IMG/VR virus record: IMGVR_UViG_3300044984_001453
Span: 1-32,168 of that record
Length of the DNA: 32,168 nucleotides
Origin: a virus
Strand: one strand, 5' to 3'
Shown here: positions 1 through 32,168 of the stretch, piece by piece
Layout of the letters: every line of letters starts with the position of its first letter
Position numbering within the stretch: position 1 is the first letter of the stretch
Made by a program: the position numbers and the translations under genes
Notes under the pieces: model-generated
The model's input: the letters and a program-made list of their open reading frames with translations, nothing else
Databases searched by the model: none
Told to the model about the DNA's origin: nothing

Positions 1-242
1 AAAGTATTCACTGCAATAGCTGTTGCGGCTACGTCAACAGTAACACCTTCAAACCATTCAAATTTAGAAAGGTCAGTAAAGTTTTCAACACACACATAAC
101 GTGGTTTAGAACCGATATCTAACTCGACATAATCCGCTGCAACAATAGTCGTTGCGTCAAATGACAAACGAACAAAGGTATCGAGTTGGGAATCTTCGTC
201 ATTTGATTTATTTGTTAATACATAAGTTGTATTTTCAGCCAT
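1..242 (-). CDS. Hypothetical virion-operon protein, 3' end outside window
   Basis: An open frame runs from an ATG at 240-242 (start MAENTTYVLTN) to the left edge without a stop, so about 80 residues are visible and the C-terminus is missing. A GAGG at 251-254 lies 8 bases before this ATG. A second ATG at 245-247 is in another frame. It is the next gene after the major capsid protein in the leftward operon, a position often held by small head proteins (head decoration or head completion). The visible part is acidic and beta-rich looking (VDVAATAIAV, YVELDIGSKPRYVCVENF) with no motif I recognise. The role as a structural protein is inferred only from position. Confidence 0.75.
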   Translation of the reverse strand, partial: MAENTTYVLTNKSNDEDSQLDTFVRLSFDATTIVAADYVELDIGSKPRYVCVENFTDLSKFEWFEGVTVDVAATAIAVNT

Positions 243-262
243 TTCATAATCCTCAAAAGGGT

Positions 263-284
263 GCGCTGAGAATTAACTCAGCGC
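263..284 (-). terminator. Stem-loop after capsid gene, possible weak terminator
   Basis: A perfect 8-bp stem, GCGCTGAG at 263-270 and CTCAGCGC at 277-284, has a 6-base loop. It sits between the capsid stop codon and the next start. On the transcribed strand it is followed by CACCC and a short run of four T, so it may be a leaky terminator or an mRNA 3'-end stabiliser that sets capsid message above downstream genes. The short T run makes efficient termination doubtful. Confidence 0.4.
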
Positions 285-292
285 TAAATTAA

Positions 293-1351
293 TTAAAGTG
301 ATTTAACGCCAGCGTAGCCTAAAGCCATCCACTGATTGTTTTCAATCATCACACCTTTCCACCAGATAGAACCGGCATAACCACGTTGACCGTGTGGATC
401 AGATTTTGTTTTTTCACCAGCAGGGATGAAAGTAGGTGACATTGATTCTTTACCGCGTAATGCAATTTGCGAGAACGCATCTTGAGCAAATACAAAGAAA
501 GGATACACGTCAATGTTTGTACCTAAAGTTGATTGGCAACCAGTCGAGCCAGTTGCCGCACCTGCGCTCAATTGAGCAGGTAAATCTGGCGAAGTAATGA
601 AACGGAAACGCTCAACACGACCAATTTCATTTGGCATTGGAGTGCCGCTTGCATACGCTGAAGTTGGAATAAAGCCTGCAATATCACGCAAATCTGGTTC
701 AAAGTCAGTGTGGCAAATAACCACATAGCCGCTTTCAACAGGTTGTGTTGCAATATTTGGAGATGCTTTTAATGTGTTAGTCACAGGACGAGCATGATTA
801 GCTTGCATTGCTTTGGTGATTTTACGAATGTTAGCTAATTTCAAATAGTCATTAACTGTACCAATAGATGTACCTGTACCTGCGTAGAACACGTTAGTAC
901 ACGCTTTTAAAGCACCGAATAAAATCATTTCGTTAACAAGCGCAACACGCTCACCAACTTGTTCAACCATAGCTTTTGGAATGTCATCTTCGTACAAATC
1001 AGCCACTTTATCAGTGAAGCTGTATAAGCATGAGTATTGGTTGATTACCGCAGTAATGTCTTGCGCTACGATAGTATCCGCTTGTGGTGTAACGCCTTCT
1101 TGCGTTAAGTGTGCGTTAGCCATTGCCGCGCCACGATCACCTGCTACGTTTTGGAAGAAGATGTTTGGATTACCAGCAGTTGCGTTGTAAGGAACATAGC
1201 GACGTGCCACATAAGTTTCACTTTGGTTTTTAGGCAAAGAAATTTGACGACCTTGTTTTGCTAAAACTTCTAGCGCCACAGCGTGTTTTAAAATCTCGCC
1301 TTTGAATTTGTTAATTCTGGCAGGAGATGTATTGTAACCTTGAATAGCCAT
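293..1351 (-). CDS. Major capsid protein, N4-gp56 family
   Basis: This 352-residue protein would form the icosahedral shell. The N-terminal region (about 15-55: KFKGEILKHAVALEVLAKQGRQ, then LPKNQSETYVARRYVP) matches the pattern I know from the N4-gp56 family of major capsid proteins, where a helix is followed by a Gly-Arg, Leu-Pro-Lys-Asn and Arg-Arg segment. The body contains NEMILFGALKACTNVFYAGTG and a C-terminal QRGYAGSIWWKGVMIENNQWMALG, typical of the family's last strand. The length is usual. The ATG is preceded by AAGGATG on the transcribed strand. Upstream lies a scaffold-like gene and a small hairpin (1366-1380). Family recognition is from sequence pattern, not a search. Confidence 0.9.
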   Translation of the reverse strand: MAIQGYNTSPARINKFKGEILKHAVALEVLAKQGRQISLPKNQSETYVARRYVPYNATAGNPNIFFQNVAGDRGAAMANAHLTQEGVTPQADTIVAQDITAVINQYSCLYSFTDKVADLYEDDIPKAMVEQVGERVALVNEMILFGALKACTNVFYAGTGTSIGTVNDYLKLANIRKITKAMQANHARPVTNTLKASPNIATQPVESGYVVICHTDFEPDLRDIAGFIPTSAYASGTPMPNEIGRVERFRFITSPDLPAQLSAGAATGSTGCQSTLGTNIDVYPFFVFAQDAFSQIALRGKESMSPTFIPAGEKTKSDPHGQRGYAGSIWWKGVMIENNQWMALGYAGVKSL

Positions 1352-1365
1352 TTTAAAGCATCCTT

Positions 1366-1380
1366 ACGTCATCACGACGT
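1366..1380 (-). other. GUGAU-loop hairpin upstream of capsid gene
   Basis: On the transcribed strand this reads ACGTC-GTGAT-GACGT, a perfect 5-bp stem with a 5-base loop, just before the capsid ribosome binding site AAGGATG. The same loop and nearly the same stem recur at 4664-4676, 4684-4698 and 22172-22184, always 5' of a virion-operon gene. It could be a protein-binding or RNA-processing site. Confidence 0.6.
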
Positions 1381-1399
1381 TATAGTAAATTAAATTAAG

Positions 1400-2155
1400 T
1401 TAGTCTGTATTAAACCCTGCTTCAAAATCATCTTCGTAATTTTCATCAAATCCACCAGTGCTTGTTGGCATGACTGCCGCTTCTAGTTTCTGATGCTTTT
1501 TATTCTGGTTCTCTTGATACAAAGCCTTATCTCTTTTATACGCGCTAATCGCAGCGGAAATAAAACCGGAATCCCAAGTAGTATCTAGTCTATCTTGAAT
1601 GTCCGCAGGTAATTGATTTTTCCAACCATTGAAATCTTGTGATTGTGCAATCTGCTCCCAATCGGGATGCTCTCTTGTCACAAGTTTCATCTCAAAGTTA
1701 TTTTCAATTTGAGCGACCTTTTGTTGCAATAGGTAATCAATCTGAGTTTGATCGATTCCACCTTGTTGCGATAAAGGTATCTGAGATAAATCTCTTGCTA
1801 AGGCATTGGCAAAATCTTCACCAAATTCCTCTCGCATATTAGAGAACATCTCAGCAGTAACATTGATAGGTTGCGCTTCTCTTGATTGTACGGACGATTG
1901 AGCCAGTGCTTCAAGACGCTTAACTTCTCTGTTAATTTCGCCAATCTTGCCAAATAACCGCTGATTGTTTTGTTCAAACAACTCTCGGACTTGTTCTTCA
2001 GAAAATGATGGATTTTGTTGGATGATATCTTGTATTGCTTCTTCTTTGATTTCGTTGGATGGTTCTTCACCGAACTCCTCAAATCCATCAGCAAACGCTT
2101 CGTCAACCTCTACTTCTAAATCCGCGTTTTCACCTTGTACTTGTGATTCTTCCAT
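1400..2155 (-). CDS. Probable capsid scaffold protein
   Basis: A 251-residue, strongly acidic and Gln/Glu-rich protein encoded immediately 5' of the major capsid gene. The first 60 residues are very acidic (EVEVDEAFADGFEEFGEE), followed by predicted coiled-coil helices (EEQVRELFEQNNQRLFGKIGEINREVKRLEAL split over about 55-90) and a second helical part with many Gln. The C-terminus ends in an acidic tail (ENYEDDFEAGFNTD). Size, composition and position between portal and capsid genes are typical of phage scaffold proteins, which template shell assembly and leave the head. No catalytic motif is visible. A small GAAA-tetraloop hairpin (ATGC-GAAA-GCAT on the transcribed strand, 2167-2178) lies just before its AGGAAG ribosome binding site. 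Confidence 0.7.
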   Translation of the reverse strand: MEESQVQGENADLEVEVDEAFADGFEEFGEEPSNEIKEEAIQDIIQQNPSFSEEQVRELFEQNNQRLFGKIGEINREVKRLEALAQSSVQSREAQPINVTAEMFSNMREEFGEDFANALARDLSQIPLSQQGGIDQTQIDYLLQQKVAQIENNFEMKLVTREHPDWEQIAQSQDFNGWKNQLPADIQDRLDTTWDSGFISAAISAYKRDKALYQENQNKKHQKLEAAVMPTSTGGFDENYEDDFEAGFNTD

Positions 2156-2226
2156 TTTTACTTCCTATGCTTTCGCATTTTAGTCGCAGGGCAGTTAGCT
2201 GTGCGAGTTACTAATTGCAGGGGATG

Positions 2227-2418
2227 TTACTCGCCTACGGGTTTTTCTATAGACAACAGATTTTTAATTTCAAGTATCTGCCCTCTAAGTCTTTCTGTTG
2301 AATCCTGCGATTGAGGATTATCATTCTTTCTACGCAACTCATCTAAACGCGATAAGTAATATTCTCTAATTGCAATCCAAGCAGGAGAATTCGTATCTAC
2401 TTTTGGTTTATCTATCAT
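2227..2418 (-). CDS. Small protein translationally coupled to portal
   Basis: A 63-residue protein whose ATG overlaps the portal stop codon in an ATGA arrangement (2415-2418), which implies translational coupling. The sequence is helical and charged (AWIAIREYYLSRLDELRRKND, then a helix ending KNLLSIEKP). Small proteins of this type are commonly found between portal and scaffold/capsid genes in podovirus-like genomes, but I cannot name a function. A role in head assembly is only suggested by position. Confidence 0.8.
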   Translation of the reverse strand: MIDKPKVDTNSPAWIAIREYYLSRLDELRRKNDNPQSQDSTERLRGQILEIKNLLSIEKPVGE

Positions 2419-4634
2419 TTCTGATAAGCCTGTCCATTTGGCGCTCTACCCTGTGGTTCTGTAGGAGGAGTTAGCACCTGTTTAGATAATTGGGTTTGTA
2501 CATTTAGTTTTTGCGCTGTTTGAGCTAATTGCGCTTTGATTTCAGCAACACTGATTTGAGTAGACTGTGATAGTTCCATAATCTTCATGTCACGTTCCAT
2601 TTGTTTCATTTGAATTTCGTGTTGTCTATCAATCTCAGCCTGTTGCGCTTTGAATTTAAGTTCTTGCATAACCAGAGTTTCTTTAACTTCCAACTCAGCC
2701 ATGTCAGTAGATTGTAAGAATTTAGCCTTATCCATCTCAGCGGCAGCGCGAACTTTAGCAATTTCAATCTGACCGGCAACCCGTGGGTCTTGTGGCTGAT
2801 TCTGTTGTGCTTGTGCTTGCATCTGCTTCATTTCTTCTTCGCTAAATTTAAAGCGTTTACTATCAAGTTTTTGTGCTTTAAATGCTTCATCAATCCATTT
2901 AGCAGGATTGATTTGGAAGGCAGGATTCATTACAAGAGCGCCAAGTTGCATAATGGCTTGATGCTGTGCGTCACGCTCAAATAGAACAGTAGAGCCGCGA
3001 GCTTCAATATTAAAGTCACCTTTCAATTGCCCATCGCCATAAAGCATTATCCATTCATAGTAACGAGTAATGTGCGGAACAGTGACGCGATCATCAAAGT
3101 TGCGAGCAATGTTTCTGCGAATAGTACCAGCGTTATTCTGAAGCATGGTCATGCCGCCAACAGTATCTGGCGCATTGCCTTGCTGACCTTGTAGCATCAT
3201 TGGTAGACCGGTAATATCCTCTGCCATCTTTAAGGCATACTGGATAATTGCCATTAGGTCTTGGGTAATGATTGGAATGATAATTGAGCTTATCGCGCCA
3301 CGCGCATCTTGAATTGGTGAATCTGGTGAGAGTCTAAGCAATGCACCACTACCGACTTCAACTAAGCCGCCATCAGCCGATTCAACACCATCAGCAATAA
3401 TGGTAGTCGGTCTACCGCCTTTACCAGCATTGTCGAGCAGATTACGAGTAGCCGCGTTGATGATGCGCTGTGGTTCTCTTACTTGACGCGCAACCCCGAT
3501 ACCTGTCCAAGTATCGTTCATTGGTTGCCACACCATAACATCATAAGGGAACTCACCACTTTCCAGTGGATTCATTGTAGCCTTAATAACCCGATTATTA
3601 ACAATGACAACGACAACATCATAACTATCATTATCGCCACACTGACAACCAGCAGCTTCAAGATCATCTCTACCCGCTTCGCCATAGTAGTACCACACTT
3701 CAAATCTATCGCCATAAGTAGTCTTATCACGTTTCTTTTCTAAATCGTCGTCAGCACCTTCTTTAAGCACTAAATCAATTTGAGAAGAAATGTAACCTTT
3801 TGCTTTGCGTAAATTACGCAATTCTTTTTTAGTAATATAATCGCGTTCCCAAACAAAACTGCCACTGTGAATGTCGTCACCGCATGAAGGATCGGGATAG
3901 AAGTTTCTTACATCAATACGTTTTGATGCAGGGCGAATTTCAATCACCTTAACATCAGCAACACCTTCTGCTTGCATTTCACCTTGCGGTGTTGGCATTT
4001 GTTTTTGAAACATTTTGTGAACAGAATTTTGTTCATCGATAATTGGGTAACAGCCTTTAATAACACCTGTACCGAGAATAGCTGAATCTCGCAGTACCTT
4101 GCGTACTTCACGATTCCAATGCGCTTCAACAAGCCAATCTTCAATTTGCTTTTGTGCTTCTTCTGCTTTCTTTTTAGCGTCTTGTTTAATTGTTTCTTCA
4201 AATTGCGCAATCGGCATTTGTTGATTTTTATACATGACGATGCCAACATCAACAGGTTTTACTTGAAGCAATTCCATTGTGGCAGGTTTAGGTGTAGGGC
4301 GAACCTCAAAGTTTGCATCATCTACAGGGAGAAGCATATCAGCAAGTGACATGGCAGCAATATCTGTGTATTGCTTGGTGATGTTCATAAACACGTTAGA
4401 GCCAGTTCGCTTTCTATTAACACGCGAATAGCCACCACGATCTACAAGATTTTTGGTAATAGACGTACTGACTTCACCACGATTAGCGTCGTCAATCCCT
4501 TCATAGTATTCACTATCTTGATCCCAAATTTCCTCAATGCCCGATTTTTTACGAGCTTGGATCGCCTTCTGTCTTTTAGACAAAAGTGCTTTTCCGAATC
4601 GGTCAAGTCTGTCAATTTTAGAATCGTCTATCAT
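2415..4634 (-). CDS. Portal protein (head-tail connector)
   Basis: A 739-residue protein, the right size for a podovirus/P22-like portal, which forms the dodecameric ring through which DNA is packaged and ejected. The N-terminal part has a helical clip-like region (KALLSKRQKAIQARKKSG) and GSNVFMNITKQYTDIAAMSLADMLLP followed by FEVRPTP, a pattern common to portals. The middle has IRPASKRIDVRNFYPDPSCG, WERDYITKKEL and the segment around GIGVARQVREPQRIINAATRNLLDNAGKGG typical of the stem/wing. Residues about 600-720 are a long Gln/Lys/Glu-rich coiled coil (barrel-like tail). It lies next to scaffold/capsid genes and upstream of them in the same operon as the terminase. The ribosome binding site is weak (GGAAC/AGAG). 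Confidence 0.88.
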   Translation of the reverse strand: MIDDSKIDRLDRFGKALLSKRQKAIQARKKSGIEEIWDQDSEYYEGIDDANRGEVSTSITKNLVDRGGYSRVNRKRTGSNVFMNITKQYTDIAAMSLADMLLPVDDANFEVRPTPKPATMELLQVKPVDVGIVMYKNQQMPIAQFEETIKQDAKKKAEEAQKQIEDWLVEAHWNREVRKVLRDSAILGTGVIKGCYPIIDEQNSVHKMFQKQMPTPQGEMQAEGVADVKVIEIRPASKRIDVRNFYPDPSCGDDIHSGSFVWERDYITKKELRNLRKAKGYISSQIDLVLKEGADDDLEKKRDKTTYGDRFEVWYYYGEAGRDDLEAAGCQCGDNDSYDVVVVIVNNRVIKATMNPLESGEFPYDVMVWQPMNDTWTGIGVARQVREPQRIINAATRNLLDNAGKGGRPTTIIADGVESADGGLVEVGSGALLRLSPDSPIQDARGAISSIIIPIITQDLMAIIQYALKMAEDITGLPMMLQGQQGNAPDTVGGMTMLQNNAGTIRRNIARNFDDRVTVPHITRYYEWIMLYGDGQLKGDFNIEARGSTVLFERDAQHQAIMQLGALVMNPAFQINPAKWIDEAFKAQKLDSKRFKFSEEEMKQMQAQAQQNQPQDPRVAGQIEIAKVRAAAEMDKAKFLQSTDMAELEVKETLVMQELKFKAQQAEIDRQHEIQMKQMERDMKIMELSQSTQISVAEIKAQLAQTAQKLNVQTQLSKQVLTPPTEPQGRAPNGQAYQK

Positions 4635-4663
4635 CTCTTAGTTCCAGTTAAAGGAGTTTGCTC

Positions 4664-4676
4664 TGTCATCACGACA
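4664..4676 (-). other. GUGAU-loop hairpin in portal leader
   Basis: On the transcribed strand: TGTC-GTGAT-GACA, a 4-bp stem with the same GTGAT loop as the capsid leader hairpin at 1366-1380. Compared with that copy, the second pair from the outside has changed from C-G to T-A on both sides, so pairing is kept. It lies 30 bases before the portal start. Confidence 0.5.
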
Positions 4677-4683
4677 TGGCGTA

Positions 4684-4698
4684 GCATCATCTCGACGC
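4684..4698 (-). other. Second leader hairpin, GAGAU loop
   Basis: On the transcribed strand: GCGTC-GAGAT-GATGC with flanking TA and TA that extend the stem to 7 pairs. One pair is G-U, which pairs only on the RNA of the transcribed strand and so hints that the structure acts as RNA. It is 7 bases from the neighbouring hairpin (4664-4676), giving a tandem pair in the 79-base gap before portal. Confidence 0.5.
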
Positions 4699-4713
4699 TA
4701 ATTATAAAGCATT

Positions 4714-4908
4714 TTAGATAATTTCGTTAATAGTTGCTGTCGCAATATCAATGGCAGTATCTTGTGGAATTTCCCTAATGTTTTCAACGTGTTGTACTGC
4801 GCCACCAATATCACCATGAGAAATATCAGTTACTGCGCCTTGTGCTTCATCAACTGCTTTCTTAGCACTATCTGAAACCTTATGTACCATTTCATCAAAA
4901 AACGACAT
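4714..4908 (-). CDS. Small hypothetical protein between terminase and portal
   Basis: A 64-residue protein starting MSFFDEMVHKVSDSAKKAVDEAQ. I place the start at the ATG at 4906-4908, because GGAGAAAGG on the transcribed strand lies just before it. A longer reading would need a TTG inside that region and would use the ribosome binding site as coding sequence. The N-terminal half looks like an amphipathic helix rich in Ala/Lys/Asp, and the remainder is acidic (VQHVENIREIPQDTAIDIATATINEII). No family recognised. It is in the same operon as TerL and portal, so a head-related role is possible. Confidence 0.7.
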   Translation of the reverse strand: MSFFDEMVHKVSDSAKKAVDEAQGAVTDISHGDIGGAVQHVENIREIPQDTAIDIATATINEII

Positions 4909-4924
4909 ACCTTTCTCCAATTAA

Positions 4925-6202
4925 TTAATATCCAACACCACTATCATAAGGTTGCCATCTTGGAGCGGCAACAGGAGCGCGTCTATCTTCATTACTTAAA
5001 CTTTCAGCATTAACTGCTAAATACCTAAAGGCATCAGCACTATGGCTATAAGTGTCATGCAGTGGGGCACCAGCTTCATTTGTTCTTGGGTTGATACTTC
5101 TACGATATCGCTTTAAACATTCGAGTAAACGAATAGAGTGTGCTTTATCAAAGTAACATTGCGAGAACATTAATCGAGCAGCTTTGATTCCAGATTCGAT
5201 TGGCATATTAGGTGTGATTTTCACTTTACGCCCAAATGCTTTTAAAAGTTCTTCTGTACTCTTACCTGTTTTAAAATCCTTAGTTCTTCCGTCATGCGGC
5301 AAGAAATCATAACCCCAATTATACTTCTTACTATTCAATAGTCCAGCATAATAATCTAAGGTCTTGTGGTCATCTTCAATACTTTCAATAATTCTAATTT
5401 CACTTCGTACTTTTTGTACTAATAAAATAGCCATCGAATCATTCCAACCCAAATCCCAAATAGCATGAACTTTAAGTAATGGGTCATAAGGAACATTACA
5501 AATTCTGCCATGTAAAGTTGCCGCGTTAACTTCATTCGCATATATCGCACCTGTAACTGCGCTACGACATTTACCAAGCCAGATGTTCTCATAGTCCTCT
5601 GGGTTGGTTTCCATGCAGTGTAGACGTTCTGCTTCAAGCTCTTTAGGGAAATAAGGATTATCACTAAAGTTCATTTCAACCACTGTTGCGCTTGGCGCAG
5701 GGTTTAAAACAAATCGCGTGTAAGTATCATCTGTATCTAAATCGGGATTGAAACTCACCCAAATCTCAGAATCATCTTTACGAATAGTTGGAATGAGAAT
5801 ATCCCAGCTTTTCTTACTTACTGTTTGCGCTTCCTCTACCCATACAATATCACAACCTTCAATAGATTTGATGGATTCAACAGTATGTTGCGCTAAACCG
5901 GCAAACATAAAGAGCGATCCATTCATTCCGCGAATTTCAGTTTCAAGTACAGTAAAGAACGCGCCTAAGCCAAGTCGTTGAATTTGATCGGATAATAGCA
6001 AATGCACTGACTGTTTAATACTCTTTTGAACTTCCCGTGTACATAATATGCGCATGGGTTTTTGAGCCGATAAGAGTATCAATGCTTGTGAAAAGTTATA
6101 ACTCTTTGATGATCCCCTTCCTCCGTATGCTACTTTGTAACGGCTAGGAGCAAACAAGAATTGAAGTTTCTCTGGGAAATGTACGTCTAAGTTTTCAGCC
6201 AT
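4925..6202 (-). CDS. terL: Terminase large subunit (Terminase_3/PBSX type)
   Basis: A 425-residue packaging motor: the N-terminal ATPase pumps DNA into the prohead and the C-terminal nuclease cuts it. Walker A is GGRGSSKS at residues 27-34. Walker B is IVWVEE at 119-124, with the catalytic Glu followed by Ala-Gln. WVSFNPDLDTDD is the coupling-motif region. The C-terminal RNase H-like nuclease shows HAIWDLGWNDSMAI (first Asp, about residue 247) and HSADAFRYLAV (last Asp, about 390). The layout fits the PBSX/Terminase_3 family and the length is normal. The start overlaps the end of the small subunit gene by 8 bases (6195-6202), so the two are probably translationally coupled. Confidence 0.93.
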   Translation of the reverse strand: MAENLDVHFPEKLQFLFAPSRYKVAYGGRGSSKSYNFSQALILLSAQKPMRILCTREVQKSIKQSVHLLLSDQIQRLGLGAFFTVLETEIRGMNGSLFMFAGLAQHTVESIKSIEGCDIVWVEEAQTVSKKSWDILIPTIRKDDSEIWVSFNPDLDTDDTYTRFVLNPAPSATVVEMNFSDNPYFPKELEAERLHCMETNPEDYENIWLGKCRSAVTGAIYANEVNAATLHGRICNVPYDPLLKVHAIWDLGWNDSMAILLVQKVRSEIRIIESIEDDHKTLDYYAGLLNSKKYNWGYDFLPHDGRTKDFKTGKSTEELLKAFGRKVKITPNMPIESGIKAARLMFSQCYFDKAHSIRLLECLKRYRRSINPRTNEAGAPLHDTYSHSADAFRYLAVNAESLSNEDRRAPVAAPRWQPYDSGVGY

Positions 6203-6674
6203 TATTTATTGTCGTGTCTGCTTTAATGAAATTCAAAGTAATACATGGCAAATCTGCGCCATCCTTACCGCTGTGTTCAATCTTATCAATAAACATACCC
6301 ATATTCTTAGCAAGCAATTCACTAGCACGAATACGCGCATCTAACTTAATGTAATCTCCGTTTTCGTCTTTGTTATTGCGAACCAGTTTTGTCCAAAACT
6401 CTTGAATTTCATAAATCGACGCTATCTTATCGGAGAACTGATCTTTCAATTCGTCAATTACTTCAAGTTGTTTTTTACTAAGTTCACCGCTAAGTTCCGC
6501 CCACGCTTCTTTGACAGCAGGTGTATTTAAAAGTGAATTTCCCTTTTGGGTCGCACTCTTTTCAGAATAGCCTGCTGCAATAACAGCACTAGGCGCATCT
6601 TGACCGTTACTTAAGTAAGCAGTCAAGAATGCCCGTTGGCGGCAATTGAGCTTGTTGAGAGCATCAAAAGCCAT
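6195..6674 (-). CDS. terS: Terminase small subunit (Terminase_2 type)
   Basis: A 159-residue DNA-recognition subunit of the packaging machine. The N-terminal region NCRQRAFLTAYLSNGQ, followed by AVIAAGYSEKSATQKGNSLLNTPAVKEAW (split across residues about 10-55), is the helix-turn-helix signature of the Terminase_2 family. The centre is a helical oligomerisation region (LEVIDELKDQFSDKIASIYEI), and RIRASELLAKNMGMF is a typical C-terminal helix. It lies immediately upstream of terL, overlapping it by 8 bases, and 1 base downstream of the 107-aa gene. Confidence 0.9.
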   Translation of the reverse strand: MAFDALNKLNCRQRAFLTAYLSNGQDAPSAVIAAGYSEKSATQKGNSLLNTPAVKEAWAELSGELSKKQLEVIDELKDQFSDKIASIYEIQEFWTKLVRNNKDENGDYIKLDARIRASELLAKNMGMFIDKIEHSGKDGADLPCITLNFIKADTTINNG

Positions 6675-6675
6675 A

Positions 6676-6999
6676 TTACATCATCGCAGGTCTAGTTGGT
6701 TTACCCATAGGTGCTTGTTGCGCTGGAGCGCCACCCATTCCCATACCGCCTTCTTCACCACCAAAGCCTTTAGCAAATAGTGATTCAGCACTTGCATTTT
6801 CACCGCCTTCTAAAAGACCTTTGGCAATTTTCAAAGCATCGTTAAGGTCACGCGCTTTTTGCACACCTGCGCCCATACCTTCTTCCATACCTTCCATTGC
6901 GCCTTCACCGCCCTCAGCCATTTGCTCCGGTTTGTTTTCTGTTTCAACAGTGTATTGACCTTGTGCATCGCGCGTGATTGTAACTTCTATTTCTTCCAT
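6676..6999 (-). CDS. Gly/Glu/Met-rich hypothetical protein upstream of terS
   Basis: A 107-residue low-complexity protein. The first 22 residues form a beta-like start (MEEIEVTITRDAQGQYTVET), then a Gly/Glu/Met-rich linker, a short helix around ARDLNDALKIAKGLLEGG and a Gly/Met/Pro-rich tail. The ribosome binding site on the transcribed strand is TAGGAAC. I do not recognise a family. It lies between the polyvalent protein and terS in the virion operon. The flexible composition suggests an accessory head or packaging protein, but nothing in the sequence proves that. Confidence 0.75.
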   Translation of the reverse strand: MEEIEVTITRDAQGQYTVETENKPEQMAEGGEGAMEGMEEGMGAGVQKARDLNDALKIAKGLLEGGENASAESLFAKGFGGEEGGMGMGGAPAQQAPMGKPTRPAMM

Positions 7000-7017
7000 T
7001 TTTGTTCCTAGTTAAAG

Positions 7018-7038
7018 GGCGCTACGGTATGTAGCGCC
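7018..7038 (-). other. Stem-loop between polyvalent gene and next gene
   Basis: GGCGCTAC at 7018-7025 and GTAGCGCC at 7031-7038 form a perfect 8-bp stem with a 5-base loop, directly 3' of the giant polyvalent gene. On the transcribed strand it is followed by CTTTAACTAGGAAC, too poor in T for a clear terminator. It may instead be an attenuator or protect the 3' end of the 12-kb message. Confidence 0.45.
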
Positions 7039-7050
7039 AAATGATTACTG

Positions 7051-10000
7051 CTATCGACGATTATACTGGTAATTGTATTCTATCAATAACTCTTTCTCGT
7101 CGTTCTCAAGTTCTTTTAGAAGTTGCTTATCACCTTCAATTCGCGCTTCATCTTGTTTTTTACGCAAATCTTTTACATCTTTGATAATAGACTTTGTTTC
7201 ATCGTAGAAATCAAGCATAGATTGATTGCGAGTTACAAATTTATCAATTGCCGCGTCATCCGCTAATTTCTCATACTTTTTAAACTTGTCGTTAATATCT
7301 TCAGCTTCTTTACGTTGCGTTGTATAAACCCGACGGTAGGCATCAATAGTATCTTCTTTAACAAAATTGGATACTAAGGGGAGTTTACCAACACTCATTT
7401 CTTCCCCGTTCATTGATGAAGTATAAAGCGAATTTACAAATTTATAAGCTTGCGTACCTACCGAACCTGTCAACGCATTTAATGTGTATTTCATAGATTC
7501 GGGAGAGATGTCAATTAAACCAGATTCAACTTTTGTTCCACCTGTCACTTTGTTCATCCATTTAGCAAAGTCTGCAAACATCGTACCTCTTGTTGTAGAC
7601 CATTCTTTTTCACTATCTGGAATAGTGGTATCGTAAACATCTTCTGGATAGATAGGTTTACCCCATTGATTTCTATTGTAATTTATAGAAAACGGTATTC
7701 TTCCCGCAGTAGGAATCAAACCGCTTATCAAATCTTTAGCGTTCCATTCACCCGACACCATTGGGTTTACATACGAGAAGTTATTAAAGAAAGACGACAT
7801 GAGTTTGTTAGTGATTTTTTCTGGATCACCGCCTAATTGAATTCTAGCAATGGCTGTACCCATATCTTTAAAGAAAGATAAGCCATAAGGCAGTTTCCAG
7901 TCTACGCGCAGACCTGTTTTTTCATCTAACGTCACGCTAAGGAATCTGGTTTTTTCTTCCTCTGGAATCAAGTCATCGTCCCCATCATCGCCACCAAGTA
8001 GCGCTATCAAATAACCTAACGTCACATAAGTAGAAAGCATTGCAGCCGCTTGCACTTTATGTTCACCGTTAATAGTTGCATCGACTAAGTTTTCAGTACC
8101 TTGAATAGACGCATTTAAGAATAAATACATTGCCCCAAGTTCACGACCAACTACACCTCGACGATTAAAGTTAATGGTCACATTACGCGCGATTTTAGCG
8201 GCTTCCTGTGGAGATTTACCGTTATCAATCGCTACTTTAAACGTAGACAATCGAGTTGCAGTTTCACCAACTTCCCCTAAGTATTTCAATAAGTTAGCTA
8301 ATTTATTTTCTACTACCATCAGTTTTAACTTATCTAATGGATATTCATAGAATTTGGTATCTAACATTTTTGATTTCAAAACAGCCAAGTTAAGATCATC
8401 GGCTTTCTGCTCAATGCTTGAAATAAATGCCGCACCAGATTTACCACCGTTATCATAATAAAGTCTAATTGCCTTATCCCATTCTGCGTTACCCGATGAG
8501 CCTTTCGCCATGTATTTGGCAATCTGTAGTGATGCCATTGGTGTTTTAGCAAGCACTGTTGAAGCGTATTTAAATCCATATCTCGCAGTATTAGTGTATA
8601 ACCCAACTAGCGGATCAACCATTACCCCATTTGCAATAATGAATGCTGGATTTAAAATAGTGTAAGAGTGACGCAAGAATCTATTGTAAGCCGCCATAGT
8701 TTTAAACATAGAGTAAATGTTTTCGTCACCTAATCTATTAAACGCTTGAACAAACTCCTCGTCTTTAACAAGAATACGAACTTGTTTACCATTTCGCCAA
8801 TAAGATATTTCCTCATTTTGGTCATAAGGTTTTCTCATCAAAGTAACTTGTGGCTCACCACCGACTTTGACAATTTCATATTCGCGTTTTTCTTGTCCTG
8901 TTCTTGCTGTTTCAGCTTCAACATAGCGACGTGCATCTCGGAGCGTATCACGAACACCAATTTCACTACCGTGGAAATACATAACGTATTGCGCTTTTGC
9001 TTTACCCATAATAGGTTTCATTGGCGTTACTTCATTTTCCCATAAGTTAATATCGGGATTATCCTCAACTAATTTATATAATGTGGATTGCACATACATT
9101 TTAGAAGATCGGATAACAGCACGTTCCAAATTCATAACAATGTTTTCGACAATTTGATTTGCGCGAGATTGTCTACCGAGTGCGCGTCTATCAAACTTGC
9201 CAGATATTGAGAACCCTTGTCCAATGTTACCACGGCTAGATTTTCTAGGTTTACCGGTAACTTCGTCAACTTCCTCAAAGCCTTTCATTGGTACATGATA
9301 GTCAGAAATACTATCCCATTCTTCTGCTTGTTCTGGCGAAATATCACCCGATGCCACTAAGATATTTTTAACTATGTTTTGAATTTTTTGCCAATCGTCA
9401 GTTAATTTTTCAAACTCAGCGTACTTATCACCCATTGTTTCTTTATATCTTTTAATAATAGCGGCTGACTGTTCATCAGTCATACCGCTACCGCCTTCAC
9501 CTAATTTACGGAACTTAGGATTGATGGATTGGATATAAGCGTTTCGACTTGGTGCGCCTTTAGCATAAAGAAGCAAACCGATTTCATCTTTGTTTACATT
9601 CATTTTAGCCATTCTGTCAATCAGCGGTTGAATGTAACGCTCTTTGAGTTTTTCCAATTGGTTAGCTGCGATATTACCTGCCGCTTCCATTGCAAGAACT
9701 ACGTCATTACTTTCATCAACCTTACCACCTTGTTCTCTAACTCTATCCATTACCACACGAATTCTTAACAAGTCATCTTGAATCCATTTGCGTAAGAACT
9801 GGAAGGATGATTCAGCAGGAATATTGAAACTCCCGTCTGGGTTTCTCTCAATATCAGCAAGTAAACCGCCAGTGCCTACTTTTTCAGAAGCCATTGGCAC
9901 GTTTACAATATCCCCGTTACCTTTGGCAATTTCAGAAAGCGCTTTTAATACAGCGTTATCGGATTTTAAACCTAATATTGATTTGGCTTTTTGAACAAAC

Positions 10001-13000
10001 TTGTTAAGCCATTGTCCTGCACGGCTAATCCAAGAATCTTTTGCTTCAAATTGCTTTTGCAGAATTCTCGAACCGTTTACCGCCCAAAACTCCGATGGGC
10101 TAAGTAATTGATAATGAGCATCATAATTTAAAACATTGTTAGAAAAGTCTTTTTCCATTTGCTTATTAGCTTCTGGATCACCTGTTGATGCACGGAGCAT
10201 ATTATTAATAGCTCTAACCACATTTGCATCTTTGGTATTTTTCAAAGTTCTATCAAGTTCTTTTTTCCATGCTTTGATAACTCCGTCTTGAACAGATTGC
10301 GGCATCATCGTTTCGGTATGATGCAGAATTTCATGTGCAGCCACCGTACCGCTTAAATTCTTGTTGGTAAATAGCGTGATGACTTTTGAAACAGGATTAT
10401 AAGTCCCCGCAGCACGACCTTCAATTTTACCCGATGTACCGATACCAAGTTCGTTTGCAAACTGAGGATTGTTTTCAAGTAACCATTGTGTCAAATCCGC
10501 TTCTTCTTTTGGAATAGTCCCATCAGCAACACCTTTACGCAATTTAGCAATAATCCAATTAGCACCACGTCTACGACCTGCCTCAATTTGACGAACATCT
10601 CTTGCGCTACGTTGCATCTCAAGACCGTCAATTACTTTTTGCACACCTAAACGATAACCTGCATCAGTTATTTTACCTGCTTCAAGTTGCTTTTCTAATC
10701 TGATTAACTTTTGACGCGCATTGATTTTAACTTGCTCTGGTACATTACTTTCGTATCTTGGTGGTAAATTAGATAGGGTTTCAAGATTTGATTTTTTAGG
10801 TTCAATTGAAATATCTTCAAGAGGTTTCTCTTTCCCTGCAACAGGTGGTAAGTCTTTCCAATACTGCTCGTGAATAGCGAAACCTTTTTCACCGTTAGCA
10901 GGATTTGTAAACGCCCATGTGTATTTATCAATTTCACGAGCTTGGTCGTGTGTTAAATCACTACGCAATTTAATCTTGATTGCTTTGCCTCTTTTTGTAA
11001 TGTAATCAATAACTGCATCTGGATCAGTAACCGATGTATCGCGTTTTGGTTTTGATGCTTTACCTTTTTTACCTTGTTCGTTTAATGTTGTTTCAACATC
11101 TGCACCAAACGGTTGTTCGTTTGTAGTCATTCTCGGCATAACTTCAATGGCATCCATCCGAGTAAACAAATCTTCAATATTATCAATGTCGCTCAAATCT
11201 AAATTACGAGATTGTGGAACATTGCCTGTTGAAGATTTTTCAATTACCACAATGCGAGTTCTAACGCCTGTCCCTGCGCGTTTAAAAGTAACATCGGGCA
11301 AGTTAATACTCATAATTAAATGCGCATCGGGATTAAGCATTTTATCTTTAGCATCTTTACCATAAAGGAATTGTTCAAGACGCTTTATTGCTTGCCCCTC
11401 TGGTATCAGCGCAACAATACGACCGCCTTCACGCAAATGCCCAAATGCTTTCGCAACATGGTCAATGGCAGTTTTACCTGCTGTGCCAAACGGAGGATTC
11501 ATTACAATCGCATCGTACTTGTTGATAATGTTCAGTTCTTCAAAGTTTTGACGTTTGATATCACCATCTTGAAATACCAATGCTAACCGTGAGTTGAGTT
11601 CAGAACTTGGCTCAATTGCTGTTCTTTCAGCATCTGGTCTAAACCATCTTGCAATTGCACCATGACCCGCACTCGGCTCTAGCATTTTCTCGCCTTCTTT
11701 GGCATCAACAAGGCGTGTCATTACTAAACCGACAGGTTCGGGCGTTGCAAAGTAATCCGTGCCTTCTGCTGACTTTGTACGCGCATTTTTCTGTTGTTGT
11801 GCGTAGTAATAAGAGCGAGCTTTATCCATCTCGGTAACTGCTTTAGCCGCAGCGCGATCTTTTTCTTTACCGCCTTTACCTTCGCCCTCATGCCCAACTG
11901 GGTAACTACCGCTTAATTCAAACGCATCAATAAACGCATCACGAAGTCCGCGAGCAAATTCACCTAATGCTAAGTTTTCAGCCGCGCTTGCACGTCCTGC
12001 AATGGTGCTTGCAAACGCCCATCTTTCCCAGTTTGTACCTGTGTTGACATATCGGAAAATAGCATCTGACTTTTGACCTACTCGGAAGATACGACCTTCT
12101 TGTTGAATAGCTGTGGTTGGCGCTGTTGGTAAACCGATATTGATAAGTACACGTTGGTGTTTACCGGTAGTATCATGGAACGACACACCTTCTTTTGCTG
12201 ACGCAGATTGCAGGAGCATAAGATTCTTGCCTGAATTATCGTCATTGAATTTCGCAACATCAGCGATACGAGTTTTACTGTCCCCGTTATATATCATTAC
12301 GTCATCGCCAAATTCCTCTTGGAATCGTTGAATAGGCGTAGTCATGCTTCCTTCAAGTGCTTTACCGCTTGCTAAGTCTGGGAAGGCTTGTTGAAATTGG
12401 CGATACTGCTGTTTAGTTGCATCGTCTGCTAAATTTATCCCTTGCACACCAAATGGGTTTTTGACCCCACCAACTTTATAGTCATGAAATACAATGACTT
12501 TTTTACCTGCTGCCAAGTAATCACGAATCATTGGGATAACTTCTTTGGCTTTAATTGCTTCAAGTAAAAATTTACGTTCAAGTCCACCAAATCGTTTATT
12601 GATAATCTGTGCTAAATCACGCGCATCATTATCCGCAAGCCATTGGAGCGCTTCATCAATACGTTGACCTACGGCTGATTCAGTTAGAATAAAACGACGA
12701 TCATAATCGTAATCCACATTAAGTGTTCTGGCAGATATTGCACCGGATCGTTTAAGTGTTTCATTAAACTGACGTTGCATATTACTGCGATCAACTTTTG
12801 CATCGGGTTGCGTTAATTTGTTATAACGCATTCTATAGCCAAGGTGTTGCATAAAGTATTTCTCTTTAGCACCACCAGAGTTATAGCCAGTTGATTCTTG
12901 GTCACCGTAGTCAAACAAATAACCTTCTGCATAATCGATATTGGATTCATGTGCAAAAGGCGTTGCTGACAATAGAACGACTTTAGTATTGTCATCCATT

Positions 13001-16000
13001 TTGTCCCATTCTACTTTTGCTTCAGCACGTTTCTTATCATACTCAGAATACTTATCGTCTTTGTATTGTTTACGACGGTCTATTTCATCTTGATAAGCAA
13101 TTTTAATTTCCGCACTATAAGCTGAAGCATCTCTAAATTTAGGTGATTCTAATTTGAAATCCCATATTGAAAACTTATCAAGATAACTTGCCGCTTTTAC
13201 TTTCTCCAGTTCAGCAATTAACTCTTTGTTTTTTCTATTAAACCAAAAAGTAAACCCAAGGTTATGATGTGTTAATGCGCGTAACTGATTGAGCGCATTG
13301 GTTACATCACCTTGTTCATTTTGCATTAAATACTGGGATTCATCAGTAACAATCAAATCCCAATCACGGTCTACTAGCGAATCATTGTCGCCAAAGTTTG
13401 CATAGGTTGTACCAACAACACCTTTGCCGGCATCCGTTTTATCTTTGAGGAGAGTAATATCAATCTTAAAGAATTTCTTAGCCGCTTTAATCCAAGAGTC
13501 TAAAATGTTTTGCGATGGTGCGACGACAATGATGTTGTCTTTACCTTGATCCACAAATCGACGCATAACACCAAGACCAGTAAAAGTTTTACCTGTTCCT
13601 GTACCATTGGTAAATAACACACCTTTTTCATCTTTAAATCGTTTCTCAGCAAACGCAATATCATTAGCTTGTCCATCATCTAAGAAAGGCATTTCTGTTT
13701 TGATATTGCTGATATCCGCTGTTTTTATTTCTACAGGTTGGGGTGTAGACCCTTTAATTGCTTTTGAAGGAAGTTGCGTAATTGGATTACTTCCTGCTCG
13801 TCTAACATCCATTCCTTTGAGGCTATCATCAAGAGTTCGTCCGCTGTCAGTATTTCCAGTAGCGCTGACCGTAGTTCCTCCTGCTTCGTTTCCAGTATAT
13901 AGTTCGTTATCGCTTTGTTCTCCACCAGTAAGGGCAGTAGATATTGAATCGCCACTGTCACTGTTGGCAATATTCCCTCTGCTACCCACTGGCTCGCTTG
14001 TTTGTCCAAATATGCGAGCATCGGTGTCTGCTTCATCATAAATAGGTTGCTCATCTCTTTCGTCAATAGCGTTTGCGTTTGAGATATATCGTTCCACACG
14101 CTTGTTGGTACTTGGTACATTTTCAGTTTCCTGTGTAGGTTGTTTTGTAATCGCTTCAATATCAGCTTTATCAATAGTGGTAACGTCATCCATACCATCA
14201 AAATTAGATGCGCGTGGATCAAACTTAACAGCAAGATACCAAGATTTTAGATAAGGCTTAACGGCTGTTCCTAAGTCTTCAATCATTGCGTTAGCATAAG
14301 CCGCAAAAGTTCTTGCACCTTTTTCAATGTGGTAACCGGCTAGGGTGATACCTGCTTGCATTAACTCTGGATCAAGACCGCTATTTAATTGCCCCAGTTT
14401 GCTTTTTAAGATAGCACGAGCCTTTTCAGCCGCATCATCTGTAAACACAGTGTTACCACTTGGCGCGGCTTTAGTTGACGCTTGTTCTTTAGGCTTACGC
14501 TCTGGTGCAAAGATATCTTTAGTCGTTGTCATACCGCGACCAAGCATCTCGTCAACTACGCTATCAACTTGATTATCAGCTTGGCGTTTGCGTTCTGCCG
14601 CTGCATCTTTTATCGCTTGTTCTTTCTCTGCGGCTTTTTGCGCTTCCTCGCGTTGCGTTACTTCTTGCTGCGTGTAGGTGCTGAGGATTTCGGGAGCGTT
14701 TTCTTTAATAGTTGCAATACTTGCATCTTTTGTTGTTTGGTCAGCATTTTCTTCTCCAATGGAATTCCAGAAGTCATCCGCTTCATCTTCTGATAGCGTG
14801 ACAATGTTAGTGAGTAATTGGTCAAAATCTTTGGGTGTTTCTGCCGCTTGGATTTCATCAATTGTTGTCGGATTACCCGACGCTACTTTTAATAATTCTT
14901 TAGCTAGTTCTTTTTGCTCTGCTTCAAACGCTTTGAATTCTTCGACTTGCTCAAGCGCCATTTGATGTTCAAGTCCTTGAAACGTATAAACTTGTTGCCC
15001 TATACCAAACAACTTTGCATCTAATGATTGGCGCAATTGAGCCACTAAATCATTTCCACCGCTTACATCAAAGTCATAGCCGCGTAAAATTTCAGCCATG
15101 CCGTCAAAAGATTGTGAACTTGTTTTAGTAAAGTAACGACCTTTAAAATCAGAAAACCCTTCTCGGTTTGCTATCTCACGATTAATGCCGCCAAGTTTAC
15201 CGATAACAACTTCGATAGGCTCTAAACCGGTTATTGCTCTTAGGTTATTAGCAGCGGGTTTCTTTTTAGCAACAGGTTGTACAGCGGCTTGTTCTGCTAC
15301 AGGTTGCACAGTTGATTGTTCTTGGCGTTTTTTATTTTTAAACGCTTCATCAACAATGAGGCTATCCTCAAAGTCTGTTATTTTTTTATACGCTACTTCT
15401 TTTTCAGAATTAGTGGTAGCCTCGTTATAAGCCTTGTAAATTTCCTTTTTATACTCGTCCCCATAGTTATTTATAAACCATTGATTTCCAATATCTTTTA
15501 ACTCTTTATTTAAAATAGGTAATTCTAAATTGGCGCGTTTATCATTGGGATTTAAAGCGCTTCTTTTTTCGTAATTTGCAATTTCCTTTTTTATTCGAGA
15601 AACTCTATCCTCAAAATATTGATTGGATCGTTTATTGTAAACCACCTCTTGTTTAGGTAGAGCCTGTGCTTTTACCTTTTCAACGTCAGTATAACTAATG
15701 TTTTCATACTTACTTTCTAATGCGTTTGCAATATCAGCTTTCTTTTTGCTCTCATCTGGATTGGTAGCACGAGTTGATGCGTCGCGCAATGCTTCCACTT
15801 TACTCGGAGTTTGATTAAAAGGCGCTGTAAAATCATTTTCAGCAATCGCATTAATTACCTTTGGGTATAGGTCTGGATGTGTTTTTGCTGTAACGTGTGG
15901 AAGGAGGTAATTAGCAAATCGTTTAATGTTTAACTTATCAACATCTTGATTTCCAGCTTGAACGCTTTTTACAACATCACTGGCTTGATTAAGCTCGGCA

Positions 16001-19000
16001 ACTTTGTTTTGCGATCCAGTGATACTTTGCTCACGCCATTTTAAAATCTGCTCAATTAACTGTGGCTTGTTGATGTAGGATTTATTAACGCCTAATGGTT
16101 GAGCCATTTCGCGTAATTGCTTAACGCTAAGTCCTTGTAATTCCTCAGAAGTTTTGTCTTTGAGCATTTCTCTGTTTTGCTGAATCGTTCTTACTTTGTT
16201 TAGCAAATCAGTTTTTGTACCACTTGTTGATGCTCCAATAAAGGTAGCAAGTGTTTTCAAATCTTCGTGATTGAATTGTTGTAACACGTCCGCGTCTGAC
16301 ATTTGAGTAATATCAGTTTTCAGAATTCGATTGCTTACGCGATAAGGTTTTGGATGAGATGCTTTATATTCATCCAATGTCATATTTTGATAGGCGGTTT
16401 TATCTGTTGGCGTTGTTGATGCTGCTTCGATATTTCTTTTTTGTACTAAATACCCATCATTTTGCCAAGGTACAACTCTGTATTCATTTTTAGGCTCTAT
16501 CTTTTCCATAGACTTCGCCATTTGATTTGCATCACTTAAAGAATTGGTTGGAAATTGAAAAACCCATTCTCCCGCGGCATACGCCTCCTCTCTTTTTTTA
16601 TTAGCCGATTCTCTTTCTAATTTATTCAGTGTGTTTTTTATAGCAATCTCAGCTTTGCGAGTTCCTTCAAAATGACGTTCATTATCTGATGTTTCTTCAG
16701 CATAGATTGATTGCGCTTCTTCTGGCGTAGTAGCTTCTTTAATTCGCGTAACACGGTCAGCATTTCTCGTTTCATAATCTGCTGTTGGCGTTTCTGTAGG
16801 TTTTAAATTCTCACTATGCCACGCTTTATTCCATTCTTCCAATGCTTGTCGTCTGCTTTCATCATTAGGTGCATTTTCAATATATTGCGCATTAAATTCC
16901 TTATCAAGCACAGGTGCTTTGATACCTGCTTTAAATGCAGATCGCCCCATTTCAGTTGGCGTTTGCACTACAGGCGTTAATACTTTAGATAACTCTTTCA
17001 CTGTATCTGAAGTAAGTAGACCTGTGGACTTGGCGTTATTGTAAATACCCATAGCGTCGTCTTTGCTAATAGTATTATTTTCAATTTCCCCAAGTGCTTT
17101 TTTAATATCATTATTAATCAGATACTTAGCAAAAATATTTGGGTTATTAGCTGAAAATTCATTTCGTTTACTTTGAGTTTCCTCATAATTAACTGGCGCA
17201 TTTACAACTGGATTAGGATCAACAAATGTATTTTTCTCAATAGTTCCCCATCCACTTGTATTTTTGCGACTTGGTTCGTAAATCGGAGCAGGGTACATTA
17301 TATCCATGAAATCATAATGCGATAAGGTTTCAGCTCCATTAACACCTGCTTCCACATAAGGTATTAATTTGATTACATTGCCGTTTTCATCTTTTTCAAC
17401 AGATTTAATTGGAATTCTGTAGCCATCATAAGAAATTAATACATCACCTGCTTCTATTGAATTGAACGCATCTATAGTATTTTTCTCACCTATATAATCG
17501 CCTTTTGTAATGTCTTTTAAATTAATTACTGTTGGTGTTTCTGCTGTTGGTATTTCTGGCGCTTGTTCAATTGGCGTAATGAGATTAGTGTAATGATCCC
17601 TTTGCGCTTTGTTGAGCGAATACTTCTCACCTGTTGGCAAATACAGCATCGAGCCTTTTAGTTCTGCACCACCTTGCGCAACGGCTTGACCAATGAAGTC
17701 TAAACTTTCTTGTGTTGCGTCTAGTTTATCTGACTTGGCTTTTACAGGTTCTTCAACTATAGGTTCAACTACAGGTGTTGCGGCTTGGATGTTTGCTTGC
17801 GTTTGTGCTTCTGTTTGAACAACATCATGTCCAAAGGTGTTTGCTTCCACTACATTATTAAACGTCGCTACAGGATCATCTGAACCCATAATATCCGTAG
17901 CCGCTGTTTCGTTATCAACTACTGGCGCAGAGGTATCTGGCGCATTGCCTTTACGAGTTAAGTTTTCATCCCTAAAGATGTTTTTGTATTCCTCTAAAGT
18001 GCTAGTGGTTTGATCGCTTGCAGGTATTGTTGGTTCACTTGTTGGTAATCCACCTTGCAACATTGATTCTGCAATCGGTGTACCTTCGGGTTGAGGTTTG
18101 TCTTGGCGTTGTATATTTTTAGCAGCCATATCTGCAAGGCTATATCCGCCTCCCATTAAGCCACCGGTAACTAAGCCAATAGCCGCTGCGTTGGATACGC
18201 CTTCCAAAATATCCGGCTTATCTAAAGCAATGTTTTGAAGTATCTGCTCTTGCGCTGATTGTGGTAATTCTTCAAGTACACCTTCAGTAAACACACCGCC
18301 TAATGCTTGTTTGAGAACTGATTTATTAGCAACATCTACCGAGCCTGTACCGTTTGATAAAGTATCAAAATCAGCAATACCTAATTTCTTGGCAACTACA
18401 CCGCCTACACCAGCTAAGAACGCATCACCTGCACCCGCAGCAACTGCTAACGCTGATTGCTTACCTGTCAATAAACCTGTTTCAGTTTCTTGACGTGTCC
18501 CTTCGGCTTGTTGTCCTGCGCCTACTACTAATTCGCCTGCGGCAGGTGCTACAAATGAAGATGCTATACCTAAACCGCCAAGTGCTTTTACTGCTCCGCC
18601 AATTCGCCCACCAACATAAGATGTAGGTAATGATTCAAGCGCTGTATTAACGGTTGCAGATGGATTAGTAACGGCTGATTTTAACGTATCTGTAAATGTA
18701 TCTTGTGACTGTATTTCTTTTTGAGCGGCTTGTTCTTCGGGAGATTGTTGAGCAGTCAGATAATCTTTAGCCGCTTTATAATCAATACCTTTTTCTTCTA
18801 GGTATTTACCAGCTTCACCGCTACTGGCAATGTCGGCAATACCTGTAATGAATTCGGGAACACCTATTAAGCCTTTCGATAATGCTAATGATTGGTCATA
18901 AGCACGCTTACGGACAGGCTCAACAACATAGTCCATAAGAACATTGGCAGTTTCCTTAGCAGACTGATAGGCTTTATCAGTAAATGATATATCGCTTTGC

Positions 19001-19197
19001 TCTGCTACAGGTTGCTCTGGCGTTTGTGCTACGGGAGTTTCTACAGGCTCATTTACTTTCGCAGGTTCTTGAGAAGTTGCGCTTAATGTATCCCAATTAG
19101 AAACCAAATAGTCTAATGCTTCTTCTTGGGTTGCGCCTTCTGGCGCTTCAATATCGTATTCTTTTCCGTCTGGTGCTGCGAAAGTAAAAATAGCCAT
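7051..19197 (-). CDS. Giant DarB-like polyvalent protein: helicase, adenine methylase, zincin
   Basis: A 4048-residue multidomain protein. Visible order: residues 1-46, a small domain (FTFAAPDGKEYDIEAPEGAT) also common at the N-terminus of phage internal proteins; 60-370, Gly/Ala-rich hydrophobic stretches that could insert in membrane; about 970-1055, two SAP-like motifs (second around SVKQLREMAQPLGV); about 1590-1660, the LNSG/DPEL/AGYHIEKGA segment frequent in polyvalent proteins; 1840-2450, SF2 helicase with Walker A GTGTGKT (1865-1871), DESQ (1952-1955), SAT (2077-2079) and motif VI QQEGRIFRVGQ (around 2369); 2480-2640, N6-adenine methylase with EPSAGHG (2507) and NPPF (2567-2570); 2900-3060, a zincin with HEILHH (2955-2960); 3100-3950, a polyvalent-associated region resembling LPD38 with LNPAF (3515-3519); and a C-terminal coiled coil. 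The ribosome binding site is AAGGA. P1 DarB, its relative, is packaged, injected and protects DNA from type I restriction. That role here is inferred. Confidence 0.88.
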   Translation of the reverse strand: MAIFTFAAPDGKEYDIEAPEGATQEEALDYLVSNWDTLSATSQEPAKVNEPVETPVAQTPEQPVAEQSDISFTDKAYQSAKETANVLMDYVVEPVRKRAYDQSLALSKGLIGVPEFITGIADIASSGEAGKYLEEKGIDYKAAKDYLTAQQSPEEQAAQKEIQSQDTFTDTLKSAVTNPSATVNTALESLPTSYVGGRIGGAVKALGGLGIASSFVAPAAGELVVGAGQQAEGTRQETETGLLTGKQSALAVAAGAGDAFLAGVGGVVAKKLGIADFDTLSNGTGSVDVANKSVLKQALGGVFTEGVLEELPQSAQEQILQNIALDKPDILEGVSNAAAIGLVTGGLMGGGYSLADMAAKNIQRQDKPQPEGTPIAESMLQGGLPTSEPTIPASDQTTSTLEEYKNIFRDENLTRKGNAPDTSAPVVDNETAATDIMGSDDPVATFNNVVEANTFGHDVVQTEAQTQANIQAATPVVEPIVEEPVKAKSDKLDATQESLDFIGQAVAQGGAELKGSMLYLPTGEKYSLNKAQRDHYTNLITPIEQAPEIPTAETPTVINLKDITKGDYIGEKNTIDAFNSIEAGDVLISYDGYRIPIKSVEKDENGNVIKLIPYVEAGVNGAETLSHYDFMDIMYPAPIYEPSRKNTSGWGTIEKNTFVDPNPVVNAPVNYEETQSKRNEFSANNPNIFAKYLINNDIKKALGEIENNTISKDDAMGIYNNAKSTGLLTSDTVKELSKVLTPVVQTPTEMGRSAFKAGIKAPVLDKEFNAQYIENAPNDESRRQALEEWNKAWHSENLKPTETPTADYETRNADRVTRIKEATTPEEAQSIYAEETSDNERHFEGTRKAEIAIKNTLNKLERESANKKREEAYAAGEWVFQFPTNSLSDANQMAKSMEKIEPKNEYRVVPWQNDGYLVQKRNIEAASTTPTDKTAYQNMTLDEYKASHPKPYRVSNRILKTDITQMSDADVLQQFNHEDLKTLATFIGASTSGTKTDLLNKVRTIQQNREMLKDKTSEELQGLSVKQLREMAQPLGVNKSYINKPQLIEQILKWREQSITGSQNKVAELNQASDVVKSVQAGNQDVDKLNIKRFANYLLPHVTAKTHPDLYPKVINAIAENDFTAPFNQTPSKVEALRDASTRATNPDESKKKADIANALESKYENISYTDVEKVKAQALPKQEVVYNKRSNQYFEDRVSRIKKEIANYEKRSALNPNDKRANLELPILNKELKDIGNQWFINNYGDEYKKEIYKAYNEATTNSEKEVAYKKITDFEDSLIVDEAFKNKKRQEQSTVQPVAEQAAVQPVAKKKPAANNLRAITGLEPIEVVIGKLGGINREIANREGFSDFKGRYFTKTSSQSFDGMAEILRGYDFDVSGGNDLVAQLRQSLDAKLFGIGQQVYTFQGLEHQMALEQVEEFKAFEAEQKELAKELLKVASGNPTTIDEIQAAETPKDFDQLLTNIVTLSEDEADDFWNSIGEENADQTTKDASIATIKENAPEILSTYTQQEVTQREEAQKAAEKEQAIKDAAAERKRQADNQVDSVVDEMLGRGMTTTKDIFAPERKPKEQASTKAAPSGNTVFTDDAAEKARAILKSKLGQLNSGLDPELMQAGITLAGYHIEKGARTFAAYANAMIEDLGTAVKPYLKSWYLAVKFDPRASNFDGMDDVTTIDKADIEAITKQPTQETENVPSTNKRVERYISNANAIDERDEQPIYDEADTDARIFGQTSEPVGSRGNIANSDSGDSISTALTGGEQSDNELYTGNEAGGTTVSATGNTDSGRTLDDSLKGMDVRRAGSNPITQLPSKAIKGSTPQPVEIKTADISNIKTEMPFLDDGQANDIAFAEKRFKDEKGVLFTNGTGTGKTFTGLGVMRRFVDQGKDNIIVVAPSQNILDSWIKAAKKFFKIDITLLKDKTDAGKGVVGTTYANFGDNDSLVDRDWDLIVTDESQYLMQNEQGDVTNALNQLRALTHHNLGFTFWFNRKNKELIAELEKVKAASYLDKFSIWDFKLESPKFRDASAYSAEIKIAYQDEIDRRKQYKDDKYSEYDKKRAEAKVEWDKMDDNTKVVLLSATPFAHESNIDYAEGYLFDYGDQESTGYNSGGAKEKYFMQHLGYRMRYNKLTQPDAKVDRSNMQRQFNETLKRSGAISARTLNVDYDYDRRFILTESAVGQRIDEALQWLADNDARDLAQIINKRFGGLERKFLLEAIKAKEVIPMIRDYLAAGKKVIVFHDYKVGGVKNPFGVQGINLADDATKQQYRQFQQAFPDLASGKALEGSMTTPIQRFQEEFGDDVMIYNGDSKTRIADVAKFNDDNSGKNLMLLQSASAKEGVSFHDTTGKHQRVLINIGLPTAPTTAIQQEGRIFRVGQKSDAIFRYVNTGTNWERWAFASTIAGRASAAENLALGEFARGLRDAFIDAFELSGSYPVGHEGEGKGGKEKDRAAAKAVTEMDKARSYYYAQQQKNARTKSAEGTDYFATPEPVGLVMTRLVDAKEGEKMLEPSAGHGAIARWFRPDAERTAIEPSSELNSRLALVFQDGDIKRQNFEELNIINKYDAIVMNPPFGTAGKTAIDHVAKAFGHLREGGRIVALIPEGQAIKRLEQFLYGKDAKDKMLNPDAHLIMSINLPDVTFKRAGTGVRTRIVVIEKSSTGNVPQSRNLDLSDIDNIEDLFTRMDAIEVMPRMTTNEQPFGADVETTLNEQGKKGKASKPKRDTSVTDPDAVIDYITKRGKAIKIKLRSDLTHDQAREIDKYTWAFTNPANGEKGFAIHEQYWKDLPPVAGKEKPLEDISIEPKKSNLETLSNLPPRYESNVPEQVKINARQKLIRLEKQLEAGKITDAGYRLGVQKVIDGLEMQRSARDVRQIEAGRRRGANWIIAKLRKGVADGTIPKEEADLTQWLLENNPQFANELGIGTSGKIEGRAAGTYNPVSKVITLFTNKNLSGTVAAHEILHHTETMMPQSVQDGVIKAWKKELDRTLKNTKDANVVRAINNMLRASTGDPEANKQMEKDFSNNVLNYDAHYQLLSPSEFWAVNGSRILQKQFEAKDSWISRAGQWLNKFVQKAKSILGLKSDNAVLKALSEIAKGNGDIVNVPMASEKVGTGGLLADIERNPDGSFNIPAESSFQFLRKWIQDDLLRIRVVMDRVREQGGKVDESNDVVLAMEAAGNIAANQLEKLKERYIQPLIDRMAKMNVNKDEIGLLLYAKGAPSRNAYIQSINPKFRKLGEGGSGMTDEQSAAIIKRYKETMGDKYAEFEKLTDDWQKIQNIVKNILVASGDISPEQAEEWDSISDYHVPMKGFEEVDEVTGKPRKSSRGNIGQGFSISGKFDRRALGRQSRANQIVENIVMNLERAVIRSSKMYVQSTLYKLVEDNPDINLWENEVTPMKPIMGKAKAQYVMYFHGSEIGVRDTLRDARRYVEAETARTGQEKREYEIVKVGGEPQVTLMRKPYDQNEEISYWRNGKQVRILVKDEEFVQAFNRLGDENIYSMFKTMAAYNRFLRHSYTILNPAFIIANGVMVDPLVGLYTNTARYGFKYASTVLAKTPMASLQIAKYMAKGSSGNAEWDKAIRLYYDNGGKSGAAFISSIEQKADDLNLAVLKSKMLDTKFYEYPLDKLKLMVVENKLANLLKYLGEVGETATRLSTFKVAIDNGKSPQEAAKIARNVTINFNRRGVVGRELGAMYLFLNASIQGTENLVDATINGEHKVQAAAMLSTYVTLGYLIALLGGDDGDDDLIPEEEKTRFLSVTLDEKTGLRVDWKLPYGLSFFKDMGTAIARIQLGGDPEKITNKLMSSFFNNFSYVNPMVSGEWNAKDLISGLIPTAGRIPFSINYNRNQWGKPIYPEDVYDTTIPDSEKEWSTTRGTMFADFAKWMNKVTGGTKVESGLIDISPESMKYTLNALTGSVGTQAYKFVNSLYTSSMNGEEMSVGKLPLVSNFVKEDTIDAYRRVYTTQRKEAEDINDKFKKYEKLADDAAIDKFVTRNQSMLDFYDETKSIIKDVKDLRKKQDEARIEGDKQLLKELENDEKELLIEYNYQYNRR

Positions 19198-19209
19198 TTG
19201 TTTAATTCC

Positions 19210-20610
19210 TTAAAGTGCTGGGCGTACTGCTTTTAATTTAAATGCTGATTTGTCTGGCGTTGCTGATGCAATTTTAGTCGCTTTATAGTTATCTACAAAA
19301 TCTAATAACCTTGCGTCTGGCTCAATCCCCACTGATTGCAATCTAGCTACTGATTCTCTAGCGCGAACATAGCTTTCTTCCATATCTTTAGGTGTAATAC
19401 TATCAGTTTCTTGCCACCATTTAGTTCCCTTTTTAACCGCGTCTTTCATAGCGCTTTTAACATCATTAGGTGCAAAACCGGATGCAATCATAGCGGCAGG
19501 ATCACCATTGGTGTTTCTATACACATCTTTATAAAACTCTGGCGCTACTCTATCTTTTTCAACGTTTGATATTTTACCGTTAGCATCTTTTTTAGCTTTA
19601 TAAAACTCTGCGGTAGGATCGGTTAGTTGCCATGTGCCACCAGCGGTTGACGTTGGGTTTTGAGCATTAACGCCTTTGTTACCGGATTCATGCTGTTTGA
19701 CTACACCACCGAAGATAATGTCATATTCTTTTTGTCTTGCCGGATCATCTGCTTTGAATGGAGCAGGTGACAATGATGTTTTGGTTTTATCCAACTCTAC
19801 AGTCACACCGCCATTTAGCTTAAATTCATTATAGGCTTTTGAGAAATTGGTAGATGTTTCAGCGTTCTTTTCTTTAGTATCACCCCATCCTTTTGATGCA
19901 AATGCTTCTGCTTCAGTGGCGCGGGTAAATGATGTACCTGCTTTTAAGTTAGCATACGCAACGGCTTTATTTTCCATTTCTTTGGGATCAACCGGTGTAA
20001 TGTTATTTGCCCAAATTTGTTGCTTGGTTCGAGGATCGTAAACACCTTGTACCTCATAGTGCGATTTACCATTATCGACGCTTACCACTTTAGATAATGT
20101 TTTTAGCTCGTTGGTGTTTTTACCGGATAATGCTGTAATCTGGTCTGTTATTATTGCTTTTTGTTCCGGTGTTGTTGCTGTAGATAATTGATTTTGTAAA
20201 TCAATTACCCTTTGTTTTTGCTCAATATCAATTTGTTTTTCTGCAATATTTTGTTCAGTTAACATTCCTGTTTTCTTTAGATTAGCAATTTCAATAGTGT
20301 TTTTCTGACCTGTCAACGTATTAGGGTCATTAGCCTCGCGTAGTTTACGTCGCTCATCTTCGAATTTAGCTTCTCGCTCTGTTGCACTATCAATGGCTTT
20401 CTGCGATTGCAATCTATCAAACTCAAAATCAGATCGCTCATTCTTTCTACCCTCTGACCTAATAGCCGCTTCTTCGATCCGTGCTTCACGCTCTGCATCT
20501 GCTTTTAACTTAGCTTCTTCTTCCATTGACCGTGATACTTTGTCCATGCCAAACTTCACTAAGCCTGTACCTGCACCAAGGAGGGCGCTTGTTAACATTC
20601 CATAAGCCAT
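19210..20610 (-). CDS. Internal virion protein with transglycosylase-like domain
   Basis: A 466-residue protein. Residues about 25-180 are a long charged coiled coil (Glu/Lys/Arg/Gln heptads, with NIAEKQIDIEQKQRVIDLQNQ). Around 300-340 there is a lysozyme/lytic-transglycosylase-like segment: QHESG with a candidate catalytic Glu at 308, then NAQNPTSTAGGTWQLTDPTAEF, which parallels the ESG...G..Q..P.T pattern of SLT domains. Later YRNTNGDPAAMIASGFAPND fits the rest of such a fold. The start uses ACCGGAGGAATG, an unusually strong ribosome binding site. It is 12 bases upstream of the polyvalent gene and 2 bases downstream of the 183-aa gene. It probably belongs to the ejected proteins that locally open peptidoglycan during DNA entry. 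The catalytic assignment is by pattern only. Confidence 0.78.
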   Translation of the reverse strand: MAYGMLTSALLGAGTGLVKFGMDKVSRSMEEEAKLKADAEREARIEEAAIRSEGRKNERSDFEFDRLQSQKAIDSATEREAKFEDERRKLREANDPNTLTGQKNTIEIANLKKTGMLTEQNIAEKQIDIEQKQRVIDLQNQLSTATTPEQKAIITDQITALSGKNTNELKTLSKVVSVDNGKSHYEVQGVYDPRTKQQIWANNITPVDPKEMENKAVAYANLKAGTSFTRATEAEAFASKGWGDTKEKNAETSTNFSKAYNEFKLNGGVTVELDKTKTSLSPAPFKADDPARQKEYDIIFGGVVKQHESGNKGVNAQNPTSTAGGTWQLTDPTAEFYKAKKDANGKISNVEKDRVAPEFYKDVYRNTNGDPAAMIASGFAPNDVKSAMKDAVKKGTKWWQETDSITPKDMEESYVRARESVARLQSVGIEPDARLLDFVDNYKATKIASATPDKSAFKLKAVRPAL

Positions 20611-20612
20611 GA

Positions 20613-21164
20613 TTACATTCCTCCGGTAGGTTTAGGTTGCTTGACTGCCTGCATCTTATTACCTAAGTAGTCTTGATGTGTCTGGTAGTCGTCAATCTCT
20701 TTCTTTCCTTGAGCGATAGCCTGCTTTAGCTGTTCGGGAGTGATACCCATCTTCTCGAATAACTTTTCGCTTGCCTGCTGTACAGTCTGTGAGATGATAT
20801 CGGGAGTGATTTCCATCTTTAATCCACGCTCTGCAAAGTCTAAAACGTGACAGATAACAGTTGTAGCACTATAGATAAGGACTTCAGCGCTCATTGTCCG
20901 TTTGCTTTGTTGATAGAGAAGCCACATCAAACCGGAAACGCCTGTACTGATTGTCTTAACTGGTGTGATCCGCGATTGCGGATTTTTCACTAGTTCCATA
21001 TTGGCATGAGTCTTAGGGTCGAACATCATTGTATCTGCCGCGGCTACTGCATTACTGTACTTCTTCTTATTTTCTGGCGATACCTTAGCATCGATATTAG
21101 CGACGATATCGATCAGCATTTGATTAGTCATGCCGCCTTTTGGTTTATCTGTTTTAGTTGCCAT
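20613..21164 (-). CDS. Probable internal or structural virion protein
   Basis: A 183-residue protein with no domain I can name. It has a basic N-terminus (MATKTDKPKGG), a central moderately hydrophobic helical part (SGLMWLLYQQSKRTMSAEVLIYSATTVICHVL, residues about 78-110) and a helical C-terminus with Gln/Lys (EQLKQAIAQGKKEIDDYQ). It is tightly spaced between two likely internal virion proteins (3 and 2 bases from the neighbouring frames), so co-translation and a shared role in the ejection apparatus are likely but unproven. Confidence 0.75.
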   Translation of the reverse strand: MATKTDKPKGGMTNQMLIDIVANIDAKVSPENKKKYSNAVAAADTMMFDPKTHANMELVKNPQSRITPVKTISTGVSGLMWLLYQQSKRTMSAEVLIYSATTVICHVLDFAERGLKMEITPDIISQTVQQASEKLFEKMGITPEQLKQAIAQGKKEIDDYQTHQDYLGNKMQAVKQPKPTGGM

Positions 21165-21167
21165 TGG

Positions 21168-22169
21168 TTACACCTTCACTACTAGATCTGGGTTTTTAGT
21201 GTAGTTGCCTACCTGTAGCGTGTTATTAGGCGACAATGTAAGCGGAGTATTCATATTTTTTAGCTGTGTGTTGCGCTGTGCCTGTTTGTATTCGTACGCC
21301 TGTTGCTGTGCCGCGTTAGCTTGATTCTCTTTGCCGGCTTGCATTCCACCGCTGACCACCGATCCGCCCATAAGTAAATAGTCTTTTGGTGTCATGTCAG
21401 ATATGAGTTTAGAGAAGTAGCCGGATGACCCACTGTTTGTTAAACTGGTGACAGGTGACATTGCCGCTTGCGTTCCATCCACTGCTAGTGCTTGAGCAGA
21501 ACTAAGTAAACCATTTGCGCCTGTGCCTGCCGCTTGTCCTAATTGCCCTGCTGCCTGCCCTAATTGACCGGTTGCCGCTGGTGCTACAAAGTTATTTAGT
21601 TGGCTGGTTACTGTATTCGCACCTGCCCCACCTTGTATTAAGGGGGAAGCATTGGCAGCCGCTGACATTTGACCTTGCGCGATTTGAGTCGTTCCAAGCA
21701 TTGAATTGATGCCTGCGCTTGCTGTCGCATTAGCCGCGTTGACCGCATTAGCTGATTCAATGCCGGCTGTGCCTAGTGCAAACTTGCCTCCAGCCGCTAA
21801 ACTTGCTACCGCACCGGATGCAAGGGAAGCAACGCCACCGGCTAAGCCTACAATTGCGCCTAGTTTCATCAGTGACTTATCACCTGTTACCATGCCGACC
21901 ACGCTCATTGCCGTGCCTGCTACTGCCGCAATTGTGCCGATTGCGCCTACTGTTGCGAGAGCCGCTGTGCCGATTGCCGCCATTGAGCCGACTGTTGCCG
22001 CTGTGCCGATTGCCACTGATGCCGCTGTGACTGCCGGAGCAATGAAGAAAGGCATTTCTTTGCGATTGAAAGGAGGAAGGTGCGGGTTACCAATCGGCAT
22101 ACCCATTTGATCCATTTGTTTACGGGAGATCATCTCTCCAGCTATAAAAGAGTTTTGTCTAATTGTCAT
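21168..22169 (-). CDS. Ala/Gly-rich hydrophobic internal virion protein
   Basis: A 333-residue protein and the first gene of the leftward operon. Residues about 40-135 are almost entirely Ala/Gly/Val/Ile/Thr (segments such as AAIGTAALATVGAIGTIAAVAG and SLASGAVASLAAGGKFALG), giving several potential membrane-inserting helices. A tandem 7-residue repeat, GQLGQAA twice, lies near residue 205. The C-terminal third is Gln/Asn-rich (QAGKENQANAAQQQAYEYKQ). This composition is typical of phage proteins ejected into the host envelope with the DNA. The start at 22167-22169 has GAGG inside the loop of a small hairpin (22172-22184). Confidence 0.8.
   Translation of the reverse strand: MTIRQNSFIAGEMISRKQMDQMGMPIGNPHLPPFNRKEMPFFIAPAVTAASVAIGTAATVGSMAAIGTAALATVGAIGTIAAVAGTAMSVVGMVTGDKSLMKLGAIVGLAGGVASLASGAVASLAAGGKFALGTAGIESANAVNAANATASAGINSMLGTTQIAQGQMSAAANASPLIQGGAGANTVTSQLNNFVAPAATGQLGQAAGQLGQAAGTGANGLLSSAQALAVDGTQAAMSPVTSLTNSGSSGYFSKLISDMTPKDYLLMGGSVVSGGMQAGKENQANAAQQQAYEYKQAQRNTQLKNMNTPLTLSPNNTLQVGNYTKNPDLVVKV
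21526..21568 (-). repeat. Two tandem 21-base coding repeats
   Basis: The sequence encodes GQLGQAA twice in a row. Both DNA copies contain CCTAATTG at equivalent positions, so the duplication is at DNA level rather than only at protein level. It is probably slippage in a low-complexity region. Confidence 0.6.
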
Positions 22170-22171
22170 AA

Positions 22172-22184
22172 CGTCCTCACGACG
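22172..22184 (-). promoter_or_regulatory. Small hairpin holding the ribosome binding site
   Basis: On the transcribed strand: CGTC-GTGAG-GACG, two bases before the ATG of the 333-aa protein. The loop and right stem carry GAGG, the presumed Shine-Dalgarno sequence, so folding could limit initiation. It belongs to the same hairpin family as 1366-1380, 4664-4676 and 4684-4698. Confidence 0.5.
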
Positions 22185-22213
22185 ATAAGAAGAAGTGTAA
22201 AGATATAAAGATT

Positions 22214-22244
22214 TTGCGCGATTGTATCATATCGATACTATAAT
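22214..22244 (+). promoter_or_regulatory. Candidate promoter of the 17-aa peptide gene
   Basis: A perfect TATAAT at 22239-22244 lies 33 bases before the small peptide ATG. The best -35 is TTGCGC at 22214-22219, with a long 19-base spacer. The two candidate divergent promoters share the same 35 bases, so use of one may exclude the other. Confidence 0.45.
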
Positions 22245-22248
22245 AGAA
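22221..22248 (-). promoter_or_regulatory. Candidate promoter of the virion operon
   Basis: On the minus strand TTCTAT (22243-22248) and TACAAT (22221-22226) are separated by 16 bases. The -10 matches 5 of 6 consensus bases and is preceded by TGA, an extended -10. The predicted start would give a leader of about 45 bases before the 333-aa gene, the first of the leftward operon. It overlaps the rightward candidate promoter. Assignment is by consensus only. Confidence 0.45.
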
Positions 22249-22276
22249 CTATGCTGTAAAAGAGGAGGTGATTATT

Positions 22277-22330
22277 ATGGCTATGAAGAAAGGCAAAGGC
22301 GGTAAAGGCGGTGGCGGTAAAAAATGCTAA
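22277..22330 (+). CDS. 17-residue Gly/Lys peptide with near-perfect ribosome binding site
   Basis: The frame reads MAMKKGKGGKGGGGKKC and stops at TAA. The reason to believe it is translated is the preceding AGAGGAGGTGAT, which matches the full 16S anti-Shine-Dalgarno sequence over about nine bases, 8 bases before the ATG. It is flanked by a TATAAT box and an intrinsic terminator (22367-22402), making a compact unit of about 150 bases. The peptide is extremely basic and flexible and ends in Cys; it could bind nucleic acid or act as a small structural peptide. I know of no named family. The transcript could also be mainly a small RNA. Confidence 0.6.
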   Translation: MAMKKGKGGKGGGGKKC

Positions 22331-22366
22331 GTAAGTTTGCCTAGCAAGTAAAACTAGTTTTAAGAG

Positions 22367-22402
22367 AAGCCTGTCGGGTTTAATATCCGACAGGCTTTTT
22401 TG
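22367..22402 (+). terminator. Intrinsic terminator after 17-aa peptide gene
   Basis: AAGCCTGTCGG at 22367-22377 and CCGACAGGCTT at 22387-22397 form an 11-bp stem with a 9-base loop, followed by a T run (22396-22401). It is a strong rho-independent terminator and separates the peptide unit from the small-gene array. Confidence 0.9.
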
Positions 22403-22483
22403 TGTCTGCAATTTAGCCGCATTAGCTGACCAGTTTTAAGGCTCGAAGGCAGTGAATGCGGGAGCTTGAAAGGCAATAAAGAA

Positions 22484-22513
22484 TTGATTTTAATCTTATA
22501 AAGTGCTTATAAA
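22484..22513 (+). promoter_or_regulatory. Candidate promoter upstream of small-gene array
   Basis: TTGATT (22484-22489) and TATAAA (22508-22513) with an 18-base spacer. AT-rich surroundings raise the chance of a false match. Confidence 0.35.
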
Positions 22514-22589
22514 TCAACATATTAGGAAAATATCAGATTTATTAAAAAATAATTTTAAATAATAAAGTTAATTAACTTAAATAATTTTA

Positions 22590-22618
22590 TTGATTAATTA
22601 AATTAGGTCGGATATTCT
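22590..22618 (+). promoter_or_regulatory. Second candidate promoter for small-gene array
   Basis: TTGATT (22590-22595) and TATTCT (22613-22618) with the ideal 17-base spacer, about 50 bases before the first gene of the array. Four of six matches in each box. Confidence 0.35.
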
Positions 22619-22674
22619 GTAATCCAGCCAAGAGCTGCGCGCCAAACATTTTTAAACTAAACCGGAGAGATATT

Positions 22675-22896
22675 ATGAAAGCAGACAAAAGTAAATGGGT
22701 TCAAAAAATTCACGATCACGCGATGGCGAGATATGAGAAAGGCTGGGATTGGATCATAGAATGCTACCCTCAAGAAGATGTTTTAGAGTTGTTAGATGAA
22801 ACAGTAACCACCTATGCTCAAGCAATAAAAGAGTTAGGTGAGTATGTAAAACTAAATAAAGAACAAGAATCAAATGTTTCGTGGGGAGAATGGTAA
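22675..22896 (+). CDS. Small hypothetical protein, first of array
   Basis: A 73-residue acidic protein (MKADKSKWVQKIHDHAMARYEKG...) with Trp/Tyr-rich helices (GWDWIIECYPQEDVLELLDE) and a C-terminal VSWGEW. The ribosome binding site is ACCGGAGAG, 8 bases before ATG, the motif shared through the array. No family recognised. The position, directly after the candidate promoters, suggests early expression. Small acidic early proteins often act on host factors, but that is speculation here. Confidence 0.8.
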   Translation: MKADKSKWVQKIHDHAMARYEKGWDWIIECYPQEDVLELLDETVTTYAQAIKELGEYVKLNKEQESNVSWGEW

Positions 22897-22898
22897 AA

Positions 22899-22953
22899 AT
22901 AGTTCAGCGTGTAACGGCTTGATTTAAGCCGTTATGCAGTGCGCTATTGCACT
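22899..22953 (+). ncRNA. Intergenic double-hairpin element, copy 1
   Basis: It begins with ATAGTTCAGCGTGTA and folds by eye into two hairpins that touch each other. Stem 1 is GTGTAACGGCTT (22909-22920) with AAGCCGTTATGC (22926-22937), 12 pairs including two G-U. Stem 2 is AGTGCG (22938-22943) with TGCACT (22948-22953) around a CTAT loop. It lies between two genes and ends 4 bases before ACCGGAGAG, the ribosome binding site of the next gene. A second copy at 24796-24851 keeps the architecture and loop while changing paired bases on both sides. Typed as RNA because of the covariation; no known family is claimed. Confidence 0.7.
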
Positions 22954-22972
22954 ACTTAACCGGAGAGAGAAA

Positions 22973-23227
22973 ATGAAAAAATTTAAAATAGCAGTAACTA
23001 ATATGGGTGGTTTTAACCAAGTTGGCAGAATCGCGGTCAGAGGCGACTTTGCTTCTGATGGCAAGATTAATGGAGGAGACTTCATTGCACATAAACGTGC
23101 TGATGCAGACCGACAAGCTAGAGACTGGGCAGACTGGAATTCGCAGTTTGATGATCAGCATGGTGTTGCCTTTCTGGTTTGCCGCAAAACCCCCCGCAAA
23201 GGGTGGGTAGTAGTAGCGCAGTTTTAA
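22973..23227 (+). CDS. Small hypothetical protein
   Basis: An 84-residue protein starting MKKFKIAVTNMGGFNQVGRIAVRGD. The start is fixed at the ATG at 22973, which follows ACCGGAGAGAG. An upstream in-frame ATG at 22934 lies inside the hairpin element and has no ribosome binding site. The sequence looks beta-rich with Arg/Asp-rich centre (HKRADADRQARDWADWNSQFDD) and ends in a strand, GWVVVAQF. No family recognised. Confidence 0.75.
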   Translation: MKKFKIAVTNMGGFNQVGRIAVRGDFASDGKINGGDFIAHKRADADRQARDWADWNSQFDDQHGVAFLVCRKTPRKGWVVVAQF

Positions 23228-23258
23228 CTTTATAGAACATAGTAAACCGGAGAACAAA

Positions 23259-23864
23259 ATGCCTTATAAACTTCACATTACGATGGGTACGGCTAAGATG
23301 GAAGGGATTCCGTCTTTTAACACAAGTGCCACATTGAATCCTTTCTGCATCAAGATGAGCCAATCGGCTATCAAAGAATTGATTTGTACAAAATGCTATG
23401 CAATCAACACTGAAAAGCGTTATCCAAACTTGGTAAACGCATTAGAACGCAACGTCGATTTATATCAACGCATTTTGCTCGATACGGAGTTACCGCGATT
23501 GAATTACACCATTGCGAGATTCGATTCATTCGGAGAAGTGCATAACGCAATCCACGTTTTGAATTATTTTAATATTGCCAGAAAAAACCCCGAAACAGTT
23601 TTTGGCTTCTGGACAAAACGCAAAGACTTAATTAAAAAGGTTTTAAAGATGGTTAGCAAACCCGCTAACGTGATTTTGATTCATTCCAGCAACAAAAAGA
23701 ACAAAGTTGATAAATTGCCTGCTGGATACGACAAAGTATTCACAGCGCACAAAAAATCAGATTTAAAACCTAGTATTACAATCAATTGCAGTAAATCATG
23801 TAATGACTGCCGTTTATGCTACAGTCACAATGATGTGGTATTTATTAACGAAATAATGAAATAA
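23259..23864 (+). CDS. Cys-rich phage protein resembling Gp88 family
   Basis: A 201-residue protein (start MPYKLHITMGTAKMEGIPSF) of a type found in many phages and resembling the mycobacteriophage gene-product-88 family. Seven cysteines stand out: C30, C43 and C46 (CTKCYA), then C177, C181, C184 and C187 (CSKSCNDCRLCY). The C-x3-C-x2-C spacing at 177-184 is the same as the radical-SAM cluster motif, though its C-terminal place is unusual, so a metal or Fe-S site is likely but the chemistry is unknown. Between them are conserved-looking segments ARFDSFGEV, FNIARKNP and FGFWTKRKDL. The ribosome binding site is ACCGGAGAAC. It is the largest protein of the array. Confidence 0.75.
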   Translation: MPYKLHITMGTAKMEGIPSFNTSATLNPFCIKMSQSAIKELICTKCYAINTEKRYPNLVNALERNVDLYQRILLDTELPRLNYTIARFDSFGEVHNAIHVLNYFNIARKNPETVFGFWTKRKDLIKKVLKMVSKPANVILIHSSNKKNKVDKLPAGYDKVFTAHKKSDLKPSITINCSKSCNDCRLCYSHNDVVFINEIMK

Positions 23865-23879
23865 GATCGGAGAACTAAA

Positions 23880-24113
23880 ATGAAAGCAAATAGAACCTAT
23901 CAAAACAATTTAGCAAGTCAACGCTGGAACTCATCGTTAATCTGCTGCTCATGGTCGGTATTTTACAAGGGCGAGTATATCTGTGGCGCTCATTATGACG
24001 ACACTGAAATACTATCAGTCTGTTTTCCTTGCGGCTTGGTGATGTATAGCAAGTCAATGGATGTAATGAAAAAATATGTCAGAGCTTACAAAGTAGGGAG
24101 ATTGGAAGCATGA
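23880..24113 (+). CDS. Small Cys-containing hypothetical protein
   Basis: A 77-residue protein with ATCGGAGAAC before its ATG. It contains SSLICCSWSVFYKGEYICG and VCFPCGLVM (residues about 18-55), so CC, a single Cys and a CxxC pair could bind a metal, or the cysteines could simply reflect a cytosolic fold. The C-terminal helix is basic (MKKYVRAYKVGRLEA). The stop overlaps the next ATG (ATGA). No family recognised. Confidence 0.75.
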   Translation: MKANRTYQNNLASQRWNSSLICCSWSVFYKGEYICGAHYDDTEILSVCFPCGLVMYSKSMDVMKKYVRAYKVGRLEA

Positions 24114-24352
24114 AAATGCAACAGGCGCACTACAACATGATGAAACAGGCAATTTCAGAATTGCCGCGCGATCAAATGCTGGCATTCAAAGCAAATGATT
24201 TAGGTAAGAACAAAGAACGCTTTTTCGTATGGGGACTTTTCAAAGCCGCCAAGTTACATTTCACTGCTACTGATTACCTTTATTTGTATCTTGAAGACAG
24301 TCACATAGAAACTGCACTGAAACGCATTGCTAAAGAACTAAATTACATTTAA
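24110..24352 (+). CDS. Small helical hypothetical protein
   Basis: An 80-residue protein, probably all-helical (MKMQQAHYNMMKQAISELPRD, then TALKRIAKELNYI), with a Phe/Trp/Tyr-rich centre. Its ATG overlaps the previous stop by four bases, and GGGAGATTGGAAG before it supplies the ribosome binding site, so it is translationally coupled to the preceding gene. No known family. Confidence 0.75.
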   Translation: MKMQQAHYNMMKQAISELPRDQMLAFKANDLGKNKERFFVWGLFKAAKLHFTATDYLYLYLEDSHIETALKRIAKELNYI

Positions 24353-24365
24353 CTGGAGAATAGAT

Positions 24366-24524
24366 ATGAACGAAAAAGTATGGACGTATGAAGAGTTTGT
24401 AAACACGATGATCTTAGAAGATATTCAAGGTTGGGCGTATGAAGGTATTAGCATTCGCGAACTGTACAAAGATTATTTAGAATCCCAACAAGAAAAGCCT
24501 TACTTCCCAGAGTGGGCACAATAA
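24366..24524 (+). CDS. 52-residue acidic protein
   Basis: MNEKVWTYEEFVNTMILEDI begins a 52-residue frame rich in Glu, Trp and Tyr and ending YFPEWAQ. ACTGGAGAA lies 7 bases before its ATG, a variant of the motif shared by the array, and it starts 13 bases after the previous gene. The strong net negative charge and aromatic content resemble small phage proteins that bind host proteins. No function can be assigned. Confidence 0.7.
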   Translation: MNEKVWTYEEFVNTMILEDIQGWAYEGISIRELYKDYLESQQEKPYFPEWAQ

Positions 24525-24533
24525 GCATTTTTA

Positions 24534-24553
24534 GCGCTGTGTAACAGCAGCGC
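24534..24553 (+). other. Intergenic hairpin in small-gene array
   Basis: GCGCTG (24534-24539) and CAGCGC (24548-24553) form a 6-bp stem. The loop and flank contain GTGTAAC, also present at the start of the double-hairpin element copy 1, so this may be a reduced relative. It is followed by CATTTTAACTAAACCGGAGAG, the same leader tail as at 22646-22667. Confidence 0.5.
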
Positions 24554-24580
24554 ACATTTTAACTAAACCGGAGAGCAAAA

Positions 24581-24796
24581 ATGAGAAATTTAACTTGGAA
24601 CGACTTAAACAAAATCGGTACACAAGACAGCGGTAAACGCTGGTATCCAGTGGTAGAGTTCAGAGAGTATTTTGAAAGCTACAGAGCGCCTTCTCGCGCA
24701 TTCCCTTATAGCTATGCTAAAGCGGCAATGACTAAAAAATTTGCAAAATGGTGTGAAGAAAATAGACCCGAATTCGCACAAAAAATAGGCGCTTGA
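24581..24796 (+). CDS. Small basic hypothetical protein
   Basis: A 71-residue basic, aromatic-rich protein (MRNLTWNDLNKIGTQDSGKR, then SYAKAAMTKKFAKWCEENRPEFAQ). ACCGGAGAGC lies 7 bases before its ATG. The frame is preceded by a hairpin and followed directly by the second double-hairpin element. No family recognised. Confidence 0.75.
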   Translation: MRNLTWNDLNKIGTQDSGKRWYPVVEFREYFESYRAPSRAFPYSYAKAAMTKKFAKWCEENRPEFAQKIGA

Positions 24797-24851
24797 TAGT
24801 TCAGCGTGTAGCGCTTTAGAATTAGAGCGCTATACACTGCACTATTGCAGT
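24796..24851 (+). ncRNA. Intergenic double-hairpin element, copy 2
   Basis: It shares the 5' sequence ATAGTTCAGCGTGTA with copy 1 (22899-22953). Stem 1 is GTGTAGCGCTTTA (24806-24818) with TAGAGCGCTATAC (24823-24835), 13 pairs around GAAT. Stem 2, touching it, is ACTGCA (24836-24841) with TGCAGT (24846-24851) around the same CTAT loop. Relative to copy 1, at least three pairs in stem 1 and one in stem 2 have changed on both sides, and two G-U pairs have become Watson-Crick, so the structure rather than the sequence is conserved. The next ribosome binding site follows 22 bases later. Confidence 0.7.
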
Positions 24852-24881
24852 AATACATTTAAATTAAACCGGAGATATAAC

Positions 24882-24977
24882 ATGAATACTTTTTATGATG
24901 TAGTTGTTGGATCAATCTTAACTACAATTTTCACTGTAGTTTTTGTTGCCGAGCTGATTATCATTTGGGGAGAATAA
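24882..24977 (+). CDS. 31-residue single-span membrane peptide
   Basis: MNTFYDVVVGSILTTIFTVV and on to a stop after IIIWGE: residues 7-29 are a continuous hydrophobic span with no charged residue except one Glu near the end. ACCGGAGATATAAC before the ATG is the shared array motif, which supports real translation despite the size. A small inner-membrane peptide is the natural reading. It could be holin-like or act on a host membrane protein; neither is shown. The next gene's ribosome binding site (GGGGAGAATAAGCC) is built from its last codons. Confidence 0.7.
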   Translation: MNTFYDVVVGSILTTIFTVVFVAELIIIWGE

Positions 24978-24980
24978 GCC

Positions 24981-25223
24981 ATGCCATCATTCACATTAGA
25001 TACTGCTCACGAATTAACATCAAATTGCCGCGCTAGTTTCCCGAACCTGCGTAGCCGATTGATTTTATCAATTGGTGAATGGGGATTGGTACACGGATCT
25101 AAAACAGACTACTTTACAACAGATGGTAAAAAAATAGGCTTTAAAATTACACGCCATTATGACCGTAAACAATTGCCAATCTATAACAACAAAACACGCA
25201 TTTACATTTATACCGGAGAATAG
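24981..25223 (+). CDS. Small hypothetical protein after membrane peptide
   Basis: An 80-residue protein beginning MPSFTLDTAHELTSNCRASF, with a basic beta-rich second half (KKIGFKITRHYDRKQLPIYN, TRIYIYTGE). It starts 3 bases after the 31-aa membrane peptide and reads its ribosome binding site from that gene's end, so the pair is probably translated together. No family recognised. Confidence 0.75.
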   Translation: MPSFTLDTAHELTSNCRASFPNLRSRLILSIGEWGLVHGSKTDYFTTDGKKIGFKITRHYDRKQLPIYNNKTRIYIYTGE

Positions 25224-25225
25224 AC

Positions 25226-25381
25226 ATGATGATGAGCTACAAACAATATATTGAATCACTGCCAAGTGATTACCTGCAAATGCTGTACGATGAAGACGTG
25301 CATTTGTTCCAAGCATACAGAGAGTACGTTATCGCGTACAAGTCACTGGAAGCAGAGTACGGGGAGATTAAGTCATGTTGA
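25226..25381 (+). CDS. 51-residue acidic hypothetical protein
   Basis: The frame opens with three Met codons (MMMSYKQYIESLPSDYLQML) and ends GEIKSC. ACCGGAGAA precedes the first ATG by 7 bases. Tyr and Glu rich, probably helical. It overlaps the start of the next gene by 7 bases, and the ribosome binding site for that gene (GGGGAG) is within its last codons, so the two are coupled. Confidence 0.7.
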   Translation: MMMSYKQYIESLPSDYLQMLYDEDVHLFQAYREYVIAYKSLEAEYGEIKSC

Positions 25382-25785
25382 TACCGAAAAAAGCTATGAA
25401 GGTCAAAGTCCCCAAGGCGCTCAAAGTAAACAGGGGAAGACCTAAAGTAGATCCGAAGAAAAAGTGCAGACATTACCAACTATCGCTCGCTGGTGATTTG
25501 ATAGACTTTATCGAAGGCGCTGGACTTAGATCAAAAAGCAAATTCATTAGTATGGCAATCAGAACCGCCATCGAGTTTAAAAAGTATCGGTCACTGCCGT
25601 ATGACAGATGTTTAGATTGTGGGTGTGATATGACAGCGCCACTTGACCCCATGGACGGAGCAAAAACATACGTCGATGAAGATGGAAGAGTCTTAGATGT
25701 TTTTGTTCAATGTGAGGGTTGCGGTGGACGTGCTGGTCACAGGCAATATGATCCGAGAAAACATGGAATAGAACCCGAAGCATAA
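25375..25785 (+). CDS. Ribbon-helix-helix plus zinc-ribbon DNA-binding protein
   Basis: A 136-residue protein. Residues 1-33 are very basic (MLIPKKAMKVKVPKALKVNR, GRPKVDPKKKC). Residues 34-71 (YQLSLAGDLIDFIEGAG, then SKSKFISMAIRTAIEF) have the strand-helix-helix pattern of ribbon-helix-helix regulators. Residues 79-116 hold two Cys pairs, CLDC at 79-82 and CEGC at 113-116, a likely zinc ribbon. GGGGAG before the ATG at 25375 supports the long start; a second Met at residue 8 is possible. As the last gene before the terminator and the 11-mer repeats, it is a natural candidate to bind nearby DNA, but the target is unknown. Confidence 0.75.
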   Translation: MLIPKKAMKVKVPKALKVNRGRPKVDPKKKCRHYQLSLAGDLIDFIEGAGLRSKSKFISMAIRTAIEFKKYRSLPYDRCLDCGCDMTAPLDPMDGAKTYVDEDGRVLDVFVQCEGCGGRAGHRQYDPRKHGIEPEA

Positions 25786-25792
25786 AAATAGA

Positions 25793-25816
25793 GCCGGTTT
25801 AATCACCGGCTTTTTT
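25793..25816 (+). terminator. Intrinsic terminator of the small-gene array
   Basis: GCCGGT (25793-25798) and ACCGGC (25805-25810) pair around a 6-base loop and are followed by six T. It ends the rightward array 8 bases after its last stop codon. The tail TTTTTTGTATCTGC resembles that of the terminator at 22367-22402 (TTTTTTGTGTCTGC). Confidence 0.85.
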
Positions 25817-25837
25817 GTATCTGCCACAAAATCAAAT

Positions 25838-26132
25838 TGAGACATGGGACAAATGAGACAGGTACTTTCCTATTTATATATATTTTATAAATAACACTAT
25901 AAAACCACTCTATTTTCAACTACAAAACTGTTTTCCCAATATCATATAATTTATATTATTACCTGTCTCACCTGTCTCAAAATAAGTACAGACCAAGTAA
26001 TTCAAGGGCTAGAGGGTGAGACAGGTACTTTTTATTTACCTGTCTCTGAGACATAGTTACCTGTCTCACTTTTATTTTTTCAGTTTTAAAAATGAGACAG
26101 GTAAAATTTTAAACTTTTTAAAAATGAGACAA
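25838..26132. repeat. Bidirectional TGAGACAGGTA repeats, candidate replication origin
   Basis: About ten full or partial copies of TGAGACAGGTA lie between the convergent genes. Plus orientation: 25838-25844 (partial), 25854-25864, 26017-26027, 26047-26053 (partial), 26093-26103 and 26125-26132 (partial). Minus orientation: 25960-25970, 25970-25979, 26037-26046 and 26058-26068. Neighbouring opposite copies can form strong hairpins, for example 26018-26027 with 26037-26046 (10 pairs) and 26057-26068 with 26093-26104 (12 pairs). Between 25865 and 25959 the DNA is extremely AT-rich. Iterons plus an AT-rich unwinding stretch next to a primase-helicase gene is the classic layout of a replication origin; a multi-operator regulatory site or a 3' mRNA structure is an alternative. 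Confidence 0.65.
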
Positions 26133-26134
26133 CT

Positions 26135-28612
26135 CTAAACCTGTTTATAGTATTTTTTCACCTCATGCCACACGTTATTTTCATTCGCGGAACTCTTGCG
26201 CCAAAGCGTATGTTTTTTTCTCGCTCCATCAGGTGTCGGGACGTTAAGCCTTATTTGCATTTTCTCATAACCCAATTGAAGCAAAATTCGATTAAGAACA
26301 GCCGTTTTAGGTAACTTAGGAATAGACGGCTCAAACTCCTCAAAATTAAGTTTAGTTAGCAATGTAACGTCCAAGATGGTTTCATTAATTACGTCACAGT
26401 GGTAGTGTGCAATCAAGTCCTTTACTTCTTCCGAGTCATGCGACACAGAGTATCCTATCATCTTCTCACGGGATAAAGTTTTAGGCGCTCGTCCTTTTGG
26501 CGCAAAGTCCGCACTAATTTCCCGTTTCATAAAATAATGGCAAATAGCATCCATTCGACGATCGGTTTCATTAAACAATTTAACAAAGTACGCATTGGTT
26601 TCGTTCTCACCTCCGAGTAGCTCAAACAGATGTTCTTCCGACTGACAGCGACTATATAGAACGCAATAGCGACGATCCCCGCTAGTAATCGGCAGAGCGT
26701 CTTGGTAATTGGTCAATAAAAAATACGATGTGAAGTTAGGCACGGTACGCGAATCACAAAACTTCTCCTCAACTTGAATAGTGTCATTAGTAATGTAGGG
26801 TTTCATCCTGTCGATAATTGACCACCGGTTATCACCCGATATGCGAATCTCCTCAACAATATTCAGCACCGACCCATACGCCCACCCCGAAAATGTCCCT
26901 TTCGTGAACTGATTAGGATCAAGTTGCGTTGCGTTCGAGCCAAGTATCCCCTGTAAAATGCGAGTGAAGTATGTTTTACCGCCACCTTGCGTACCCTGTA
27001 ATAAAATTGCCCAGTTAATCCTGTCCCCAATCTTTTGCACAATATGTGACATCCAGTCCAGCAATATTGTCCGTTCCTTCGGCTCAACGAGCGTGAACTC
27101 TAAATGCTTGAGCATCATATCAATGACCTTCTGACCATCTTCATCAAGCACTTCACACGGTTCAACACCGCGTTTTTTATAGGAGTTTACATACCACAGA
27201 TCCTCGTACTTAAACATGGACTCGGCAAGCGGAAAATACATTTTATCGATAGCTGTACGCATCTCCCAATCGGTTAACGCCATAGACGAGGCACTACGCT
27301 CCGCAGCGATACACTCATCCATGCGATCAAACTTAGCGTTAAAAGCCTCACGCTTGATACTATAGTTAAACTTCAAATCGTGGTATTCACACGACTTCTC
27401 AATAAATACCCAGTCACGAACCCAGTCTGGCGATTCAATGACCGACACACCCTTCTTAGCCGGACAGAGTTCACGAAAGATGGCGGCTTTAGTCATCCCT
27501 TCGCCTTTACCCCATCCATCAAAGATATCCTGTGCGATCTGCTGGCGTTTAGTGAGCGCAACAACGTGGGCAGGTATCTTGCTAAGTTTACGACGCAGTT
27601 TGTCGTACGCCTCCTCGCAATTGATTTCACGCCCAACGCCATCCGCTACGTTCTCCATCATCTTTTTGGCTTCATCACGGATCACAACGCCAACACTAAT
27701 ACCGCGATCCTTCACCATTTTAATCACACTCGCAAACGTCAACGGACGCGCTCGCTTGTCGCTAGTAAAAGACCTCCACTTGCTCTCACTTAGCCGTGCG
27801 TCGAACTTATCAGAGTTAGCTGACCACTCGAACCACCGCACCTTCCCGTAGTCATTACCTTTATATTGATGATGGAGCGCCTGTCCCACCGTGATCCAAT
27901 CGCTGTATTCGCTCGCCTTATCAACAATGGCATCAAGGTAAGAATCCACTTCCTCATCGCTCAAGTCTAACGGCTCATGTGCGATAGCTACCTCGAGGAA
28001 GTTATCATCATCAACGCTGTCATCAACATCAAACTCCGACACAGGATTTACCGGTAAACTTACCGGTAAACTTAGCGGTAAATCCACATCAACTTCATTA
28101 CCAGAAAGCACCAGCGTGAAACTCTCATCCCGAAGTTCAGCACTCACACTTGGCATATACATGAACTGAGCAGGCTTAAAAGCACTCTCATCAATCTTCA
28201 AGTCGGTAAGTGTGGCGAACCAGCGCATCACAGCAACGTATTCGTCACCGGTAATCTCTCTGCTAAGTGGTAGCACAACGCGAAAGCGATATGCACCAGC
28301 ACTACTGCGCCAAGTGCTGTAAGCAACAAGCGCAAAGCCAAGCATCTCAAGCTCGAAAACAATCTCGTCATAATCCATCTCGCAATCATCAATATCAATA
28401 GTAAGCAGTGATCTGCATTCTAAATTCTCTGTGTTGCGATAACCTTCTTTAAACGACCCACCGCAAAACCAGCCACACTGGTCTTTGCTTTGCGCTAACT
28501 TGTGCTTACCCAGTACGCGACACACCGCGTCCCAAGTCACCGTCTTGTTTTCGCATACCGCGCTATTCTTTTCACCGCGACTAATGCGGTAGGTTTTATT
28601 AGACTCCACCAT
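26135..28612 (-). CDS. Primase-helicase (AEP-like primase, PriCT_2, SF3-type helicase)
   Basis: An 825-residue replication protein. Residues about 60-160 look like an archaeo-eukaryotic-type primase core: LLTIDIDDCE with acidic residues at 73 and 75, then STWRSSAGAYRFRVVLPLSR and a C-terminal FMYMPS. Residues 220-303 match the PriCT_2 domain (WITVGQALHHQYKGNDYG, FEWSANSDKF). The C-terminal helicase has Walker A GTQGGGKT (540-547), Walker B LNIVEE (583-588), sensor YFLLTN (Asn 635) and an Arg pair in GDRRY (645-649), as in DUF5906/VapE-type SF3 helicases. It would unwind DNA and prime synthesis at the phage origin. It follows the Cro-like gene by 12 bases and shares its promoter; its 3' end abuts the iteron region. 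Some bases look more GC-rich than in neighbouring genes. Confidence 0.85.
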   Translation of the reverse strand: MVESNKTYRISRGEKNSAVCENKTVTWDAVCRVLGKHKLAQSKDQCGWFCGGSFKEGYRNTENLECRSLLTIDIDDCEMDYDEIVFELEMLGFALVAYSTWRSSAGAYRFRVVLPLSREITGDEYVAVMRWFATLTDLKIDESAFKPAQFMYMPSVSAELRDESFTLVLSGNEVDVDLPLSLPVSLPVNPVSEFDVDDSVDDDNFLEVAIAHEPLDLSDEEVDSYLDAIVDKASEYSDWITVGQALHHQYKGNDYGKVRWFEWSANSDKFDARLSESKWRSFTSDKRARPLTFASVIKMVKDRGISVGVVIRDEAKKMMENVADGVGREINCEEAYDKLRRKLSKIPAHVVALTKRQQIAQDIFDGWGKGEGMTKAAIFRELCPAKKGVSVIESPDWVRDWVFIEKSCEYHDLKFNYSIKREAFNAKFDRMDECIAAERSASSMALTDWEMRTAIDKMYFPLAESMFKYEDLWYVNSYKKRGVEPCEVLDEDGQKVIDMMLKHLEFTLVEPKERTILLDWMSHIVQKIGDRINWAILLQGTQGGGKTYFTRILQGILGSNATQLDPNQFTKGTFSGWAYGSVLNIVEEIRISGDNRWSIIDRMKPYITNDTIQVEEKFCDSRTVPNFTSYFLLTNYQDALPITSGDRRYCVLYSRCQSEEHLFELLGGENETNAYFVKLFNETDRRMDAICHYFMKREISADFAPKGRAPKTLSREKMIGYSVSHDSEEVKDLIAHYHCDVINETILDVTLLTKLNFEEFEPSIPKLPKTAVLNRILLQLGYEKMQIRLNVPTPDGARKKHTLWRKSSANENNVWHEVKKYYKQV
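28047..28082 (-). repeat. Three tandem 12-base repeats inside primase gene
   Basis: Units at 28047-28058, 28059-28070 and 28071-28082 read TTTACCGGTAAA, CTTACCGGTAAA and CTTAGCGGTAAA. The first is a perfect palindrome. They encode a Leu-Pro-Leu-Ser-Leu-Pro-Val-like linker (residues about 178-189) between the primase core and the PriCT_2 domain, so length change here would be tolerated. Confidence 0.75.
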
Positions 28613-28624
28613 GTAAACCTCGAA

Positions 28625-28843
28625 TTATCTTTTAATTATGGGTAAATCCACTGCTTTAATAGCACCCTCTGTCAATTGCTCAACCTGTATCGCTCTGTTT
28701 GCCGGTATTTTCCCCTCTGATACCCAGTACGACACTGCCGCTTTAGTTACGCCCAGCTTCTTTGCTAACACGACCTGCTCACCACCGAACCACGCCACCA
28801 CATCATCAACGGACACACCGTCATGCTTTTCTTCATTTTCCAT
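28625..28843 (-). CDS. Cro-like helix-turn-helix repressor (P22 Cro/YdaS type)
   Basis: A 72-residue protein from the ATG at 28841-28843 (MENEEKHDGVSVDD). The helix-turn-helix is VVLAKKLGVTKAAVSYWVSEGKIP, followed by ANRAIQVEQLTEGAI, the exact order seen in P22-Cro and YdaS-like regulators. GAGAG lies 9 bases before this start. Another ATG six bases upstream (28849) has no spacing to a ribosome binding site, and a longer frame reaching 28906 would run into the divergent gene's leader. The gene is upstream of and close to the primase-helicase gene and divergent from the 214-aa gene; it should bind the operators between them. Confidence 0.85.
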   Translation of the reverse strand: MENEEKHDGVSVDDVVAWFGGEQVVLAKKLGVTKAAVSYWVSEGKIPANRAIQVEQLTEGAIKAVDLPIIKR

Positions 28844-28854
28844 TTGCATCTCTC

Positions 28855-28892
28855 TGAGAGTTAAGTTAAGATTGACTCTCATTTTACAACAA
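28855..28892. promoter_or_regulatory. Divergent promoter-operator between Cro-like and 214-aa genes
   Basis: Leftward: TTGTTG (28887-28892 on the minus strand) and TTAACT (28864-28869) with 17 bases between. Rightward: TTAAGT (28861-28866) and TTACAA (28884-28889), also with 17 bases. An inverted repeat TGAGAGT (28855-28861) / ACTCTCA (28875-28881) covers both. Minus-strand TCAATCTTAACTTAACTC (28858-28875) matches 17 of 18 bases at 30704-30721, in the same place relative to a second promoter. The Cro-like protein is the obvious candidate ligand. Confidence 0.6.
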
Positions 28893-28907
28893 CAGAGGAA
28901 AAACACA

Positions 28908-29552
28908 ATGAATGATTTAACTAAACTCTCAAATGAACAACTTGGTGACTTTATCCAAATCAGTTTAATTCATGGCACAAACACGCAATTCAGCTATGAA
29001 CTATTACATGAAGTGGCATCACGCCTAAAGCACACGGATGAAATCATCAAAGCAGGTATCAGCAATGGTATTCACGACACGCTGACAAAACAAAGCACGG
29101 CATTCAAATTTAGACTTGAGGACGTTGTGCGGACGCTTGATGACGCGCTTGCACCGGCAAGTATTGAAGATAACAACGAAACTGTTGAAATGCTCACCAT
29201 TGATATAACTACTTACGAAGCAATGGACAAAGCAGTAAAAGAAGCGTTTGAAGAAGAAACAGTGGAAGAAGTCCCAGTCAAAAAAGCGCCTAAGAAGAAA
29301 GAAAAAGAAATAGGTACACCTATTCTCGAAATACCTACACCTATTACACAACCTGTTGAAATAGTTGAAGAAACGCCATCAATCACAGCAGAAGCGCTCA
29401 AAACCAAAGCACTGGAGATGCGTCAAAAGAACACGATATCACGAGATGCTATTACAGCTAAATTAGCGGAATATGGCGCAACGACTATTTTAAAACTTGA
29501 TCCCACCATCTATAACGAATTCAACGCATTTTTGGAAAGCCACAATGTCTAA
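28908..29552 (+). CDS. Acidic helical protein of replication module
   Basis: A 214-residue protein starting MNDLTKLSNEQLGDFIQISL at the ATG at 28908, with GAGG 9 bases before it. A longer frame from 28638 would cross the Cro-like gene and has no supporting signal. The N-terminal half is helical; the centre is a Glu/Lys/Pro-rich linker (FEEETVEEVPVKKAPKKKEK); the last 45 residues (TISRDAITAKLAEYGATTIL) resemble the short helical C-terminal module found in many phage recombination or DNA-binding accessory proteins. It overlaps the DUF2800 start by 8 bases, so a role with that nuclease is likely. Exact function unknown. Confidence 0.75.
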   Translation: MNDLTKLSNEQLGDFIQISLIHGTNTQFSYELLHEVASRLKHTDEIIKAGISNGIHDTLTKQSTAFKFRLEDVVRTLDDALAPASIEDNNETVEMLTIDITTYEAMDKAVKEAFEEETVEEVPVKKAPKKKEKEIGTPILEIPTPITQPVEIVEETPSITAEALKTKALEMRQKNTISRDAITAKLAEYGATTILKLDPTIYNEFNAFLESHNV

Positions 29553-30690
29553 TGAAGAACAACCTAAACACTCTCTGCTGAGTGCAAGTGGTAGCGCTAC
29601 TTGGCTATATTGCTCCGGTAGCGTCGAGGCACAAAAGCCATACAAAGAATCGCGCAGTGGATTTGCAGACGAAGGCACAGCCGCGCACGAGCTTGCAGAA
29701 CTATGTCTTAAAGGTAATCTCAATCCGTATGATTTTGAGGGCAAAACCCTACCGGAAACAAACTGGATAACTGTAGACAAAGCAATGTGCCGTCATGTAA
29801 GCGATTACATGGACTTCATTGACGAATTCAAAGGTCACAAAATCTACGAGCAGAAACTAGACTATAGCGAGTATGCGCAGGACGGTTTCGGTACAGCCGA
29901 TTGCGTCATACTCGATGGTGATACGGTCATCATTATCGACTTGAAGTATGGACAAGGTGTTAAGGTTAATGCGGATACGACGCAAACTAAAATCTATGCA
30001 CTTGGTGTACTGAGCGAGTTTGGTATGCTCCAAGATATTAAAACCATTCGGATGTTTATCTATCAACCCCGACTGGATCATGTTGATGAAAATGTGATGA
30101 CGATAGACGAGTTACTACGTTTTGGTGAATGGGTAAAAGATAGAGCGCAAGCAGCTATGAAGCCTAATGCGCCACTTACAGCAGGTGATAAGCAATGCCA
30201 ATGGTGTAAGCACAAGGCAAGATGCCCAGAGCTTATGCGGTACACTGAGAACGCGATACAGAATGAGTTTGCAGACTTTGACGACATGGTGAGTGTTAAT
30301 CGCTTAAACGATGAACAACTTAGCATTGCACTGAGCAGCGCTCCGTTGATTAAGTCATGGCTGAGTGCTGTTGAAGAAGTTGTTAAAGAGCGCCTAGAGT
30401 CGGGCGAAGGGTTCAAAGGGTACAAACTTGTGGAAGGTCGCAGTTCTCGTGAGTGGGCAGACATTGATGAAGCAGAAAGTGCGCTACGAATTGATCATAC
30501 TGACGAAGAACTTTACGAAATGAATTTTATTTCTGTGGCTAAATTCGAGAAGTTGGTAGGCAAGAAAAACATAAAAGAGTTTGAAAATCTGATAGTTAAG
30601 AAAACAGGTAAGCCAACTGTTGCGCCAGAAACTGACCCAAGAAAATCTTTATCAGTTTCTAGTAATGATTTTTCTGATTTTGACGATTGA
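29545..30690 (+). CDS. DUF2800 Cas4/RecB-like nuclease with Fe-S cysteines
   Basis: A 381-residue protein from the ATG at 29545 (MSNEEQPKHSLLSASGSATW). GGAAAG before it supports this start over one 16 codons upstream. It carries the PD-(D/E)xK nuclease arrangement seen in DUF2800 and Cas4/AddB: His49 (GTAAHEL), Asp119 (GTADC), Asp132-x-Lys134 (IIIDLKYGQG) and Q147-x3-Y151. Cys23 plus Cys218, Cys221 and Cys227 (CQWCKHKARC) form the typical N- plus C-terminal four-Cys set for a 4Fe-4S cluster. It should process DNA ends or recombination intermediates beside the ssDNA-binding protein encoded next. Its stop codon overlaps the -35 box of the next promoter. Confidence 0.85.
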   Translation: MSNEEQPKHSLLSASGSATWLYCSGSVEAQKPYKESRSGFADEGTAAHELAELCLKGNLNPYDFEGKTLPETNWITVDKAMCRHVSDYMDFIDEFKGHKIYEQKLDYSEYAQDGFGTADCVILDGDTVIIIDLKYGQGVKVNADTTQTKIYALGVLSEFGMLQDIKTIRMFIYQPRLDHVDENVMTIDELLRFGEWVKDRAQAAMKPNAPLTAGDKQCQWCKHKARCPELMRYTENAIQNEFADFDDMVSVNRLNDEQLSIALSSAPLIKSWLSAVEEVVKERLESGEGFKGYKLVEGRSSREWADIDEAESALRIDHTDEELYEMNFISVAKFEKLVGKKNIKEFENLIVKKTGKPTVAPETDPRKSLSVSSNDFSDFDD

Positions 30691-30715
30691 CAGTTTATGT
30701 AAATCAATCTAAACT
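30687..30715 (+). promoter_or_regulatory. Promoter of ssDNA-binding protein gene
   Basis: A perfect TTGACA at 30687-30692, a 17-base spacer and TAAACT at 30710-30715. The bases TCAATCTAAACTTAACTC at 30704-30721 cover the end of the spacer, the -10 and 6 bases beyond, and recur with one change in the Cro-gene promoter (28858-28875, minus strand), suggesting shared repression. Best -35 in the window. Confidence 0.7.
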
Positions 30716-30716
30716 T

Positions 30717-30743
30717 AACTCAACTTAGCTCTCCGGTTGAGTT
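30717..30743 (+). other. Leader hairpin with CTCTCCGG loop
   Basis: AACTCAAC (30717-30724) and GTTGAGTT (30736-30743) form an 8-bp stem at the very start of the predicted transcript. The loop contains CTCTCCG and, with the first stem base, is exactly complementary to CCGGAGAG, the ribosome binding motif of several array genes. It could cap the mRNA 5' end or act by pairing. Confidence 0.5.
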
Positions 30744-30749
30744 GTTACC

Positions 30750-30827
30750 GAGGATGGGAAATCACTTTAATAATGGCGATTTATCAATAACCCATCCTCA
30801 CTTTAATCCCATAATCCATAACGCCAT
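30750..30827 (+). promoter_or_regulatory. Structured 5' leader of ssb mRNA, possible pseudoknot
   Basis: GAGGATGGG (30750-30758) and CCCATCCTC (30791-30799) form a 9-bp stem. AAATC (30759-30763) can pair with GATTT (30778-30782) inside it. ATGGCG in the loop (30773-30778) is complementary to CGCCAT at 30822-30827, 7 bases before the AGAAGG ribosome binding site, so the leader could fold as a pseudoknot. There is no T run, so it is not a terminator. ssDNA-binding proteins of other phages (T4 gp32) repress their own translation through such a leader; the parallel here is inference. Confidence 0.5.
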
Positions 30828-30844
30828 AAGGCAAGAAGGTTAAA

Positions 30845-31369
30845 ATGTCAGATACACAAATTAAATTAGGTGAAGTTCGTTTGTCTTTTCCATCATTGTT
30901 TCGCAAAGCAGTTTTCGACAATGTTGAAACTAAATACGAAGCAACTGTATTAATGCCCAAAGACAGCAAGCAACACAAAACGGTACAAGCCGCAATTGAT
31001 AAATTCATTGCGCAAACATTCAAAGACGGTGCACCTAAAGGCTTAAAAATCACCTGTTTTATTGACGGTGATGACAAAGAATATGATGGTTACGCTAACA
31101 TGATGGCGCTTAAAGGATCATCAAATAAACGTATTCCCGTGTTCGATAAAGACCGCGCCCCAATTACCGAAGATGACGATAAAGTCTATGCTGGATGCTA
31201 CGTCAATGCTATTTTTGACTTTTGGTATTCAAGTCATCCTAAAGGCGGTAAACAAATTCTAGCTAATCTCCTTGGCGTTCAGTTCAAGAGAGATGGTGAA
31301 GCGTTCTCCGATGCCAAAGTCGCAAATGCCGATGCGTTTGATGACGAGTCGGATGAGGATGATTTTTAA
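30845..31369 (+). CDS. DUF2815 ssDNA-binding protein
   Basis: A 174-residue protein of the DUF2815 family, which I know as T7 gp2.5-like OB-fold ssDNA-binding proteins. The N-terminal LGEVRLSFPSLFRKAVFDN, the central ATVLMPKDSKQ and LKITCFIDGDDKEYDGYANM, and KVYAGCYVNAIFDFWYSS are the conserved parts. The last ten residues (DDESDEDDF) form the acidic tail with terminal Phe typical of phage SSBs, used to recruit polymerase and helicase. It follows the DUF2800 nuclease gene and precedes the DNA polymerase, the usual order. AGAAGG is 5 bases before its ATG; its own promoter and structured leader lie upstream. Confidence 0.88.
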   Translation: MSDTQIKLGEVRLSFPSLFRKAVFDNVETKYEATVLMPKDSKQHKTVQAAIDKFIAQTFKDGAPKGLKITCFIDGDDKEYDGYANMMALKGSSNKRIPVFDKDRAPITEDDDKVYAGCYVNAIFDFWYSSHPKGGKQILANLLGVQFKRDGEAFSDAKVANADAFDDESDEDDF

Positions 31370-31445
31370 ACTCTGTGTCCTCAGTGTAAAAGACGGTTGG
31401 TTTAATACCGTAAAAATTAAATGACAGCTTGGAAAGACAAGCACT

Positions 31446-31553
31446 ATGAATAAAAGCATTGCTCGTAGCGTACCGCAATTCGCAACCTTGCAGCCTTTAA
31501 TATCGGTAAAGCGCACTAGCTACGCGCTCGATTCGGGTTATGATTATCGGTGA
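31446..31553 (+). CDS. Possible 35-residue peptide (low confidence)
   Basis: An ATG at 31446 opens a 35-codon frame (MNKSIARSVPQFATLQPLIS...) ending at TGA, with GGAAAG 9 bases upstream. It could be a leader peptide in the polymerase leader. The composition is unremarkable and the frame is short, so it may be chance. Confidence 0.2.
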   Translation: MNKSIARSVPQFATLQPLISVKRTSYALDSGYDYR

Positions 31554-31672
31554 CGGTAATTTACTAACTACATAGGGAAGATTAGAACTGATTGTAGTGG
31601 GGCAGTAAGCAGTGCTTTTAGTGATAGTTAAACTGATTACTTAGCTATCGGCTTTTGTTAAATGGTCTTAAC

Positions 31673-31699
31673 CACACTATGTTTCGAGTGCATAGTGTG
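31673..31699 (+). other. 9-bp hairpin in polymerase leader
   Basis: CACACTATG (31673-31681) and CATAGTGTG (31691-31699) pair perfectly around a 9-base loop. No T run follows, so it is not a terminator. It is the first of a string of strong hairpins. Confidence 0.65.
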
Positions 31700-31714
31700 T
31701 TGCATTAAATCCTA

Positions 31715-31740
31715 GACACGCATACGCCAATATGCGTGTC
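31715..31740 (+). other. 10-bp hairpin in polymerase leader
   Basis: GACACGCATA (31715-31724) and TATGCGTGTC (31731-31740) pair perfectly around CGCCAA. It is followed by GCCTAATTGAG and so is not a terminator. Confidence 0.7.
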
Positions 31741-31746
31741 GCCTAA

Positions 31747-31866
31747 TTGAGTTTTTAAAAGTAAGTTTGCGGGTGTCCTCATAGACCCAAAAAACGTATG
31801 AGTAGTAAGTATATGGTTATTCCGAGAGTTACCTATATATAAGCAAACTTACTTTTAAAACCTCAA
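31747..31866. repeat. Long inverted repeat enclosing a branched structure
   Basis: The left arm 31747-31770 and right arm 31843-31866 pair at 23 of 24 positions; the inner 18 are TTTTAAAAGTAAGTTTGC and its complement. The 72 bases between contain GGGT/ACCC (31771-31788) and an imperfect TATATGGT/ACCTATATA hairpin (31810-31839), so the RNA could fold as a three-way junction. The 12-mer AAGTAAGTTTGC also occurs at 22329-22340, right after the 17-aa peptide gene. Confidence 0.75.
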
Positions 31867-31883
31867 GCTCCACCTCTCCTCTG

Positions 31884-31916
31884 CCGACATTTTGCTATCA
31901 ACTTGTCGGTTTTTTT
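31884..31916 (+). terminator. Intrinsic terminator just upstream of DNA polymerase
   Basis: CCGACA (31884-31889) and TGTCGG (31904-31909) form a 6-bp stem with a 14-base loop, followed by seven T. Only 23 bases separate it from the polymerase ATG. Either it ends a small RNA, or it is an attenuator that the polymerase message must read through. A weak promoter overlapping it (TTGCTA 31892-31897, TATATT 31916-31921, 18-base spacer) is the alternative source of polymerase mRNA. Confidence 0.75.
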
Positions 31917-31939
31917 ATATTCACAAATAGGATACCCCT

Positions 31940-32168
31940 ATGAATACTTACATTATTGACACTGAGTGTTATAAAAACTATTGGCTATTTTTAGCCGTTA
32001 ATCATAAAACAGGTGCATCGCTTGAAATAGAATTATTTGGCGAAGATGCAAAGTTAAATGAGCAGCAAGCAAAGAAGATACAGCGTCTATTTCTTAATCA
32101 TGAAACCGTGTCATTCAATGGGTTAAACTACGATATACCTGTTATACATGGCGCATTGGACGCATGGG
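31940..32168 (+). CDS. DNA polymerase, N-terminal exonuclease part (truncated)
   Basis: The first 76 residues of a gene that leaves the window. MNTYIIDTECYKNYWLFLAV carries an Asp-x-Glu exonuclease I motif (Asp7, Glu9), and FNGLNYDIPVIHGAL (about residues 59-73) is the exonuclease II motif (Asn and Asp). This is the 3'-5' proofreading domain of a phage DNA polymerase; similar N-termini are annotated as polymerase in phages that also carry DUF2800 and DUF2815 genes. Whether the polymerase part is family A or B cannot be seen. AGGA is 8 bases before the ATG, and the terminator at 31884-31916 lies just upstream. Confidence 0.75.
   Translation, partial: MNTYIIDTECYKNYWLFLAVNHKTGASLEIELFGEDAKLNEQQAKKIQRLFLNHETVSFNGLNYDIPVIHGALDAW

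Follow-up and report, generated by a model that had tools for sequence, protein, structure and literature searches.

A covarying double-hairpin RNA element at gene joints in a small-gene operon of freshwater phages

What holds two copies of a double hairpin in place between the small genes of a phage operon? The earlier note on this locus described the repeats and read their paired differences as selection for structure. Our analysis confirms its observation and partly supports its interpretation. We examined the locus within the window, by which we mean the whole 32168-base IMG/VR virus record, and in the related phages that share the element.

The operon, the element and its carriers

Genes on the minus strand of the window encode Terminase_3, an SU10-type portal and a PriCT_2/DUF5906 primase. 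A plus-strand run of small genes extends from 22675 to 25785; most begin with CCGGAGA-type ribosome sites, and they form one unit bracketed by one conserved promoter and one terminator. Both copies of the element, E1 and E2, lie inside this unit. Its features are as follows.

22590..22618, plus strand: operon promoter, TTGATT-17 nt-TATTCT, kept in the clade; a leader with a small hairpin comes next
22675..22896, plus strand: gene upstream of E1, 73 aa, with its stop TAA ending three bases 5' of the element's ATAG
22899..22953, plus strand: copy E1, with conserved ATAGTTCAGCG at 22899-22909; 83.5 bits with covariance model R1
22909-22921 with 22925-22937, plus strand: E1 stem 1, 13 pairs
22938-22943 with 22948-22953, plus strand: E1 hairpin 2, loop CTAT
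22973..23227, plus strand: gene downstream of E1 in the window phage, 84 aa, at a position held by different genes in other phages
23259..23864, plus strand: GP88-like gene (Pfam PF17338), in relatives the usual gene downstream of E1
24534..24553, plus strand: single hairpin S, GCGCTG-TGTAACAG-CAGCGC, of a separate intercistronic hairpin family
24581..24796, plus strand: gene upstream of E2, 71 aa, with its stop TGA overlapping the element's first base (TGATAG)
24796..24851, plus strand: copy E2, anatomy as E1; 78.6 bits with model R1
24806-24818 with 24823-24835, plus strand: E2 stem 1
24836-24841 with 24846-24851, plus strand: E2 hairpin 2
24883..24978, plus strand: 31-aa membrane-like gene downstream of E2, found in 26/26 phages compared
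25790..25813, plus strand: intrinsic terminator closing the operon

Sequence and alignment agree that both window copies (22899-22953 and 24796-24851) consist of ATAGTTCAGCGTGTA followed by two flush hairpins with no base between them, as had been described. Counting its basal G-U pairs, stem 1 has 13 pairs, and hairpin 2 has six; stem 1 pairs are numbered from the basal G-C pair (alignment columns 14-45). The 5' segment and the CUAU loop are invariant. Between E1 and E2, two-sided changes occur at stem 1 pairs 6, 9 and 10 and at hairpin 2 pair 2, exactly where they had been claimed, and no pair is lost. Wobble changes are present too; the claimed count of one G-U change per stem was too low, stem 1 alone having three one-sided changes (U.G/U-A, U-A/U.G and G.U/A-U). 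Folding z scores of the two copies are -4.1 and -5.4.

The earlier note had proposed a covariance-model search, and model R1, built on 26 sequences including the window copies, found the element in 30 other viral (IMG/VR) contigs, two copies being the rule and E1 missing in some. Two MAG contigs also carry it, a Methylococcaceae MAG from Lake Erken with two copies and a Methylomonas MAG with one, which brings the family to 30 distinct sequences. An exact pattern search of viral contigs yielded 28 contigs; almost every one is a relative that the primase had led to independently. In a species-level genome collection the pattern occurred in 12 contigs, 2 of which held true copies by the model. 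Phages normally have two copies, with none elsewhere in the 14 contigs of up to 58 kb that were searched whole. The carriers form a family of freshwater phages, an uncultivated clade, whose host is probably a methanotroph, although phage contigs can be misbinned.

Searches beyond this clade returned no further members. A distant blastn comparison with phage records gave no match for the region, a 16-base 5' pattern search for members of other sequence gave only chance matches outside the clade, and a profile of the 136-aa gene described below recovered the same phages only. MW202426, which has the closest portal gene among phage records, has no copy, and among about 200 genomes from the family of the Methylomonas MAG only the two MAGs carry the element. 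Rfam 15 placed no family above its gathering threshold anywhere in the window, and a permissive threshold gave only weak matches away from the element. The statement that no described family has this form agrees with Rfam, and we regard the element as a well-supported structured RNA family absent from that database.

Other parts of the window also drew attention. The 136-aa protein encoded at 25375-25785, present in 26/26 phages compared, has a basic N-terminus and CxxC-type pairs. It has no Pfam match; by eye it resembles a ribbon-helix-helix plus zinc-binding protein, and it is a possible regulator of the element-bearing operon. At 25854-26102, in the stretch that separates the primase gene from the operon terminator, the repeat ACCTGTCTCA occurs in six exact copies plus one with a mismatch, in both orientations. 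The window holds 9 matches with at most one mismatch versus 1.4 expected, and 2-6 copies are also present in L003, L005, L009, L012, L035, L084 and L091; the repeat appears iteron- or operator-like. A tiny ORF, MAMKKGKGGKGGGGKKC, lies at 22278-22330 behind a strong ribosome site and is followed by a terminator-like hairpin near 22370-22400. On the minus strand, 7051-19197 encodes a 4048-aa protein with helicase-like stretches (ResIII, strawberry notch C-terminal), a weak methyltransferase match and LPD38.

Pairing, strand and placement

Across 26 sequences, standard pairs fill 99.0% of pair cells, versus 91.4% when the sequences are shuffled and 25-50% when the structure is slid, and two-sided changes occur at six pairs. 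Because related sequences can mislead shuffles, we used a tree-based null that keeps the tree and the per-branch substitutions (30 sequences, 1891 column pairs). The three best of the 1891 column pairs all belong to stem 1 (E = 0.03, 0.15 and 0.83; about 0.0003, 0.0015 and 0.008 when hand-scaled for the 19 proposed pairs). Two pairs of hairpin 2 rank next among the proposed pairs, at about 0.09 and 0.12 on the same scale. Thus, selection for pairing is firmly supported for stem 1 and probable for hairpin 2; the covariation significance test suggested earlier came out clearly for the first and more weakly, at about 0.1, for the second.

The wobble pairs U15.G44, G16.U43 and G51.U56 are each retained in 23-25 of the 26 sequences, and further G.U/U.G variants occur at other pairs, including those of stem 1. 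C.A appears at one pair only, C50-G57, in a few E1 copies. Since the conserved wobbles would be A-C mismatches on the other strand, the functional strand is the gene-sense RNA. Collectively, the retained pairs, the stem 1 covariation beyond the tree-based null and the sense-strand G-U pairs bear out the claim of selection for structure and support the conclusion that the element acts in the gene-sense transcript as a selected RNA structure.

The element is placed with equal regularity. In most copies its ATAG contains the stop TAG of the upstream gene (TAA in one lineage), and in the others an upstream TAA or TGA lies at most six bases 5' of it. In nearly all copies, behind unrelated upstream genes, the stop codon is at most 6 nt from the 5' edge, and the next gene's ribosome site is directly 3' of the element. 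Up to seven gene families are found upstream at element joints and six downstream, with no detectable similarity. It is an unusual placement rule that the element begins at the stop codon of whichever gene precedes. The operon has about ten joints, only two of which carry the element, and each copy keeps its place across relatives. In L003, L017, L028, L033, L037 and L039, E1 is absent and the gene usually downstream of it directly follows the promoter, behind a short leader of other sequence, mostly with a small hairpin. Because neighbours vary and E1 is lost when its downstream gene is promoter-proximal, we consider the element bound to a joint inside the operon and not to a gene.

Several candidate functions were set aside. 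A gene-specific operator was rejected because the element stays while neighbouring genes change; the suggestion that it controls the next gene survives in a generic sense only, flanking genes differing between phages. It lacks the U-tract that, with a hairpin, defines an intrinsic terminator, and is not among the predicted terminators. An internal promoter was likewise rejected, as the one promoter-like match overlapping window E2 has hexamers that are not conserved in relatives. Readthrough or frameshifting would yield no product of note, a second stop following three codons after the UAG (TTC AGC GTG TAA/TAG), and a bypass of the T4 gene 60 type was dismissed on the ground that different codons (AAA, GAA, CAA, AGA) precede the UAG.

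A second kind of hairpin also lies between cistrons. The earlier note had offered 24534-24553 as a possible single-hairpin relative of the element; the hairpin is real and belongs to another family, that with the UGUAACAG loop. Family S has a covarying G+C stem of 6-7 pairs and an 8-nt loop, UGUAACAG or UGUAACAA, and its sites lie just upstream of ribosome sites, also in other, unrelated phages. Besides the window hairpin, members are found at L004 9910, L011 9729 and 7681, L020 8009, L084 5542, L122-L131 and L134 1502. In L020 an S hairpin fills the joint in place of E1, and in L084 one has come with the new gene that separates E2 from the 31-aa gene. In the 8-nt S loop, positions 3-6 read UAAC; the T4 gp43 translational operator has a UAAC loop too (PMC3014915), a likeness that is only a lead.

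What the element may do

Placement regardless of the flanking genes, structure on the sense strand, a stop codon at the edge and the loss of E1 when its downstream gene is promoter-proximal argue for a generic boundary that operates after transcription, and we hold it very probable that the element is a post-transcriptional intercistronic RNA module of this kind. As such it would divide the operon message into three segments, the promoter-proximal variable genes, the GP88-like block and the block of the 31-aa gene, and would do so in cis, whichever genes flank it. Should it be a portable boundary, it would illustrate how phages can insert or swap small genes in the operon with the rest of expression undisturbed, and it would be usable as an insulator part. 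A host endonuclease may cut the message at the element, the hairpins may shield the new ends, or both, and the cut or protected segments would then differ in abundance and lifetime. This reading, an mRNA processing or end-protection boundary, is our tentative preference, put at somewhat under an even chance. A precedent exists in T4 gene 32, whose RNase E sites are conserved across five T4 relatives although the upstream gene order has changed (PMC3014915). Several points weigh against our reading: a nuclease site is not confidently predictable here, the rod-like fold that would suit RNase III (discussed below) is not clearly beyond chance, and a plain protecting hairpin would need neither an invariant 5' segment nor an invariant CUAU loop.

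Stop codons at or close to the 5' edge of nearly all copies, behind unrelated genes, suggest as the main rival a translational insulator, in which stable structure directly after the stop codon would keep a ribosome that terminates there from scanning onward into the gene that follows, leaving that gene to be translated solely from its own CCGGAGA site. According to a review, coupling is lower where structure is predicted directly 3' of the upstream stop codon (PMC12548453), as an insulator would have it, and the absence of E1 where there is no upstream gene fits equally. The invariant 5' strand and loop are left unexplained by insulation, as is the choice of two among about ten operon joints. 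We rate it as possible but rather doubtful; processing or end protection and insulation can both be true.

Variation around E1 bears on the suggestion of a recombination seed, a repeated element supplying homology for exchange of small-gene cassettes. Genes on either side of E1 vary among relatives, and a few chimeric copies exist: the 3' half of L017 E2 is of the E1 type, and in L029 a single base distinguishes E1 from E2. Nevertheless, copies keep their place, E1 and E2 are no more alike within a genome than between genomes (46.2 versus 46.1 of 52 identical, p = 0.39), E1-E1 and E2-E2 comparisons show greater similarity than E1-E2, and homology requires neither base pairing nor G-U pairs on one strand. 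The suggestion is thus weakly supported, and we judge such a joint very unlikely to be what the element is for.

The conserved 5' strand has a possible partner. AAUAGU can pair with GCUAUU of hairpin 2, lengthening stem 1 into a rod and excluding hairpin 2, and RNAfold prefers this rod over the double hairpin.

22898..22948, plus strand: predicted E1 rod fold, AAUAGU (22898-22903) with GCUAUU (22943-22948); -24.0 versus -22.8 kcal/mol for two hairpins
24795..24846, plus strand: predicted E2 rod fold; -29.1 versus -25.7 kcal/mol for two hairpins

The rod is predicted to be lower in 24/26 sequences, usually by 1-4 kcal/mol, under an energy model without the coaxial stacking of flush hairpins, which would favour the two-hairpin fold. 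When the 5' strand is blocked to the reach of a terminating ribosome, hairpin 2 has a probability of at least 0.89 in 30/30 sequences. Most variants of the conserved 5' strand keep rod pairing. However, shuffled flanks equal or beat the rod in 8-15% of cases for typical copies (p about 0.09 for window E1 and about 0.02 for window E2), and the outer rod stem has no two-sided change and a broken pair in one lineage. Flank pairing in the predicted rod of 20-22 pairs is not clearly above chance. In E2 of L003, a close relative (12734-12795, minus strand), the rod is perfect over 25 pairs, by way of four clustered changes in the 5' arm, and looks like the product of a template-switch event during replication.

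From these folds one can derive a ribosome-gated, bistable RNA, which would adopt the rod when untranslated and the two hairpins when a ribosome terminating at the UAG covers the 5' strand, the two shapes differing in nuclease or protein recognition. Conservation of the 5' strand, which otherwise lacks an explanation, would in large part be accounted for by the rod. The usually lower energy of the rod, the formation of hairpin 2 once the 5' strand is blocked, the pairing kept by most 5'-strand variants and the perfect L003 rod are consistent with it, and stem 1 has at its base weak tandem G-U pairs, where the ribosome edge would lie. Given the shuffled flanks, the outer stem and the missing stacking term, we think it unlikely. 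Were it true, a reusable module would let translation of one cistron bear on how the following cistron is processed or expressed, and the element offers a concrete case in which to ask if a terminating ribosome selects one of two RNA folds.

L003 E2 also recalls a different origin, that of a DNA palindrome kept by template-switch correction of its arms, through mutation and not RNA selection; clustered 5'-arm changes that make a palindrome perfect are what quasipalindrome correction predicts. All other copies retain G-U pairs and rod mismatches that correction would erase, and location at gene joints together with sequence conservation requires selection, which leaves this the least probable of the explanations weighed.

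Comparison with known phage systems

RNase III signals of T7-like phages are irregular hairpins of about 60 nt between operon genes, before the next ribosome site. The element is likewise intercistronic in a phage operon and just before a ribosome site. It differs in consisting of two flush covarying hairpins with a stop codon inside, whereas the T7-type signal is one irregular hairpin. Of its folds, only the predicted rod of 20-22 pairs would be long enough to match the T7-type duplex of about 20 pairs or more, and the element may be considered no more than a candidate for working as such a signal.

HK022 put RNA has two adjacent hairpins and acts from near the start of early transcripts. The element resembles it in having two neighbouring hairpins in a phage transcript, a resemblance that raises the prospect of antitermination, in which nascent two-hairpin RNA would make RNA polymerase ignore terminators. 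Its position is not that of put, close to the transcript start: about 2.2 kb separates window E2 from the promoter, six phages lack E1 and copies sit at stop codons. We judge antitermination very unlikely.

PeSL cassettes of T4-like phages, according to the work cited by PMC4503421, are repeated promoter/stem-loop elements between small genes in variable regions. The element shares with them a repeated stem-loop between small genes in a variable region; unlike them it has no conserved promoter and no terminator U-tract, and its copies stay in place. The earlier analogy to stem-loop promoter cassettes fails on this account, no promoter part being conserved. With the RNase E sites of T4 gene 32 (PMC3014915) the element has in common that it is kept in relatives while upstream genes change, and it is set apart from them by a covarying double hairpin, none being described there. 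It is best classed among the phage intercistronic RNA elements, as a new variant.
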